Of a stretch of 64,000 nt of DNA, positions 1 to 64,000 are shown in pieces. The translations under genes and the position numbers were made by a program. The notes under the pieces were generated by a model. The model saw only the letters and a list, made by a program, of their open reading frames with translations. It was not told the DNA's origin and did no database searches. Source of the stretch: Sphingobacteriaceae bacterium (GTDB lineage: Bacteria > Bacteroidota > Bacteroidia > B-17B0 > Aurantibacillaceae); assembly GCA_947480015.1 (NCBI GenBank), contig CANKBS010000001.1:186001-250000 (forward strand), read 5' to 3'. The number at the start of each line of letters is the position of its first letter. Position 1 is the stretch's first letter.

Positions 1-54
1 CAAAGAACGGTACGCAAAAGGGCTTAATCCTAATTTTAATTAATATAATTCCTT

Positions 55-1557
55 ATGATCAGTAAGCTGATTAATAAAACGCGTTTCACCCAAAAACCGA
101 TTGTTTTATTAAGTCTGATTGTTTTTGCGTTCATTAATCTTGCCATTGTTCTTATTAATCACTACAGTTTTAGAACGGTAGCCCTTGATTATGCTATTTA
201 TAATTTTGCTTTTTTTGATTATGCACACCTGCGTATTTCGCCCTGCCCTGCCTACATCTATCCGTTTCCTGCAAGTTTTTTTCAAGACCATTTTTCATTA
301 ACGCTCTTGTTCCTTTCGCCGCTGTATTGGCTTATGGCGCCCATTTTCGGAACCTATTCACTTTTAATTTTACAATGGCTTTTTATACTTGCCGGTTCAT
401 GGGCGACTTATAAATTAATTGCAACAAAAAGCGGCAATTATACATACGGATTAGCGGCCATGATCTATTATTTTTTGCTTTTAGGTCGGTATACCGCTTA
501 CCGTGAGGATGTCAATTTGGCCATCCTTGGCTCTTCCATGATTCCGGTTTTTTTATATTTTTTCGAAACCAAACGATTTTATCCCGCTACATTTAGTTTT
601 ATTTTTTTACTCCTAAATCGTGAAGATTATTCCTTATGGCTCATTTTTATAGGAATATTCTTGATGATTCGTCACCGAAAAAACCCAATAGAATTTAGAC
701 TTTCATCGGGCATTACCATTCTTTCCGCCTTATTTTTTGTTTCTATTTTCGTCTTCATATTTCCAGCCATTGAAGATGAACATAAAAAATTTGCGCTGTT
801 TAATTATGCCATAATAGGCGAGACGCCTATGGAAGCACTCAAGTTTTTGTTTCAACACCCTTTACGAGCCATTGAATTACTTTTTGTGAATCATAACGAA
901 AACCCGTATTACGATGGCATTAAAAAAGAATTTTATCTGGTTTATCTTTTGAGTGGTGGGTTTATATTGCTACTACGACCACTATACCTCATTCCGTTAT
1001 TACCCTTGCTTGCCAAAAAAATGTATGACGATAACCCATTACGTTGGAGTGTTGAAACCTATTATTCCATTGAATTTGTCTCTATTTTACCTGTATGTGT
1101 TTTTTTAATTTTACTCGAGTTGCAGTCTTCAAAACTCAAAACCACACTTATCTGGTTTATTTGTCTGGCAAGTCTTTTAGTCACGTTAGTTCGCTTATTT
1201 ATCCCATTTTCGAACCCTATTGTAGGTGAAGCGAATAAAAGTAATTTTTTAAGTCCCGCTTTTTATCACACCGGCTGCGATGTTCCTGCAATTAATGCGG
1301 CCTTGAACCGGATCCCAAAAAACGCTGCTGTTTGCGCTTCGTGTCGATTGTTACCTCATTTGGCATATCGCGAAAAGGTTTATTATTTCCCTAAGATTAA
1401 TGATGCTGATTTTATTTGCTTATTAAAACGCGGTGATGCCTATCCCTTAACTACTGCCGAATACGATTTGGAATGGAATAAACTACTGTTTAACAAAGAA
1501 TGGAAAGTGCTTGAGAATAAAACCGATTTTATTTTACTTCAACGAATACCTAACTAA
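55..1557 (+). CDS. DUF2079-like polytopic membrane protein
   Basis: A 500-residue inner-membrane protein with about ten hydrophobic segments. The region around residues 43-92, an Asp-containing stretch after the first helix (LDYAIYNFAFFDY) followed by a FFQDHFSLTLL loop, matches the pattern of the DUF2079 family, which belongs to the wider GT-C-like multi-pass group. The C-terminal 100 residues are soluble and probably extracytoplasmic. The substrate is unknown. The gene heads a region rich in GT-C-like proteins and a GT2 enzyme, so a role in building or modifying a surface glycan is plausible but inferred. The ATG at 55 is the first good start. The preceding 54 bases hold nothing else I recognise. 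Confidence 0.75.
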   Translation: MISKLINKTRFTQKPIVLLSLIVFAFINLAIVLINHYSFRTVALDYAIYNFAFFDYAHLRISPCPAYIYPFPASFFQDHFSLTLLFLSPLYWLMAPIFGTYSLLILQWLFILAGSWATYKLIATKSGNYTYGLAAMIYYFLLLGRYTAYREDVNLAILGSSMIPVFLYFFETKRFYPATFSFIFLLLNREDYSLWLIFIGIFLMIRHRKNPIEFRLSSGITILSALFFVSIFVFIFPAIEDEHKKFALFNYAIIGETPMEALKFLFQHPLRAIELLFVNHNENPYYDGIKKEFYLVYLLSGGFILLLRPLYLIPLLPLLAKKMYDDNPLRWSVETYYSIEFVSILPVCVFLILLELQSSKLKTTLIWFICLASLLVTLVRLFIPFSNPIVGEANKSNFLSPAFYHTGCDVPAINAALNRIPKNAAVCASCRLLPHLAYREKVYYFPKINDADFICLLKRGDAYPLTTAEYDLEWNKLLFNKEWKVLENKTDFILLQRIPN

Positions 1558-1688
1558 TTCCTCAGGCTCTGGTTAGCCCCTTGTTCTTATGAAAAAGTTT
1601 AGATGGAAAGGCGCTTAAAAAAAGGCATTTCTTTTCTCAAAAAACTTAAAAAAAATGCTAGTTTTGAAAGGATTTACAATACTTAGAG

Positions 1689-3311
1689 ATGCCTTCAATA
1701 AGGGAAACATTTTTTACCAAACATAAAAACAGCGGTATTTTACTGGGTATTCTAATTGTGTTGTTTTTCCTGAATTCTTACGAGCACACGGTTTTTTATC
1801 GACCGGGTTCAGTGCATCAATGGCGACAAGCTGATTGTTTATCGATTACAAAAAACTATTACGAAGAAGGCCTTCATTTTTTCCAACCAAAAATACATTA
1901 TCAAGGTGTTAAAGATGGAAAAACAGTGAGTGAATGCCCGTTGTTAAATTATACCGTAGCATGTTTATGGCGGGTTTTTGGCGAACATGAATTTATATAC
2001 CGCCTTTTAGAGTATTTTATTTTTATTTCCTCGCTTTTTGTACTGCTAAAAACATTAAAAAACTTTTTGAATTCAAGTTGGCATGCTTTTTTTATAATCA
2101 GTTTAGTGGTAACATCACCCTTAATTGTTTATTATGATCTTAATTTTATTGCCGATGTACCGGCATTTTCGTTGAGCTTAATGAGCTTTTGTTTTCTATT
2201 CCAATTTTACCAATACAAATCGTTACGATTCTTTTACCTCTCATTGGTGTTTGGAACATTGGCAGTATTGATGAAAGCAAGCGCATTACTTGGACTTGGT
2301 CTACTCTTATTCTTTTCACTGCTTGATTTATTTAATCTCACTAAATATGTTGGAACCGAGAAATTATTCATTAAAAAAACCTTGCCGTTTGTGTTCATTG
2401 GCTTATCAATAGCCATTATCGCGTCTTGGTACAAATTCGCCTTAGATTATAATCATCACAACACGAACGATGTTTTTTTGCTTGGCATTTTACCAATTTG
2501 GGAAATGAATGCTGAAGAATTGGCTCATAACAGCAAAGTGCTCTTTAATAACTTTCTGCTTCCTTGGTTTCTAAATAAACCCATGTTCTTTTTGTTTACA
2601 ACGCTGTTTGTTTATGTTGTTATTTATTTTAAAAAGTTACCGGTTTTTTTAAAATATTCTTTTGTGTTTAGCCTAGTCTTTTTTGTGCTCTATTTTGTTT
2701 TCTTTTTTCAAGTGTTTAATAGGCACGATTATTATTTAATAAACCTCATGGTGGTTCCCATCATTACATTTATGTGTTTTTCTTTTTTAATACAGCACTA
2801 TAACTGGGATCAAACGCAAATGCGATACGCCAAACTTTTTTTTGTGCTTCTTTTTGTTTTTAACGCAATAAATGCCGCAGCAATGTACCGTTTACGTTGT
2901 GTGCCGGATGATAAACTTGTGCACTGGTATCCATTTATTTCGGAAGAGGAAGATAATCTCGCTAAGTACCTCACTTGGGATTATTCCAATTCTGTTCAAC
3001 GGATCGAGAATTTTACACCGGAATTAAGAAAACACGGTATTCAACGCCAGGATTTAATTTTAAGTGTTCCGGATATTAGCTTTAATATTTCACTTTATTT
3101 TATGGATCAAAAAGGATATGGTATAACCGGCGAACATATTCGTCTCGACTCAACTGTTATGGCTAAGTTTTTAAACCTACATATTAAATACTTGGTAATG
3201 AGTGATACCAGTTTTAAGAAGGAGCGGGCATTTCAAAAAATTGTCGGTAACCTTGAACCCTTTTTTATTAAGGGTAACGTAGAAGTGTTTAAATTTAAAA
3301 ACGCCTTCTAA
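1689..3311 (+). CDS. GT39/ArnT-like integral membrane glycosyltransferase
   Basis: A 540-residue polytopic protein. After the first membrane helix it carries the first extracytoplasmic loop HQWRQADCLS (residues 43-52), typical of the PMT/ArnT-like GT-C superfamily in Bacteroidota, whose members move sugars from polyprenyl-phosphate carriers outside the inner membrane. A second loop motif, ADVPAFSL, lies near residue 155, and a soluble tail follows about residue 400. It is a diverged paralog of the protein at 6961-8550 (same HQW/HAW loop, same Y-Y-E/K-E-G/D pattern). It begins a tight run: the next gene starts 2 bases after its stop. A TAGTTTTG box at 1659-1666 could be a -7 element, but no -33 box is clear. 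Donor and acceptor are unknown. Confidence 0.75.
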   Translation: MPSIRETFFTKHKNSGILLGILIVLFFLNSYEHTVFYRPGSVHQWRQADCLSITKNYYEEGLHFFQPKIHYQGVKDGKTVSECPLLNYTVACLWRVFGEHEFIYRLLEYFIFISSLFVLLKTLKNFLNSSWHAFFIISLVVTSPLIVYYDLNFIADVPAFSLSLMSFCFLFQFYQYKSLRFFYLSLVFGTLAVLMKASALLGLGLLLFFSLLDLFNLTKYVGTEKLFIKKTLPFVFIGLSIAIIASWYKFALDYNHHNTNDVFLLGILPIWEMNAEELAHNSKVLFNNFLLPWFLNKPMFFLFTTLFVYVVIYFKKLPVFLKYSFVFSLVFFVLYFVFFFQVFNRHDYYLINLMVVPIITFMCFSFLIQHYNWDQTQMRYAKLFFVLLFVFNAINAAAMYRLRCVPDDKLVHWYPFISEEEDNLAKYLTWDYSNSVQRIENFTPELRKHGIQRQDLILSVPDISFNISLYFMDQKGYGITGEHIRLDSTVMAKFLNLHIKYLVMSDTSFKKERAFQKIVGNLEPFFIKGNVEVFKFKNAF

Positions 3312-3313
3312 TC

Positions 3314-4720
3314 ATGTTATTTAACTCGCTCCATTTTTTAATTTTTCTGCCGGTATTTATACTGCTTTATTATTTGGTAGCATTCAAATACCGATGGATC
3401 TTAATCTTCATTGCTTCTTGTTATTTCTACATGGCCTTTGTGCCAACCTATATCCTCATCCTTTTTCTCATCATTGGCATCGATTTTGTTTCGGGCATAG
3501 CCATTGAAAATTCGAAAAACCAAAAACGTAAATTATTTTTGATTCTGAGCCTACTTTCAAATATTTTATTGCTGTGTTTTTTTAAATATTTCAATTTTTT
3601 AAATGAGAATATAAGTGGCATCTTAAATTTATTTGGTCAGCAATTTCATCCCATTAATCTCGATATTATTCTCCCTATCGGGCTTTCCTTCCATACTTTC
3701 CAATCGATGAGTTATACCATTGAAGTGTATAAGGGTCATCAAAAAGCCGAACGTCATTTAGGTTATTTCGCCAATTATGTTTTGTATTTTCCCCAAATGG
3801 TAGCGGGCCCAATTGAGCGCTATGATCGCTTAGGAACTGAATTGAAGCAGGAACATAAACCTGTGTATCAAAACTTTTCCGACGGCTTTAAATTGATTTT
3901 ATTCGGTTTGTTTGTAAAAATGACCATAGCCGATAATTTAGCTCCTTATGTTAATCAAATTTATGCCGACCCATTAAAATATAGCCCAAGTCAAGTTTTT
4001 ACAGGCTTAATTTTATTTTCTTTTCAGATCTATGCCGATTTTTATGGATATTCAACCATTGCTTTAGGAAGCGCACGACTAATGGGAATTCGCCTTATGG
4101 ATAATTTCAAAACGCCTTACCTTTCAAAAAGTGTTTCCGAGTTTTGGTCACGTTGGCATATTTCTTTAAGCACCTGGTTTCGGGATTATTTATATATTCC
4201 CTTGGGTGGTAACAGGGGGAATTTACTGCGTTGGAGTATAAATATTTTGATTGTTTTTATGGTGAGTGGTTTATGGCATGGTGCCAGTTGGACCTTTGTT
4301 ATTTGGGGTGCCTTACATGGTGTGAATCTGCTTGCTGAGCGATTCTTTAATAAAGTATTCAATTTTAAAATAAAAGAAACTTGGTCACTGCTTAATCTAC
4401 TGCTACTTCTGAAAACGTTTTTGGTCACAACGTTGATTTGGGTGTTTTTTAGAGCCGAAAGTTTTTCAAAAGCAAAAGATGTTTTTCAAGCTTTAACACG
4501 CACAACAAACATTTCCGATATCTCCTTGGAATCGGTGCTACCGGGCATTATGTGTGTGCTCTTGGTTTTATCAGATCTCTGGGTTTATAATTCGCGCATT
4601 GATGATCGATTACAAACCTATAAGCCGGTTTATCGCTGGGCCATTTACACCGTTTTAATTTTTTGTTTGTTTGCTTTAGCGGGCACACAAAAATTTGCAT
4701 TTATTTATTTTCAGTTTTAA
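3314..4720 (+). CDS. MBOAT-family O-acyltransferase (AlgI/DltB-like)
   Basis: A 468-residue polytopic membrane protein of the MBOAT family, which moves acyl groups across the inner membrane onto glycans or other extracytoplasmic acceptors. The family signature is clear: SEFWSRWHISLSTWFRDY (from residue 275) and SGLWHGASWTFVIWGALHG around the expected catalytic His322, with a second conserved His at 282. Length agrees with AlgI/PatA-type members (about 470). It starts 2 bases after the GT-C gene and its stop overlaps the start of the next gene (TAATG), so it is almost certainly cotranscribed with the SGNH-like protein downstream. That is the usual arrangement of MBOAT enzymes with a periplasmic partner (AlgI/AlgJ-AlgX, DltB/DltD). 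The acyl group and acceptor are not known. Confidence 0.92.
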   Translation: MLFNSLHFLIFLPVFILLYYLVAFKYRWILIFIASCYFYMAFVPTYILILFLIIGIDFVSGIAIENSKNQKRKLFLILSLLSNILLLCFFKYFNFLNENISGILNLFGQQFHPINLDIILPIGLSFHTFQSMSYTIEVYKGHQKAERHLGYFANYVLYFPQMVAGPIERYDRLGTELKQEHKPVYQNFSDGFKLILFGLFVKMTIADNLAPYVNQIYADPLKYSPSQVFTGLILFSFQIYADFYGYSTIALGSARLMGIRLMDNFKTPYLSKSVSEFWSRWHISLSTWFRDYLYIPLGGNRGNLLRWSINILIVFMVSGLWHGASWTFVIWGALHGVNLLAERFFNKVFNFKIKETWSLLNLLLLLKTFLVTTLIWVFFRAESFSKAKDVFQALTRTTNISDISLESVLPGIMCVLLVLSDLWVYNSRIDDRLQTYKPVYRWAIYTVLIFCLFALAGTQKFAFIYFQF

Positions 4721-5760
4721 TGACTAAGAAAATTATCATAAAATTAAGCTGTTTGGTTACAATTCTAGTTGCACTTAATGTGTTGTATAAGTATACTTTG
4801 TTTCAAAACGATCTGAAAACAAAATCACCAGAAGCACTAGCAATCAAATCACAAGACTTGCCTGACGTTTATTTTTTTGGGGAATCCTCTAATGCGACTT
4901 ACCGCGATTCCGATTCGATAAAGAGCAGTATTACAGAACTAGCTTCCATGTTTTTTCCAACTATAAAAATTGTGCCCATCGTAAAACCTGCCACGCATGC
5001 CGGTATTTACAAAAGTTGGGCGCGAATGATTGATCTTAAAAAAAACAAAACAAAAGCACTCATTATAACCTTAAATCTGCGTTCTTTCGACGCTGCCTGG
5101 ATACATTCAAAACTTGAAACACAATTACAGGAATCGATGGTTCTTACGCAAGACCATCCGCCTTTATTAAATCGGTTCCAATTGTCATTACAGGCATTTG
5201 ATAATAAAACCGAAAAACAGCGTGAACAAATGATGCTAGAACAATGGAAAAATACCCCATTGCTCTTCCCTTTTGCATTCCCCTTTAAATCAACAGCCGA
5301 CTGGGATTATGCCATGGCCCAAGGCCATTATAAAAAGTCGGATGGAACCTGGGATAAGGAAAAAAATATATTGGCATGCCATTATATCAAAGCATACGCC
5401 TTTAACTTAAATGATCAAAATCCAAGAGTCAAAGACTTTGATGAAATTGTGATGTATTGCGCTAAGAACAGAATAAATTTATACTTAAATTTGATGGCCG
5501 AAAACATCGATTATGCGGATAGTTTGGTTGGAAAGGAATTAGTATTTTTAATGAAACAAAACAGGGACTTTATAGTAAAACGTTACTCAAAAAGAACCTG
5601 TGTGGTTATTGATAATTTGGATTTGGTTAGAGGAAAAGATTTTATCGATCAAAACTGGACAACTGAACATTACGCCTACAAAGGCAGGATGGCAATAGCC
5701 AAAAATTTGGCTCTGAATTTAAAAAAACAATTTGTAAAAGAATATAAAGACGCCTACTGA
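4720..5760 (+). CDS. Probable SGNH-like (DltD/AlgX-type) partner of the MBOAT acyltransferase
   Basis: A 346-residue protein with one N-terminal membrane anchor (residues 4-24) and a periplasmic body. I chose the ATG at 4720, which overlaps the MBOAT stop (TAATG). An in-frame ATG at 4663 would add 19 residues lying wholly inside the MBOAT gene. The sequence YFFGESSNATYRDSD (residues 51-65) resembles the nucleophile block of SGNH hydrolases, with candidate Ser56 or Ser57. FIDQNWTTEHY near the C-terminus (Asp310, His317) resembles the Asp/His block, though its spacing differs from the classical DxxH. Fold and activity are inferred from these weak motifs and the operon position. It is likely to receive acyl groups from the MBOAT protein or deliver them to the glycan. 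Confidence 0.6.
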   Translation: MTKKIIIKLSCLVTILVALNVLYKYTLFQNDLKTKSPEALAIKSQDLPDVYFFGESSNATYRDSDSIKSSITELASMFFPTIKIVPIVKPATHAGIYKSWARMIDLKKNKTKALIITLNLRSFDAAWIHSKLETQLQESMVLTQDHPPLLNRFQLSLQAFDNKTEKQREQMMLEQWKNTPLLFPFAFPFKSTADWDYAMAQGHYKKSDGTWDKEKNILACHYIKAYAFNLNDQNPRVKDFDEIVMYCAKNRINLYLNLMAENIDYADSLVGKELVFLMKQNRDFIVKRYSKRTCVVIDNLDLVRGKDFIDQNWTTEHYAYKGRMAIAKNLALNLKKQFVKEYKDAY

Positions 5761-5762
5761 TT

Positions 5763-6419
5763 ATGTTAGATAAAAACGGAATTGCAAAGAGAATTGCACA
5801 AGAAGTTAGAGATGGAATGTTTGTTAATCTGGGGATTGGAATTCCAACTTTGGTTGCAAACTTTATTCCAGAAGGTTTTAATGTGGTGCTACAATCCGAA
5901 AACGGCCTTCTGGGCATGGGCCCTTTCCCTTTTGAGGGAGATGAAGACGCGGATTTGATTAATGCAGGGAAACAAACCATTACCTTACTTGAAGGTTCTA
6001 GTATTTTTGATAGTGCTATGAGTTTTGGAATGATTCGCGCTCAGAAAGTGGATCTTACAATTTTAGGCGCCATGGAAGTAAGTGAAACCGGAGACATTGC
6101 TAACTGGAAAATTCCGGGTAAAATGGTTAAAGGTATGGGTGGTGCTATGGACTTGGTAGCCAGTGCAAAAAATATTATTGTAGCCATGCAACAAGTTAAT
6201 AAAGCAGGGCAGTCTAAATTATTGGCAAAATGCGATTTGCCTTTAACGGGCGTGGGCTGTGTAAAACGTGTGGTTACCGAATTGGGTGTCTACGAAATCA
6301 TGCCTCAAGGTGGATTCAAACTTTTGGAAAGCGCGCCCGGTATTAGTGTTGAGCAGATTAGAAATGCCACTGCCGGGAAACTCATTGTAGAAGGTGATAT
6401 AAAGGAAATGGTCATTTAA
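5763..6419 (+). CDS. scoB: 3-oxoacid CoA-transferase, subunit B
   Basis: A 218-residue protein matching subunit B of family I CoA transferases (ScoB/AtoA/PcaJ). It has the GIGIPT oxyanion-loop motif near residue 24 and the SENGLLGMGP block with the catalytic glutamate at Glu46. The enzyme moves CoA between succinate or acetate and a 3-oxoacid, normally as an A/B heteromer in the cytoplasm. No subunit A gene is visible in this window. It is embedded in an envelope operon: it starts 2 bases after the SGNH-like gene and its stop overlaps the next start (TAATG). It may pair with an A subunit encoded elsewhere, or the operon may have captured it. Family assignment is strong. The metabolic role here is uncertain, as is whether ScoB or AtoA is the better name. 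Confidence 0.88.
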   Translation: MLDKNGIAKRIAQEVRDGMFVNLGIGIPTLVANFIPEGFNVVLQSENGLLGMGPFPFEGDEDADLINAGKQTITLLEGSSIFDSAMSFGMIRAQKVDLTILGAMEVSETGDIANWKIPGKMVKGMGGAMDLVASAKNIIVAMQQVNKAGQSKLLAKCDLPLTGVGCVKRVVTELGVYEIMPQGGFKLLESAPGISVEQIRNATAGKLIVEGDIKEMVI

Positions 6420-6958
6420 TGAGATTAATGATCTTCATAAAAATTTCCAGTGTAATTTTCAGTCTTTCTTTTCTTGTTAGTTGTAACGAAAACTATGAAC
6501 CCATTAGTTCTTCCCTGGTGATTCCAAAACAAGAACACGTTTTAGGCGATACACTAATAAAAGATTCTGTCAGTGGGCGTGTTTTTTCCCGCTTATACAA
6601 ACATGCAACGGCTGGATTGCAATTTCAGTACGATATCCCTAAAGAATATCAACATAAAAAAATCCGCGTAGTAGTTGGTGGAAATATGCGTTCTAATTAT
6701 GCCATGTCCAACTCTGGCATCGCAATTTCGGTGTATGACAATAAATCAAATCAGCTAGCCTGGAATGTGCTGCCACTAAAAACAGCCTATTTAGGGATAA
6801 ACCAATGGGTGTTAACGAAAGATTCGCTGCTGGTGCCGGCATATTATTACAACAACATACCAAGTCACATCAGTGTCAATACCTATTTAGCTGAATCGGC
6901 ACACGAAAATTTTGACATAGATTCTATGTTTGTGATTATAAAAGTAGCGGATTACTAA
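6419..6958 (+). CDS. Unrecognised lipoprotein in the glycan operon
   Basis: A 179-residue protein with a lipoprotein signal: a hydrophobic N-terminus and lipobox FLVSC with the acylated cysteine at residue 22. The mature part is mostly predicted beta strand, for example IRVVVGGNMRSNYAMSNSG and SGIAISVYDNKSNQLAWNVL, suggestive of a beta-sandwich that could bind carbohydrate. I do not recognise the family. The ATG at 6419 overlaps the scoB stop and the next gene begins 2 bases after the stop, so it is translated as part of the 1689-8550 operon. It probably sits on the periplasmic or outer membrane side and works with the membrane glycosyltransferases or the acylation pair. Confidence 0.65.
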   Translation: MRLMIFIKISSVIFSLSFLVSCNENYEPISSSLVIPKQEHVLGDTLIKDSVSGRVFSRLYKHATAGLQFQYDIPKEYQHKKIRVVVGGNMRSNYAMSNSGIAISVYDNKSNQLAWNVLPLKTAYLGINQWVLTKDSLLVPAYYYNNIPSHISVNTYLAESAHENFDIDSMFVIIKVADY

Positions 6959-6960
6959 GT

Positions 6961-8550
6961 TTGAAAAGAATCAATTTATATATTCAACAACTAAACACTG
7001 TGTACGCGAAGTTCATGGCAAAGTTCTGTATTGAAAACGAATGGCTGAAAAAAACGCTAGCTGTACTTTTCTTCATCATAGCTTTGCAAAGTTTTTATTC
7101 ATACATCGGCGTATATAAACATCTGGATAGAAGACCTTGTGGGATTCATGCCTGGGCACAATGTCAAAGAGCATCTGTGGCACAAGGTTATTATAAGGAG
7201 GACATGAATTTTTTTCTTCCTCGTGTGCAACGTTACTCCAAAATGGGCGGCGTAGCAGGCGTCGAATTCCCAATCATCTATTACATGGGAGCCATACTTT
7301 ATAAAGTATTTGGTTTTAATGAAATATACCTACGACTCATTAGTTTAATTATGGTGTCACTAGGACTTTTCTTTTTTTATTTACTTTCAATTAAGTTTTT
7401 AAAGTCTATTTTATGGTCACTTGCCGCTGTTGGCTCCGCATTCTTTTCGCCTGTTTTGCTCTATTACACACCTAGTTTTTTGCCTGATGCACCAAGTATG
7501 GGACTTGTATTAATGGCTTGGTATTTCTTTTTTAACTATAAAGACAGTGGAAAAGAGAAATATTTTAATTGGTTCATCATATTAGGCACTTTGGCGGCAC
7601 TCATTAAAGTGATTTCATTTATGTGTTTTGCAGCGGTGGTATGTTTAATTATTCTCGATCGATTGAAATTATTTAAGCAAGAAAACAAGCCGCATCTTTT
7701 TCAGAATCCATTAAAGATGATTCTAAAATTAGGAATTGGAACGGGGTTTGTAGTCGCCTGGTATTATTACGCAAATTGGTTAACCATCGCCTACGAAAAT
7801 GAAGCCTTTTGTTTAACCCCTGTAACCGGCGGCGCTAAAATCTTTGAACAGGTATATCAAAGAATTGAGGAGTATTGGTTATTTAAGTATTATGCCTACG
7901 AAACATACATGCTTATACTCAGTGCCATTCTCTGTTTTGTATTCTTGCGGTCATATGTCAACCGATTCTTATTTACAATAACCATCATTTATCTTTTGGG
8001 GTCGATTTGTTATGTGATTCTATTTATCACACAATTTCTAAATCACGATTATTACATTATTTCAATTTTTCCAACCATCTTCTTTTTGTTTTTGTGTTTT
8101 GCCGATGCCTTGTCGAAATTCATCAAACACAGATTCATTATTTTAAATGCGCTTATGTTGGTCATTATCTTTTTTAATATGAAAGAATGCATCATTAATT
8201 GCGAAGAAGTTTATACTGACCGTTATGATCGTTTAACCTATTATGGCATTGATGAACGCCCCTATTACGACTTGGAGCCACGATTAAGAGCAATTGGAAT
8301 AAAAAGAAGTGATGTGCTTATGAGTGGATTTGATGATACGTTTTGTAATACCCTGTATCTTATGGATCAGGTTGGATTGTTATTACCTGATCGCGCCGAC
8401 AGTAATTTTGTAAAGAAAACATTGGCGGATAAAAAGATAAAGTATTTGGTATTAAACGATTCGGTGAAGTTTAATGCTATTTACCGTACCGATCTCGACA
8501 AAAAAATCGTATTAACGCACCGGGGACTCATTGTATATAAGCTCAGGTAA
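6961..8550 (+). CDS. GT39/ArnT-like membrane glycosyltransferase, paralog of 1689-3311
   Basis: A 529-residue polytopic protein with a first loop GIHAWAQCQRASVAQGYYKED that aligns with the HQWRQADCLS loop of the protein at 1689-3311, followed by the same FPIIYYMGAILYKVFG helix region and a conserved LPDAPSMG loop. It belongs to the same GT-C-like group. The start is uncertain. TTG at 6961 keeps the 2-base spacing of this operon; GTG at 7000 or ATG at 7015 would remove 13 or 18 residues of a hydrophilic N-terminus without harming the first helix. It is the last gene of the tight run 1689-8550. Donor and acceptor are unknown. Confidence 0.72.
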   Translation: MKRINLYIQQLNTVYAKFMAKFCIENEWLKKTLAVLFFIIALQSFYSYIGVYKHLDRRPCGIHAWAQCQRASVAQGYYKEDMNFFLPRVQRYSKMGGVAGVEFPIIYYMGAILYKVFGFNEIYLRLISLIMVSLGLFFFYLLSIKFLKSILWSLAAVGSAFFSPVLLYYTPSFLPDAPSMGLVLMAWYFFFNYKDSGKEKYFNWFIILGTLAALIKVISFMCFAAVVCLIILDRLKLFKQENKPHLFQNPLKMILKLGIGTGFVVAWYYYANWLTIAYENEAFCLTPVTGGAKIFEQVYQRIEEYWLFKYYAYETYMLILSAILCFVFLRSYVNRFLFTITIIYLLGSICYVILFITQFLNHDYYIISIFPTIFFLFLCFADALSKFIKHRFIILNALMLVIIFFNMKECIINCEEVYTDRYDRLTYYGIDERPYYDLEPRLRAIGIKRSDVLMSGFDDTFCNTLYLMDQVGLLLPDRADSNFVKKTLADKKIKYLVLNDSVKFNAIYRTDLDKKIVLTHRGLIVYKLR

Positions 8551-8599
8551 TGGTAATTTACACCAATCATAATGTTCTGCTTAATTAAATAAATATGCC

Positions 8600-9316
8600 G
8601 TGTCAGCTATAACCTCTGTTGATATAATCTTACCTTGTTTTAATCCTAACAGGAAATGGTATTTTGAACTATTAAGTTTCAATGCCAGCGTTAAAAACCT
8701 GTATACGATCAATTACATGCTGGTTAATGACGGTTCTTCTTCTCATAAAATTGAGGAAGATGTAGAGATGCTGCAGGCAAAAGGGATTTCGTTGGACTAT
8801 ATACATTATCCTGATAACAAAGGGAAGGGTTATGCCTTAAGACAAGGTGTAGCCGCTTCGAAGGCTGAATACATTGTTTACACGGATATCGATTTTCCCT
8901 TCACCAACGAAAGTACACTGGAATTAATCACAGAACTAACTCAGAATAATGTGGATGTGGTTTCGGGATTTCGTAATCAGAATTACTACCTCAAAAAAAT
9001 GACCCGCTACCGGAAAATTCTTTCAAAAGCTTTCAGGGGCTTTTTACGTAATTTTTTAAATATGCAAGTTACCGATACCCAATGTGGTCTGAAAGGCTTT
9101 AATCATAAGGGAAAAGAAGTGTTTTTGTCTACACGAATTAACCGCTATTTATTTGATTTCGAATTTATTTATGCGGTGTGTAAAAACAAGTCACTCACCA
9201 TCAAAACAGTTCCTGTAAAATTAAAAGACAATGTGGTGTTTAGTAAAATGAAACTAAAAATTCTTTTTCAGGAAACATTAAACCTACTTTATATTCTCCT
9301 TTTTCGCCGTACTTAA
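8600..9316 (+). CDS. GT2 family glycosyltransferase (dolichyl-phosphate mannose synthase-like)
   Basis: A 238-residue cytoplasmic GT-A glycosyltransferase. The features are the N-terminal DIILPCFNPN strand, NDGSSS (residues 43-48), KGKGYALRQG, the metal-binding DxD as YTDID (Asp96, Asp98), and TDTQCGLKGF, which is characteristic of the DPM1/GtrB-like branch that loads a sugar onto polyprenyl phosphate. Such enzymes supply the lipid-linked sugars used by GT-C enzymes, which fits the surrounding genes. The start is GTG at 8600; the nearby ATG at 8595 is out of frame. The stop overlaps the stop of the convergent gene by 3 bases. The 49-base gap after the previous stop leaves room for separate regulation. 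Confidence 0.85.
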   Translation: MSAITSVDIILPCFNPNRKWYFELLSFNASVKNLYTINYMLVNDGSSSHKIEEDVEMLQAKGISLDYIHYPDNKGKGYALRQGVAASKAEYIVYTDIDFPFTNESTLELITELTQNNVDVVSGFRNQNYYLKKMTRYRKILSKAFRGFLRNFLNMQVTDTQCGLKGFNHKGKEVFLSTRINRYLFDFEFIYAVCKNKSLTIKTVPVKLKDNVVFSKMKLKILFQETLNLLYILLFRRT

Positions 9317-11535
9317 TCCGGAAAATTATTATAAATACTATCGCCTTTGCTACTGATAAACAAGGTGCTTTTTCCTACAGGCCTAATCATAAAATCCGAC
9401 ACGGTATAAGTTAAATTTTCAAAACCATTCAACACGAATTCATAACGGCTTCGTTTTTCAAGTTTAAATTTATATTCGGCTACACCAAAACCCTTATAGA
9501 ATCCACTCATGACGCTTAACGACTGATTATGTTCCCAATGGTAATCTTTACCGGTAGCCTTTGTTACAATTAAAAAAATGCCTACAGAGGTATAAACTTT
9601 TTTACTGTAATGGTAATGCAAACTAACCATATAATCACCGTCGTTAATTTGGTTCGAATCTAAAACATAAATGGTTTCATAATTCTTCATGTTGGCAATT
9701 AAAAAGGGTTTACGGTTGAGATGATTCAGATAAATAATTTGGTTAGAGTCGGCTAAGGTGTCAGGTTTTATAGTTATTAAGGTTTGATCTAATTTCCGCT
9801 TATCAAGTTGTTTTTTACTCAAATCACCAAAAGCTAGTGAATCATTGTGTCGGAAAAAATTTACGGAAGTCAAAAGTCTTTCTTCATCGGGTAACAGCGC
9901 CTCATTGGTTTTTATCACGAAGAAAGGCAAGTTCGATACTAAGGAATCGCACGGTTTTTGTTTCTTGTAAGAATTAAGTAAGCCAATCATTTGTTCGGTC
10001 TCCGAAATCGATGTGCGTGAGAGCCATGTTCCTATAATCGGGGTCTTAGTATGGAAGGAATACAAATAGGCCGCTATCATCGATTTATCTGCCCCAATAC
10101 GGTCGTACATTTCACTGCCTAAACAAAAAACCGGTAAGGTGATAATGGCTTGCGCCTTTGTTACCTGCAAATGTTTTATAGTCTCTTTCTCTTCTTGATT
10201 GAGATACTTTTCATTTAACAAATTTCTAAATTTCCAAAAATGGCTTTGATCTTTCTTAAATAAGTAATGGGCTTCAGAACCATTGAATAAAAAAAACATA
10301 ATGGAAATAGTCGCAAATCCCTTTTGATAATTTGTTGGAGCCAATTTTGCTTTTAATACGTGATACAAGGCAGTTACAACAAATAGGGGCAGCATGTAAT
10401 AGAAATACCAGGCAAAACGACAAGTGGCTCTGAATTGATTTAAGGAGGTTTCACTTAAATGAAAAACCTGAAATAAACGATGGTGCCAACCAAAAGAAAG
10501 AAATAACAAAACAAGTGTTGACACCAAAAGGGCAAGCATCTCTTTTTTAATTTGCATTTTTCGAATAAAAAAGGGCACTAGGATTAGAAATGCAAAGCTT
10601 AAAAGAATACTAAAAAGACCTAGATAACTATGCCCTTCCAAATGATCAGTCCTGTTCGGAAATAGCCATTGCATGATGTTTTGAAATGGACCAAATTCCG
10701 GCGCCAGCAAACTGTCGAGGTTCTCAATAAGTTTCATACTACCATGGGGTTCGGTGGTTCTATCCGGATGTCTATCCGTAAAAAACATAAAAACTTTAAA
10801 GGCAAGAATTGGCAAAAGTCCGGTGATAAATAAACGGAATAGATCCTTAGCTAAGTGTTTAAAATCAAATCGGAACAAGGCATAACAACCAAATGCCAAC
10901 AAAGTAAATACGGAAGCACTAAAACCCAAATAGGGATGTAGAAAAAACAATAAAAAATTATACAGACATAAGATAATAAAATTTAATTTGTTTTGATCCT
11001 GAAAGGTTTTCAACGTTAGTAAAATGCTCAATGGAATAACACAACCATAGGCCAAGGCATGATGCCCACCATTAATTTTGGCAAACTGCGGAGCAAGCAA
11101 GGTAATAGCAAGTGCAATAAAAAAACCCGAAAAATTATCAATACCCGAACGTTTTAATATTTTTAAAAGGATAAGTGGGCTAACACAAAAGGACAAAAAA
11201 AGTAAACCATGTAAAATACCTATCAGGTAATTATGTGTAAAAGGCAAAAGACGCAGAAAATTTGCAAGTAAGGGTTGCCCATCAGTAAACACCACGTGTT
11301 CACCAAAAGGAAAATTCATGCCATTAAAATGTAAAGCTCTATCATCGTTTATTACGTGATAGCTAAAGGTGTAATAATTTTTAAGCGCATCACCCGTAAT
11401 ACTTGAAAGAACCGAATTGATATTTAAAAATACCTGTGGAAAATAAGCGAAGTAAATCCCAAAACTTACTAGAAATAAAAGGAGGTTGAGCCAACTGTCC
11501 TTTTTAAATAAATTGGTTTTGTTTAATTCACTCAT
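9313..11535 (-). CDS. Large GT-C-like polytopic membrane protein, copy 2 of a tandem pair
   Basis: A 740-residue protein. About ten to twelve membrane helices occupy the first 400 residues; a roughly 310-residue extracytoplasmic C-terminal part follows. The first loop has SITGDALKNYYTF and MNFPFGEHVVFTDGQPLL; a later loop has EGHSYLGLFS. A conserved acidic residue in the first loop and a loop motif of this kind are features of GT-C-like transferases, but I cannot name the family. It is closely similar throughout to the gene just upstream (11532-13760) and overlaps it by 4 bases (ATGA), so the two form a translationally coupled tandem duplication. Probably involved in the same surface-glycan pathway as its neighbours; this is inferred from position. 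Confidence 0.7.
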   Translation of the reverse strand: MSELNKTNLFKKDSWLNLLLFLVSFGIYFAYFPQVFLNINSVLSSITGDALKNYYTFSYHVINDDRALHFNGMNFPFGEHVVFTDGQPLLANFLRLLPFTHNYLIGILHGLLFLSFCVSPLILLKILKRSGIDNFSGFFIALAITLLAPQFAKINGGHHALAYGCVIPLSILLTLKTFQDQNKLNFIILCLYNFLLFFLHPYLGFSASVFTLLAFGCYALFRFDFKHLAKDLFRLFITGLLPILAFKVFMFFTDRHPDRTTEPHGSMKLIENLDSLLAPEFGPFQNIMQWLFPNRTDHLEGHSYLGLFSILLSFAFLILVPFFIRKMQIKKEMLALLVSTLVLLFLSFGWHHRLFQVFHLSETSLNQFRATCRFAWYFYYMLPLFVVTALYHVLKAKLAPTNYQKGFATISIMFFLFNGSEAHYLFKKDQSHFWKFRNLLNEKYLNQEEKETIKHLQVTKAQAIITLPVFCLGSEMYDRIGADKSMIAAYLYSFHTKTPIIGTWLSRTSISETEQMIGLLNSYKKQKPCDSLVSNLPFFVIKTNEALLPDEERLLTSVNFFRHNDSLAFGDLSKKQLDKRKLDQTLITIKPDTLADSNQIIYLNHLNRKPFLIANMKNYETIYVLDSNQINDGDYMVSLHYHYSKKVYTSVGIFLIVTKATGKDYHWEHNQSLSVMSGFYKGFGVAEYKFKLEKRSRYEFVLNGFENLTYTVSDFMIRPVGKSTLFISSKGDSIYNNFPD

Positions 11536-13760
11536 TGTTTTGAAAAATTATTAATGAGTGTGTCTCCCTTTTGCTTAACAACGTATACGTTGCTAGTTGA
11601 TGGTCTTAACATAAAGTTAGAAATCCGGTAATCTTTATCTACTGTGCCCTTCATGATAAATTCATAGCGACAATTTTTATCGAGATGGATGTTATATTCA
11701 AAAACACCAAAACCAGTATAAAAACCACTCAAAAAACGAATGGGTAAATTTTGTTCCCAGATATAGTCCTTCGCCTTCGCTTTGGTGATTATTAAATTGC
11801 AGGCAACCGAATAATACGTTTTTTTAGTGTAATGGTAATGGAAACTTACCACATACATGCCCGATTTGATTTGATTCGAATCTAACACATAAACTGTAGC
11901 ATACTCGCTCATATTGGCAACAATAAACGGTTTTTTGTTTTCAAATGGAATGTACATAACCAAATTAGAATCTGGGGCCGAAACTTTCTTTTTTATTTGC
12001 ACCGACTCCGACAGGTTGAATTTGCGACTCAGTAAATCACCTTCACTAATAAAGCCAGCTTGCAAGGTATCATTCCCATCAAAAAACTTGGTTTTGCTTA
12101 ACAGCCTCTCTTCATCAGGCAAAAGTGGATCATTGGTTTTTAAAACAAAAAATGGTTTCCCGTTTAATAACGAAACAACCGAGCGATTAAATTTATATGA
12201 ATTTAATAGTTCAATGCCGTTTTCTGTTTCTGAAATGGAGGTGCGCGACATTAGTGAACTTATAATAGGAAGGCCAGAATGGAAAGAGTATAACATAGCC
12301 GGAATCATTGAATTATTAAAGCCAATCCGATCATACATTTCACTGCCCCCATAAAATAGGGGCAAGGGAATAATAGCTTGCACGTTATCACTACTCAATT
12401 TTGATAATACACGCCGTTCCTCTGTGTTCAATTGATTTTTATTGAAGATGTTTCTGAATTTCCAAAACACGCTTTGGTCTAAGGTAAATAGTGCATTTGC
12501 CTCTATTAAATTAAAGGTAAAAAACACAAGAGCTAACACGCCTAGTAGACTATTATTTTTGTACGGGCTAATAATTATTTTAAAGGTGTTATAAAGCAAA
12601 GGCACCACTATTAAAGGCAATAAGTAATAAAAAAACCAAGCGAATCTACAGGCAGCTCTGAATTGATTTAGGGCGGCACTTTCAATCTGCAATCTTTTCA
12701 AAATAAAGGTGTGCAAACCAAAAGAAATGGCTAACAGGATCATCCCCGAAAGCATGAGCACGAGCATTTCTTTTGAGAGTTTAAGTTTGCGAAAATAAAA
12801 AGGTAAAAAAAGGATGAGAACCAAGGTCATGACGATGCTAAAAAAGCCCAGATAGGAATGCCCTTCAAAATGTTGTGTTTTGTTCGGGAATAAATTTTCC
12901 ATCATGCTCTTAAAGGGTCCAAAGATTGGAGCCATCAAACCATCTATATTTTCAAGCATCACGGCCGCGCCATAGGGTTCTGTGGTTCTATCTAAATGAT
13001 GGTCGCTTAGCGCCATAAATAATTGAAAGCATAAAATCGGACCAATGCTTACTAAAAGGGTAAGCGCCAGATTTTTAATTCTAGAAAGGCCGTTACTGAA
13101 TAGGAGTTCGTAAAAACCCAAGGTAAATAAGGCAAAAAGCGATACACTCAATCCGAGATAAGGATGAAGAAAAAACAAAAACAAATGATAAAATAAAAGT
13201 TTAAAAAACCCGACTCTGGTTTTTTCCTTCAGATATAAAAAAAGTAATAAAATGGAAAGGGGGATAATACTACCATAAGCAAGCGCGTGATGACCCGCAT
13301 TTATTTTTAAATATTGTGGTGACAATAAGGTTACAGCTAATGCCGAAAAAAAGGCGCTAAACTTATCCAAACTCAAAAGCCTGAATAGTTTATTTAAAAT
13401 TAAGGGAGTAATTATAAAGGAAAGGAAAAGTAAAGTGTGTAAAATACCTATCACGTATGGATGGGTAAAGCTGAACATTTTTAAGAGGTTGCTTAGTACA
13501 GGTTGACAGTCGGTATAAACAACATGTTCACCATAAGGAAAATTCATACCCGAGAAATGAAGCCATTGTTCATCATTCGTAATGTGGTAAACAAAGGTGT
13601 AGTAGTTCTTTAGGGTGTCGAGGGTGATGCTCGAAAGGATAGAATTGGGATTTAGAAAAATGTGATGGAAATAGAAAAAGTATATGCCAAAACTGCAAAT
13701 AAAAAGTAATAAATTAAGATTTCTGTCCTTAGTTACGATACTTTTTATTTGATTCATCAT
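11532..13760 (-). CDS. Large GT-C-like polytopic membrane protein, copy 1 of a tandem pair
   Basis: A 742-residue paralog of the downstream gene, with the same architecture: N-terminal helices, first loop SITLDTLKNYYTF then MNFPYGEHVVYTDCQPVL, loop EGHSYLGFFS, and a long C-terminal soluble part ending in a beta-rich domain (ETVYVLDS-type and FLSGFYTGFGVFEYN strands). The Asp in the first loop is kept in both copies, while the preceding Gly is Leu here. The start is ATG at 13760; a second Met follows immediately. No similar gene is present on its other side, so the pair probably arose by one duplication and then diverged. Substrate unknown. Confidence 0.7.
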   Translation of the reverse strand: MMNQIKSIVTKDRNLNLLLFICSFGIYFFYFHHIFLNPNSILSSITLDTLKNYYTFVYHITNDEQWLHFSGMNFPYGEHVVYTDCQPVLSNLLKMFSFTHPYVIGILHTLLFLSFIITPLILNKLFRLLSLDKFSAFFSALAVTLLSPQYLKINAGHHALAYGSIIPLSILLLFLYLKEKTRVGFFKLLFYHLFLFFLHPYLGLSVSLFALFTLGFYELLFSNGLSRIKNLALTLLVSIGPILCFQLFMALSDHHLDRTTEPYGAAVMLENIDGLMAPIFGPFKSMMENLFPNKTQHFEGHSYLGFFSIVMTLVLILFLPFYFRKLKLSKEMLVLMLSGMILLAISFGLHTFILKRLQIESAALNQFRAACRFAWFFYYLLPLIVVPLLYNTFKIIISPYKNNSLLGVLALVFFTFNLIEANALFTLDQSVFWKFRNIFNKNQLNTEERRVLSKLSSDNVQAIIPLPLFYGGSEMYDRIGFNNSMIPAMLYSFHSGLPIISSLMSRTSISETENGIELLNSYKFNRSVVSLLNGKPFFVLKTNDPLLPDEERLLSKTKFFDGNDTLQAGFISEGDLLSRKFNLSESVQIKKKVSAPDSNLVMYIPFENKKPFIVANMSEYATVYVLDSNQIKSGMYVVSFHYHYTKKTYYSVACNLIITKAKAKDYIWEQNLPIRFLSGFYTGFGVFEYNIHLDKNCRYEFIMKGTVDKDYRISNFMLRPSTSNVYVVKQKGDTLINNFSKQ

Positions 13761-14007
13761 CTGTTTATAAAAGTACTTATTTTTAGCAGATTACTGATGA
13801 TCTTGAGGGTATGACAGATTAATTTTTATGACATAAATTAGTATTACCCTTCCCACTGATTATTTATGGAATTCAAAAAATACCAATTTTAAATTCCCCT
13901 TATTACAGCCAATAGTTGTTGTTACCTTTTCTCTGTTAAAACAACTTGTTCAGTTGAATTAATTGCTCTAAGTTTACATGTAAAGAAAAAAATCAATTAA
14001 AAAACGG

Positions 14008-15426
14008 ATGAGAAAGATCAGTGAACTCCTCAATTCATTTCAGGAATCTATAAAAAAGCCAAGCATCCTCGTAATTATATTTTCTGCTTGCTTCGCCTTT
14101 TGGTTTCTCGACATCTGGAAACCATATAACACAGCAAAAAAAGGGAATAATTTTATTTACGATGTGTTTGGGTATTACAGCTATTTACCGGCAACCTTTT
14201 GTAATAATGGCTCCTTCGATTGGCATAATAACGAAACGAATTATAACCCTTACGGCCCATTTAATAATCATGTGCCTAAATACACCTATGGCATGTCGCT
14301 TATGTACTCGCCATTTTTTGCATTGGGTTATAAAATCGCCTATAACCAAAAAAGCCCACTCAACGGGTTCTCCGAGCCTTTTGCAACCGCTGTTCGCTGG
14401 GGTTCAATTTTCTATGTGTTACTGGGTCTGTTTTTCCTGAGAAAATTTCTGCTCTTTTATTTTAATGAGGTCGTCACCGCCATCACCCTGGTAGCGGCCT
14501 TGTTTGGCACCATGTTATTTCTTTATACCTATAGTCAAAGTGAACTCACACATGGCTATCTCTTCACTTTGTTTTCTGTTTTTTTATACCTTACCTATAA
14601 ATGGCATGAAAAACAAAAATACCGTTATACCTTTTTCATAGGATTTGTTATAGGCTTGATTTCACTCATAAGACCTACCGATGTTTTTATCATCTTCTTC
14701 TTTATTTTCTGGAATGTAAAAAGTGGTTTGGACTTAAAAACAAAAACGTTGTTTTTCCTTAAAAACTACAAACACATTCTTCTCATCATGCTAATGGCTA
14801 TGCTGCTCTGGATTCCACAACTAATTTTCTATAAATACCACACCGGCAATTATTTTTATTTCTCCTATTTGGGTGAACGTTTTTACTGGACCGATCCACA
14901 AATTCTAAACATTTTATTTAGTTACCGCAAAGGTTGGATTACCTATACACCCATGATTGTGTTGGCCTTTATTGGATTCTTCTTCATTAAAAAAGATTTT
15001 CCTGTATCCAAATGGACCTTTATTATTATTACTACAATTATGGTTTATATCTTTAGTTGTTGGTGGGATTGGGGCTTTGGCGGCTGTTTCGGAGCACGCC
15101 CTTTTTGTCAACAAATAGCTTTTTTAGCCATTCCACTGGCTTATTTTATCGATTTTGTATTATACTCTCCCAAAAAATTTATTCTAAAGGGTATTCTTAC
15201 TCTTTGTACCATGATTTATATGTTCTCTGCCATTTGCCTGAATTTAGGTCAATCCTACCAGTATCACGTAATGATGAAAATACACGTATGGTCAATGACG
15301 AAAAAGGTATATTGGGATGTTTTCAGAACCTACCAGTTTAACGACGATTATCAATACCAATATTGGAGAGATTTGAAGGAGCCTGATTTTGAAAAGTATG
15401 CCAATGGTTCTGACCGCAATCACTAA
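14008..15426 (+). CDS. GT-C-like polytopic membrane protein
   Basis: A 472-residue membrane protein with about ten helices. After the first helix it has the loop YDVFGYYSYLPATF, followed later by QSELTHGYLFTLFSVFLYL and a cytoplasm-side RPTD motif (SLIRPTDVFIIFFF). This pattern is common in Bacteroidota proteins related to the GT39/PMT-like transferases. The C-terminal 50 residues are soluble. It stands alone between a 247-base intergenic region and the convergent gliding-type cargo gene. Function beyond a probable polyprenyl-phosphate-sugar-dependent transferase cannot be read from the sequence. Confidence 0.65.
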   Translation: MRKISELLNSFQESIKKPSILVIIFSACFAFWFLDIWKPYNTAKKGNNFIYDVFGYYSYLPATFCNNGSFDWHNNETNYNPYGPFNNHVPKYTYGMSLMYSPFFALGYKIAYNQKSPLNGFSEPFATAVRWGSIFYVLLGLFFLRKFLLFYFNEVVTAITLVAALFGTMLFLYTYSQSELTHGYLFTLFSVFLYLTYKWHEKQKYRYTFFIGFVIGLISLIRPTDVFIIFFFIFWNVKSGLDLKTKTLFFLKNYKHILLIMLMAMLLWIPQLIFYKYHTGNYFYFSYLGERFYWTDPQILNILFSYRKGWITYTPMIVLAFIGFFFIKKDFPVSKWTFIIITTIMVYIFSCWWDWGFGGCFGARPFCQQIAFLAIPLAYFIDFVLYSPKKFILKGILTLCTMIYMFSAICLNLGQSYQYHVMMKIHVWSMTKKVYWDVFRTYQFNDDYQYQYWRDLKEPDFEKYANGSDRNH

Positions 15427-15522
15427 GAATTACCAAGTAAACATGGGGAACTACCTTAAACCAAAAAGGTGATTTTTTTACAAGCAAAAACCTTGTAAAC
15501 ATATTACTAGAAGAAGTTTAAA

Positions 15523-18500
15523 TTAATTAGGCATCAAGGTAAGTGAACCGGTTTTTTCGTATAAGCGGCCATTTATGTCTTTATAATGAATTTTATAAAT
15601 ATAACTATCCTGTTTAATAGGAGAGTCGAATTTATTTTCAAAGCTGCCATCCCAACCCTTGCTCACATCTTTAGTTTCAAACACAAAATGACCCCAACGA
15701 TCATAAATTTGCATTTCAAAAGATTTTGGATCGAGTCCATAAGCTGAGAAAACCGGCATAAATTTGTCGTTTAAACCATCAGCATTTGGAGTAAAGGAAT
15801 TTGGAATAAATATATTAAAGTCGTTTTTCACTTCAATGACTTTACTTATTTCACTGTTGCAACCAACGAAATTTGTAGCCACTAAGGTAATACGGAAATT
15901 ACCAATATGAGGGAAACTAATCACCGGATTAATGCCGGTTTTTGTGCCTAAGTCCTGAACGGTCCATGTATAACTATTGTTGGCAAGTATGGTGCTTAAA
16001 TTATGCATGGTAACATCCGGATTTGAAATGAGTATCTCATCCTGATCCCAAGTAAAATCAGCTTTTGGCGTTTCCTTTACCACAATTGCTCTTGGTAATA
16101 CATAATTATAAACACAACCATTAGCCTCACTGTTAGTGTAATTAAACGTAACTGTATAGGTGCCGGGTATCGTATAAACGTGAGGAGAGGACAATTGACC
16201 ACTGACATCTGTTTGCCCATCACCAAAATTCCAGGTGCCTGTTCCTATATTTGTAGTCGGACAATTTAAAAATACTTCCATAGGAGCACAGTCTTCATAT
16301 TTCGTGCTGTTGGCAGTAACTGTCGGTACGTTAACAACCGTTATGGTAAAGGTGGTTTGATCAGGACAAATATCCAAAGGCGCAGAATGGGTTGTATAAA
16401 CAATGATATTTTGTCCAGGATTCGCAGTACGCGGATTAAACATACTTGTATGCGCAGCTATGCCCCCTTCATTACTATTCCAACTGTAACCAGGGTTCTC
16501 AACCAAACTATTTAGATCAAAAGGTTCTCTATTCTTACAATAAACGGATTCAGGCATTTTGGTGAGTGAAGATGAAATAAACTTTTCAATAGTGATAGAT
16601 TGTTGAGCATAGGCTAAACACGGACCAACAGAAATACTATAACTAATTAAATTGGTTCCAATAACACCAAGAGCGGGATTAAATATACCGGAAGGCGTTA
16701 TAATACCCGGATTTCCTGAACCAAATAAACCACCAACCGGACTCACTTGAATTTGACGCGGCTGGGCGTTATTACAAAGGGTTCCTGCATTTGCTATGCT
16801 GGGAGGAGATAAGGAATATACGCGAACCGCAACGGTAGCTTGATCGGGACATAAACCACTAGGTTGTGACGAGGTATTGTATTGTACAATGTAACTTCCG
16901 GCACCGGTCATAGCAGGATTAAAGCTGGTTCCGGTTATCCCTGGCCCTGTCCAAAAACCAGTGCTATTATTTGTAATGGGTGCAAGATTAATTGGCGAAC
17001 TGGTATTGCAAAGATCAGGCACAACACCTGAAATGCCTGCAGATACAAAACCTTCTATGGTAATGTTTTTAGTAGCACTCGAATTACAAGTGCTTGTTCC
17101 GATGACATATTGTACGGCATTTAAACCAACCGGACTTAATGATGGGCTAAACACACCCGAAGAATTAAGGAAAGGCGAAGTTACCCAATAACCGGTTGCT
17201 GGTGATACCGACATCTGAATTGAGGAGCCAATATTACAAAATGGACCTACCTGAATGATGCTAGGGGTTACCGGATTTAGAACGTTTGCACTAATTGTTC
17301 GTGAATCGCTACACAGATTGGCAATCGGTGTGGAGGTGGTTGTATACACAATGGAATAGGTATTAGTGAGTAAACCCAATGGACTAAAATAATTTGCAAG
17401 GTTTACATTCGGTCCCGACCAGGACCCGTTTGTATTTTGAACAATGCTCATTAAATTGAAGGGCGTACTGTTTACACAAAAGTTTGGCAAGCCTGCCGTA
17501 AGCGAGGCTGTATTAAACTGATTTACAAAAAAGGTTCGTGTTGAAGCCGCGACACAGGTACCAAGACCTGCAGTATACATTACCGAATTGGTTCCAACGG
17601 CACACGAGGAAGGTGTTTGAACACCTCCAAAAGTTATTCCTGAGCTACCAGACCAAATACCACCGCTTGGACTAGCAGTGACCAATACCTGGCCTTCGTT
17701 GGAACATCGGGGTAAAATTTGATTTATGGTTGGTGATACGGGATTAAAAACATATACCACCAATTGCGTGTTGGAAGGACAAACCGCAGAGTCTCTTTTT
17801 GAAGTGGTTCGGTGCGTTAAGGTATAATTTCCGGTAGCTAAACCTGAAGGGTTAAAATAATAATTAAGCGTAACGGTATTGTGCGAAACAGCTGGTCCAT
17901 ACCAAGAGCTGGTTAATGTATTTTGGACAATGTTGGTGAGATTATAATTTGGATCCTGCACGCATAATGTACTGATACTACTTGTTAGAGCTGGCGAATA
18001 ATATTTTGAAACGCGAAGGGTATCGCTACTACTCACGATACAGGTTCCTGCCATGATGGTATAAACGAGGGTGTTGGTTATGGCGGTAAAGGCTAAAGCC
18101 GGATTAAACGCACCGCCGGGTGAAACACCCGGATTCGCACTCCAAGTCCCTCCGCCGGGCACAGCTGTTAAAAACTGAATCGGGGCAGTATCGCACATGG
18201 GCGAAGGCATCGTCAAGGTAGGTGTTAAGGGGTTATTGATGGTTAGCAAAAGTGTTTGTGTAACCGCACAATAATGGGCATTGGGTGAAACTGTCACACT
18301 GTAAACGGTGGTGGAAAGATTGACATTAGGAGCTAATAAGGGAGGTGCAATATTAGTGGCTGATAAACCGGGATTAAAAATACCAGCACCGGGTGGTCCC
18401 CAGGTAAAGCTATTTGTAGCCGGGCTTATACCCGGAACATTAGCAAAAAAGCTCCCCCCCTGACATATGGTATAACTTTGCGGGTTTACTGTGAAAACAG

Positions 18501-19368
18501 GGTAAGGAACAACTTGAACAGTCACCGTTCTGACAATCGGACAAATACTATTTGAAACAAGAACGGAATATACGCCGGTATTAGTCAAATTTGCAACAGG
18601 AATAACCGGGTTTGCAAGATTGCTGGTAAAACTGCCCGGACCTGTCCAAGAATAACTTAAAGCGGTAGAGTAGGTTGTGGATAAAGAAAGGCTGAGTGTT
18701 TGGCCTGCGCATAGAGGTGCATTTGCAATAGCAGTTCCGGTTGGCGTGGAAGAGTTTGGTGGAATAGGGCCAACAAAAACAGTGTAATCTTCTGTTTCAC
18801 CAAATCCAAAACCACCACAGGGAGAAATGCTGGCGCCTACCGTAAAATAGGCGCATCTTACGCGCATTCTATAAGTGCCGTTGGCTTGTGTTGAAGGAAC
18901 CACGAAGGTGATGGTGGTGTTGGTTGCCGCTGCCGGTACGCCCGCCGTTCCACCCATATATTCTGTTGGCACATTAAAACTATTATCCTGATTCCAATCA
19001 ACCCAAATCGCAAAACCCTGTTGAAAAATAATGCCTGATCGCATGGTGCAGACAATGGTTTGACCCGCCGCCGCCGCTAAATAATGCTGACAAAAATTTA
19101 CATAGTTAACAACGCCTGTACCTACGGTGCCGCTGTTACAGCCTGAGGCGATATTGGTAATATTTGTATTCGCTCCGGAAGTACTGAAATCGTCAATAAA
19201 ATCATTAATGAAATTACTCGGGGAATTTGAAGGACCGCTTTGTGCGCAAGGCTGGTTGGCGTATGCACCCAAACAATAAGGAGCGGCATTATTCGATTGG
19301 GCTGAAATTTTAGAGCCCAAGGCAACAACCAGTAAAAAAGAAAAATATGAATAAATTAAATTTTTCAT
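15523..19368 (-). CDS. Large secreted T9SS protein with four composite repeats and gliding-type (CHU_C) C-terminus
   Basis: A 1281-residue exported protein. Residues 1-23 are a signal peptide (cleavage near ISAQ). Residues about 110-200 form a GEVED-like domain (IWVDWNQDNSF, GFGETEDYTV). Residues 205-380 are Ig-like. Residues 388-1016 hold four units of about 155 residues, each an A half and a B half. Residues about 1024-1080 are a PKD domain (GTWNFGDGQTD), with a second PKD-like fold to about 1181. Residues 1185-1281 are the gliding-motility-associated C-terminal domain (FIPNSFTPNADGLNDKF, IYDRWGHFVFE), the T9SS type B sorting signal. It is expected at the cell surface or released, probably in adhesion or motility. 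The gene upstream (19365-19778) overlaps its start by 4 bases. Confidence 0.92.
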   Translation of the reverse strand: MKNLIYSYFSFLLVVALGSKISAQSNNAAPYCLGAYANQPCAQSGPSNSPSNFINDFIDDFSTSGANTNITNIASGCNSGTVGTGVVNYVNFCQHYLAAAAGQTIVCTMRSGIIFQQGFAIWVDWNQDNSFNVPTEYMGGTAGVPAAATNTTITFVVPSTQANGTYRMRVRCAYFTVGASISPCGGFGFGETEDYTVFVGPIPPNSSTPTGTAIANAPLCAGQTLSLSLSTTYSTALSYSWTGPGSFTSNLANPVIPVANLTNTGVYSVLVSNSICPIVRTVTVQVVPYPVFTVNPQSYTICQGGSFFANVPGISPATNSFTWGPPGAGIFNPGLSATNIAPPLLAPNVNLSTTVYSVTVSPNAHYCAVTQTLLLTINNPLTPTLTMPSPMCDTAPIQFLTAVPGGGTWSANPGVSPGGAFNPALAFTAITNTLVYTIMAGTCIVSSSDTLRVSKYYSPALTSSISTLCVQDPNYNLTNIVQNTLTSSWYGPAVSHNTVTLNYYFNPSGLATGNYTLTHRTTSKRDSAVCPSNTQLVVYVFNPVSPTINQILPRCSNEGQVLVTASPSGGIWSGSSGITFGGVQTPSSCAVGTNSVMYTAGLGTCVAASTRTFFVNQFNTASLTAGLPNFCVNSTPFNLMSIVQNTNGSWSGPNVNLANYFSPLGLLTNTYSIVYTTTSTPIANLCSDSRTISANVLNPVTPSIIQVGPFCNIGSSIQMSVSPATGYWVTSPFLNSSGVFSPSLSPVGLNAVQYVIGTSTCNSSATKNITIEGFVSAGISGVVPDLCNTSSPINLAPITNNSTGFWTGPGITGTSFNPAMTGAGSYIVQYNTSSQPSGLCPDQATVAVRVYSLSPPSIANAGTLCNNAQPRQIQVSPVGGLFGSGNPGIITPSGIFNPALGVIGTNLISYSISVGPCLAYAQQSITIEKFISSSLTKMPESVYCKNREPFDLNSLVENPGYSWNSNEGGIAAHTSMFNPRTANPGQNIIVYTTHSAPLDICPDQTTFTITVVNVPTVTANSTKYEDCAPMEVFLNCPTTNIGTGTWNFGDGQTDVSGQLSSPHVYTIPGTYTVTFNYTNSEANGCVYNYVLPRAIVVKETPKADFTWDQDEILISNPDVTMHNLSTILANNSYTWTVQDLGTKTGINPVISFPHIGNFRITLVATNFVGCNSEISKVIEVKNDFNIFIPNSFTPNADGLNDKFMPVFSAYGLDPKSFEMQIYDRWGHFVFETKDVSKGWDGSFENKFDSPIKQDSYIYKIHYKDINGRLYEKTGSLTLMPN
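16321..18207 (-). repeat. Four tandem A+B protein repeats inside the 1281-residue T9SS cargo
   Basis: The units cover residues about 388-548, 552-704, 708-858 and 862-1016. Each A half starts with a Cys and a small-residue run, contains an SPxGGxW-like turn and ends in a GxxxC strand. Each B half starts with LC/FC/YC plus an N-rich stretch (NIVQNT, SIVQNT, PITNNS, SLVENP), then a GP turn, YFNPSGL-like or FNP, an IVYTT strand and a C-P/S-D/N motif (CPDQ or CSDS). Units differ at many positions, so these are old, diverged repeats rather than recent DNA duplications. Confidence 0.8.
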
Positions 19369-19778
19369 TTTAAATAATCAGGCTTGTATATTAATTTGTT
19401 TTTCGGTAACAAAACAAGCACATCAATAAAGCCGGGTAGTATCAGTACCACTTCTTCGTTTTCTTTTCTGGAATTTTCGTAGCGACTGATATCAATGCCC
19501 GATTCGTCCATTTTAACGCCTTCAGCCAGATAGTTCCGCTTCACAGAAAAAGATTCAGAATAATACCAAAGTTCTTTGAAATACAGCACAGTATTGTTTT
19601 GTTTCCACTTTTCAATATCAGCTAAACCACCATGTCTTACTGCCAGATAGGGCAAATACATGACCTCCTTTTTTGGATCAGGTTTGTAGGTATCAATATT
19701 TGGCCCACTTAATTGTGCAAAAGTTTGAAACGAACCAACGAATAAAACCAGAATAGCTATCTTCTTAAAAATTCCCAT
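19365..19778 (-). CDS. Small exported protein coupled to the large T9SS cargo
   Basis: A 137-residue protein with a signal peptide (residues 1-21, cleavage after TFAQ) and a mature part of about 115 residues that I do not recognise. It is rich in aromatic and charged residues (KEVMYLPYLAVRHGG, ELWYYSESFSVKRNYL, EVVLILPGFIDVLVLLP). Its stop overlaps the start of the 1281-residue cargo (ATGA), so the two are translationally coupled. A role in secretion, folding or anchoring of the cargo is a reasonable guess from position only. A CAAAGATA sequence at 19798-19805 is a possible minus-strand -7 promoter element 20 bases upstream, without a clear -33 box. Confidence 0.7.
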   Translation of the reverse strand: MGIFKKIAILVLFVGSFQTFAQLSGPNIDTYKPDPKKEVMYLPYLAVRHGGLADIEKWKQNNTVLYFKELWYYSESFSVKRNYLAEGVKMDESGIDISRYENSRKENEEVVLILPGFIDVLVLLPKNKLIYKPDYLK

Positions 19779-19895
19779 CTAAAATTTAGGTGTCTAACAA
19801 AGATATCAAAAAAGCCAAAAAATAGCGATTTATTGAATCACCCATAAGGCACTTTCACTCAAAGAAATGCTTGATTTAATCAGAAATCGGCAAAA

Positions 19896-20417
19896 TTAGG
19901 CTATCACCGGAGGCGGTTCCATAACCGTGCCGCATTTTTTGCAGGTTCTTAACTCTTTACTTTCGTAAAAACGTTTAAATTCTCCCTGAAATTGTGTGGT
20001 AATATCGCTGAGTGTAAAATAGGCTTCGTGTAATTTATTATTGCAGTTTTCGCAAAACCACATCAGGCCGTCTTTTTCGTTATTTTTCTTTTTGTGTTCA
20101 ACGACCAAACCAATGGAATTGGCTGTGCGCTTCGGATTGTGCGGTACTTTGGCGGGCAATAAAAAAATATCACCTTCTTTAATCGGCACGTCCACTGCTT
20201 TCCCGTCTTCCTGAATCTGAACGGTAATATCACCTTCCAGCTGGTAAAAAAACTCTTCGCCTTCATTGTAATGATAATCCTTGCGCGAATTTGGTCCGCC
20301 TACTACCATCACAATAAAATCAGCATCCTTGTACACAACCTTGTTGTTTACGGGGGGTTTCAACAGATGACGGTTTTCGTCGATCCATTTTTTAAAGTTA
20401 AAGGGACGTGTTACCAT
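19896..20417 (-). CDS. nbaC: 3-hydroxyanthranilate 3,4-dioxygenase
   Basis: A 173-residue cupin enzyme that opens the ring of 3-hydroxyanthranilate using O2 and Fe(II), in the kynurenine route to quinolinate. The metal ligands are visible as His49, Glu55 (HYNEGEEFFYQLEGD) and His93 (KVPHNPKR). The C-terminus has the second, rubredoxin-like metal site of bacterial enzymes: two CxxC pairs in FCENCNNKLHE and TCKKCGTVMEPPP. Full length for the bacterial form. No other kynurenine-pathway gene lies in the window, so the pathway must be completed elsewhere or the enzyme works on scavenged substrate. A CAAATTTA box at 20423-20430 could be its -7 element on the minus strand. Confidence 0.93.
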   Translation of the reverse strand: MVTRPFNFKKWIDENRHLLKPPVNNKVVYKDADFIVMVVGGPNSRKDYHYNEGEEFFYQLEGDITVQIQEDGKAVDVPIKEGDIFLLPAKVPHNPKRTANSIGLVVEHKKKNNEKDGLMWFCENCNNKLHEAYFTLSDITTQFQGEFKRFYESKELRTCKKCGTVMEPPPVIA

Positions 20418-20480
20418 ATTCTCAAATTTAGAATTTTATATTCAAAACTAAAAACTTCGATTCATACTTTTGTATAGTTC

Positions 20481-21473
20481 TTATACCAGTGACTTGGCCA
20501 TCAAATATTCAGCAATTTGCACCGCATTGGTTGCAGCGCCTTTGCGCAGGTTATCCGAAACGATCCACATATTCAATGTTTTTGGCTGCGATTCATCCCT
20601 TCTTATCCTGCCAACAAATACCTCATCTTTGTTGTGAGCATGCATAGGCATAGGGTAGATCTGATTGGCAATATCATCCTGCAAAATAATACCGGGTTCA
20701 TTCGCCATCATTTCAAAAATATCTTTCACTTCAAAATCATTTTCAAATTCAATGTTCACACTTTCACTGTGTCCGCCCATTACCGGAATTCGCACGGTAG
20801 TGGCAGTTAGTGCAATGCTGTTATCGCCCATAATTTTTTTGGTTTCATTCACCATTTTCATTTCTTCTTTGGTGTAACCATTCTCAACAAAAACATCTAT
20901 TTGTGGAATCACATTCAGATCGATTTTATATTTGTAAGCCATCTCAGTACTCGAGCCGTCTTTACGTTCATTCATCAACTGACTTACCGCTTTAACACCT
21001 GTGCCGGTAACACTTTGGTAAGTGGAAACCACCACACGTTTGATCTTATATTTTATATGCAAGGGATTTAATACCACCACCATTTGTATGGTAGAGCAAT
21101 TGGGATTGGCAATAATTTTATCGGATTTTTCCAATACATGGGCATTCACTTCCGGTACTACTAATTTTTTTGTGGGGTCCATACGCCAGGCCGAACTGTT
21201 ATCTATAACCGTAATGCCATTCGCTGCAAATTTGGGCGCCCATTCTAAAGACGTGTCGCCACCAGCTGAGAACAATGCAATTTGCGGTTTAGCTGCGATG
21301 GCTTGTTCCATCGAATGTACCTGATATGTTTTGCCCTTAAAACTAATTTCTTTTCCAACCGATTTTTCTGAGGCCACCGGTATTAATTCGCTTACCGGAA
21401 AGTTACGCTCTGCCAACACTTCGAGCATTTTTGTGCCTACCAGTCCGGTAGCGCCCACCACTGCAATTTTCAT
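20481..21473 (-). CDS. asd: Aspartate-semialdehyde dehydrogenase
   Basis: A 330-residue cytoplasmic enzyme that reduces aspartyl phosphate to aspartate semialdehyde with NADPH, feeding lysine/diaminopimelate, threonine and methionine synthesis. The N-terminal nucleotide-binding motif VVGATGLVG (residues 5-13), the catalytic Cys126 in ANPNCSTIQ and the IPVMGGHSESV block with the catalytic-site His are all present. Length is normal for the family. It is read in the same direction as the dioxygenase downstream (63-base gap) and the CvfB-like gene upstream (65-base gap); whether these are cotranscribed is not clear. Confidence 0.96.
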   Translation of the reverse strand: MKIAVVGATGLVGTKMLEVLAERNFPVSELIPVASEKSVGKEISFKGKTYQVHSMEQAIAAKPQIALFSAGGDTSLEWAPKFAANGITVIDNSSAWRMDPTKKLVVPEVNAHVLEKSDKIIANPNCSTIQMVVVLNPLHIKYKIKRVVVSTYQSVTGTGVKAVSQLMNERKDGSSTEMAYKYKIDLNVIPQIDVFVENGYTKEEMKMVNETKKIMGDNSIALTATTVRIPVMGGHSESVNIEFENDFEVKDIFEMMANEPGIILQDDIANQIYPMPMHAHNKDEVFVGRIRRDESQPKTLNMWIVSDNLRKGAATNAVQIAEYLMAKSLV

Positions 21474-21538
21474 TTTCTTTTTTTTGTAAAATTAATTAAA
21501 AATAGGCGACCACTGCTCGCTGAATTTTAAGGGTTTAT

Positions 21539-22414
21539 TTAGTTCTCCTCATTCAGCTCCTCGTTTTCAGGTTCGGGATCTGAGGTTACCAGATAAACTC
21601 CGTCGGGTTTTATCAACACTTTTCTGTGACGGTATAAAACGCCGATCGATTTTTTAAAGGTAGCCTTGCTCATGCTGAATTTTTCGGCAATCTCATCGGG
21701 ACTGCTCTTATCGTGAAGATCGAGGTAACCATCGTGGGCATCGAGATAATCAAGTATGGTATCGGTTGCCGAAAGCACATTTTTAAAACCAACCTTTTGC
21801 AGACTCAAATCAATCAGGTTATCTTCACGAATCCGTTTAACGTATGCAATAAATTCATCACCAATAAACACATCCTGATACACATCGTTGTGATAAATCA
21901 AGCCCTTGTGTTTATCGTTAATAATACAACTATAACCTAGGGGCGATTCTTCATATACCAGCACTTCCACTTCAGCGCCGCCTTCTAATTTGAGATCTTC
22001 GTTCGAAATAAATTTATCTATTTTGGTAGACGCTACAATACGTTTGCTCACATCATCCAGAAACACATACACCACATAATATTTATCGGCCTGCATCTCG
22101 AATTTTTGTTCATTAAAAGGAACAAACAAATCTTTCTCTAATCCCCAATCCATAAAGGCGCCAATTTCCGTTACGGCTTTTACGCGCAGACACACAAAAT
22201 GATTGAGCTCAACAATGGGTTTTTTAGTGGTGGCTATAATACGGTCTTCAGAGTCGTTATATATAAATACCTCAATTTTATCTTTTACTTTATATTTTTC
22301 GTGTATATGCGAATTTGGCAACAGCACTTCGTTATGCTCATCATCTCCCAAATACAGTCCAACACTAGTTTCACGAATCACCCGTAAGGTGTTTATTTTG
22401 CCTGTTTCTATCAT
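21539..22414 (-). CDS. CvfB/YitL-like S1-domain RNA-binding protein
   Basis: A 291-residue cytoplasmic protein with the CvfB architecture: three S1-like OB folds (residues about 1-65, 66-135 and 140-210), the third seen as GFKN-preceded VYQDVFIGDEFIAYVKRI, and a C-terminal winged-helix domain (DEIAEKFSMSKATFKKSI then HRKVLIKPDGVYL, residues about 225-280). In Firmicutes CvfB binds RNA and affects virulence-gene expression. The role in Bacteroidota is not established to my knowledge. Length matches the family (about 280). It is followed by asd on the same strand. The last 10 residues are acidic and not conserved. Confidence 0.85.
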   Translation of the reverse strand: MIETGKINTLRVIRETSVGLYLGDDEHNEVLLPNSHIHEKYKVKDKIEVFIYNDSEDRIIATTKKPIVELNHFVCLRVKAVTEIGAFMDWGLEKDLFVPFNEQKFEMQADKYYVVYVFLDDVSKRIVASTKIDKFISNEDLKLEGGAEVEVLVYEESPLGYSCIINDKHKGLIYHNDVYQDVFIGDEFIAYVKRIREDNLIDLSLQKVGFKNVLSATDTILDYLDAHDGYLDLHDKSSPDEIAEKFSMSKATFKKSIGVLYRHRKVLIKPDGVYLVTSDPEPENEELNEEN

Positions 22415-22498
22415 AATTTAATATTGCGCACGAAGGTACGGTATTATTTCACCTTCAAAAAATTAAGCCTTATTAGGCTGAATAAGAAAACAATGCTC

Positions 22499-22506
22499 TA
22501 CATTTG
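22499..22506 (+). promoter_or_regulatory. Candidate -7 element for the EamA transporter gene
   Basis: TACATTTG fits the Bacteroidota -7 consensus TAnnTTTG and lies about 58 bases before the start codon at 22565. No TTG box is found at the usual 19-base distance, so this is only half a promoter by sequence. Confidence 0.4.
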
Positions 22507-22564
22507 CCACGCAATTAAAAAAGGGCTAATTTTTCAACTAACTAACTAATTTAAGCAACCCAAA

Positions 22565-23437
22565 ATGAAATCAAAAACTATTTCCTGGATCATCCTCATT
22601 GGATTAGCCCTTGTTTGGGGAAGTTCTTTTATTCTTATGAAACGGGGCATGGAAGCCTTTAGCAGTGATGAAGTAGCCGCCATGCGCATCTCCATTGCCT
22701 TTTTGGTTTTAATTCCATTTTATATCAAACACCATAAAATTGATCTGAAGAAATATTTACCCGGACTACTCATTATGGGTGTTTTTGGGAATTTAATCCC
22801 CGCCTTTTTATTCACTAAGGCCGAAACCGAAATCAGTAGCAGTTTGGCCGGTATGCTCAATGCGCTTACGCCTTTTTTCACCATTCTGGTTTCAGTCATC
22901 TGGTTAAAGGCTAAGCCATCGGGTATTAAGATCACCGGCATTATTATTGGCTTTATATCCGCCTCTTGTTTGATGATCTTTGATAAGACCGACAATACCT
23001 TTCAGAACATCAGTTACAGTTTGTTGGTCATAATTGCCACCATTTGTTATGCCATTAGCGTAAATGGAATAAGGAAATTTTTGAGCGATTTAAATCCGGT
23101 TACGGCAACGGTGTGGGCTTTTAGCTTTACGGGTCCGGTTGCTTTGGTTTATTTGTTTGGTTTTACCGAATTCACCACACATTTAACAACTGAGCCTCAG
23201 GCACTTAGTTCTTTAGGGTATATTTGTATCCTAGCAATGATAGGCACAGCCTTGTCGGTTATCTTTTATAATGTGCTCATAAGGCAGGCCGGAGTGCTGT
23301 TTGCAAGCAGTTGTACCTATTTAATTCCCATTGTGGCGGTACTTTGGGGTGTTTTTGACGGTGAGAGCGTGAATATGGCTCAGATTTTGAGCATTGTGGC
23401 CATTATCATGAGTGTTTATTTGATTAATCGCGACTAA
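22565..23437 (+). CDS. EamA/RhaT-type drug/metabolite transporter
   Basis: A 290-residue inner-membrane protein with ten predicted helices in two EamA halves (residues about 8-140 and 150-288). The first half opens with the family pattern WGSSFILMKRGMEAF, and the second ends with SCTYLIPIVAVLWGVFDGE. Members of the DMT superfamily export or import small metabolites; the substrate cannot be told from sequence. It is monocistronic by position: the gene upstream is divergent, and the downstream rplU gene has its own promoter at 23441-23470. Confidence 0.88.
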   Translation: MKSKTISWIILIGLALVWGSSFILMKRGMEAFSSDEVAAMRISIAFLVLIPFYIKHHKIDLKKYLPGLLIMGVFGNLIPAFLFTKAETEISSSLAGMLNALTPFFTILVSVIWLKAKPSGIKITGIIIGFISASCLMIFDKTDNTFQNISYSLLVIIATICYAISVNGIRKFLSDLNPVTATVWAFSFTGPVALVYLFGFTEFTTHLTTEPQALSSLGYICILAMIGTALSVIFYNVLIRQAGVLFASSCTYLIPIVAVLWGVFDGESVNMAQILSIVAIIMSVYLINRD

Positions 23438-23440
23438 AAT

Positions 23441-23470
23441 TTGCACTTTACTAAGAATTGAGTATATTTG
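23441..23470 (+). promoter_or_regulatory. Promoter of rplU-rpmA
   Basis: A TTG box at 23441-23443 is followed after exactly 19 bases by TATATTTG at 23463-23470, matching the Bacteroidota sigma-A consensus (TTG, 19-21 bases, TAnnTTTG). Transcription would start near 23476, giving a leader of about 40 bases before the rplU ATG at 23516. Not tested; based on pattern only. Confidence 0.75.
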
Positions 23471-23515
23471 CATCCCTTTTTAAAGGAATTTATTAACAAT
23501 TAAAAACCAAATTAA

Positions 23516-24016
23516 ATGTACGCAATTGTAGAAATAGCCGGGCAACAATTTAAAGTGGAACGTGGAAACAAAGTTTACGTTCACCGCCTAGAGGCTAACG
23601 AGGGCGAGAAAATTGAATTTGACAAAGTTTTCTTATTAGACAACGATGGAAAAATTTCAGTTGGAAACCCTACGGTAGATGGCGCTAAAGTAGCAGCCAC
23701 AGTAATTAGTCACGTTAAAGGTGACAAAGTGATTATTTTCAAAAAGAAACGTCGTAAAGGCTATCAAAAATGGAATAACCACCGTCAAAGCTTCACGCAA
23801 ATTTTAATTCAAGGAGTATTAGCCAAAGGCGATAAACTTCAGGAAGAATTAAAAGCAGAACGTATTGTTCGTGTGCAAGGTATGCGAAACAAGCCGGTAG
23901 TAGCCGAAGCAACTGCAGTTGTAGCAGAAGCCCCGGTGAAAAAAGCCCCAGCAAAAAAAGCAGCTCCTAAAAAAGCAGCCGCTAAAAAAACAACAACTAA
24001 GAAAAAAGAAGACTAA
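23516..24016 (+). CDS. rplU: 50S ribosomal protein L21 with basic C-terminal extension
   Basis: A 166-residue protein. Residues 1-103 are a full L21 ([34 protein letters not shown], the rRNA-binding motif). Residues about 104-139 form a linker, and residues 140-166 are an Ala/Lys/Pro-rich tail ([18 protein letters not shown]). Standard L21 is about 103 residues. Such tails occur on several ribosomal proteins in Bacteroidota and may add nonspecific RNA contacts. It is followed 82 bases later by rpmA, the universal partner of rplU. Expressed from the promoter at 23441-23470. Confidence 0.95.
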
Positions 24017-24098
24017 AAAATAGTTTTTAATGTTTAGTGCTTAGTGATGAGTTAAGCCTATTAAAAGCTAAAAACTAATAATTTAAAATTAATAAGAA

Positions 24099-24359
24099 AT
24101 GGCACACAAGAAAGGCGCGGGTTCATCAGATAATGGTCGTGATTCGCATAGTAAACGTTTAGGCGTTAAAATTTTTGGTGGACAAGCATGTATCGCCGGA
24201 AACATTATTGTTCGTCAACGTGGTACTAAACATAATCCTTCTGTAGGTGTAGGTATGGGAAAAGATCATACTTTATATGCTTTAGTTGACGGTAAAGTTG
24301 TTTTCAAAAAGAAAAGAGACGACCGTTCGTATGTTTCGGTGGTTCCTGTAGAAGGATAA
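24099..24359 (+). CDS. rpmA: 50S ribosomal protein L27
   Basis: An 86-residue L27 with the N-terminus [16 protein letters not shown] that reaches the peptidyl-transferase centre, and the conserved [34 protein letters not shown] core (shown here only in outline). No N-terminal extension that would need proteolytic removal, unlike Firmicutes L27. Full length. It lies 82 bases after rplU and is closed by the terminator at 24381-24410. Confidence 0.97.
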
Positions 24360-24380
24360 ACCTTGTTTTCAAAGGACATT

Positions 24381-24410
24381 AAAGCCCTCCGTGAAAACGG
24401 TGGGCTTTTT
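24381..24410 (+). terminator. Rho-independent terminator after rpmA
   Basis: The stem AAAGCCCTCCG pairs with CGGTGGGCTTT around a TGAAAA loop, with one T:T mismatch, and ends in a T run. It lies 21 bases after the rpmA stop and ends the rplU-rpmA transcript. Confidence 0.85.
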
Positions 24411-24484
24411 CCGTTTTAGCTAAGTCGGCTAAAAACTGCTCATAATAATTTAAGCGGAAGTTCCTTTCATTTCAATTCAAGCAT

Positions 24485-24492
24485 TAAATTTG
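24485..24492 (+). promoter_or_regulatory. Candidate -7 element for serS
   Basis: TAAATTTG fits TAnnTTTG and sits 28 bases before the serS ATG at 24521. No TTG is present 19 bases upstream, only a partial TTC. Position after a terminator supports a promoter here. Confidence 0.45.
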
Positions 24493-24520
24493 TTTTAAAA
24501 TACTAATTTTCCCTTTAAGC

Positions 24521-25795
24521 ATGTTACAACTTAATTATATCCGCGAAAACAAAGAAGAGGTGATCAATCGTCTGGCTATTAAAAATTTTAAAAACGCCGA
24601 TAACATCATTAATACGATTATTGAACTTGACACCAATCGTAAAGCCGCTCAAAAACAGGCCGATGACACCAAGGCAGAAGCCAATGCCATGGCTCGCCAG
24701 ATTGGTGACCTGATGAAATCAGGTAAAAAAGAAGAAGCAGAGGTTTTAAAAGCCAAAACCGGTGAATTAAAAAACACCGAAAAAGTGCTCGATGACAAAC
24801 AAAAAAGTATTGAAGCAGAGATCCAGTTGTTATTGGTAACGGTTCCCAATTTGCCGCATAGTTCAGTACCAACAGGTAAAGGGGCAGAAGATAATACCGT
24901 GGTGCTTGAATTCGGAGATAAACCTCAATTGCCTGCAAATGCCAAGCCACACTGGGAATTAACCAGTAAATACGACATCATTGATTTTGAAATGGGGGTT
25001 AAATTAACCGGTGCCGGATTTCCGGTTTACAAAGGTAAAGGTGCGCGCTTACAACGTGCCCTGATAAATTTTTTCCTTGATCGTGCAACCGCTAGAGGTT
25101 ATAACGAAGTGCAACCACCCATTTTAGTGAATGAAGACAGCGGTTATGGTACCGGTCAGTTACCCGATAAAGAAGGACAAATGTATCATGCAACGGTTGA
25201 TAATTTATATTTAATCCCAACTGCTGAGGTGCCTATAACCAATATGTATCGCGATGTTATTTTAAAAGAAAGTGATTTCCCGATAAAAAATTGTGGTTAT
25301 ACTCCTTGTTTCAGACGTGAGGCTGGCAGTTATGGGAAAGATGTGAGAGGATTGAACCGCCTGCATCAATTTGATAAAGTTGAAATTGTACAGATTGCGC
25401 ATCCAGCCGAAAGTTACAAGATACTAGAAGACATGAAAGATTATGTGGCCGACTTACTAAAAGAATTGGGTCTGCCATTCCGTATTTTAAAATTATGCGG
25501 TGGCGATATGAGTTTTGGAAGTGCCTTAACTTATGATTTGGAAGTATGGAGTGCTGCACAACAACGTTGGTTAGAAGTGAGCAGCGTGAGTAATTTTGAA
25601 ACTTTCCAGACTAACCGCTTAAAATGCCGTTACAAAGACGATAAAGGAAAAACACAACTGGCACACAGCTTAAACGGGAGCGCCTTGGCATTGCCGCGTA
25701 TTGTAGCTGCTTTGTTAGAAAATTACCAGACCGAAGACGCTATAACTATTCCAAAAGCATTGGTGCCTTATTGCGGCTTCGAACGTATTAGCTAA
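24521..25795 (+). CDS. serS: Seryl-tRNA synthetase
   Basis: A 424-residue class II aminoacyl-tRNA synthetase. Residues 1-110 form the long antiparallel coiled coil that holds tRNA-Ser. The catalytic domain shows TAEVPITNMY, motif 2 as PCFRREAGSYGKDVRGLNR, and motif 3 as NGSALALPRIVAALLENYQ. Full length for bacteria (about 425). The stop overlaps the start of the next gene (TAATG), so the lipoprotein downstream is coupled to it. Confidence 0.97.
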   Translation: MLQLNYIRENKEEVINRLAIKNFKNADNIINTIIELDTNRKAAQKQADDTKAEANAMARQIGDLMKSGKKEEAEVLKAKTGELKNTEKVLDDKQKSIEAEIQLLLVTVPNLPHSSVPTGKGAEDNTVVLEFGDKPQLPANAKPHWELTSKYDIIDFEMGVKLTGAGFPVYKGKGARLQRALINFFLDRATARGYNEVQPPILVNEDSGYGTGQLPDKEGQMYHATVDNLYLIPTAEVPITNMYRDVILKESDFPIKNCGYTPCFRREAGSYGKDVRGLNRLHQFDKVEIVQIAHPAESYKILEDMKDYVADLLKELGLPFRILKLCGGDMSFGSALTYDLEVWSAAQQRWLEVSSVSNFETFQTNRLKCRYKDDKGKTQLAHSLNGSALALPRIVAALLENYQTEDAITIPKALVPYCGFERIS

Positions 25796-26379
25796 TGAAA
25801 AACCTTGGTTATAGCTTAATGTTGGTTATGGGATTGATCCTCGGTCAATCCTGTAATAAAGCAGAAAACTATGCAGAGAAGATTAAAACCTTGGATAGTT
25901 TGGGCGGCGCCATGAATTCACGCATGCTGGAGTTGCAAAAGGTAGATACCATCCTACTTCAGAAAAGCATTAACCGTTTTGTGTATTACAAAGAATTTAT
26001 TGAACTGAACATTCATGATACACTGGATAAAATAGAAGCAGATCAGCTTTTTGATTTTTATGAGAGCGGTAAGAATCTGAAAAATTTTCAGAACAATCGC
26101 AATCTATTGTTAAGTCGTTCGGTTCTTATTAATTCACAGTTGAACAAACTGGCTACTGATCTTAAAAACAATTCACCCGATCTTGAATTGCTTGAAAAAT
26201 TTACCGGGCATGAAAAGCAGGAAATAGCCCGATTGCTTGATGCTGCGACCGCCCAGCAAACAATCTACCACAGAGGTCTGGAGCAATTTCAGACTTCCTT
26301 AAAAGGCGTTGAATTGCTAATCCGCAAAAGAAATAACGGCGAATTGCCCACTATAATAAAAGACACCTTAAGTTATTAA
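25795..26379 (+). CDS. Probable lipoprotein of unknown function
   Basis: A 194-residue protein with a hydrophobic N-terminus and Cys20 in ILGQSC, a weak but acceptable lipobox. The rest is highly charged and mostly helical (NYAEKIKTLDSLGGAM, DLELLEKFTGHEKQEIARLL), suggesting a coiled-coil bundle. I do not recognise the family. The start overlaps the serS stop and the next gene (ybeY) begins 1 base after its stop, so it lies in a serS - lipoprotein - ybeY operon. The link to translation may be only genomic. Confidence 0.65.
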   Translation: MKNLGYSLMLVMGLILGQSCNKAENYAEKIKTLDSLGGAMNSRMLELQKVDTILLQKSINRFVYYKEFIELNIHDTLDKIEADQLFDFYESGKNLKNFQNNRNLLLSRSVLINSQLNKLATDLKNNSPDLELLEKFTGHEKQEIARLLDAATAQQTIYHRGLEQFQTSLKGVELLIRKRNNGELPTIIKDTLSY

Positions 26380-26380
26380 T

Positions 26381-26794
26381 ATGGCCATTAGTTTTCAAAT
26401 ACAAGAAGTTCCATTTAAACTTACCGAAACAGCCCGAACCAAAAGCTGGATCAAAAAAATTATTGAACTGGAAAAGAAAAAAACCGGACAATTAAATTTT
26501 GTACTTACAAATGACGAGGAGGTTTTAAAAACCAATATTCAATACCTCAAACATAATACTTACACCGATATTATCACTTTCGATGACTGTGAAGATAAAA
26601 TCATTAACGGCGACATCATCATTAGTATTGACCGTGTGGCTGAGAATGCCAATAATTTTAAAGTACCATTTAAAACAGAATTAAACCGAGTGCTCATACA
26701 TGGTGTACTTCATTTATGCGGATACGGAGATAAAACAAAAGTTGCTGCCGAACTCATGCGTAAAAAAGAAAATTGGGCGTTGAAAAAATTCTAA
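26381..26794 (+). CDS. ybeY: Endoribonuclease YbeY (rRNA maturation factor)
   Basis: A 137-residue metal-dependent RNase acting in 16S rRNA 3-prime processing and ribosome quality control. The core is recognisable from YTDIITFDD (substrate region) and HGVLHLCGYGDKT, residues 107-119. The family motif HGxLHLxGYDH needs three His ligands. His107 and His111 are present, but the third is Asp117 here. I recall other Bacteroidota YbeY proteins with Asp at this position, so it is probably active and the change lineage-specific. Third gene of the serS operon; it converges on the TonB-like gene with only 7 bases between stops. Confidence 0.92.
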   Translation: MAISFQIQEVPFKLTETARTKSWIKKIIELEKKKTGQLNFVLTNDEEVLKTNIQYLKHNTYTDIITFDDCEDKIINGDIIISIDRVAENANNFKVPFKTELNRVLIHGVLHLCGYGDKTKVAAELMRKKENWALKKF

Positions 26795-26801
26795 GCCGAA
26801 A

Positions 26802-27596
26802 TTACTGACCTATCGTAGAAGATCCCGAAACATTATCGTGCGTCACATTACGTAAATTAAAGGTAATGGGATAGGTGGTTTTGTACCTCACATAAACGTT
26901 GTTTAAAATGGCTGGCTGCCACCTGGTAAGTTTAATGAGTCTCATGGCCTCTTCACTGCAACCTGCGTTAACACCTTGCTTTACACCTACTCCGGTAACA
27001 TAGCCATTGGTTTCAACCACGAATTCTAAAATAACGGTTCCTTGAATCGATTTCTCAACGGCCACCTTAGGATATTCTATTTCAGATAGGATAAATTCTT
27101 CCAAACCCTCTTCTCCGTTTTTATAATACTCCGGTGATTGATCAGCGCGTGCATAAATAACAAAAGTACTGTCAGCAGGCAAGTTTTTTTTCGGACTGAA
27201 GCGGTATTTTTGTTTAATGTATTTATTATACTTTTCGGAAGATAAATGTAAATGCACATAATAGGGCTGAGCCTCCGACAAACTTTGCGTTTGTTGAAAT
27301 TTTAAAAAACGCAGCATGCGCTTACTTTCATTACGAAGGACATTGTTTTGAACACCATCAATTTTTATGTGCCGAGCCTGACCCAGGGAATCAATATCAA
27401 AATAAATACTGAATTCGTTCTTAAAATCAGCATTGACAAGTATTTTAGGCAGACTTAATTGAGTTTGTAAAACCTGATCTAATTGCTCCTTACCACCAAG
27501 TACTTGAGCTTCATAGTCACTCGATTGAGCGGATAAAGGAATTAATCCGTTTATAAAACTAAATACGATTAAAAAGATAAGCGATCTTTTACACAT
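26802..27596 (-). CDS. TonB C-terminal-domain protein, exported
   Basis: A 264-residue protein with a signal peptide (residues 1-23, cleavage near LSAQ). The C-terminal 90 residues form a TonB_C domain: EIEYPKVAVEKSIQGTVILEF, then VNAGCSEEAMRLIKLTRWQPA. Two TonB_C-like half domains may be present, since residues 30-110 also show a KILVNADFKNEFSIYFDID strand pattern. There is no N-terminal transmembrane anchor of the classical TonB kind, so it is probably periplasmic and not an energy coupler by itself. It follows the M16 pair after 58 bases on the same strand. Confidence 0.8.
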   Translation of the reverse strand: MCKRSLIFLIVFSFINGLIPLSAQSSDYEAQVLGGKEQLDQVLQTQLSLPKILVNADFKNEFSIYFDIDSLGQARHIKIDGVQNNVLRNESKRMLRFLKFQQTQSLSEAQPYYVHLHLSSEKYNKYIKQKYRFSPKKNLPADSTFVIYARADQSPEYYKNGEEGLEEFILSEIEYPKVAVEKSIQGTVILEFVVETNGYVTGVGVKQGVNAGCSEEAMRLIKLTRWQPAILNNVYVRYKTTYPITFNLRNVTHDNVSGSSTIGQ

Positions 27597-27654
27597 ACTT
27601 AAAATTAAGAAAAAAAAGAATAAATTAAAATTTTATCGGGAAAATGCCTCCCGC

Positions 27655-29007
27655 TTAGTTGGCTGGTTTAAGATCATTAGGACTGTAACGTTTTAAGCCC
27701 TTAATGCCTGAAAGTTGTGTTTCAAGTATACTTTCATCACCGGCCAACACAAGTTTATAAACACCGGGTGTATAATATTTCTTCACAACTTTTTGAATGT
27801 CTACTAATTTGAGTTTATTCACCTCGTCCAGAATTTTTTTTCTGGTATTAAAATCATATTCAATCGGATCGAAGTAATTGGCAATTTCTTCGGGATATTC
27901 CATGCGTAAAAGGTTTGTTTTAAAGCGGATCAGCTCTATGTCAAAATCTTCCTGAGTAAAACCGGCTTTCGAAAAATTTTCGAGTGTTTTATCAAATAAG
28001 TTAATGGTATTAAGCGCTTCATTGCTTCTAACTGAACAAAACACGGCCATTAAGTTTGAAAACTGTGAGGTTTGATGTGTGCTGCTGATACCGTATGTTT
28101 TACCGCCTTTTTCACGGATCTCTTTAAATAAAACAGTATTAAAGATCATGTTGGCAATCTCAAAGGCCATGGCCTCTTTACTTTTTTGAGTGGGTGCAAT
28201 AAAATTCCATTGCAGGGCACATTGTGTGGCAGCTAGGCGGTTTGCAAAATAAATGTCGCATTTTTTAATGATAGGCATGTCGAGCGAAACTCCGTTCACC
28301 TCACCATAAGTGGATTCCCAGGCTCCGAAATATTTTTCTATGAGCGCTTTTACTTCGACACTTTCAAAATTTCCGCACACTAAAACCTTGGTGTTTTTTG
28401 GTGTGTAATTAAAAGCGTGAAATTCTTTTAGTTTTTCGGAGCTAATAAGATTGAGTTGTTCTTTATAAATGGTTCTTCCTAATGGATTGTCGAGTCCGTA
28501 TAAACTCAGGTTTGAATACACCTGAGCCATTTGCGTGATATTCATTTTAGAAGGTTTGTTATAGTCACTCATGTAAGAAATGAACTGAGCCAGTTTATCT
28601 TTATCAAATAAGGGTTGCAAAACAGCCGCACTCATCAGGTCAAAAACCAAGGAAGCATCTTTACTTAAAAAGTTTCCTGAAATATAAGTTCGGTCTTTAT
28701 CCGATTCTGATTTTAAATCGGCTCCAATAGTAAAAGCCAAATCGTTTTGTTGTTCCTCCGTGTATTTTTTGTTGCCCTGTAATACTAAATTGGCTGTAAT
28801 GCTATTGTATCCTTGCTGTCCCGGGGGTTCATTTTTTTTGCCACTATTTACGATGAGCTTCACATGCATGGCTTTTATTTTCCCGTATTTCAGAAAATAA
28901 ACTTTTAGGCCGTTCTTCAATGTAAATGTTTCAAGATTTGGTATTTCCTGAGCTTTAACACTAAAGCTAACCAGTATAAAAATCAATATGTTTATTATAT
29001 TTTTCAT
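27655..29007 (-). CDS. M16 family peptidase-like protein lacking the zinc motif
   Basis: A 450-residue protein with a signal peptide (cleavage near VKAQ) and two M16 domains. In the N-terminal domain the position of the catalytic HxxEH is occupied by GYNSITANLVLQG, with no His/Glu ligands, so it should be inactive. The C-terminal domain has the IREKGGKTYGISS block that is typical of M16 substrate-binding partners. It lies 14 bases after the active-looking M16 gene (29022-30338). The two probably form a heterodimer of the kind seen in bacterial M16B and mitochondrial processing peptidase, in the periplasm. Substrate unknown. Confidence 0.88.
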   Translation of the reverse strand: MKNIINILIFILVSFSVKAQEIPNLETFTLKNGLKVYFLKYGKIKAMHVKLIVNSGKKNEPPGQQGYNSITANLVLQGNKKYTEEQQNDLAFTIGADLKSESDKDRTYISGNFLSKDASLVFDLMSAAVLQPLFDKDKLAQFISYMSDYNKPSKMNITQMAQVYSNLSLYGLDNPLGRTIYKEQLNLISSEKLKEFHAFNYTPKNTKVLVCGNFESVEVKALIEKYFGAWESTYGEVNGVSLDMPIIKKCDIYFANRLAATQCALQWNFIAPTQKSKEAMAFEIANMIFNTVLFKEIREKGGKTYGISSTHQTSQFSNLMAVFCSVRSNEALNTINLFDKTLENFSKAGFTQEDFDIELIRFKTNLLRMEYPEEIANYFDPIEYDFNTRKKILDEVNKLKLVDIQKVVKKYYTPGVYKLVLAGDESILETQLSGIKGLKRYSPNDLKPAN

Positions 29008-29021
29008 AATTCAACTAATTT

Positions 29022-30338
29022 TCATTCAACTTCTTTTGGTTTGGTATTAATTACTTTTATGCCTGTTGGATCAAAATAGGATTTAGCAACACGTTTTAAA
29101 TCATCCTGACTAAGTTTACGATAAGCGTCCATACTGGCGTTATACTTATTGTAATCTTGATAATAATACTCAGCCATGCCAATGAGTCCGCAAATTTCAG
29201 TATTAGAATAAGCAGTATATACATCTTTGGATTCAAGGTCACTCAGGTAATTTTTTAAATCGACTTCGTCAATACCATCAGTAATAATTTCATTTATTTC
29301 TTTGGCGATTTCCTTTTTAACTTTTGCATTTCCTATTCCTGCCTGCATTACCACATCAAAAACAGTGTAAGACGGGTACAAGCGATCGGGCGACTGTTGT
29401 CCTGAAATACTGTAAGCCATATTATGATTCACTATTCGTTTTTTAATAAGGGAATTCGAGTTACTAAATAATAGTTCAGACAAAAAATTAAACGCATAGT
29501 AATCCGGATGTCCGAATTCGGGTGAAGGGATAATATAGGAATAGATTTGTACGGGAAAATCAACGCTCATGTCTTCAACGGCAATGTTATGGTGCAATAA
29601 ATCGGGTGCCGACTTTTTCGCATTAAAGGGTAATTGTTTTTTAATGCCGCCAAAATACTGTTCGCAGTAGCTAAACATCTCATCGGCATTTACATTGCCG
29701 GTAATGACTACAAAAGCATTATTGGGACTGTAATATTTATCATAAAACTCCTGACATTGTTGTGTGGTGAAGGCGGTGATTTCTTCCAGATTCCCGATGA
29801 CATCAATTTTATAAGGATGTTTGTCGGGATACAAGTACTTGTAACGGTCGGCCTCAAATCGCTGATACCAGCTGTTTTCACCTAACCTAAGTTCTTCACC
29901 CACCACTTCTCTTTCGGTATTTAAAACGTTTTGATCTAAAATAAGATTTTCCATTCTGTCGGCTTCCATTTCAATGGCTCGTTTCATGTTTTCACCCGGC
30001 AACTCCTCGTGGTAAACAGTTCTATCGAATGTGGTATAAGCATTTATTTCACCACCCAGTTTGTCTATTACTTTAAATGGTTTGTTTTCACCGGTAAAGT
30101 TCTTTGACCCTCTAAACATCATGTGTTCAAATAAATGCGCCATGCCTCTTATGCCATCCCATTCATCCTTGCTCCCAACCCTATACCACACTTGTATTTG
30201 AGCCATAGTGGTGCTTTTCTTTTCACACACAATTATTTTTAAACCATTGGCCAAGGTTTTTGTTTGCATGGGGTAATCGAGTGCAAACAAGCACTTTACC
30301 TGCATAAGGATAAGTGCTATAATTCCTAATCGTTTCAT
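29022..30338 (-). CDS. M16B zinc metallopeptidase
   Basis: A 438-residue exported peptidase: hydrophobic N-terminus (cleavage near LFAL), then the inverted zinc motif HLFEH (His68, Glu71, His72) with the downstream acidic ligand block EREVVGEELRL. The second M16 domain begins near residue 220. It degrades or processes peptides in the periplasm. The next gene, 14 bases downstream, encodes a partner without zinc ligands but with the R/Y substrate-binding block, so catalytic and binding functions are split over two chains. The DUF5686 gene lies 11 bases upstream. Confidence 0.92.
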   Translation of the reverse strand: MKRLGIIALILMQVKCLFALDYPMQTKTLANGLKIIVCEKKSTTMAQIQVWYRVGSKDEWDGIRGMAHLFEHMMFRGSKNFTGENKPFKVIDKLGGEINAYTTFDRTVYHEELPGENMKRAIEMEADRMENLILDQNVLNTEREVVGEELRLGENSWYQRFEADRYKYLYPDKHPYKIDVIGNLEEITAFTTQQCQEFYDKYYSPNNAFVVITGNVNADEMFSYCEQYFGGIKKQLPFNAKKSAPDLLHHNIAVEDMSVDFPVQIYSYIIPSPEFGHPDYYAFNFLSELLFSNSNSLIKKRIVNHNMAYSISGQQSPDRLYPSYTVFDVVMQAGIGNAKVKKEIAKEINEIITDGIDEVDLKNYLSDLESKDVYTAYSNTEICGLIGMAEYYYQDYNKYNASMDAYRKLSQDDLKRVAKSYFDPTGIKVINTKPKEVE

Positions 30339-30349
30339 GTTCGTAATTA

Positions 30350-32812
30350 TTAAAGTGATAAATTAAGTCCAATGGTAAAGCCCTGATTAAGTTTGGTGTC
30401 GGGGGCATAACCCAAAACATAATCAACCCGTATGACCTTAAATATTTTTTCGAGGCCAAAATTTAATTCATAATAATATTTCAGTAAGTTGCTACTCATA
30501 AAATGCCCACCCACTACTTCCTGAACTTTTAATTTTTTTATGAGAGGCAGTGTGTTAATGATAAGACCCTGAAAGTGATGTTCAGCATGTGCTTCGGCAT
30601 ACCATTTGTTCGCACTGAAGGTATAATAAGGTAAAAGCCGGAAACTGCTTAAGTAATCATTGGTATTAAAAATGGTTTGATTGCCTAAAAAATACTTGAA
30701 GTCCATAAAATATAGTTTTTTGGTATCAATAAATCCGCCGCCTCTTATGCGGTATTCGAATTTTCCGATCAAGCCCAGTTTAATTCGGTCGGTAACACTT
30801 GCACTTAACAGGTCATAATCGGCAGTTGTATTTAATATTGGGAAAGCTCTTTTATACGTGACACTTAGTTTAGGATATTTACTGCCACTTACAATTTTTT
30901 GATGCGGCATGGTATAATATTTTTGTTTAAAGTGAAAATTAAAGGTGAATTCGGCAGTAAAGGCCTTGTTCGTATTAAATAGCGAATCATGTGTAAAGGC
31001 ATGGCGAGGATCGTTGCTGGTATAAAGTTTGGATTTATCGTCTATGAGCAGAACATCGGAAGTGTTTTTTAAGGGGTCGCGTTGCATGTAACGTAGTATC
31101 CCCGAAAAATAAACACCATTACTGAGTTCGTTGTGATAATTGGCTTCCACGCCTGTTTCTTTAAAAACCTTCATAAAGTTTTCGTTCAGTAACAGTGAAT
31201 AGAGTGAGTTGATGATGGGTGAAATGGGATCCATTTGATTATACTGTTCAACAATGGATTTTACTTTTATCCCAAAGCGGGAAAATTTTTCAGGTTTAAA
31301 TTCATAAGAATAACCCAGTTCGCCTCCCCATAATTTGTTGGAGAAGCCATAACGCGAGCGGCCGAAAATAGAATAGTGCCTATTATCTTCATAAGATTTG
31401 TCAATACTGAATTTATAGCTGAGGTTCAAACCTTCTACCGTGTTGTATTGCACCCCATTCGTAATAACACCCGGTAGCGACACGCCAAAATGTTTTTTGG
31501 TATTGCTGTAGTTGTAGCCTAAAAACAAGTCGCTAAACTCGAGCTTATTATTTTTTTTGTCAACCGAATCTTTATAATGCTCGGTGTTACGAATCCTTGC
31601 GATGCTGTCTTTCTGCCGGTAATCATTAATTTCTTCCTGTGTAAGGGGCACCACACGATGTTGGGTCCAATAAACCGAATCTTTTTTATTGGCATCATCT
31701 TCTACTTTTAATAATTCGTTTTTAAAGAATTTTTTCGGGAAAACCGGATGAAGGTCGTATTCCTTTACATTAGCATTAAAATAACCTTTGCCTTTAAATC
31801 CAAAGGCTTTAAAATTAAACCCCAAATTCAGCGTTACCGGCATCCAAATACTATCGCCTAAAACTGGAGCATGCAACTGTTTGATAAAAAGTGTATCCAC
31901 AAAATCAATCTTGGCATCTTTGGTCAATATCATGTCAACACTGGTTATGCGCCAGGTACTATCCTGAATGTATATTATTCCGCTAAAACAAGGGTCGGCC
32001 TTATGCTTGGCCACTACTTTTATTTTATTAATAATTTTACCATCACCAGTTAAAGTGCCCAATAAATAGTATTTATAAAATATAAACGCGTTCTCGTTTA
32101 TTGGCGACATAAACGGCCTATCACTCAGGTTGCCCATTTCAACCAGGTTGTTATAAAAATTCACCTTCATGTCGCTGAGCTGATTAAAGCTGAATGATTT
32201 GTTATCACCACTAACTTTACTGCTATACATGATTTCTTTTTCATTATCGGGTTTACGGAAATGATATTTACTCTCGCTTTCAGACAAATACACCACCCCT
32301 TTCATGTCGGAAGTGTCTGATACGTTACCACCTGATAGTTTGATCAGGCCTTTTAAATTTTTCGGAATGGCATCAATTTTTTGTAGACCTTTTATGTAGG
32401 CCATACAGGTGTAGGCACTTAATTGATTTTGATAGTATTTCCGTTTTGCTATAGCCTTGCGAATAATAGGGTAGGCGGGATCTTCACCGGCTTTTATTTC
32501 AATTTCCTTAAGCGAAATGCCATCCGGATTTAAATGCACATCAAGTATTTTATCGCCGCTTAAAATTACTTTTTCGGTTTTTTTAGAGTAACCAATGTAT
32601 TGATAAATGATATCGTATGTTCCGGCAGGTAATTTTAAAGTATAAAATCCATTTAGGTTGCTATTGGTACCAAGGGTTGAACCCTTTACCATTATGGTTG
32701 CAAAAGGAAGGTCTTCTTTATTGCTCGAAATTTTACCCGAAAGCACATAAGTTTGTGCGAGCAAGTGCTCGAAAGTAACGAACAAACATAAAAGCAGTAA
32801 AATTCTGGGCAT
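30350..32812 (-). CDS. DUF5686 outer-membrane protein with carboxypeptidase-D regulatory-like domain
   Basis: An 820-residue protein with a signal peptide (residues 1-19, cleavage near LLAQ). Residues 20-105 form a CarboxypepD_reg-like beta sandwich (YVLSGKISSNKEDLPFATI, NLNGFYTLKLPAGTYDIIY). The rest is a DUF5686 barrel-like region with alternating aromatic strands, ending in FTIGLNLSL, a typical outer-membrane C-terminus. It is probably an outer-membrane barrel of unknown cargo. It is the first gene of a run with the M16 pair (11 bases), which suggests that the peptidases handle material entering or leaving through it. This link is inference from gene order. Confidence 0.88.
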   Translation of the reverse strand: MPRILLLLCLFVTFEHLLAQTYVLSGKISSNKEDLPFATIMVKGSTLGTNSNLNGFYTLKLPAGTYDIIYQYIGYSKKTEKVILSGDKILDVHLNPDGISLKEIEIKAGEDPAYPIIRKAIAKRKYYQNQLSAYTCMAYIKGLQKIDAIPKNLKGLIKLSGGNVSDTSDMKGVVYLSESESKYHFRKPDNEKEIMYSSKVSGDNKSFSFNQLSDMKVNFYNNLVEMGNLSDRPFMSPINENAFIFYKYYLLGTLTGDGKIINKIKVVAKHKADPCFSGIIYIQDSTWRITSVDMILTKDAKIDFVDTLFIKQLHAPVLGDSIWMPVTLNLGFNFKAFGFKGKGYFNANVKEYDLHPVFPKKFFKNELLKVEDDANKKDSVYWTQHRVVPLTQEEINDYRQKDSIARIRNTEHYKDSVDKKNNKLEFSDLFLGYNYSNTKKHFGVSLPGVITNGVQYNTVEGLNLSYKFSIDKSYEDNRHYSIFGRSRYGFSNKLWGGELGYSYEFKPEKFSRFGIKVKSIVEQYNQMDPISPIINSLYSLLLNENFMKVFKETGVEANYHNELSNGVYFSGILRYMQRDPLKNTSDVLLIDDKSKLYTSNDPRHAFTHDSLFNTNKAFTAEFTFNFHFKQKYYTMPHQKIVSGSKYPKLSVTYKRAFPILNTTADYDLLSASVTDRIKLGLIGKFEYRIRGGGFIDTKKLYFMDFKYFLGNQTIFNTNDYLSSFRLLPYYTFSANKWYAEAHAEHHFQGLIINTLPLIKKLKVQEVVGGHFMSSNLLKYYYELNFGLEKIFKVIRVDYVLGYAPDTKLNQGFTIGLNLSL

Positions 32813-32869
32813 ATTTTGCGCTGGTTTATAGTGTGACGATAAAGCTATTAAAAAAGTTACAAGCGATAA

Positions 32870-33562
32870 TTACTTTTTTTCAAAGCCCATAAAGGCATAT
32901 GAAACAATGTTGGCTCCCATTTTTAAGGCCTTCGTGCGAGCCTCGTCACTATCTTTATGTATTTCCGCGCTTTCCCAACCATCCCCTAAGTCGCATTCGT
33001 AATCATAAAAACAAACCAGTCGACCCTGATAAATTAAACCATAGCCTTTTGGAGCCCCATTATCGTGTTCATGAATTTTAGGTAAACCATTCGGGAAATC
33101 AAATTTTTGATGATAAATGGGATGGTTAAAGGGCAATTCAATCAAGTCGAGTTCAGGAAATATTTTTTTTAATTGAACACGTATGAATTTATCCATCCCG
33201 TAATTATCACTCACATGTAAAAAACCACCGGCCATTAAATAGTTCCTCAAATTCTCGGCTTCTTGATTTGAAAAAATAACATTGCCGTGGCCGGTCATAT
33301 GAATTAGTGGGTAATTAAACACTTCCATACTAGCTGCATCTACAATGGCCTGTTCGGGATTGATACCGGTTTTTAAAACATCATTACAAAATTTAATCAG
33401 ATTAGGAACTGAGGTTTCGAGGTTAGCATACCAATCGCCACCACCATTGTATTTGAGTAAGGCTAGTTGATAGGCCGATGGGGGTGCAATAAATGAAAAT
33501 TGAAAAAATGCCATTAAAATGAAAACAAAACGAAAAGATTTTATTTTTTTTGGTAAGCCCAT
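32870..33562 (-). CDS. DUF4159 domain protein, exported
   Basis: A 230-residue protein with a signal peptide (residues 1-28) and one DUF4159 domain: ALLKYNGGGDWYANLETSV near residue 33, HMTGHGNVIFS, GGFLHVSDNYG and the C-terminal GLIYQGRLVCFYDYECDLG. The fold resembles glutamine-amidotransferase-like proteins. No enzymatic activity is established for the family that I know of. It lies 57 bases upstream of the DUF5686 gene and 72 bases downstream of folP on the same strand. Confidence 0.85.
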   Translation of the reverse strand: MGLPKKIKSFRFVFILMAFFQFSFIAPPSAYQLALLKYNGGGDWYANLETSVPNLIKFCNDVLKTGINPEQAIVDAASMEVFNYPLIHMTGHGNVIFSNQEAENLRNYLMAGGFLHVSDNYGMDKFIRVQLKKIFPELDLIELPFNHPIYHQKFDFPNGLPKIHEHDNGAPKGYGLIYQGRLVCFYDYECDLGDGWESAEIHKDSDEARTKALKMGANIVSYAFMGFEKK

Positions 33563-33634
33563 TTAAAAAAAATTAAGATTTAATGTTTGAAGGTAGAAAA
33601 AAAACAAATACAGAAAGGCTTAGAGAATAAAAGA

Positions 33635-34492
33635 TCAGACATTCTGGTAAAACTGCACCAGCTCTATGGCCTGCTTGGCTTCCAATACATCGTGTACCCT
33701 TAACATGCGCGCCCCGTTTAATAAAGCAATGGTGTTTAAAACGGTGGTGCCATTTAAAGCACTAACCGGATTGGTTCCAATAACCTTGTTGATCATGCCT
33801 TTGCGTGAGAGTCCGGCCAATACCGGAAATTCATACCCTGTAAAGTCACGAAAACCTTTTAAGAGTTCGTAATTGTGTTCTAAACTTTTCCCAAATCCAA
33901 AACCCGGATCTAAAATAAGCTTGGTAAAATTAAGTGCTTTTAAAGTCTTGATTTTTTCTTCAAACACAGCTTGAATATCCTTAACAACCTTTTGATAGCT
34001 TGGATGTAACTGCATGGTTTGAGGATTACCCTGAATGTGCATTAACACATAAGGAAGATCTAATTGGGCTATGGTACAAAACATGTTGGCGTCCAGATTG
34101 CCACCACCAATGTCGTTGATAATGTCTGCGCCATATTCGGCACTCCTTCGGGCAATGTCGGCACGGTAAGTATCAACACTAATGAGTATTTCAGGAAAGG
34201 TTTTTCTGATTATCGGTAAAATGAGCGCGAGCCTTTTCCATTCTTCTTCAGCACTAATTTCGAGGGCATTCGGGCGCGAGGAAGCAGCACCCAGGTCGAT
34301 GATATGCGCCCCTTGTTTTATTTTCTCTGCAACATCACTTAAAACATCCTTCTCCGAATCATATTTCCCGCCATCGTAAAAACTATCGGGGGTCATGTTC
34401 ACAATGGCCATGATGAGTGGCTTATTAAATGTTATAATTTTTCCATTACAAGAATATTCAATTGGTTTTATTTCGTTATTTTTAGTGCTCAT
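33635..34492 (-). CDS. folP: Dihydropteroate synthase
   Basis: A TIM-barrel enzyme of 285 residues that joins p-aminobenzoate to pterin diphosphate in folate synthesis. Signatures: IMAIVNMTPDSFYDGG, HIIDLGAASSRPNA, DIINDIGGGN, KLILDPGFGFGKSLEHN and the C-terminal VLAGLSRKGMI. I set the start at the ATG at 34492 (MSTKNNE). An in-frame ATG at 34510 would add six residues but would overlap the start of the divergent gene at 34500. Only 7 bases then separate the two start codons. The dihydropteroate synthase assignment is firm; the exact start is not. Confidence 0.95.
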   Translation of the reverse strand: MSTKNNEIKPIEYSCNGKIITFNKPLIMAIVNMTPDSFYDGGKYDSEKDVLSDVAEKIKQGAHIIDLGAASSRPNALEISAEEEWKRLALILPIIRKTFPEILISVDTYRADIARRSAEYGADIINDIGGGNLDANMFCTIAQLDLPYVLMHIQGNPQTMQLHPSYQKVVKDIQAVFEEKIKTLKALNFTKLILDPGFGFGKSLEHNYELLKGFRDFTGYEFPVLAGLSRKGMINKVIGTNPVSALNGTTVLNTIALLNGARMLRVHDVLEAKQAIELVQFYQNV

Positions 34493-34499
34493 AAATTTT

Positions 34500-35036
34500 A
34501 TGCAAAACACAGCTCAACAATACGACCATGCCATTTCATTGTGCAAAGATATCTTTTTAAAGAAAATGAAAGACTATGGCACTGCCTGGAGAAATTTACG
34601 CCCCCGTTCGCTTACCGATCAAATCTTTATTAAAGCGCAACGCATTAAAAGCATTGAAGAAAAGGGTACTCAAAAAGTTAAAGATGATATCACAGGCGAA
34701 TACATTGGCATCATCAATTACTGCGCTATTGCCCTCATTCAGCTCGAATTGAACAACGATACCCGTATGGATGTGCCATACGATGAAGTGGCAGATCTTT
34801 ATCTGAAATACCTCGATCAAACAAAAAAACTGATGGAGGACAAAAATCATGATTATGGTGAAGCCTGGCGCGACATGCGCATGAGCTCTCTAACGGATCT
34901 GATTCTGATGAAAATTTTCAGGGTCAAACAAATTGAGGACAATGAAGGTAAAACCATTATTAGCGAAGGGGTTGATGCTAATTATATGGACATGATCAAT
35001 TATGCCGTGTTTGCCCTCATTAAACTGAGTGAGTAA
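34500..35036 (+). CDS. DUF1599 protein with two tandem domain copies
   Basis: A 178-residue protein built of two copies of one motif. KMKDYGTAWRNLRPRSLTDQ (near residue 20) and DKNHDYGEAWRDMRMSSLTD (near residue 117) are each followed by an RIKSIEEKG or RVKQIEDNEG helix and a Y-x-G/D-x-I-N-Y-C/A segment. These are the two halves of the DUF1599 family. Function unknown; the DYGxAW blocks recall nucleotide-handling all-alpha folds, but I do not assert this. The start is ATG at 34500; an upstream in-frame ATG at 34395 would lie inside folP. It is divergent from folP and precedes the BT_3928-like gene, a gene order I recognise from other Bacteroidota. Confidence 0.85.
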   Translation: MQNTAQQYDHAISLCKDIFLKKMKDYGTAWRNLRPRSLTDQIFIKAQRIKSIEEKGTQKVKDDITGEYIGIINYCAIALIQLELNNDTRMDVPYDEVADLYLKYLDQTKKLMEDKNHDYGEAWRDMRMSSLTDLILMKIFRVKQIEDNEGKTIISEGVDANYMDMINYAVFALIKLSE

Positions 35037-35140
35037 AAGTTAAAAATTTCAAATAAAGTTTAAAAAAGCCCAGCAGAACTAACTTTGACTAATTATTGCT
35101 GTAAATTCGTCACAGTCTACCTCATTAAATAAGTATAACT

Positions 35141-36472
35141 ATGAAAAAATTTCTATCCTCAAAACTCTTTCGTTTTATCTGGTCGGCCGCTCTGGCGCTT
35201 ATTATCTATTTAATTTGTCCGCCCTGCTTTAGTAAAACAACCATTTTAATTTTGCTCATCATTCAACTCATTCTTATTAATGGGGCTGATTATATTGCCA
35301 AATTGCCGTTGTTAACCCACCTCTCACGCTTTTTAGTTGGTGGTTTATTTATTTTTTCGGGTTTTATTAAGGCCAACGACCCCTTAGGATTTAGTTATAA
35401 ATTAAAAGAATACTTTGAGGTTTTTCAAAACGATACCGGCATGGCATTTTTCGAACACTTTGCCCACCTTGCCCTGCCGCTTGCCATCATCGTTTGTGCC
35501 AGCGAAATTGTGTTAGGGGTCATGTTACTCATTGGCTTTAAACGCAATTTAACCTTGTGGTTGTTGTTTGCGCAAATAGCCTTCTTTACCTTCTTAACTT
35601 TTTATTCGGCTTGCTACAACAAAGTAACACACTGTGGTTGTTTTGGCGATTTCTTAAAATTAAAACCTTGGGATAGTTTTTGGAAGGACGTTGCCCTGAT
35701 GATTTTGATCACCTTGTTATTTGCCGGCAAAGAAAACATCAACGAGTTATTTGCTCCAATGTTTACAAGCACCTTATTTTTACTAGGCCTTGGTTTTTCA
35801 CTGGCTTTTCCCATTTATGCTTTCCGCAATTTACCGCCCCTCGATTTTAGAGCCTATGCTCCGGGCCTAAGTATTAAGGATGGCATGCGCAAAGCAGCCG
35901 ATTATAAAGATCCGGTATACGAATCCATGCTGGTATACAAAAATTTAAAAAACGGTCAGCTGAAAGAATATAATCAGGCCGATTATATGAAGTCAAAAAT
36001 TTGGGAAGATACCTTAACCTGGAAATGGGAAGCAACTGAAAATAAGTTAATTCACGATGCTGTAAACCCGCCTAAAATAACTGATTTTACAGTAAACGAT
36101 CTCAATGGCAATGCCATCACCGATTCGGTTTTAACTAATAAAAATTACAGTTTTTGGTTAATTGCTTACGATCTTGCCCAAACCGAAAACGATGCAGCAC
36201 TGATGAATCAGATTAGTGATTTTTACAAATTGGCCAATCAAGAAAAAATTCAGTTCCTGGCCTTTACAGCAAGCGGACCAACCGAGATTGATGCCTTTAA
36301 ACACAAACACAATGCCCTTTATGATTTTGTTACGGTTGATCAAACCGTATTAAAGACTATGATTCGATCTAATCCGGGCTTGATGCTGATGAAGGACGGA
36401 ACCGTTATAGCCAATTGGCACCATAACAATTTCCCGGGCTTCAGCGAAGTGAAAACCAAATTCATGAAGTAG
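35141..36472 (+). CDS. BT_3928-like DoxX/MauE-type membrane protein with thioredoxin-like C-terminus
   Basis: A 443-residue protein. Residues about 10-240 carry membrane helices with the DoxX-like block SRFLVGGLFIFSGFIKANDP (residues 61-80) and the motif VTHCGCFGDFLKLKPWDSF, matching the BT_3928 family of Bacteroidota. After about residue 300 there is a thioredoxin-like fold (NYSFWLIAYDLAQTEND, then NPGLMLMKDGTVIANW) with no CxxC pair, so it is probably not a dithiol oxidoreductase. The paired cysteines near the membrane (CGC) might be redox active. It follows the DUF1599 gene by 104 bases and is closed by the terminator at 36511-36548. Confidence 0.85.
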   Translation: MKKFLSSKLFRFIWSAALALIIYLICPPCFSKTTILILLIIQLILINGADYIAKLPLLTHLSRFLVGGLFIFSGFIKANDPLGFSYKLKEYFEVFQNDTGMAFFEHFAHLALPLAIIVCASEIVLGVMLLIGFKRNLTLWLLFAQIAFFTFLTFYSACYNKVTHCGCFGDFLKLKPWDSFWKDVALMILITLLFAGKENINELFAPMFTSTLFLLGLGFSLAFPIYAFRNLPPLDFRAYAPGLSIKDGMRKAADYKDPVYESMLVYKNLKNGQLKEYNQADYMKSKIWEDTLTWKWEATENKLIHDAVNPPKITDFTVNDLNGNAITDSVLTNKNYSFWLIAYDLAQTENDAALMNQISDFYKLANQEKIQFLAFTASGPTEIDAFKHKHNALYDFVTVDQTVLKTMIRSNPGLMLMKDGTVIANWHHNNFPGFSEVKTKFMK

Positions 36473-36510
36473 TTGTAGGTTTCGGGTTTAACTCAGTCAC
36501 AATAACTAAT

Positions 36511-36548
36511 AGGACTTGTTTATGAAGGTAAACGAGTCCTTTTTTTTA
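36511..36548 (+). terminator. Rho-independent terminator after the BT_3928-like gene
   Basis: AGGACTTGTTTA pairs with TAAACGAGTCCT (one G:T pair) around a TGAAGG loop and is followed by eight T. It lies 38 bases after the stop codon. Confidence 0.92.
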
Positions 36549-36842
36549 TCTGATTTAATTACCTTCATTTTTTGACTATAAAACCAAGACATTAGGCTGA
36601 AGCCATGATATAAAGATAGGATAGTCATTCATCGTTTGGTTTAATGACAAGTTTGTGAAAGGGTTTGCGCTCATGAATTAAGGTAGTCGATTCCCGCATT
36701 AGTAAACGATAGCCACAAAAACTTATGGCCTTCAGGGTCTCGGTGAACCCATTCATCCGAAGATAGTTGTCATTAGAAATAGCGGTTTTACAGGTAGTCT
36801 ATTCTAAACAAAATGAAATGCCAAGACAAGAAAATTAAGCAC

Positions 36843-36873
36843 AAAAAAAACGCCTTAATTTCTTAAGGCGTTT
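36843..36873 (-). terminator. Terminator of the fatty-acid desaturase gene
   Basis: On the minus strand AAACGCCTTAA pairs perfectly with TTAAGGCGTTT around a four-base loop, followed by a run of T (eight A on the plus strand at 36843-36850). It starts 7 bases after the desaturase stop. Confidence 0.9.
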
Positions 36874-36879
36874 AAATGA

Positions 36880-37971
36880 CTAGGCTCTTCCAAGGCGCCA
36901 TAACATAATTTGATGTGACCATAAGGCCCCTACAAATGTTTTGCGCGATAAATAAGGCACGTTAAATTCTTCTGCCGTTTGTTTTACGATCTTAGAAATT
37001 TTAGGGTAGTGCACATGGCAAATGGTTGGAAACAAATGATGCTCTACCTGATGATTTAAGCCGCCAACTAACCACGAGAAAATAGGGTCGCCGGTAGCAA
37101 AGTTCATGGTAGTGCGCATTTGATGTTCAGCCCAATGATTTTCTAATTGACCTTCATCATTCGGCAATGGAAATTCAGTTTCAGAAACCACGTGTGCGGG
37201 TTGAAAAATAAGCGCCAATATTAAACCGGCAATGTAATGCAGCATTACAAAACCTGCTAACCATTGTAAGAAAGTTAATTCTTTTACTAGGAAGTAAGGC
37301 ACTAACATGTAGCCATGATAGATAAGTTTAGAAAGAATAATAAAGAACAACTCAATGCCAAAAGTGGTATTGGATGATTTTAATAATCCTCTTTTATTGT
37401 AACGGTTGAGTTGTTTAAAGTCCTTAGTGGTGCTCCACATCAAAGTCATTAAACCATAAAAGAACCAAGCATAAATAAACTGGAGTCTGTGAACCCATTT
37501 TCTTTCAGAGTGCGGCTCAAAACGCATAAATCCCGGAGGAGCAATGTCTTCATCATGTTCGAAAACATTGGTGTAAGTGTGGTGAATAACATTATGCTGA
37601 ATGCGCCAGTTAAGTGAATAACCTCCCAATAAGCTAATTGAAATATAACCCAAAATGCGGTTCAAAGTCACATTTTTACTGTAACTCCCATGGTTGGCAT
37701 CGTGCATCACGCACAAACCTATACCGGCCATCGAAAAACCCATCATAACGGCTAGTAAAAACCAAATGAGTTTGCTGTCAAATACATTAAAAACGATAAG
37801 CAGGTAAGGCACCAGATAGGCGGCGAACATGAATACGGTTTTTAAGTACATATTCAGATTTCCATTCTTACTTACTTGATTTTCTTTGAAATAGCTGTCA
37901 ACTCGTTTTTTTAATTCAGTGTAAAATTGACGATTTGAATTATTGAATCGTAGAATTGGTTGATTACTCAT
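36880..37971 (-). CDS. Membrane fatty-acid (acyl-lipid/acyl-CoA) desaturase
   Basis: A 363-residue integral membrane di-iron desaturase. The three His boxes are HDANHG (residues 90-95), HNVIHH (126-131) and QVEHH (308-312). The Gln in place of the first His of box three is typical of the front-end and linoleoyl-CoA-like desaturase branch, though no cytochrome b5 domain is fused. Four membrane helices lie around residues 45-90 and 205-255. It introduces a double bond into membrane acyl chains, using O2 and an electron donor. Regiospecificity cannot be told. It stands alone, 75 bases from the gene upstream, and has its own terminator. Confidence 0.92.
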   Translation of the reverse strand: MSNQPILRFNNSNRQFYTELKKRVDSYFKENQVSKNGNLNMYLKTVFMFAAYLVPYLLIVFNVFDSKLIWFLLAVMMGFSMAGIGLCVMHDANHGSYSKNVTLNRILGYISISLLGGYSLNWRIQHNVIHHTYTNVFEHDEDIAPPGFMRFEPHSERKWVHRLQFIYAWFFYGLMTLMWSTTKDFKQLNRYNKRGLLKSSNTTFGIELFFIILSKLIYHGYMLVPYFLVKELTFLQWLAGFVMLHYIAGLILALIFQPAHVVSETEFPLPNDEGQLENHWAEHQMRTTMNFATGDPIFSWLVGGLNHQVEHHLFPTICHVHYPKISKIVKQTAEEFNVPYLSRKTFVGALWSHQIMLWRLGRA

Positions 37972-38046
37972 TGTTTGTGTTTAGTGTGCTAATTTATTCT
38001 TTTTTATATAAACGTAAAGATACCTAATATGTTTAAGCTATAAAAG

Positions 38047-38412
38047 TTAATAATCCCCGATTTTAACAATGTACTGTTTAACAGCGTTGGTATCGGTGTA
38101 TTTACGTGACACAAAGGTAAGCGTGGTTTGTCCTGATGCTAAGGCACTTAGATTAAAATACGCACCCTTTTCGTTGCCATGCCAAACAACGTTAAGACTC
38201 TTAACCAAGTTCTTATCATAATCGTCACTTAATTGCCAAATATAGCCCGTACTGTGATTTTCGGGTAAATGAACGCTAAATTTCGATTTCGTCGCTAGTT
38301 CATTAAACTCAGGAGCTTGTTTTTTAATCTCCGGATAGTCGCAATTAGACAAAAAAGCCGTAAAAACCACTAAAATGAGTGAAAAAATGCTATTTTTCGC
38401 CAAAAAACTCAT
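38047..38412 (-). CDS. Chagasin-like (I42 family) peptidase-inhibitor lipoprotein
   Basis: A 121-residue lipoprotein (lipobox FLSNC, acylated Cys24). The mature domain shows the three chagasin loop regions. ENHSTGYIWQLSD corresponds to the NPTTGYxW loop that enters the active site of cysteine proteases. WHGNEKGAYFNLSALASGQT matches the Gly-rich middle loop. VSRKYTDTNAVKQYIVKI takes the place of the RPW loop, though the Arg-Pro-Trp itself is not kept. It may inhibit papain-like proteases in the envelope. It starts 1 base after the stop of the VWA-like gene, so they are cotranscribed. Confidence 0.8.
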   Translation of the reverse strand: MSFLAKNSIFSLILVVFTAFLSNCDYPEIKKQAPEFNELATKSKFSVHLPENHSTGYIWQLSDDYDKNLVKSLNVVWHGNEKGAYFNLSALASGQTTLTFVSRKYTDTNAVKQYIVKIGDY

Positions 38413-38413
38413 A

Positions 38414-40480
38414 TTATATCGTTAAAAAGCGTTTGCGGATAAACCATTCAATGGATAAAAGTAATAAAATCAACCAAAAAAATGCTTTTAAATCGATGAG
38501 CGCAGAGGTAATGCTTTGACTGTAGGTGATAGGCTTAATGTTTTCGTTATTAAGTAAGGTCTCTTCCAACTGTTTCGTTTCATTTGCATAGTACATTTTT
38601 GCGCCACTGCGGTGGGCCAATTGGTATAGTAGATGATGGTTAGCTACGGTATTCAGTTTTTCTGATACCACTTCTCTCACGGCAATCATTCCGGTTTTGA
38701 TTAGTAACTCATTGTTAACTCTAACCTGCGTTGTAAATTTATATTCACCGGGTGGTAAAATCCCAACCTCTAATTTATACGACTTGTCGGTTTTGCTAAA
38801 GGTATAGTTAAACTGTTTTTTATCCGTATTCATTAGCATAAAGCTAACGTCGGGTTCGGTGATTAATTCATAACTTTTATTATAAACTTCGGCGCTCAGC
38901 TGCAGTTGTTCATTTTCATTGATGATTTTAGGGTAAGTAATACGAAATAAACTCTTATCACTTTTTACCGCTAAATATTGCACCGTTTTACTTATCAGTT
39001 CTTCGAAAAGTTTATGTGATTTATGTTCGGCAAAATCACGCATATTCCATTTCCACAAACCATCGCCTAAAAAAAGCGCGGTCTTTAATTCATTTACTTC
39101 AGTGAAAACCAAAATCGGATTTTCGGTGTCAACCATGCCTATATGCTGATTTAACAGGGCATTAGAGCCATTCGAGAGCGTGTATTTGCCAAAAAAACAG
39201 CTTACAGCCGGAAGGTCCTTGACGAATTTTTTAAACGCATCACTTAAACTAAATAAGGCGAATGAATTAATTAACACCGGTTCCGAATCGTTAAACTGAA
39301 AACCTGCCCCGTTAATTTTAATGCCTGGTAAATTATCATTAATACCGGGATTAATGATCCAGAAAGGAATCCGGTTGTTTTTACAATCCTCCAAAAACGC
39401 TTGTTGTGCAGTGGAATAACCATGAAAAATTACCAAACTATAAGGTTTTAATGAACCTGTAAAATTAGCACTTAGCGCAGTTTCCAGTTCATAATTGGTG
39501 CCATTCACCAGCGCTTCCTTTATGGCCGAAATGTCGGGATGAGGCGCCGACGCAAGCAAAAGAATTTTTTCTTTGTTATTGATCACATCTACCACAAAGG
39601 ATTGTCCATTGTTGCTTTTGTTTTTCTCGTCTTCAAGAATGCTAACCTTGGCCGTGTATTTGGTAATGCCAGCACTCTGGGCACTTAAGGTGAAATTTAA
39701 GCTGCTTAAAAAATTATCGGATGTAATGCTTATAAGTTGGTTTGCTTTTTGAACCGCGTCTTGAAATAGACTTACATTGACCTGTTTGCCTTTGTATTTT
39801 TTTGCATTTAGCAAAACTTCAACCGGAAAATTATTTCCCAAATAAGCCACCTGATTAAAATTGATTTTTTGAATGGCCACATCCTTCACTTCATTGGTAT
39901 CGCCTAAGGCAATGGTGTAAATCGGATATGGTAATTTTTCGGAGGCAATTACCGGGTTGCCACCTTTGTTGTAAATACCATCACTCACAATAATAAGCGC
40001 GCCAATGTTTTGATTGGCATAATTATTATCTACTTCTTTAATTAGGTTTTCGAGGTCGGTTTGTTTTTCAGAAAAATCAGGACCGGCTTCTGAAGCAAGG
40101 GTTTTGTTGCCAAATAATAAAGCCCTTATGCCATATTTTGATTTTAGTTTATCTTTTAAAGCGGTTAAATCGTTTTGCAATTTACCCTTTACAAAAGCAC
40201 TGTCCCTTAAGGCAACCAGCGAACTTGAATTATCGAAAGCAAAAAGGATGAGCGGGTTTTCGGTTTCGTTTTTAACCTGTTTAAAAAACACAGAAAGCAA
40301 AAACAAGGAGATCAGAAAAACACTTAAGAACCGCAAAGCAATCATGGTATATATGGCCCAGGCAGGCACTTCGCCCTTTTTTTTGACTTTTACATATAAC
40401 CACCAGGCCAAGGCCAAAGCCATTGTTATACTCAATAACACAAAGTACCAGGGACTGTTAATGATGGTTTTCGCGAACAA
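38414..40480 (-). CDS. VWA-like domain protein with two N-terminal and one C-terminal membrane helix
   Basis: A 688-residue envelope protein. There are two helices at residues about 13-32 and 42-66, then a von Willebrand factor A-like domain (residues about 75-195). It begins LILFAFDNSSSLVALRDSAF, a MIDAS-like DxSxS with Asp82 replaced in context by DNSSS, and later has ALIIVSDGIYNKGGNP. Next come Ig-like strands, a glutamine-amidotransferase-like segment (LLLASAPHPDISAIKEAL) and a final helix near residues 665-682. The layout matches the BatA-related/VWA membrane proteins of Bacteroidota. Role unknown. The chagasin-like lipoprotein follows 1 base downstream. Confidence 0.78.
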   Translation of the reverse strand: MFAKTIINSPWYFVLLSITMALALAWWLYVKVKKKGEVPAWAIYTMIALRFLSVFLISLFLLSVFFKQVKNETENPLILFAFDNSSSLVALRDSAFVKGKLQNDLTALKDKLKSKYGIRALLFGNKTLASEAGPDFSEKQTDLENLIKEVDNNYANQNIGALIIVSDGIYNKGGNPVIASEKLPYPIYTIALGDTNEVKDVAIQKINFNQVAYLGNNFPVEVLLNAKKYKGKQVNVSLFQDAVQKANQLISITSDNFLSSLNFTLSAQSAGITKYTAKVSILEDEKNKSNNGQSFVVDVINNKEKILLLASAPHPDISAIKEALVNGTNYELETALSANFTGSLKPYSLVIFHGYSTAQQAFLEDCKNNRIPFWIINPGINDNLPGIKINGAGFQFNDSEPVLINSFALFSLSDAFKKFVKDLPAVSCFFGKYTLSNGSNALLNQHIGMVDTENPILVFTEVNELKTALFLGDGLWKWNMRDFAEHKSHKLFEELISKTVQYLAVKSDKSLFRITYPKIINENEQLQLSAEVYNKSYELITEPDVSFMLMNTDKKQFNYTFSKTDKSYKLEVGILPPGEYKFTTQVRVNNELLIKTGMIAVREVVSEKLNTVANHHLLYQLAHRSGAKMYYANETKQLEETLLNNENIKPITYSQSITSALIDLKAFFWLILLLLSIEWFIRKRFLTI

Positions 40481-40543
40481 AATTCTTAAAATTTAAAGGG
40501 TTGGAAAAATCCAAATAAGCTACTAATAGAGGAAGGCAGCAAA

Positions 40544-41290
40544 TTAGGTAAGCATACCACCGCATACATTGATGCATTGGCCGGTAATGTATGCACTCAT
40601 GTCGCTGGCCAAAAATAATGTTAGGTTTGCCACATCCTCAGTTGATCCACCACGTTTTAATGGAATAGCATCGCGCCATTGTTGTATGACTTTTTCATCC
40701 AAAGCAGCGGTCATTTCGGTCTCAATAAAACCAGGCGCAATAGCATTACTGCGTATGTTACGCGACCCCAGTTCGAGGGCGATTGATTTGGTGAAACCAA
40801 TAATACCTGCTTTTGAAGCGGCATAATTACTTTGACCGGCATTGCCTTTTACGCCAACCACCGAACTCATGTTAATAATAGAACCTTTTTTGGCCTTTAA
40901 CATGGGGCGTTGCACAGCTTTTACCAGATTAAACACCGATTTTAAATTGGCATTGATGACCTCATCCCATTGTTGTTCACTCATGCGCATCAGCAAAGTA
41001 TCGCGAGTAATGCCGGCATTGTTAACTAGCACATCAATGGTGCCAAAGTCAACAACCACCTGAGTCACTAAGTCGTCGGCAGATTTAAAATCACCGGCAT
41101 CGCTTTTATAACCTTTCGCTTTAATGCCAAATGCAGCTAATTCAAGTTCAAGGGCTTTTGCTTTTTCTTCCGAACTCACATAAGTAAAGGCAATATTGGC
41201 TCCATTTTTCGCGAAGGTAAGGGCAATGCCTTTTCCAATTCCTCGGGTAGCGCCGGTAATAAGGGCGACTTTATTTTGTAATAATTGCAT
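40544..41290 (-). CDS. fabG: 3-oxoacyl-[ACP] reductase
   Basis: A 248-residue short-chain dehydrogenase. It has the NADP-binding GATRGIG (residues 13-19), NNAG at 90-93, and the catalytic triad Ser143, Tyr156 and Lys160 (SNYAASK). The C-terminus DMSAYITGQCINVCGGMLT is typical of FabG, which reduces 3-oxoacyl-ACP in fatty-acid elongation. Length is normal. Other SDR substrates cannot be ruled out because no fab genes are adjacent. A CAAAGATA box at 41319-41326 may be its minus-strand -7 element. Confidence 0.9.
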   Translation of the reverse strand: MQLLQNKVALITGATRGIGKGIALTFAKNGANIAFTYVSSEEKAKALELELAAFGIKAKGYKSDAGDFKSADDLVTQVVVDFGTIDVLVNNAGITRDTLLMRMSEQQWDEVINANLKSVFNLVKAVQRPMLKAKKGSIINMSSVVGVKGNAGQSNYAASKAGIIGFTKSIALELGSRNIRSNAIAPGFIETEMTAALDEKVIQQWRDAIPLKRGGSTEDVANLTLFLASDMSAYITGQCINVCGGMLT

Positions 41291-41615
41291 AGTAGATTAG
41301 TTAAAATTCAAAGATAGTTTAATTTTTTAGAGCCAAAAAATTAAGAATCACCCAAGGCTAATTTAATGTTAAGGTGCTTTAATTTCTGATAGCATTCTCC
41401 CAAATTAAATCTAGCGCGAATAAAACAATCCGAGTAAATAATTGAGGGATTAAATATTCACGACACAGCCCGCGCTGCTTTCCAGATTTCGGAAATCAAA
41501 AGCCATTTAAAAATTGTGATTTATTGAAAAATAACTTATTTTAGGCCTTTATTTTGTAAAGTATTAAATTCTAGTAAGGTATTTGTATATTTGTCAATTG
41601 TTATTATTTTAAATT
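41291..41615. other. 325-base intergenic region between divergent fabG and the T9SS cargo gene
   Basis: It contains candidate -7 elements for both directions: CAAAGATA at 41319-41326 (minus, for fabG) and TATATTTG at 41586-41593 (plus). I see no RNA gene, long inverted repeat or open frame of note in the remainder. Confidence 0.5.
41586..41593 (+). promoter_or_regulatory. Candidate -7 element for the 904-residue T9SS cargo gene
   Basis: TATATTTG is a perfect TAnnTTTG match 22 bases before the ATG at 41616. No TTG box lies 19 bases upstream (TTA is there). Transcription would begin about 16 bases before the start codon. Confidence 0.5.
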
Positions 41616-44330
41616 ATGAGAAAATCATTAGCGTTAGTTTTCGCTTTAGTCAGCTTCTTTTCAAAATCGCAAGTAATTTGCGGAGGATCTTCTGCCACAC
41701 TTACTCCAACAAACCCTCAGGGTCTTGGTAACCCTAGTTATTCCTTGAATCCGGGTGGCTTTACACCTGATCCCAATGGTAATTTTGTGGTTTCGCCAAA
41801 TGTGACTTCTAGCTTTACAATTTATACCACCGGTACCAATACAGCGAATGTGGTGAATACAACTTCAGCGGTTGTCACTGTTACCGTGCGGCCACAACCA
41901 CTTACGGCTACTACACTTACGCAATCGAGCTGTACCAACAGCTTAAATTCATTTAACCTTAATCTAACATTTAATCCTGCCAGTCCGGCACCTAGTTATA
42001 CCATTGCATGGTCAACCGTGCCTATGGGTGTGTTAACGAGTACACAGTATTCATTAATGAACGGGTCTGTTCCGGGTGGACCTTATTCTGCAACCATATC
42101 TGTTGCAGGTGGCTGTTCACTTATCACTTCCTTCACACTCAATGCTCAACCGGCTCAGGCGGTATATTCCGTTGTACCTTTCGGTTCTACTCAAACCATT
42201 ACGTGTTCTCAGCCTACTATAGATTTGAGTACCACAAATCCGGCATACACGTATACGTGGTCAAGCACATCTTTTTCACCGGTAGTTTCTAATTCCATTT
42301 CTATTTCCGCCATAAACCTAGGTACCTATGTGGTTACAGGGCAAAATCAAATTTCAGGTTGTGCTAAATCCTATACCTTTAATGTGATTCAAAATGTTAG
42401 TACACCAACCTCGGCCATTACACCAACCCTCATTAACGTGACCTGTGGGCAACCTTTTATTCCTACCGTTACCATCACGGCAACACCATCGGTAAACATT
42501 ACACATTATATTTATTCCCCGCAAGGCTTTACTTTCTCGGCTAACTCACATACGGCTATTTATGCCCCGCCGGGTGGTTCACCGGGCTTATCAACCTATA
42601 CTTATGTATTGGTAAATAATGTGAGCGGATGTACCAGCACCAAAAACTTTACTGTAACCTCCAGTGTGGGTTTCCCAACGTTTACGGTTGTTAGTCCACA
42701 AAACTTTACCTTGGGTTGCGGCACCAAAAGTGTGGCCACCATTAATTTAATTAACGGTAATACATCACCGATACCGGGCGGACCAATATCTTACACATTA
42801 TTATATCCTGGTTATACGTATACACCTTCTCCTATTCCATATCCTGGTGGAGGAACCTACACGACGGCTATACCCGGCACGTATACGGCGGTTACCCATG
42901 ACAATGCCAGTCAATGTGAAACCATCGTGCAATTATCTGTTATCCAACTAACGCTGGGTCCGAATATTTCAGCGATTGTACCGACACAAATATTAGATTG
43001 TTACAATGGAACTACAACGCTTACAGGTATCTGTGAAAACACCAATGTGTTTTACAATTGGAGTTTCCCTGGTTCGCCGGGTAATCAAAACGGAGCTGTG
43101 ATGACGGTAAGTACTAATCCGGCTGCTCCAACCAATTCACTTATTACCAACTATACCTTAACGGTTACCGACAATAATAATTCGTGTAAAACGTCATCCA
43201 TCATCCCAATGTATCAAAATCTGTTTCCTCCTAAAACGATTATCACGTCAGGTGTGACAGCTTTAACTTGTTTAACCCCAACCATTACTTTAACCAATGG
43301 TAGTACGCCTTATCCGCAACCTCTGGGCGGTTTATTTCCTCCGGGAGGTCCCGTTATTGGTTTTATGTGGACGGGACCAACTCCGCAAGAACCATTGGGT
43401 TTAAGTACAACCTATATCGCTTCTACTGTTGGAACGTATACTTTAGTAGGTATGGATGTGGTGAATGGATGTAAATCATTTACAACGATAAACATTACCG
43501 ATAATCAAATCTATCCAACAGTAAATAATCCGGTTGTTCCCCCACCTTCTAAATTAGATTGTGGTGCAACCTATACGGTATTAACACCTGTTTATACTAA
43601 TTCAACAGCAGCTTACAGTTATTCTTGGTCAAGTGGTGGTAAGCCATTTCCTGGTCCACCAAACGCCACAACATTATCCATTTTTCAAGTTTCCACTCCG
43701 GGTACCTATACCTTGGTAGTAACAAACACATCTAGTCAATGTAAAACTACTGCTTTCATGTCGGCAATTAATGGCAGTTTGATTAGTGATTTTTCAGTAG
43801 ACCACGATTTTGGGTATTCACCTTTAACGGTAAACTTCATCAATAATTCACTTTCAGGTTCTACAACTACTAACATGACCTCGTATTGGGGTTTTGGCGA
43901 CGGTACTTCAACAGGGTCTACCTCTGTTAGTTATTCCGTTCAGCCAACAAAAACCTATAGCTTAGCCGGCACCTATACCGTGGTATTGTATTCACGTAAT
44001 GGCACCTGTTTAGATTCGTCGAGTCATGTTATTCGTGTTGAAATTCCATCAGAATTGGTTATTCCGAATGTGTTTACACCAAATGGTGATGGCGTGAATG
44101 ATTTGTTCTTTTTAAAAGCCACTAACTTAAGCGAGATTAATGTGCTTATTTACGACAGATGGGGCCACATCGTTTTTGAATTGATTAGTCAAAAAGGAAA
44201 CGTTGCTTGGGATGGTAAAAACCAATACGGTGTAGAAGTTGCTGAAGGCAGTTATTTTTACATCATAACCGCTAAAGGCAGAGATGTAAAAGAGTTTACT
44301 CAAAAAGGCACGGTAACAGTATTGAGATAA
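41616..44330 (+). CDS. Secreted T9SS protein with Ig-like repeats, PKD domain and gliding-type C-terminus
   Basis: A 904-residue exported protein with a signal peptide (residues 1-19, cleavage near SKSQ). Residues about 195-710 hold about six Ig-like modules of 85-110 residues. Each contains a Cys near its start, a GTYT-like strand and an NxxSxC-like end, so disulfides are likely. Residues about 725-800 are a PKD domain (TSYWGFGDGTSTG). Residues 815-904 are the gliding-motility-associated domain (VIPNVFTPNGDGVNDLF, IYDRWGHIVFE), the T9SS type B signal. Composition is rich in Thr, Pro and Ser. It is probably surface-exposed or released. It is the second such cargo in the window and shares the C-terminal design of the 15523-19368 protein. 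Confidence 0.92.
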   Translation: MRKSLALVFALVSFFSKSQVICGGSSATLTPTNPQGLGNPSYSLNPGGFTPDPNGNFVVSPNVTSSFTIYTTGTNTANVVNTTSAVVTVTVRPQPLTATTLTQSSCTNSLNSFNLNLTFNPASPAPSYTIAWSTVPMGVLTSTQYSLMNGSVPGGPYSATISVAGGCSLITSFTLNAQPAQAVYSVVPFGSTQTITCSQPTIDLSTTNPAYTYTWSSTSFSPVVSNSISISAINLGTYVVTGQNQISGCAKSYTFNVIQNVSTPTSAITPTLINVTCGQPFIPTVTITATPSVNITHYIYSPQGFTFSANSHTAIYAPPGGSPGLSTYTYVLVNNVSGCTSTKNFTVTSSVGFPTFTVVSPQNFTLGCGTKSVATINLINGNTSPIPGGPISYTLLYPGYTYTPSPIPYPGGGTYTTAIPGTYTAVTHDNASQCETIVQLSVIQLTLGPNISAIVPTQILDCYNGTTTLTGICENTNVFYNWSFPGSPGNQNGAVMTVSTNPAAPTNSLITNYTLTVTDNNNSCKTSSIIPMYQNLFPPKTIITSGVTALTCLTPTITLTNGSTPYPQPLGGLFPPGGPVIGFMWTGPTPQEPLGLSTTYIASTVGTYTLVGMDVVNGCKSFTTINITDNQIYPTVNNPVVPPPSKLDCGATYTVLTPVYTNSTAAYSYSWSSGGKPFPGPPNATTLSIFQVSTPGTYTLVVTNTSSQCKTTAFMSAINGSLISDFSVDHDFGYSPLTVNFINNSLSGSTTTNMTSYWGFGDGTSTGSTSVSYSVQPTKTYSLAGTYTVVLYSRNGTCLDSSSHVIRVEIPSELVIPNVFTPNGDGVNDLFFLKATNLSEINVLIYDRWGHIVFELISQKGNVAWDGKNQYGVEVAEGSYFYIITAKGRDVKEFTQKGTVTVLR

Positions 44331-44350
44331 TTTAGTTTAATTTTATTTTT

Positions 44351-44380
44351 AAAACCCGGTGAAAAAACGCCGGGTTTTTT
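44351..44380 (+). terminator. Terminator after the 904-residue T9SS cargo gene
   Basis: AAAACCCGG pairs with CCGGGTTTT around a GTGAAAAAACG-type loop and is followed by T6. It lies 20 bases after the stop codon. Confidence 0.88.
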
Positions 44381-44411
44381 CTTTGTCATTTTTCAATTAC
44401 AAATAAAACCT

Positions 44412-44419
44412 TACATTTG
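44412..44419 (+). promoter_or_regulatory. Candidate -7 element for sucC
   Basis: TACATTTG fits TAnnTTTG and ends 18 bases before the sucC ATG at 44438. The nearest TTTG upstream (44382-44385) is 26 bases away, longer than the usual 19-21, so the promoter is only partly supported. Confidence 0.4.
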
Positions 44420-44437
44420 AGGCTATATAAAACCATT

Positions 44438-45634
44438 ATGAACATTCACGAATATCAGGGTAAGAGTATTTTAAAAAGTTTTGGCGTTGCGATACAAGAA
44501 GGGATACTAGCCGAAACCCCTGAACAGGCCGTAGAAGCTGCAAAGGAACTCCAAGTAAAATATAACAGCGACTGGGTGGTAGTAAAAGCCCAAATACATG
44601 CAGGTGGCCGTGGTAAAGGCGGTGGCGTTAAATTGGCAAAAAATTTGGATGAGGTAAAAGAAAGAGCCACAGCCATTTTAGGCATGCACCTCATTACTCC
44701 TCAAACCAGTGCTACAGGAAAATTAGTAAATAAAGTGTTGATCACTCAGGATGTTTATTATCCGGGGGCTGCACCTACCAAAGAATTTTATATGAGTGTA
44801 TTATTAGACCGTTCAAAAGGTCGTAATACCATTATTTATAGTACCGAAGGTGGTATGGATATTGAGCATGTTGCTGAACATACCCCTGATAAAATATGGA
44901 AAGAAGAAATTGACCCACGGGTGGGTTTACAAGCATTTCAGGCGCGTAAAATTGCTTTTAATTTAGGTTTAAGCGGTAATGCATTTAAAGAAATGGTACG
45001 TTTTGTGACCTCTCTCTATAAAGCTTACGAAAGCATTGATGCTTCCTTGTTTGAAATTAATCCGGTTTTAAAAACCAGTGATGATAAAATTATTGCTGTT
45101 GATAGTAAAGTTTCGTTTGATGATAACGGTTTATTCCGTCACCCTGATTACGAAGCCATGCGTGATGTTACCGAAGAAGATCCAACGGACGTGGAAGCCA
45201 GAAACGCAGAATTAAATTATGTGAAATTGGATGGCAACGTGGGTTGTATGGTAAATGGGGCAGGATTAGCCATGGCAACCATGGACATTATTAAATTAAG
45301 TGGTGGAGAACCGGCCAACTTTTTGGATGTGGGTGGTACAGCCAATGCCGAACGCGTTGAAAAAGCTTTTAGAATTATTTTAAAAGATAAAAATGTAAAA
45401 GCCATTTTAGTAAACATTTTTGGCGGTATAGTGCGTTGCGACCGTGTGGCGCAGGGCATCGTAGATGCTTATAAAAACATGGGAACGATTGATGTGCCTA
45501 TTATTATCCGTTTACAAGGAACCAATGCCGAATTGGCTAAAAAAATTGTGGATGAATCGGGCTTAAAAGTGTATTCAGCCATCGAATTTCATGAAGCAGC
45601 TGCTTTGGTAAATAAATTATTAAAAGCAAACTAA
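44438..45634 (+). CDS. sucC: Succinate-CoA ligase [ADP-forming] subunit beta
   Basis: A 398-residue TCA-cycle subunit with an ATP-grasp domain. MNIHEYQGKSILKSFGV is the family N-terminus. Further blocks are KAQIHAGGRGKGGGVKLAK (nucleotide binding), EINPVL (metal binding) and NIFGGIVRCDRVAQGI near the end. The enzyme makes ATP from succinyl-CoA together with subunit alpha (sucD), which is not in this window; separate sucC and sucD loci are common in the phylum. I chose the ATG at 44438; the in-frame TTG at 44417 falls in the candidate promoter. Downstream genes are 108 bases away. Confidence 0.96.
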   Translation: MNIHEYQGKSILKSFGVAIQEGILAETPEQAVEAAKELQVKYNSDWVVVKAQIHAGGRGKGGGVKLAKNLDEVKERATAILGMHLITPQTSATGKLVNKVLITQDVYYPGAAPTKEFYMSVLLDRSKGRNTIIYSTEGGMDIEHVAEHTPDKIWKEEIDPRVGLQAFQARKIAFNLGLSGNAFKEMVRFVTSLYKAYESIDASLFEINPVLKTSDDKIIAVDSKVSFDDNGLFRHPDYEAMRDVTEEDPTDVEARNAELNYVKLDGNVGCMVNGAGLAMATMDIIKLSGGEPANFLDVGGTANAERVEKAFRIILKDKNVKAILVNIFGGIVRCDRVAQGIVDAYKNMGTIDVPIIIRLQGTNAELAKKIVDESGLKVYSAIEFHEAAALVNKLLKAN

Positions 45635-45741
45635 AAAACTTATCTTTAAAAATTAAATAGGTTTACTAATTCAAAATACAGGCATAAACAGGCTTTAAGG
45701 AAAGCCGGTTTAGCAAAAAAATAAAATAAATAAAACCAAAG

Positions 45742-46635
45742 ATGAACAAATCAACTTTATTATTTTTATCCGCAATCACCGCATTCTCTCTAAGCAGTTG
45801 TGGTGGAGGCGAAAAAGCTGAGGATACTGAATCAGTAGACTCTACAAAAACAGAAGAACCTAAAGCAGGTCCGGCTTCTGAAACATTTTTTCAGGTACCT
45901 TCTCCGGGTGAAATGTTAACCTTCATTAAAATGGTTGGTGGAAAGAACAACAAAAACATTTCCTTTCTAAATGCCACTTCTAATCAGAAAAACTATACTG
46001 ATGCAAAGTTAAAGGCTTTAAATTTCGGTATCTATAGCTGCGATTTAAGCTACTGCAGCATTTTTGAGATTGGTTCAGAATCGCTGAAATATTTTAAAAC
46101 CGTTAAAGTAATGGGCGACCAAATTGGTGTTGCTACGGCAATTAAACCTGAGGTGTTAAAACGTTTGGAATCCAACATCAGCTCTCCTGATTCGTTAGCT
46201 GTGATTACAGACGATGTTTATTTCTCTTCTTTTGAAGCCTTAGAAGACAGCAAACAAGGTCCAACCTTGGCTTTAGTTGTTGCCGGTGGCTGGTTAGAGA
46301 GTATTTACATTGCTGTTAATTTGGCTAAGTACGAAGCAAACTCTCCGGTAATTGAGCGTTTAGCCGATCAAAAATACACACTTGAAAACCTCATTGAGTT
46401 TTTAAAGAAACACGAAACCAGTGATGCTAACGTTGCTGCAGTGAAAACGGATTTTGATGGCTTGCTTGCCGAATTCAATAAAATTGGTGAACAAGATGCT
46501 AAACAAGTGAAATCAAAAGACGCTAAAGCTACCACCTTAACCGGAGGTAAACAATTGGTCATCACTGAAGAGGTGTATAAAGCCATTAATGAAAAAATTA
46601 AAAGCATTCGCAACTCTTATACTTTAACCAAATAA
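45742..46635 (+). CDS. Lipoprotein of unknown function
   Basis: A 297-residue lipoprotein: lipobox SLSSC with acylated Cys20, then CGGGEKAEDTE and an acidic, Lys/Glu-rich linker (residues 21-47). The mature body is helical. Segments such as ALNFGIYSCDLSYCSIFEIG, YFSSFEALEDSKQGPTLAL and VVAGGWLESIYIAVNLAKYE recur in Bacteroidota proteins of unknown role. The C-terminal 60 residues look like a helical hairpin. I do not know the family. The next gene begins 10 bases after its stop, so the two exported proteins form an operon between sucC and panB. Confidence 0.7.
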   Translation: MNKSTLLFLSAITAFSLSSCGGGEKAEDTESVDSTKTEEPKAGPASETFFQVPSPGEMLTFIKMVGGKNNKNISFLNATSNQKNYTDAKLKALNFGIYSCDLSYCSIFEIGSESLKYFKTVKVMGDQIGVATAIKPEVLKRLESNISSPDSLAVITDDVYFSSFEALEDSKQGPTLALVVAGGWLESIYIAVNLAKYEANSPVIERLADQKYTLENLIEFLKKHETSDANVAAVKTDFDGLLAEFNKIGEQDAKQVKSKDAKATTLTGGKQLVITEEVYKAINEKIKSIRNSYTLTK

Positions 46636-46645
46636 TTTTAAAGCC

Positions 46646-47131
46646 ATGAAATACTTTTTAACTTTAGTCATAACTGTTGCAATGAGTGCTACCATGCTTT
46701 CCCAAACGTCGGTTTGCGGACAGTTTCATAGGAAATACTGTGTCTTTGAATCTAAATCGGCTGGTAAATGGGATTATAATGCTCAAAGCCGTTCAGGTTT
46801 ATTTAATCAAGGAATGGTTTCCAAATTACGTTGTGTAATTTATAAGGGAATGGATTACCGGATCTCTGTTTGTTGCGAAACGCTTTTAGGAGAAAAAGTA
46901 AGTTATAAAATTTACGATTCACGTACCAACGAATTATTATTTGATAATAAAACTGCGGAAGATACGCAATCTTTTGAATTTCAAAGTGTGAGTACCCGTC
47001 AATTAGTTATTGAAGTGGTGGTGCCACAAGGTGCTACAGAAAAGGACAAACACAAATCAACCGATGCAGCCTGTGTAGGTTTATTAATTGAACATAAAAT
47101 TACCGATAAACAAGGCTTCTCAGCCTACTAG
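46646..47131 (+). CDS. Small exported protein of unknown function
   Basis: A 161-residue protein with a signal peptide (residues 1-19, cleavage near MLSQ). The mature part is a probable beta-rich domain with several Cys: SVCGQFHRKYC, KLRCVIYKGMDYRISVCCETLL, VSYKIYDSRTNELLFDNKT, QLVIEVVVPQGA and ACVGLLIEH. Cysteines at both ends suggest disulfides, consistent with the periplasm or surface. It shares an operon with the lipoprotein at 45742-46635 and is ended by the terminator at 47152-47179. I do not recognise the family. Confidence 0.7.
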   Translation: MKYFLTLVITVAMSATMLSQTSVCGQFHRKYCVFESKSAGKWDYNAQSRSGLFNQGMVSKLRCVIYKGMDYRISVCCETLLGEKVSYKIYDSRTNELLFDNKTAEDTQSFEFQSVSTRQLVIEVVVPQGATEKDKHKSTDAACVGLLIEHKITDKQGFSAY

Positions 47132-47151
47132 TCGATTCCCTTATATTAGTT

Positions 47152-47179
47152 AACCCAACCCGAAAAGGTTGGGTTTTTT
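47152..47179 (+). terminator. Terminator after the two unknown exported genes
   Basis: AACCCAACC pairs perfectly with GGTTGGGTT around a CGAAAA loop, followed by T6. It lies 20 bases after the stop at 47131. Confidence 0.93.
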
Positions 47180-47207
47180 ATTTTAATTGTTTTACATTTA
47201 TACTACA

Positions 47208-48023
47208 ATGTCGGTTCACAAGGAAATAAAAAAGGTTACCACCAATACCCTTCATGAAATGAAAAAACGTGGAGAAAAAATTGCTATGCTTACGGCGTAT
47301 GATTATACCATGGCTAAGATTATTGACAGTTCTGGGGTGGATGTAATTTTGGTGGGCGACAGTGCGAGTAATGTGATGGCCGGACATGAAACTACCTTAC
47401 CCATTACACTCGATCAGATGATCTATCACGCCGGCAGTGTGGTGCGTGGATGTAGCAGAGCATTGGTTATTATTGACCTTCCCTTTGGTTCTTATCAAGC
47501 CAATTCTAAAGAAGCCCTCATGTCGGCCATCCGCATCATGAAAGAGAGTGGGGCGCATGGTGTTAAATTAGAAGGCGGCGCAGAGGTAAAAGAAAGCATA
47601 CAACGTATTTTAACAGCGGGTATACCAGTAATGGGCCATTTGGGATTAACCCCTCAGAGTATTTATAAATTTGGCACTTATACAGTTAGAGCCAAAGAAG
47701 AAGAAGAAGCCGAGCGTTTATTAGAAGATGCGAAATTATTAGAGCAATACGGTTGTTTTGCTTTGGTGCTTGAAAAAATTCCTGCAGCCTTAGCTACCAA
47801 AGTAGCCGAGAGTATCAGTATTCCGGTTATCGGTATTGGCGCCGGTGGCGGTGTTGATGGTCAGGTATTGGTAACACATGATATGTTGGGTATGACCCAC
47901 GAATTTCATCCTCGTTTTTTAAGAAGGTATTTAAACTTATACGAAAGTATGGGTACAGCCTTTCAACAGTATATTGCCGATGTAAAAAGCAAAGACTTTC
48001 CGAACGAAAAGGAACAGTATTAA
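47208..48023 (+). CDS. panB: 3-methyl-2-oxobutanoate hydroxymethyltransferase
   Basis: A 271-residue TIM-barrel enzyme that makes ketopantoate from 2-oxoisovalerate and methylene-tetrahydrofolate, the first step of pantothenate and CoA synthesis. Signatures are [33 protein letters not shown] (metal-binding Asp), [18 protein letters not shown] and [18 protein letters not shown] used the ATG at 47208; an in-frame TTG at 47187 lies between the terminator and a possible -7 element (TACATTTA at 47193-47200). Full length. No panC or panD is next to it. Confidence 0.96.
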
Positions 48024-48349
48024 GTTTAGCGGATCTTTAATTTTTATACAAATTTTAAATGATCATAAGCGATTATTAATCACAAAATTTTCTAGAATTA
48101 GCATATGTTCGCTTAATTACTGAAACTATTTTTTATTACCCCCAGTTTATGTCGACATAGGATAGTGAGTCATCATTACTTAAAAGGATATAGGTCTAAT
48201 AAATTTAACCGGTTTAACGAATTAACTACTTTAAATTCATATGTTTAGCCAATGATAATCTGTTTTGGCAAAACAAGTATGCCAAATCTTTTAACTTATG
48301 TTTGATTTTTTTTAATTCTAATTTAGATTAAACCAAAAAACTTAGAATT
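48024..48349. other. 326-base intergenic region before the S74 gene
   Basis: It contains a 12-base perfect palindrome TATGTCGACATA at 48148-48159 and a TATGTTTG box at 48297-48304 that fits the -7 consensus 46 bases before the next ATG. No gene, RNA or long repeat was recognised in the rest. Confidence 0.45.
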
Positions 48350-48568
48350 ATGAAAACAAAATTTATTACAGGAAGCCTATTGGCTTTTACAATTATGGCA
48401 AATGCCCAGAACACATTTCCTAGTTCTGGAAATGTAGGGATTGGTACAACCAGTCCGACAAATCACTTGCATATAGCATCCGCTACTACAAATGGTGGAA
48501 TAACAATCACACAAAATTCTGGTGGATCCAGCGCCTTAATTTTAGAAAATACAACTACTAAGTGGTGA
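48350..48568 (+). CDS. N-terminal fragment of a frameshifted S74/T9SS tail-fibre-like gene
   Basis: A 72-codon frame encoding a signal peptide (cleavage near ANAQ) and the start of a repeat: GNVGIGTTSPTNHLHIASA, then GITITQNSGGSSALILENTT. It stops at TGA 48566-48568, where the main part of the gene continues in the +1 frame. Inserting one A near 48560 restores a continuous protein that reads TTKSGEKYVLGSTGSGN and aligns with the second repeat (NTGSGGNHFALFSTGSGN). The original gene is therefore 48350-50072. The break may be a real mutation or a sequencing error. Confidence 0.8.
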   Translation: MKTKFITGSLLAFTIMANAQNTFPSSGNVGIGTTSPTNHLHIASATTNGGITITQNSGGSSALILENTTTKW

Positions 48569-48578
48569 AAAATATGTA

Positions 48579-50072
48579 TTGGGCTCAACGGGCAGTGGAA
48601 ATGCTCAGGGAAGCGGGCATTTCAGTATTTATGATTATAACAACGGCGCTGATAGGTTGTTAATTCATAAAACGACGGGTAATATAGGAATTGGCACTGT
48701 TATTCCAGCAGAAAAATTAAGTGTTGAAACATCAGCGACTAATGATGGGATCAGTTTAACTCAAACTGGAACTAGTGCATCTGCATTACATTTATATAAT
48801 ACTGGCTCAGGGGGTAATCATTTTGCTCTTTTTTCAACAGGTTCAGGAAATTCGCAAGGCGCGGGGAATTTCAGTATATTTCAATATGGAGCTGGTGATC
48901 GGTTTTTTATAGATGGGGCCACTGGTAACATTGGAATAGGAACCGCATCCCTTCCTGGGTACACAAAGTTTTATGCGCCTTACTCAGTAGTACCTGTTTC
49001 TGGAAATAACAATTATGGAGGGTTATTTGAACTTAATATTGAGTCAACTGATGCTGACGATTGGTCTTATGCAGTTGCAGGGAAAGTTACCGCTAACTCA
49101 GGTGTTTATGAAAATGCAGTTGGTGTTTACGGCAATGTAAATATCACTAATAATGTTTATTCCCGCGCTGTTGTTGGAATTGCTTCGGGCGCAGCTTCAA
49201 GTTCTGGTGGGGTTTTTTCAGGCACAGGTGGTTCTGGAGGTTTTGGTGTCGGAGTTGAAGCATATGGTAGTGATATTGGTATTGATGCATCTGCTAGCGG
49301 TGCAGGAACTTACGCAGGTTATTTCTCTGGAAATGTATTTAGGACTGGAACAGATAATTTTTTAAGTGATCAAAAATTCAAAAATGATATTAAACCGTTA
49401 GTTAATGTAATTGAAAAGATTAAATCGTTGAAGCCAAGTACTTACACATTTAAAACAGATGACGAGTTCAAAGGAATGAATTTGCCAAAAGGTACGCAAA
49501 TAGGTCTAATTGCACAGGAATTAGAAAAAGTATTCCCAGAACTAGTAACTGAAATGGCGGCGAGAAGTAAAAGGGATAAAAACGATAAGACTATATCGAC
49601 CCCTAGTTTTAAGTCTGTCCAATATATCAGTTTAATTCCTATTCTGATTTCCGGAATACAGGAACAACAAAAACAACTCGAAAATCAAACGAAAACAAAT
49701 GATAGTCTTAAAACCATGCTTAAACTGCAGCAGCAACAAATTAACGAGTTGGTTAACAACACATCCGGTATTACTGGTATAAACCAAATGAATAATCAAA
49801 TGAACGGTTTTAGTATGGAACAAAATATTCCTAATCCTTTTAGCCGCGAAACGGTAGTAAATTACACTCTACCTCAACAAACAGGCAGCGCCTATATGGC
49901 GGTCTATGATCTTTCAGGTAAACAAATTGCAAGCTTCCCATTAAATCAAAAGGGTTCTTCTGCAATTACTATATCTTCAGAAAAATTGGCCGCTGGAGTT
50001 TACATTTATTCTATTATTGCCGATGGCAAACTGATGGACTCAAAAAGAATGATTGTTGAAGATAAGCAATAA
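48579..50072 (+). CDS. Main part of the frameshifted S74-domain tail-fibre-like T9SS protein
   Basis: About 497 codons continuing the fragment at 48350-48568. It has the end of repeat 1 (GSTGSGNAQGSGHFSIYD), repeat 2 of the same design, and a Gly/Ala-rich middle. A peptidase S74 chaperone domain follows (SDQKFKNDIKPLVNVIEKIK with the candidate catalytic Ser/Lys pair, then GLIAQELEKVFPELV), the self-cleaving trimerisation domain of phage tail spikes and fibres. After a short coiled coil comes a T9SS type A tail (NIPNPFSRETVVNYTLP; AAGVYIYSIIADGKL). Without a signal peptide this frame alone could not be secreted; the TTG at 48579 is not a convincing start. It is an envelope protein rather than a phage gene, as no phage genes are near. 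Confidence 0.85.
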   Translation: MGSTGSGNAQGSGHFSIYDYNNGADRLLIHKTTGNIGIGTVIPAEKLSVETSATNDGISLTQTGTSASALHLYNTGSGGNHFALFSTGSGNSQGAGNFSIFQYGAGDRFFIDGATGNIGIGTASLPGYTKFYAPYSVVPVSGNNNYGGLFELNIESTDADDWSYAVAGKVTANSGVYENAVGVYGNVNITNNVYSRAVVGIASGAASSSGGVFSGTGGSGGFGVGVEAYGSDIGIDASASGAGTYAGYFSGNVFRTGTDNFLSDQKFKNDIKPLVNVIEKIKSLKPSTYTFKTDDEFKGMNLPKGTQIGLIAQELEKVFPELVTEMAARSKRDKNDKTISTPSFKSVQYISLIPILISGIQEQQKQLENQTKTNDSLKTMLKLQQQQINELVNNTSGITGINQMNNQMNGFSMEQNIPNPFSRETVVNYTLPQQTGSAYMAVYDLSGKQIASFPLNQKGSSAITISSEKLAAGVYIYSIIADGKLMDSKRMIVEDKQ

Positions 50073-50084
50073 TTATTACAAACT

Positions 50085-50123
50085 AAAAAGTGACTGTTCG
50101 CAAATTCGAACAGCCACTTTTTT
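50085..50123. terminator. Bidirectional terminator between the S74 gene and the Omp28 gene
   Basis: AAAAAGTGACTGTTCG pairs with CGAACAGCCACTTTTT (one A:C mismatch) around CAAATT, with T on both ends when read from either strand. It lies between two convergent genes, 13 bases after one stop and 33 bases after the other. Confidence 0.88.
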
Positions 50124-50155
50124 AATGCAAATGGTTATAAATTAATTGTAATTGT

Positions 50156-51133
50156 TTAGCGAATCTTTAAAGTTTCAACTTGTAAAACTTCTTTAGTTTG
50201 AGCGTCTACTATAAATGCTACAAGATTAACGAGTTTGTCATTTACGCAAATAGCAGTATACGGGGGAATTGTTTCAGTGGTAGTGTTTTTACCAAAGCAC
50301 TTATTTAATAGATAACAACTTGTAAAAACCGATGCAGTATCATTCATAACAATTGGCGCTGCTTTCATTAGTTGGCCCTGTGGACCATTTATTGCGTCTA
50401 TTACAATGTGATCGAATTTATAATTAAGTCGTGTTTGCGGATCTAGTGGATCGCGATCAAGAGGAGCATTGGATGCGTTTCCATCTTTTTGAGAACCAAT
50501 AATGCCATCCTGAGTTAAGACTATTATTACGTTTACATTATTTGTCAATGCGTTGAGAAAAGTTGTTTTTACCTTAACGCTTAGATAATGGCTGATTGTA
50601 TCATAATAAGTTTTAATATCTAATTTGGCTAAAGCCGGTTGAGTTAAGGCCACCGAAACTAAGGAAGGCCATTTTGTATCACTTTGTGGAAAGTAAGGAT
50701 TACTGATTCTATTGATCATGCCTTGAGGAAGACCAGCACCAGAGATGCTAAATCCTTTATCCTTAGTATCCCATTCATCAGAGGCAGGATTACGAAAATT
50801 TTCTTTGTACTTGTCAGTTGAGTCTCTTGAAGGATCAGCATATATTCCAGTAACATGATTTGCTATAACTACGACACGACCTGGATACTGTTCTAAAAGT
50901 TTCTCTGCAGTAATTCCTGCCCTAGGACAATTTGGGCATTTGTGCCCGGTATAATCCTCTATTAACACATTTCTTTGATTAGTAGTGGATGTGTGAACCA
51001 ATGTCTTTATAACTTGGTGAAGTGTATCAATACAATGATAAACCTGTGGCGGTCTTTGATCGGGATTTTTAACCTTATCGCAGGAAACGATAATTATCAA
51101 AAGAGTGAAAATAAGCAGAACTATTTTTTTCAT
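50156..51133 (-). CDS. Omp28-related outer-membrane lipoprotein with a CxxC site
   Basis: A 325-residue lipoprotein (lipobox IIVSC, acylated Cys18). Residues about 55-180 form a thioredoxin-like domain: NVLIEDYTGHKCPNCP with Cys66 and Cys69 as a CPNC redox-type motif, then VVVIANHVTGIYADP and the GLPQGMINR block with the cis-Pro position. The C-terminal half is beta-rich. This matches the Omp28 family of Bacteroidota outer-membrane lipoproteins. It is the third gene after tlpA-like and DUF6029 genes. CAAATATA at 51157-51164 could be an extra -7 element for it on the minus strand. Confidence 0.85.
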   Translation of the reverse strand: MKKIVLLIFTLLIIIVSCDKVKNPDQRPPQVYHCIDTLHQVIKTLVHTSTTNQRNVLIEDYTGHKCPNCPRAGITAEKLLEQYPGRVVVIANHVTGIYADPSRDSTDKYKENFRNPASDEWDTKDKGFSISGAGLPQGMINRISNPYFPQSDTKWPSLVSVALTQPALAKLDIKTYYDTISHYLSVKVKTTFLNALTNNVNVIIVLTQDGIIGSQKDGNASNAPLDRDPLDPQTRLNYKFDHIVIDAINGPQGQLMKAAPIVMNDTASVFTSCYLLNKCFGKNTTTETIPPYTAICVNDKLVNLVAFIVDAQTKEVLQVETLKIR

Positions 51134-51169
51134 GACAATTAAATTTATTTGTATTCAAATATAAAGATA

Positions 51170-52864
51170 CTAAAAACTACTGGTAATTGAAAGGGTTAAA
51201 CCATTGGAAGCAGGTACAGTACGACAAACCCCGCCCACACAAAAAATGCCGGCACTTTGTTTACCGTAACTAACGGCAATACGACTGGCATCTTTGTTAT
51301 AACCAAAGGTGCCAAGGTAATAATGTACTCTGGCTTTTGTGTCAGGATTACCATAATTATACTGATCAAAAATAGCTACAAACCAATTGCCCGTTGGGGT
51401 CCATTCTAACAAGGCAGTAGCCCAATTGCCTTTTCCAACTAAATTTGAATTGGTGATCATGTTTTGATTACGGGCAAATAAACCCTGCATTTCAAGTCGG
51501 ATAGAGCTGGATGATTTGTATTTGTAAGTAATATCAACTACACCAATATCGGAGATCAAACTTTTATAACCTTCATTTTCGGCTCCGAATTGTACAATGT
51601 TACGGTTGTAAAACTGGTTAGAATACACAAAAGTTCCTTTCCATTTTTTTGAGAATTTTTTATTGAATTCAACATTAAAATCGTGGTAATAATTATCACC
51701 AATATCACCATAACTGGTTTTGTAAAAGGTCATGGCAGTAGTTGAATCATGCACCGGGATCTGGCGCAGTCCATTGGCCTGTGAGTAGTTTATCGTGATC
51801 TCAGCGCCGTATTTACCACCTATGGGAGTGTTTTTTCTGAATTTGTATTGCACCTCGGCCATGCCGCCAATTTCGCCTCTTAATTGGGTAGCATAAGGAT
51901 TTAGGGCTAACATGGAATAGGTGTGAGGACGAGTTGTGGCAGGAAGATAATTTATTAATAGGCTTTGTAAACTGGCGTCGCGGTCGCTCCTGTAGCTCAT
52001 ATTGTCTACACGTTTACCCTGCACCATAAAAGAAAGTCCTTTGGTGGCGTAGCTTAGCGATGAAAAGAGAGCCTCTCCGTTTTTGTAGGAGTATTTATTA
52101 TCAAAAGAGGGATCGTTTATTTTATAAGCGTATTCGGTAGAAAAATTAAAACCTTCGCGGATGATGTTGATGCGTCCGCCGTAACAACCCACGTTTTGAG
52201 GTAAATTTAAATTCGGATCCACATCGGGTTGATATTTACTCACAAAACTTCCACCCAAAATAACCCGTGTTTTTTTGCGACCTAAAAGGGTATCAAATAA
52301 TTCGTTTAAATTTACTTCTCCGTCAAAACCACGCACAATGCCTTGTCCCACCGAAAAGAAATAACGTTGTTTACCTGCTAAACCTTTTAAGGTAATTCCC
52401 TTTATAGGCGTTGAAATAACACGAACGCCATCGAGTGAATTGTCGTAAAGTAAACCCGGTTCGTAATAGGTACGCAGCATTAAACCACTTCCAAACTGTT
52501 CATAAATGTTTCCAACCGTAATATCCAAAAGGTCGGTTCTGTAACGCATAAAACGGTTTACAAGTCCTTGCCCTTTGTAGCGGGCATCAAAACCCTGACG
52601 AACGTTGTTATAGGCTTCGTAGCGGGCTCCGGCCGAAAAATTACCGCGGGTGTAATTCACATTACCGAAGGCATTGGATAGAAATTTTTCAGGCACTTTT
52701 GGTGCACCGATCAGTGAATCGGGTTGATAATATTGGGCATCGATTTGAAAGTTACCATGGATGGAACCCATATCACCACCCGTTTGCTGAGCCCTTAAAA
52801 AGCTTGCACTAAAAAGCAGACTTAAACACAATGCCCGCTGCAGCATAGTTTTAAAAAATATCAT
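51170..52864 (-). CDS. DUF6029-family outer-membrane beta-barrel protein
   Basis: A 564-residue protein with a signal peptide (cleavage near LRAQ; ATG at 52864, or at 52846 with equal signal quality). The rest alternates strands and short turns rich in Tyr, Phe and Gly (NVNYTRGNFSAGARYEAY, GNIYEQFGSGLMLRTYYEPG, ITINYSQANGLRQIP) and ends in TLSITSSF, an outer-membrane insertion signal. The pattern matches the DUF6029 family. It lies 17 bases after the TlpA-like gene and 36 bases before the Omp28 gene. Its cargo is unknown; a channel or scaffold for the redox lipoprotein is an inference. Confidence 0.82.
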   Translation of the reverse strand: MIFFKTMLQRALCLSLLFSASFLRAQQTGGDMGSIHGNFQIDAQYYQPDSLIGAPKVPEKFLSNAFGNVNYTRGNFSAGARYEAYNNVRQGFDARYKGQGLVNRFMRYRTDLLDITVGNIYEQFGSGLMLRTYYEPGLLYDNSLDGVRVISTPIKGITLKGLAGKQRYFFSVGQGIVRGFDGEVNLNELFDTLLGRKKTRVILGGSFVSKYQPDVDPNLNLPQNVGCYGGRINIIREGFNFSTEYAYKINDPSFDNKYSYKNGEALFSSLSYATKGLSFMVQGKRVDNMSYRSDRDASLQSLLINYLPATTRPHTYSMLALNPYATQLRGEIGGMAEVQYKFRKNTPIGGKYGAEITINYSQANGLRQIPVHDSTTAMTFYKTSYGDIGDNYYHDFNVEFNKKFSKKWKGTFVYSNQFYNRNIVQFGAENEGYKSLISDIGVVDITYKYKSSSSIRLEMQGLFARNQNMITNSNLVGKGNWATALLEWTPTGNWFVAIFDQYNYGNPDTKARVHYYLGTFGYNKDASRIAVSYGKQSAGIFCVGGVCRTVPASNGLTLSITSSF

Positions 52865-52881
52865 AGTTTATTTAAAAAATA

Positions 52882-53397
52882 TTAGTGTTTTAATTTCTCT
52901 CCTTTAACCAGCGCTTGTATGTTTTCATACAATTTATCTTCATCGCCGTCGGCATATGAATTATGCGACCAAACAATTTTACCTTCACCGTCAACAATAA
53001 AGGTGTGAGGTACATTGTTTACATTCATCGCTCTTTTAAAATCCTGGTTCTCGTCAATATACACTTCGTATTCCCAGCCTTTGGTTTTAACGTCGGTTAC
53101 CACTTTGCCTGAGCTTCTGGCGTCATCAATCGAAATGGCGATCAATTTTACGCCGGTTTCTTTTACCCATTCCGGGTAATTTTCGGCAATGGCATCGAGT
53201 TCTTTTTTGCAAGGTTTGCACCAAGTGGCCCAAAAGCTAATAATGATAGGCTTTCCGTTATTGCTAAAGGTGTTGGAGTTAATTTTGCTGCCATCTAATT
53301 TTTTAAGGGTAGCGGCTGGAATTTTATCTCCATCATTACTTAAACTCATAAATGAGAAAGAAAGGGCGATCAGAACGGAAAAAAGGATAGTTTTCAT
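52882..53397 (-). CDS. TlpA-like periplasmic thiol-disulfide oxidoreductase
   Basis: A 171-residue exported thioredoxin-fold protein with a signal peptide (residues 1-20) and the TlpA/ResA active site FWATWCKPCKKE (Cys60, Cys63). It also has the VKLIAISIDDARSSG segment and the cis-Pro region NNVPHTFIVDGEGKIVW. It probably keeps or makes thiols in the periplasm. It is the first gene of the TlpA - DUF6029 - Omp28 run, and the Omp28 protein also has a CxxC site, so the two may exchange disulfides. That link is inferred from gene order and motifs. Confidence 0.92.
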   Translation of the reverse strand: MKTILFSVLIALSFSFMSLSNDGDKIPAATLKKLDGSKINSNTFSNNGKPIIISFWATWCKPCKKELDAIAENYPEWVKETGVKLIAISIDDARSSGKVVTDVKTKGWEYEVYIDENQDFKRAMNVNNVPHTFIVDGEGKIVWSHNSYADGDEDKLYENIQALVKGEKLKH

Positions 53398-53537
53398 GGT
53401 AATTTTGTTTGCTTAAAAGTATCAATTATTGAGCCACAATGATAGGAAAAAATCCTCAATACCTTTGTTAACACTTTTTATCTGGTAGCTTTTTTTAATA
53501 GTTTAGCCTTAAAGTCATAAAACAGGAATAGAATAAC

Positions 53538-53545
53538 TAATTTTG
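53538..53545 (+). promoter_or_regulatory. Candidate -7 element for hemL-pgk-ispF
   Basis: TAATTTTG fits TAnnTTTG and lies 10 bases before the hemL ATG at 53556, so the leader would be very short. No TTG is present at the usual distance. Confidence 0.35.
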
Positions 53546-53555
53546 CCAAAAATTT

Positions 53556-54839
53556 ATGAATACGACCACTTCTGCTCAACTATTTGAAAAGGCTAAAACC
53601 TTTTTTCCCGGAGGCGTTAACTCCCCTGTAAGAGCCTTCAGAAGCGTGGGTGGCACCCCGCTGTTTATCGAAAAAGGCAAAGGTTCTCACATTTGGGATG
53701 CCGATGGCAATGAATTTATTGATTATTGCTGCAGCTGGGGTCCATTAATTTTAGGTCATGCGAATGATAAGGTGTTGGATGCGGTTGATAAAACCATGCG
53801 TAAAGGTACTTCTTTTGGAGCACCCACCCGTTTGGAAAATGAACTGGCAGAATTGATCTTGAGTAATAATAAATACATTCAAAAGATCCGTTTTGTAAGT
53901 AGTGGTACCGAAGCTGTGATGAGCGCTATAAGGTTAGCCAGAGGCTTTACCAAACGCAATAAAATACTCAAGTTTGAAGGTTGTTATCATGGGCACGTTG
54001 ATTCCTTGCTGGTAAAAGCGGGCAGCGGTTTGGTGACCTTCGGCAATTCGAGCAGTGCCGGTGTTCCAGATAGTTTTGTGAACGAAACCATTACGGTGCC
54101 ACTAAATAATGAAAATGCAGTAAAAGAGGCTTTTGAAAAGTTTAAAAATGAAATCGCCTGTGTGATCATTGAACCTGTTCCGGCCAATAATGGACTGTTA
54201 TTGCAGGGGAAAGACTTTTTAAATTTTTTACGAATTATTTGCACTGAAAACAAAACGCTTTTAATTTTTGATGAGGTTATTTCGGGCTTTAGAATGAGTT
54301 TTTGCGGGGCAGCCGGTTTATACGATATTAAACCCGATATGATCACCTATGGCAAAATTATTGGTGGTGGATTTCCAGTTGGAGCCTATGGTGCCAGTCA
54401 CGAAATCATGGCCTGTGTATCGCCCGAAGGACCAGTTTACCAAGCCGGTACCTTAAGCGGAAATCCGGTAGCCATGAGTGCCGGAATTGCTCAGTTAACC
54501 GAGTGTTTAAGCAAAGATTTTTATAAAGATCTGGAAACAAAAACCAATTATCTGGTGGATGGCATTAACAAAATCAATCCATTTCCATTATTTAAAATGG
54601 TAAAATTAGGTTCTATTTTTTGGATCGCCTTTACCACCAAAACCAGCATTAACAATGCCGATGAAATAGACGCCGATAGCATGAAGTATTTTAAAGTACT
54701 GCATCATGCTTTGCTCGAACAAGGTGTTTATCTGGGTCCAAGTGGCTATGAAGTAGGATTTATAAGTCAGGCACATACCTATGAAGACCTCGACAAAACC
54801 ATTAAAGCATTTGAAATAAGTTTAAAAAAATTAGTGTAA
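53556..54839 (+). CDS. hemL: Glutamate-1-semialdehyde 2,1-aminomutase
   Basis: A 427-residue PLP enzyme that turns glutamate-1-semialdehyde into 5-aminolevulinate in the C5 route of haem synthesis. Signatures are FPGGVNSPVRAFRSVGG at the N-terminus, VSSGTEAVMSAIRLARG (PLP phosphate), IFDEVISGFR and Lys267 in MITYGKIIGGGFPVGAYGA as the Schiff-base lysine. Full length. It is followed 18 bases later by pgk, so haem, glycolysis and isoprenoid genes are cotranscribed. No hemA is in the window. Confidence 0.96.
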   Translation: MNTTTSAQLFEKAKTFFPGGVNSPVRAFRSVGGTPLFIEKGKGSHIWDADGNEFIDYCCSWGPLILGHANDKVLDAVDKTMRKGTSFGAPTRLENELAELILSNNKYIQKIRFVSSGTEAVMSAIRLARGFTKRNKILKFEGCYHGHVDSLLVKAGSGLVTFGNSSSAGVPDSFVNETITVPLNNENAVKEAFEKFKNEIACVIIEPVPANNGLLLQGKDFLNFLRIICTENKTLLIFDEVISGFRMSFCGAAGLYDIKPDMITYGKIIGGGFPVGAYGASHEIMACVSPEGPVYQAGTLSGNPVAMSAGIAQLTECLSKDFYKDLETKTNYLVDGINKINPFPLFKMVKLGSIFWIAFTTKTSINNADEIDADSMKYFKVLHHALLEQGVYLGPSGYEVGFISQAHTYEDLDKTIKAFEISLKKLV

Positions 54840-54857
54840 TAAAAAAGAAACCTGATT

Positions 54858-56051
54858 ATGAAAACAGTCGATTCAATCAATTTTGCCGGCAAACGTGCGG
54901 TTATTCGTGTTGATTTTAATGTGCCTTTAAACGAGGCTTTTGAGGTAACGGATGCTACCCGCATTCGTGCTGCTATTCCAACCCTGAAAAAAATATTAAA
55001 AGATGGTGGCAGCATTGTATTGATGAGTCATTTGGGTAGACCAAAAGAAGGTCCAACCAATAAATATTCGTTAAAACACATCGTTGCTGAAGTGAGCAAA
55101 CAATTGGGCCTTGCCGTTTCTTTTGCCGACGATTGTATTGGTGCCGATGCTTTTGCAAAATCTGCTGCACTTAAGGCAGGAGAAGTTTTACTGTTAGAAA
55201 ATTTACGTTTTTATAAAGAAGAAGAAAAAGGTGATGTTGCTTTTGCTGAAAAATTAAGCAAGCACGGTGATATTTATGTGAACGATGCCTTTGGTACAGC
55301 ACACCGCTCGCATGCTTCAACGGCTGTGATGGCAAGGTTTTTCAAAGCAGAAGCCAAATGTTTTGGATTTGTGATGGCGAATGAAGTGGCCAGTATTGAT
55401 AAGGTACTTAATAAAACCGAAAAACCTTTTACTGCCATAGTGGGTGGTGCCAAGGTGAGTGATAAAATTTTAATCATCGAACAATTGATGAGCAAGGCCG
55501 ATAACATTATTATTGGTGGCGGCATGGCTTTTACGTTTGTAAAAGCATTGGGCGGACAAATTGGGAAATCTTTGTGTGAAGATGATCGTTTGGACATTGC
55601 GAAAGCCTTAATTGGAAAAGCAAAGGTGAATGGCGTGAATTTATGTATTCCGGTAGATGCGGTGATCGCTGATAATTTTGCAAATGATGCGAATACTCAG
55701 GAAGTGCAGATCGATAAAATTCCGGATGGCTGGATGGGTCTTGATTTAGGCCCAAAATCGATTAAGTACTTTGGTGAAATAATTAAGGGCTCAAAAACTA
55801 TTTTATGGAATGGGCCAATGGGTGTTTTTGAAATGAGCAGTTTTGAAAAAGGCACCAAACAAGCCGCCTATGACATTGTAGAAGCTACTAAAAACGGAGC
55901 CTATAGCTTAATTGGTGGGGGCGACAGTGTGGCCGCTATTAATAAATATCACTTGGCCGATGAGGTGAGTTATGTAAGTACCGGTGGTGGCGCCTTACTG
56001 GAATACATTGAACAAGGCACCTTGCCGGGTGTTCAGGCTATAGAAGCATAA
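54858..56051 (+). CDS. pgk: Phosphoglycerate kinase
   Basis: A 397-residue two-domain glycolytic kinase that makes ATP from 1,3-bisphosphoglycerate. Signatures are [27 protein letters not shown], the KVSDKI block, [12 protein letters not shown] and the C-terminal [19 protein letters not shown]. Length is typical. It lies 18 bases after hemL and 11 bases before ispF, in one operon. Confidence 0.97.
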
Positions 56052-56062
56052 AAATTTTAAAA

Positions 56063-56554
56063 ATGAGTCAGATGAATATACGCGTTGGTTTTGGATTTGA
56101 TGTACATCCTTTAGGGGAAGAACGTGAGCTTTGGCTTGGCGGGGTTCGTTTGGAATTTGAAAAAGGTTGTGTGGGTCATAGCGATGCCGATGTGCTATTA
56201 CATGCCATTTGTGATGCGCTGCTTGGCGCGGCCAATCTGGGCGATATAGGTTTTCATTTTCCGAATACCGATCCTAAATACAAAGGAGCCGATAGTAAAT
56301 TACTTCTAAAAGAAGTGGTGGCTCTTCTAAAAAAGAACAATTATGCGGTTGGCAATGTGGATGCAACTTTAAGTTTAGAAGCACCTAAAATAAATCCACA
56401 CATAAAAAAAATGCAGGCGGTTATTGCACCAATTATGGAGGTGACCGAAAATGACATTTCCATAAAAGCTACTACAAACGAAAAGCTGGGCTATATTGGC
56501 CGTGGCGAAGGTGTGAATGCTTATGCCGTGGCTCTCATTTACAAGAAGTCCTGA
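56063..56554 (+). CDS. ispF: 2-C-methyl-D-erythritol 2,4-cyclodiphosphate synthase
   Basis: A 163-residue enzyme of the MEP isoprenoid route that cyclises the CDP-methylerythritol phosphate. The zinc and substrate motifs are visible: GFGFDVHPLG (Asp13, His15), GHSDADVLLHAICDALLGA, DIGFHFPNTDPKYKGADS and the C-terminal TTNEKLGYIGRGEGVNAYAV. Third gene of the hemL-pgk-ispF run. The exported PHP gene follows after 50 bases and may be read through. Confidence 0.96.
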   Translation: MSQMNIRVGFGFDVHPLGEERELWLGGVRLEFEKGCVGHSDADVLLHAICDALLGAANLGDIGFHFPNTDPKYKGADSKLLLKEVVALLKKNNYAVGNVDATLSLEAPKINPHIKKMQAVIAPIMEVTENDISIKATTNEKLGYIGRGEGVNAYAVALIYKKS

Positions 56555-56604
56555 TAAATTTCACAAACCGGCATTTTATTTTTAAAAATCACTAGTTTTA
56601 AAGC

Positions 56605-58041
56605 ATGCGCCCAAACGCCTGCATCATAGCCTTGCTTCTGACTTTTAATTTAAGTCGGGCACAACCCCTCAATTATTATTTTGGTAATTTACACGCCCAT
56701 ACCGCTTTCAGCGATGGCAACAAAGATTCTGTAAGCAGCGGTGTTGGCCGTCCCGACGGTAGTTACGCTTATGCCAAACTCAGCAATGATTTTGATTTTT
56801 TAGGCATCTCCGAGCACAATCATTATTCGGCGGCACATAGTCCGGGTTTTAAATTGCCGCGTTATCAAGTAGGATTACAAATGGCCGATGCCGCAAATCA
56901 GGAGGGTTCTTTTTTGGCGATGTATGGCATGGAGTATGGCATCTCTTCGGGCAATAATGGTCATGTGATCATTTATGGTTTTAATCAGTTAATAGGCTGG
57001 GAAAGCAATGTGGGTGGGCAAATCGGGAACAACTATGATATTTACAATCCAAAAAGTGATTACGATGCGCTCTTCAGAAAAATAAAAAACAATCCCGCTG
57101 CCTTCGCTTATTTGGCTCATCCTTACTGGACCGATTTTTCATCTAATGGCAAAGATTCGGGGGCCATTGCCTTTTCAGACTACAATGCTATGTATGATAG
57201 TGCCATTGTGGGCATTCCGCTTCGAAGTGGCGTGGCTTTGAGTAATGCTGAGGATTACAAGGATTATTCGACCGGTGATTATTTTAATTATTACAAAAAA
57301 ATGTTGTGGTTGGGATATCATTTGGGTATGGGTTACGATCATGATAATCATTACACCAATTTTGGTCGCAGTAATGGCGGGCGCTTGGTAATCATGGCGC
57401 CTTCCTTGACCAGGGCCAATCTCCGGCAAGCCATGCAGCAAATGCATTTTTACGGAAGTGATGATTCGAATGCAAAGATCGATTTTAGTATCAATGGCAA
57501 GGGCATGGGTTCGATTATTACCGATAGTTTTTATCCAAGCATAAAAGTCACACATGATGATCCCGATGGGGAAACGGCCGACAGTATCAAGATCTGGAAG
57601 GGGCGCAAAAACAGCGGGGGCTTGTGGGCGGAGGTTATTTACGTGGGATTAAATACAAATACCTGTATACTCAATGACACTGAGCTCAAAACTGGTTTGG
57701 AATATTTTTATTTTGCCGAGATCAAACAAAAAGATCAGCAATTAATCGTCACCTCTCCCATCTGGTTCACTCCGGCAGCGCCTCTGAGCATTGATGAAAA
57801 TTTAAACAACGATATTTTTAATTTTTTTCCGAATCCCGCAACCAAAAAATTGTCTTTAAGTTTCGCATTTAATCATGCCTATGCTGTTTACGTTTACGAT
57901 GTGAGTGGACGATTGATAAAGGAGTTGAGGGCCAATGAAAAGCAAACGGAATTGGATTTGAGTGATTTAAAGCGGGGACTTTATAGTTTGAAAGTCATTC
58001 AGGATAATAAGGTCAGCATTAAAAAACTGCTCATCGAGTAA
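56605..58041 (+). CDS. Exported PHP-like phosphoesterase with T9SS type A tail
   Basis: A 478-residue protein with a signal peptide (residues 1-19, cleavage near SRAQ). A PHP-domain begins NLHAHTAFSDG (His30, His32, Asp37), followed by FLGISEHNHYS, YLAHPYW and GYDHDNHYTNFG, which carry the remaining metal ligands. The C-terminal 80 residues are a T9SS sorting tail (NFFPNPATKKLSLSF; YDVSGRLIKEL). PHP enzymes are metal-dependent phosphoesterases, usually cytoplasmic; this one is secreted. The substrate could be an external phosphoester or nucleotide. It is convergent with tsaC, with 1 base between stops. Confidence 0.88.
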   Translation: MRPNACIIALLLTFNLSRAQPLNYYFGNLHAHTAFSDGNKDSVSSGVGRPDGSYAYAKLSNDFDFLGISEHNHYSAAHSPGFKLPRYQVGLQMADAANQEGSFLAMYGMEYGISSGNNGHVIIYGFNQLIGWESNVGGQIGNNYDIYNPKSDYDALFRKIKNNPAAFAYLAHPYWTDFSSNGKDSGAIAFSDYNAMYDSAIVGIPLRSGVALSNAEDYKDYSTGDYFNYYKKMLWLGYHLGMGYDHDNHYTNFGRSNGGRLVIMAPSLTRANLRQAMQQMHFYGSDDSNAKIDFSINGKGMGSIITDSFYPSIKVTHDDPDGETADSIKIWKGRKNSGGLWAEVIYVGLNTNTCILNDTELKTGLEYFYFAEIKQKDQQLIVTSPIWFTPAAPLSIDENLNNDIFNFFPNPATKKLSLSFAFNHAYAVYVYDVSGRLIKELRANEKQTELDLSDLKRGLYSLKVIQDNKVSIKKLLIE

Positions 58042-58042
58042 T

Positions 58043-58999
58043 TTACTGCACCGAGGCTCTGCGCAGGCGGTCATTAATAGCCAGGCCCAGTCCGCTTTCA
58101 GGCAGTTTGGAACAAAGTACCACATCGGCTTCACTCTCGTCGGCCTGACGTAAAAAATTAAATAAATTAAGAGCGGCTTCTTGTAAATTTTTTGTTGGAG
58201 ATAAATTGAAGACGAGCAGAGAATCTTTAGCGAAATCAGTTTCACCAAAAGTGATAAGGGCTGTTTTTTTTGAAGGATGCTCTTTTATCAGTTCTATCAG
58301 ATCACCTACAAACAAAGGCTTTTTTGGAGCATAATGGTTTTTTAATTGGCCGGGTGCTTTGGGATCGCTTGAGTTATTGATCCGTAATTCGTAGGGTCCG
58401 GCAACTTTTACAATTTCTTCTAAAGCTAAACCACCCAAACGATAAATACAAAGTTTGTTGTCCTCAATACCTACAATGGTTGATTCGAGGCCTACCTGGC
58501 AAGGACCACCGTCGAGGATATAATCAATTTTATCGCCTAATTGTTTGTTTACATGTTCGGCCCTGGTTGGACTCACATAACCAAAGGGATTAGCGCTGGG
58601 GGCAGCCAGAGGAAAATCGAGTCCCTGTAAAAGTTGTAAAGTTAGGGGATGTTGAGGTACTCTGAGCGCTACTCTTTCTAATCCGGATGTAATAAGAGCC
58701 GAAACCAGAACGTTCTTAGGAAGCAGAATGGTTAAGGGTCCTGGCCAAAAGTGTTCAGCCAATTGCAACAAAGGTTTGTCGTTAAATGTGGCATATGTTT
58801 TTGCCGCTTCCAGCGAAGGAACATGAAGGATGAGCGGGTCGAAAAAAGGACGTTGTTTGGCTTCAAACACGCTCAGAATGGCTTTTTCGTTAAGTCCGTT
58901 AGCAGCCAAACCGTATACCGTTTCGGTAGGAATGGCTACCAGTTTGCCCTGCCTTAAGAGCTGAGCTGCCAGTTCTGAATTATGTCCGATTTGTGCCAA
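58043..58999 (-). CDS. tsaC: Threonylcarbamoyl-AMP synthase (Sua5/TsaC2 type)
   Basis: A 318-residue enzyme that makes threonylcarbamoyl-AMP, the first step of the tRNA t6A37 modification. The N-terminal YrdC fold is visible in AIPTETVYGLAANGLNEKA, AKQRPFFDPLILHV, FWPGPLTILLP and SANPFGYVSPTRAEHV. After about residue 200 a Sua5-type C-terminal domain follows, as in the longer form of the family. Its 5-prime end faces hpt; the intergenic region of 173 bases holds the hpt promoter candidate. Confidence 0.94.
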   Translation of the reverse strand: MAQIGHNSELAAQLLRQGKLVAIPTETVYGLAANGLNEKAILSVFEAKQRPFFDPLILHVPSLEAAKTYATFNDKPLLQLAEHFWPGPLTILLPKNVLVSALITSGLERVALRVPQHPLTLQLLQGLDFPLAAPSANPFGYVSPTRAEHVNKQLGDKIDYILDGGPCQVGLESTIVGIEDNKLCIYRLGGLALEEIVKVAGPYELRINNSSDPKAPGQLKNHYAPKKPLFVGDLIELIKEHPSKKTALITFGETDFAKDSLLVFNLSPTKNLQEAALNLFNFLRQADESEADVVLCSKLPESGLGLAINDRLRRASVQ

Positions 59000-59155
59000 A
59001 GCACAAAGGTAACAATCCTCTCTTAATTTTTAGTCTCGTTGCATTGCAAGGTAATGTTTTACGAAAGCTGGTTTAGTATTGGGTTAAGGTCTAGTATATG
59101 ACTTTAATTAGATTAATCGCTGTTCTTTAATAGCTTTCTACAAAATAAAAACCAT

Positions 59156-59163
59156 TATATTTG
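59156..59163 (+). promoter_or_regulatory. Candidate -7 element for hpt-adk
   Basis: TATATTTG fits TAnnTTTG and lies just before the hpt ATG at 59173. A TTT near 59135 stands in for the TTG box. The element overlaps the upstream in-frame TTG at 59161, which argues against that TTG being the start codon. Confidence 0.45.
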
Positions 59164-59172
59164 TTTTGCTTA

Positions 59173-59709
59173 ATGAATCAGCTTATTGCCATACACGACA
59201 AACAATTTAAGCCCTATTTAAGCGGGCAAAAAATTGCAGAAACGGTGAAAAAAATGGCAGTAAAAATGAATGCGGATCTGGACAAAGTAAATCCACTTTT
59301 TTTGGTGGTTTTAAATGGTTCATTTGTCTTTGCTGCTGATTTGCTTCGCGAGATTAGCTTCGATTGTGAGATTTCGTTTGTGAAACTGAGCAGTTATGCA
59401 GGAACAGAAACCCGCGGCAAGGTGACTGAGTTAATTGGTTTAACCGAAAGCGTCACTGACAGAACCGTTGTGATTGTGGAAGACATTGTAGACAGTGGTA
59501 TTACCATGAGTTGCTTGATAGACGATTTAAAAAACAAAAAGGCCAAAGAAGTGAAACTGGCTACTTTGTTATTTAAACCGGAGAGTTTTAAAAAGAACTT
59601 TAAAATTGATTATGTTGGCTTTGAGGTCCCGAATGATTTTGTGGTGGGGTATGGGATGGATTACAATGGCAGAGGAAGAAATTTAAAAGAAATTCACGTA
59701 TTAGCTTAA
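59173..59709 (+). CDS. hpt: Hypoxanthine phosphoribosyltransferase
   Basis: A 178-residue purine-salvage enzyme that makes IMP and GMP from hypoxanthine and guanine. The PRPP-binding motif VVIVEDIVDSGITM is complete, and LVVLNGSFVFAADLLREI and the C-terminal DYVGFEVPNDFVVGYGMDY block (base-binding) are present. I placed the start at the ATG at 59173 (MNQLIAIHD); TTG at 59161 would add four residues and lies in the promoter candidate. The adk gene follows after 9 bases, an order I recognise from other Bacteroidota. Confidence 0.95.
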   Translation: MNQLIAIHDKQFKPYLSGQKIAETVKKMAVKMNADLDKVNPLFLVVLNGSFVFAADLLREISFDCEISFVKLSSYAGTETRGKVTELIGLTESVTDRTVVIVEDIVDSGITMSCLIDDLKNKKAKEVKLATLLFKPESFKKNFKIDYVGFEVPNDFVVGYGMDYNGRGRNLKEIHVLA

Positions 59710-59718
59710 AAATAAATT

Positions 59719-60873
59719 ATGGAAAAAATGTTGAACATCGTGTTATTTGGTCCTCCCGGTGCGGGAAAGGGAACGCAATCGGAAAACTTAATTAATAAAT
59801 ACGGCTTGGTGCATTTAAGTACCGGCGATATTTTGCGCTCAGAAATTGCGCGAGGTACAGCTTTGGGAAAAAAAGCCAAGGAAATTATGGATCGTGGTGA
59901 GCTGGTGGGTGATGAGATCGTAATTGGTATGATTGAATCCAAATTGGATGAGAACCCGCACGCCAAAGGATTTATATTTGACGGTTTTCCAAGAACGGCC
60001 GCACAGGCTGTGGCTTTGGATGATCTTTTACAAAAAAAGGGAACCGGCATTAGCGGCATGTTAGCCCTTGAAGTGGATGATGAAGAGCTGGTAAAACGTT
60101 TGTTGTTGCGTGGGCAAGACAGTGGCAGAGCCGATGATAAAAATGACGAGGTGATCCGTCGTCGTATTATTGAATACAACACCAAAACCCTTCCTTTAAA
60201 AAATTATTACAGCGAACAAGGCAAGTTTCATAGCATTGAAGGCATTGGCAGCATTGACGCTATTTTTAAACTGTTGGTGGAGCGCATTGTGTTTTTAAAT
60301 GCAGAAATGGATCTGACTTCCTTGGAAAGTGATTTGGAACATTTGGATTTGACCATACAGGATTTTGATGTGGCCAATGATATTGCCCCGGAATTATTGT
60401 TGGAGATTGATGCGATAAAACGTGCGGAAGCCGAGGAAGAGCAAGAGATGCGCGATGAGAAGAAAATGGCAAAGGCACTATTAGCCGCTAAAAATAAACA
60501 GGCTGTAAAAGGTAAAGTGGTTTCAAAACCTGCGCCTAAAAAGCTTGTTAAAAAAGTGGCTGCAAAAAAACCGATAAAATCAAGCCCTAAAAAGACAGTT
60601 AAAAAAGTTGTGAAAAAAGTGGCTGCTAAAAAATTGGCGGTTAAAAAGTCTGCTAAAAAAGTGGCTAAGAAAATCGTTAAGAAGGCTCTGAAAAAAACAA
60701 GTGCTAAAGCTAAGTCTGTAAAAAAAGCACTTGCCAAAAAGCCCATTAAAAAAGTGCTTACCAAAGCAAAAGCCAAGGTGACGAAAAAAGCAAACGTTGT
60801 AAAAAAAGCCGTTAAAAAACCGGCAGTGAAAGCAAAGAGCACAAAGAAAAAAGCGCTTAAAAAACGCAAATAG
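59719..60873 (+). CDS. adk: Adenylate kinase with a histone-H1-like lysine-rich C-terminal tail
   Basis: A 384-residue protein, twice the usual length (about 190). Residues 1-193 are a complete short-LID adenylate kinase: P-loop GPPGAGKGT (11-19), STGDILR, FIFDGFPRT (86-94) and GRADDKNDEVIRRRI (136-150). Residues 194-250 are an acidic linker (EAEEEQEMRDEKKM at its end). Residues 251-384 are a tail of 134 residues with 56 Lys, one Arg and no Asp or Glu, built of KK-A/V-KK units like those of histone H1 and bacterial histone-like proteins. The reading frame is continuous with no sign of a missed stop. The tail likely binds nucleic acid or polyanions; the kinase converts AMP and ATP to ADP. It lies 9 bases after hpt. 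Confidence 0.93.
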   Translation: MEKMLNIVLFGPPGAGKGTQSENLINKYGLVHLSTGDILRSEIARGTALGKKAKEIMDRGELVGDEIVIGMIESKLDENPHAKGFIFDGFPRTAAQAVALDDLLQKKGTGISGMLALEVDDEELVKRLLLRGQDSGRADDKNDEVIRRRIIEYNTKTLPLKNYYSEQGKFHSIEGIGSIDAIFKLLVERIVFLNAEMDLTSLESDLEHLDLTIQDFDVANDIAPELLLEIDAIKRAEAEEEQEMRDEKKMAKALLAAKNKQAVKGKVVSKPAPKKLVKKVAAKKPIKSSPKKTVKKVVKKVAAKKLAVKKSAKKVAKKIVKKALKKTSAKAKSVKKALAKKPIKKVLTKAKAKVTKKANVVKKAVKKPAVKAKSTKKKALKKRK

Positions 60874-60889
60874 AATTATTTATTTAAGG

Positions 60890-60921
60890 AGCCTGACGCC
60901 TCTTGGGTGTTAGGCTTTTTT
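60890..60921 (+). terminator. Terminator between adk and obgE
   Basis: AGCCTGACGCC pairs with GGTGTTAGGCT (two G:T pairs) around a TCTTG loop and ends in T6. It lies 16 bases after the adk stop and 20 bases before the obgE start. Confidence 0.9.
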
Positions 60922-60941
60922 ATTGAGGGAGATAAAGAAAG

Positions 60942-61949
60942 ATGGATACTAGTTTTGTTGATTACGTAAAAATATGTTGCCGTACCGGAAAGGGCGGAGC
61001 GGGATCGATACATTTTCACCGTGATAAATTCACGGCTATGGGTGGTCCCGATGGTGGTAATGGCGGGCGCGGCGGTCATATTATTTTAAAAGGCAACAAA
61101 CAATTGTGGACCCTTATTCATTTAAAATACCGTAAACACATTATTGCTAAAGAAGGTGTGAACGGTTCGAGTGGAAACAGTTCGGGAAAACAGGGGGAAG
61201 ATGAGTACCTGGAAGTGCCATTGGGAACCGTGGCCAGAGATTCTGAAACCGGTGAGTTGAATTGTGAAATCACAGAAGATGGTCAGGAAGTTATTTTAGT
61301 ACATGGAGGAAGAGGCGGATTAGGTAACGCTAATTTTAAGAACAGCACGCTGCAGAGTCCACAGTTTGCCCAGCCCGGCGAGCCCGGTAAAACTGAGTGG
61401 AAGGTATTGGAATTAAAAGTACTGGCCGATGTGGGCTTAGTTGGTTTTCCAAATGCCGGTAAATCAACCTTGTTATCGGTGGTAAGTGCCGCCAAACCCG
61501 AGATTGCGAATTACCCCTTCACAACCCTGGTGCCTAATTTAGGCATTGTAAGTTACCGCGATTATAAAAGTTTTGTGATGGCCGACATCCCCGGCATTAT
61601 TGAAGGGGCGCATGAAGGAAAAGGATTGGGTTTACGGTTTTTACGACACATTGAACGAAACTCGAGTTTGTTATTTTTGGTTGCTTGTGATAGTAAAGAC
61701 ATTGTAGAAGAGTATAAAATTCTGTTGAACGAATTAAAAAAATTCAATCCTGAATTATTAGATAAGAAACGCATTTTAGGAATTTCTAAATCCGACATGT
61801 TGGATGAGGAATTAGAAGAAGAAATGCGCAAAGACCTTAACAAACGATTAAAAGGAAAGAACAAAGTTCCCTTTATTTTCTTCTCATCGGCCAGTCAGAA
61901 AAACATTACGCAGCTCAAGGATATGCTTTGGGAGCAGTTAAATGACTAA
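60942..61949 (+). CDS. obgE: GTPase ObgE/CgtA
   Basis: A 335-residue ribosome-associated GTPase. The N-terminal Gly-rich Obg fold (residues 1-158) shows [15 protein letters not shown] and [17 protein letters not shown]. The G domain has G1 as [12 protein letters not shown]2/G3 as [12 protein letters not shown] and [16 protein letters not shown], and G4 as ISKSDM. It lacks the C-terminal OCT domain of longer members, as usual in the phylum. It follows adk after a terminator, so it may need its own promoter or read-through. Confidence 0.96.
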
Positions 61950-61969
61950 TCCTAAACATACTTGAAAAT

Positions 61970-62123
61970 TCAAAGTATGCGATTAAGAATTTGTAAGGAT
62001 TTCTGAGAATTACGTGTAAAAACCCTTACAACTTCTCTAAGTTCATCAGGAGCTAGTTGCATGAGGATAATCCGCATGGCCACAGGCTGAAAAATCTTTT
62101 TCAAAGGCTTGTTCTGTCTTCAT
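61970..62123 (-). other. Two overlapping short minus-strand open frames, possible gene remnant
   Basis: A 25-codon frame starts at ATG 62123 (MKTEQAFEKDFSACGHADYP) and ends at 62046. A second frame, open from about 62119, contains ATG 62062 (MQLAPDELREVVRVFTRNSQ) and ends at 61970. Together they could be one gene broken by a frameshift, but neither belongs to a family I recognise. This covers about half of the 280-base gap between obgE and rpmI. Chance is a real alternative. Confidence 0.25.
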
Positions 62124-62178
62124 GCAGTTAAAAACCCAGTATTTGGACCAAATAATCTGTTTTTTTCAACAATTTCCT

Positions 62179-62208
62179 TTGCATAAGTCCGATAAAGCCT
62201 TATCTTTG
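62179..62208 (+). promoter_or_regulatory. Promoter of rpmI-rplT
   Basis: TTG at 62179-62181 (within TTTG) is followed after exactly 19 bases by TATCTTTG at 62201-62208, a full match to the Bacteroidota sigma-A pattern. Transcription would begin near 62214, about 15 bases before the rpmI ATG at 62230. Confidence 0.78.
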
Positions 62209-62229
62209 CCGTCCTAAAAACAGCAAGAC

Positions 62230-62424
62230 ATGCCAAAAATGAAAACTAATTCCAGCGCTAAAAAGCGTTTTCAGCTGACTGGAACAGGTAAGATTAAAAG
62301 AAAGCATGCTTACAAACGTCACATCTTAACTAAAAAAGAAAAAGACCGTAAACGCGGTTTAGCTAAGAGTGGTTTAGTAAGCGCAGCCGATACCCCGAAC
62401 GTGAAATTCATGTTAGGAATCTAA
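62230..62424 (+). CDS. rpmI: 50S ribosomal protein L35
   Basis: A 64-residue basic protein with the L35 signature [20 protein letters not shown] and [20 protein letters not shown] region. It is full length. It has its own promoter at 62179-62208 and is followed after 114 bases by rplT. The usual infC neighbour is not upstream here; obgE is. Confidence 0.97.
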
Positions 62425-62538
62425 GCGAAAGATCCTTTTAAACTTATCAAAATCGGTTATTAAACAAATGTTTAACCAGAGTTTTAGTAAAGAAGTCTCC
62501 ACAAGAGCGCTAAATCTCAAAACAAATTAAAAAAAGAA

Positions 62539-62883
62539 ATGCCAAGAAGTGTCAACCACGTAGCCAGCAGGGCTCGCAGAAAAAAAATCCTTAATTTAAC
62601 CAAAGGTTATTGGGGCGCAAGAGGAAATGTTTGGACAATTGCCAAAAACACCCTCGAAAAAGGTTTAACCTACGCTTACCGCGATCGTAAAAACAAAAAA
62701 CGTACCATGCGCGGTTTGTGGATTCAACGTATTAATGCCGGTGTTAGAGAACACGGTATGAGTTATTCAGAATTTATTGGTAAACTAAATGCAAAAGGTT
62801 TAAAATTAAACCGTAAGGTATTGGCCGATTTAGCCATGAACCATCCGGAAGCTTTTGTTGCCGTAATCAACCAGGTAAAATAA
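62539..62883 (+). CDS. rplT: 50S ribosomal protein L20
   Basis: A 114-residue L20 with [20 protein letters not shown] at the N-terminus and the [20 protein letters not shown] block. It binds 23S rRNA early in assembly. In other bacteria L20 can repress its own operon by binding the leader; I see no convincing structure for this in the 114 bases before the gene. A terminator follows at 62905-62932. Confidence 0.97.
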
Positions 62884-62904
62884 ACATTACCATATAAAAT
62901 CATT

Positions 62905-62932
62905 AAAACGCCTCATTATGAGGCGTTTTTTT
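62905..62932 (+). terminator. Terminator after rplT
   Basis: AAAACGCCTCA pairs perfectly with TGAGGCGTTTT around a TTA loop, with a T tract of seven. It lies 21 bases after the rplT stop. Confidence 0.93.
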
Positions 62933-63043
62933 GTTTATTTCACATTTGGATTCAAACAATTTACGTATTTTAACGTTAGTTATTGAAGTAAATAGTTTCA
63001 TTTGTATACCAAATAAAATAGAATACATACAATATAAAGTACC

Positions 63044-63193
63044 ATGAAAGTAGTAGCAAAAAAATCGGAAGTAAAAGGGACGACCTATCTTGTTAAATTA
63101 AGGATAGATGCCAGAACTGTAATTACCGTAAGAACAAAAGAGAGTTTAAAAAACTGGAAAGCCAAATACCCGGATGCGGTAGAGCTTGCATAA
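63044..63193 (+). CDS. Small basic protein of unknown function
   Basis: A 49-codon gene from ATG 63044 to TAA 63191-63193. The product begins MKVVAKKSEVKG and continues as a beta-hairpin-like YLVKLRIDARTVITVRT followed by a helix and a W-x-A-x-Y-P motif (LKNWKAKYPDAVELA). Alternating hydrophobic residues and a coherent composition make it look like a real small protein rather than a chance frame. I do not recognise a family. It stands alone after the rplT terminator with its stop facing the stop of the corA-like gene 14 bases away. Confidence 0.55.
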   Translation: MKVVAKKSEVKGTTYLVKLRIDARTVITVRTKESLKNWKAKYPDAVELA

Positions 63194-63207
63194 AGACGCG
63201 CGGATTT

Positions 63208-64000
63208 TTACATCCACTTTTTCTTTTTAAAATAAATTACCAGCCCACCCATTACGCATAACATAACCCCCCAAATGGCTGCGTAACCATAAGGCGATTT
63301 TAATTCAGGCATAAATTCAAAATTCATTCCGTAAACCCCGGCTATAAAAGTAACGGGAATAAAAATGCTGGACATGATGGTTAACACCTTCATCACCTCA
63401 TTCATTTTGTTGGCATTGTTGCTTAGGTAAATATCCATCATACCGCTCAACAAATCGCGGTACGTTTCTACAGTATCAATAATACGGGTGCTATGATCCT
63501 GCAAATCTCTTAAAAAGAGTTGTGTGTTGGCCGTGATAAGATGTGACTCAGAGCGCAGTAAATTGCTGAGCATATCGCGTAGAGGCCACACTTGTTTACG
63601 CAGATAAATAACCTGACGTTTTAAATTGTACAATTCAATTAAGGATTCGTGTTTTGGGTCATTGATGATTTCTTCTTCAATGGCTTCAACCTTATCACCA
63701 ATTTTTTCGATGGCGTTAAAATACCAGTCAACTACGGCATCCATTAAGGCGTAAAACAAATAATCGGCGCCGAGTTTTCTAACACGTCCTTTAGCCTGAC
63801 GCAAACGCGTGCGGATAATATCAAAAGCATCGCCACCTTCAGGCTCCTGAAAGGAAATAACCGTATTCTCCATCAGCACCAAAGAAAGTTGCTCAGAATG
63901 CACCTCATTGTCGTAGATGATCATTTTTAATATGGAGAGGATATAATGATCGTAGTCTTCAAACTTCGGACGTTGATCTACGTGCACAATGTCTTCGAGG
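63208..64000 (-). CDS. corA: CorA-family magnesium transporter, cut at the window end
   Basis: About 264 C-terminal residues of a CorA-type channel; the 5-prime end lies beyond base 64000. An internal GTG at 63987 is not the true start, because the frame stays open upstream (EDIVHVDQRPKFEDY). The long helices of the cytoplasmic funnel are visible (DKVEAIEEEIINDPKHESL, VIYLRKQVWPLRDMLSNLL). They are followed by the two C-terminal membrane helices with the selectivity motif YGMNFEFMPEL between them and a basic KKKKWM end. It imports magnesium or cobalt. Only the regulatory N-terminus is missing from view. Confidence 0.92.
   Translation of the reverse strand, partial: LEDIVHVDQRPKFEDYDHYILSILKMIIYDNEVHSEQLSLVLMENTVISFQEPEGGDAFDIIRTRLRQAKGRVRKLGADYLFYALMDAVVDWYFNAIEKIGDKVEAIEEEIINDPKHESLIELYNLKRQVIYLRKQVWPLRDMLSNLLRSESHLITANTQLFLRDLQDHSTRIIDTVETYRDLLSGMMDIYLSNNANKMNEVMKVLTIMSSIFIPVTFIAGVYGMNFEFMPELKSPYGYAAIWGVMLCVMGGLVIYFKKKKWM

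Follow-up and report, generated by a model that had tools for sequence, protein, structure and literature searches.

A lysine-rich, histone H1-like tail on the adenylate kinase of an order of Bacteroidia and its possible role as a tether to nucleic acid

Exploring the window, i.e. the whole stretch of 64,000 nucleotides analyzed here, we found that its adenylate kinase (Adk) ends in a long lysine-rich, histone H1-like tail, and that this tail is an order-wide trait that recurs in other families rather than a one-off. The kinase motifs of the fusion are intact, the fusion is retained across the order and occurs in other families, and acidic replacements in its tail are scarce. Judging from these sequences, we lean towards the view that the tail tethers Adk to nucleic acid in a fuzzy, electrostatic manner, holding it on ribosomes (rRNA) or on the nucleoid.

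Results

The adk open reading frame (59719-60873, + strand) is open for 384 amino acids, in keeping with the original prediction that it is unbroken. Residues 1-189 (59719..60285, + strand) make up the adenylate kinase domain. Pfam ADK (PF00406) matched residues 9-168 (1.8e-50; 171.4 bits, above the curated cut-off of 26.8), the P-loop GPPGAGKGT and the GFPRT motif are both intact, and the invariant columns of the Adk alignment include G11-G14, G16-T19, G89-T93 and R127, R131, R137 and R149, the last four being presumably the catalytic arginines. The best PDB match of the domain was 3cm0, the Adk of T. thermophilus, and AlphaFold2 (59 rows) modeled the kinase part confidently, with pLDDT of 89-98 in blocks of ten; we take the enzyme to be of the short-LID type. 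The genome (99.99% complete, 3.77 Mb) contains this adk match only. By its sequence, the 384-residue protein is the housekeeping adenylate kinase of the cell, with a predicted activity of ATP + AMP = 2 ADP.

Immediately upstream lies an open reading frame (59161..59709, + strand; ORF list, tblastn) that we take to be hpt, encoding hypoxanthine phosphoribosyltransferase, and downstream lies another (60942..61949, + strand; ORF list, tblastn), presumably encoding an ObgE-type GTPase. Counting duplicates, tblastn detected hpt anywhere in the locus at 92 of the 94 tailed adk loci with at least 500 nt upstream compared with 37 of 73 tailless ones, and ObgE at 84 of the 91 tailed loci with at least 500 nt downstream compared with 47 of 70 tailless ones. 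In four genomes of family f34 (L146-L149), no stop separates hpt from adk; the two lie in one frame and are probably fused. The terminator that had been proposed directly after the adk stop is upheld in part: a hairpin with a T-run at 60886..60921 (+ strand; RNA fold -22.9 kcal/mol, z -3.83) is a probable intrinsic terminator, but it is absent from the list of a consensus terminator scan.

Between the kinase and the tail runs an acidic linker (residues 190-250; 60286..60468, + strand; net charge -14), in which AlphaFold2 placed a helix at 179-213 and a second one at 224-257. Among the rows of alignment A1 that come from the order the linker is conserved, and the linkers of relatives share the motif LTxLExDxEHLDLTIxDF. 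The tail (residues 251-384; 60469..60870, + strand) was delimited by its composition, by AlphaFold2 and by the lysine-rich ends of the order's rows. Our recount of its 134 residues, preceded by an intact kinase and an acidic linker, agrees with the original one: 56 Lys, one Arg and neither Asp nor Glu, together with 25 Ala and 19 Val, giving a net charge of +57. Against a background of 268 ORFs of at least 200 amino acids found in 464 kb of this genome (7.2% Lys, 10.1% Asp plus Glu), a simple binomial gave 7.5e-29 for the lysine count and 6.5e-7 for the lack of acidic residues. When 1,817 ORFs of at least 60 amino acids, sampled in 20-kb pieces that add up to 1.264 Mb (about one third of the genome), were ranked by lysine minus acidic residues per 50-residue stretch, Adk came first.

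AlphaFold2 predicted no structure for the tail from residue 258 onward (pLDDT ~50), and a Pfam search of residues 186-384, i.e. linker and tail, returned zero matches at E 1, the H1-like family Hc1 (PF07432) included. When the C-terminal 110 residues of 72 distinct long Adks are pooled, they contain 42.3% Lys, 16% Ala, 12.6% Val, 6% Pro and 1.6% Asp plus Glu, and H1 tails are given as 38-42% Lys, 17-34% Ala and 12-14% Pro in the accessible part of one report (PMC5974015). The tail belongs to the H1-like class, which is disordered and combines ~40% Lys and Ala/Pro with hardly any acidic residues, though its Pro is below that of H1 and its Val is at 12.6%; the likeness to H1 proposed at the outset is thus borne out in composition, in the disorder predicted and in how well changes of sequence are tolerated. 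A separate H1-like gene starting at Met252 was considered and rejected, because a Met within residues 236-275 is found in only 4 of the 53 tailed rows of the order, window counted.

The original prediction would have been undermined if close relatives lacked the tail; however, it is retained across nearly the whole order. The kinase was matched in 80 of the order's 87 genomes (the search gave no match in the other 7), with an open frame of 308-496 amino acids in 75 of the 80, and all 53 rows longer than 230 amino acids, including the window's, have a lysine-rich end. The short-frame exceptions G043 and G044, both of genus g3, encode 199 and 195 amino acids and are tailless in sequence, the G036 locus stops inside the adk gene, G076 has a frame of 168 amino acids whose matching record (L058) is cut by the contig end, and the kinase match of G037 spans 50 residues. 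In a class-wide sample of 395 genomes, 376 were matched, and the figures that follow rest on 150 places among the matches listed. All 15 rows of the window's order were long frames. Outside the order, lysine-rich tails were read in 15 of the 135 rows listed, from five other families of Bacteroidia (seven from f21, three each from f38 and f6, one each from f11 and f44), the tail of the f44 Adk being rich in Arg as well as Lys. No tail was found in the other 120 of these 135 rows, most of which have frames of at most 248 amino acids and few of which were read as sequence. Genus g30 of family f21 carries long and short adk frames side by side. Long frames of two other kinds were rejected as tails: the four loci of f34 have adk in one frame with hpt, and at L154 and L155 of family f9 the extra length is open sequence upstream of the Met start.

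When the tail label was mapped on a tree built from the kinase part of 134 rows, a minimum of 9 changes was required, and starred branches force two of these. Before the tree was built, 21 named loci had been dropped as presumed duplicates of genomes already included, along with rows that were truncated or identical; 12 proteobacterial rows were removed afterwards. Clade tests on 52 chosen rows, with groups named after the kinase tree had been seen, rejected a single clade of 23 tailed Adks versus 29 tailless ones (p-AU 7.8e-5), while 11 tailed Adks of the order were compatible with one clade (p 0.715). By eye, the linkers look unrelated between families and differ even within the order, which would favor repeated gain of the tail or exchange of linkers; an ancestral gain followed by many losses is a less favored possibility. 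The tailless, very divergent adk of genus g3 (L159, L160) may be a gene replacement, since the kinases it encodes share 48-49% identity with that of the window and sit on a long branch outside the clade of the order.

To describe sequence change in the tail, we compared codons in 16 non-overlapping close pairs out of 88 found. The kinases differed by 199 non-synonymous and 1,035 synonymous changes over 2,960 codons, and the tails by 690 non-synonymous and 436 synonymous changes over 1,875 codons, with 345 gap columns. Lysines replaced in the tails had become Glu in only 3 of 182 cases and never Asp, against a neutral single-step expectation for Lys to Glu of 2/9 at kappa 2; since many of these replacements stem from shifted alignment, the p-value of this comparison is a rough one. 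Such a pattern suggests that the tail is retained by selection for charge, its sequence being free to change fast.

Other proteins of the genome and the order also have lysine-rich ends. The four highest values of lysine minus acidic residues among the 1,817 ORFs belong to Adk, a CFI-box protein, a 146-residue protein on L265 and the ribosome silencing factor RsfS. The CFI-box protein (L209:14350-14814, + strand) is lysine-rich at its N-terminus, and so is the small L265 protein (L265:1526-1966, + strand), for which the profile search gave a sub-threshold match to Rad4 and none over the cut-off. RsfS (L231:72-653, + strand, and L268-L300; blastp) is extended at its N-terminus by 66-201 residues, lysine-rich and H1-like, in all 34 proteins examined in the order, with starts taken at the first Met; these comprise the 30 best-scoring of the 80 matches in the order, the RsfS of the window's genome and three from genus g3. 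An extended RsfS was not found described in the literature search. Ribosomal protein L21 (window 23516-24016, + strand) has a short Lys/Ala-rich C-tail, and an endonuclease-III-like protein of genome G046 (L187, minus strand; 148.7 bits, below the TIGR01083 cut-off of 211.7) has a long lysine-rich C-tail. Used as a protein query, the Adk tail found the adk gene alone in the genome; this negative carries little weight, because in the order the same query (E 0.01) recovers only the Adk tails of three relatives.

Discussion

The sequences make it somewhat probable that the Adk tail is an electrostatic tether. A disordered polycation would hold Adk on nucleic acid, either the rRNA of ribosomes or the nucleoid, and part of the Adk pool would thereby convert AMP and ADP beside machinery that uses ATP or GTP. 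Nucleic acid would be what the tail binds, with the ribosome as the first-choice target, and the cell would presumably gain from this physiologically. The main new backing for such a placement comes from the lysine-rich ends of RsfS, L21 and the one endonuclease-III-like protein, which would point to nucleic acid, and to ribosomes in particular, as the target of Adk. Several findings run counter to it: the CFI-box and L265 proteins, i.e. two of the four most lysine-rich proteins sampled, lack any known connection to nucleic acid, two g3 genomes combine a tailless Adk with an extended RsfS, no tail was found in 120 of the 135 rows listed outside the order, and long and short frames coexist in genus g30. 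A polycation would, moreover, bind polyphosphate, membranes or acidic proteins too. An unlikely but wider version of the tether is that the lysine-rich H1-like ends, C-terminal in Adk, N-terminal in RsfS and present on L21 and others, form an address label shared within the order, which would gather these proteins on ribosomes or in a nucleoprotein condensate, so that during starvation the adenylate energy charge and the silencing of ribosomes would be handled at a single site.

Among other roles for the tail, it might anchor the enzyme at polyphosphate granules, so that Adk and polyphosphate kinase would together interconvert polyphosphate, AMP, ADP and ATP there. In the accessible part of one report, Pseudomonas AlgP, which has an H1-like C-terminus of KPAA repeats, associates with polyphosphate granules and requires this C-terminus for their spacing (PMC9239181). 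PPK1 was matched in 84 of the order's 87 genomes (83 over the cut-off), and the window's genome has both PPK1 and PPK2. The AlgP precedent and the near-universal PPK1 make polyphosphate a serious rival; nevertheless we hold it improbable, as the four g3 genomes, two of which were read with an Adk that lacks the tail, all have PPK1, and so do 7 of the 14 genomes used as controls, the Adks of which we take to be tailless. PPK2, for its part, was matched in only 16 of the 87 genomes, and polyphosphate would leave the lysine-rich ends of RsfS and L21 unexplained. That the tail is a functionless, lysine-rich low-complexity expansion, drifting by slippage in A-rich codons, is in our view distinctly unlikely. 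The fast change of its length and order, seen in the gap columns of the close pairs, would fit such drift, as would third positions less G+C-rich than those of the kinases (26% vs 35%), the 14 runs of six or seven A in the window's adk tail and the lysine-rich ends of several other proteins of the genome; but slippage does not account for an open tail frame retained across the order or for acidic replacements far under the neutral expectation, and the larger share of AAG among lysine codons in the tails (24% vs 17% in the kinases) is contrary to growth of A-runs.

A further possibility is that the Adk tail substitutes for a missing stand-alone Hc1 and Adk doubles as a nucleoid-compacting protein: the PF07432 profile matched 118 of the 395 genomes of the class and none of the 87 of the order. 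Strict complementarity of the two was rejected, since tail and Hc1 occur together in two of the three f6 genomes read (G091 and G173) while neither is present in the g3 genomes or in G089, one of the tailless genomes without Hc1, and we regard the substitution as highly improbable. It is also scarcely probable that the tail regulates catalysis rather than placement, with the acidic linker acting as a switch or mask by folding back onto it. The linker does adjoin a tail of opposite charge (-14 next to +57) and is conserved in the order's rows of the alignment, yet the idea that it masks the tail, put forward in the original prediction, does not hold in general: among 41 chosen tailed Adks, 18 have a linker of net charge -9 or below, whereas in 23 it lies between -5 and +4 or the linker is almost missing.

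In the usual view, Adk diffuses freely and sets the energy charge in all parts of the cell simultaneously. A polycation conserved on the sole Adk across an order, and recurring in other families, suggests that for some bacteria it is important where Adk is placed. This question can be put to the test by comparing Adks with and without the tail, and RsfS is a second tailed protein, in this case one known to act on the ribosome.

Compared with known systems, the window's Adk resembles the bacterial adenylate kinases of NCBIfam NF001381 and PDB 3cm0 over the full kinase domain; however, the last position of NF001381 is 188 and 3cm0 has 184 residues, whereas the window's Adk continues for 195 residues beyond residue 189. 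Long Adk is already catalogued in a curated model of 335 positions (NF010381 / PRK13808), the extra part of which is presumably Lys/Ala-rich. Against this model the full-length protein scored 181.7 bits, below the cut-off of 426, and the kinase alone 184.5 bits, so the tail adds nothing to the score; 0 of the 240 genomes in the class of the L097 genome had a PRK13808 match over the cut-off. In the titles and abstract openings among the literature matches listed, a search that left preprints and most subscription journals uncovered, an Adk with such a tail was not found. Both parts, adenylate kinase and H1-like tail, are of known kinds, and it is their combination that was not found described in the literature searched. 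Hc1 (PF07432) is a Bacteroidota family named H1-like, but the window's linker and tail have no Pfam match and the order has no Hc1 in 87 genomes. Mycobacterial MDP1, as described in the accessible part of one paper, likewise joins a folded domain to an H1-like disordered C-terminal region, a likeness in composition and not in sequence (PMC5974015). The folded part of MDP1 is a DNA-binding histone-like domain, whereas Adk has no known DNA-binding fold. We take that domain of MDP1 to be HU. AlgP and PhaF of Pseudomonas have a long Lys/Ala/Pro-rich C-terminus, as does the window's Adk, and according to the accessible part of the same source a fragment of the AlgP C-terminus binds DNA and PhaF is thought to do so (PMC9239181). 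Unlike that of the window's Adk, the H1-like end of AlgP and PhaF is not fused to a metabolic enzyme.
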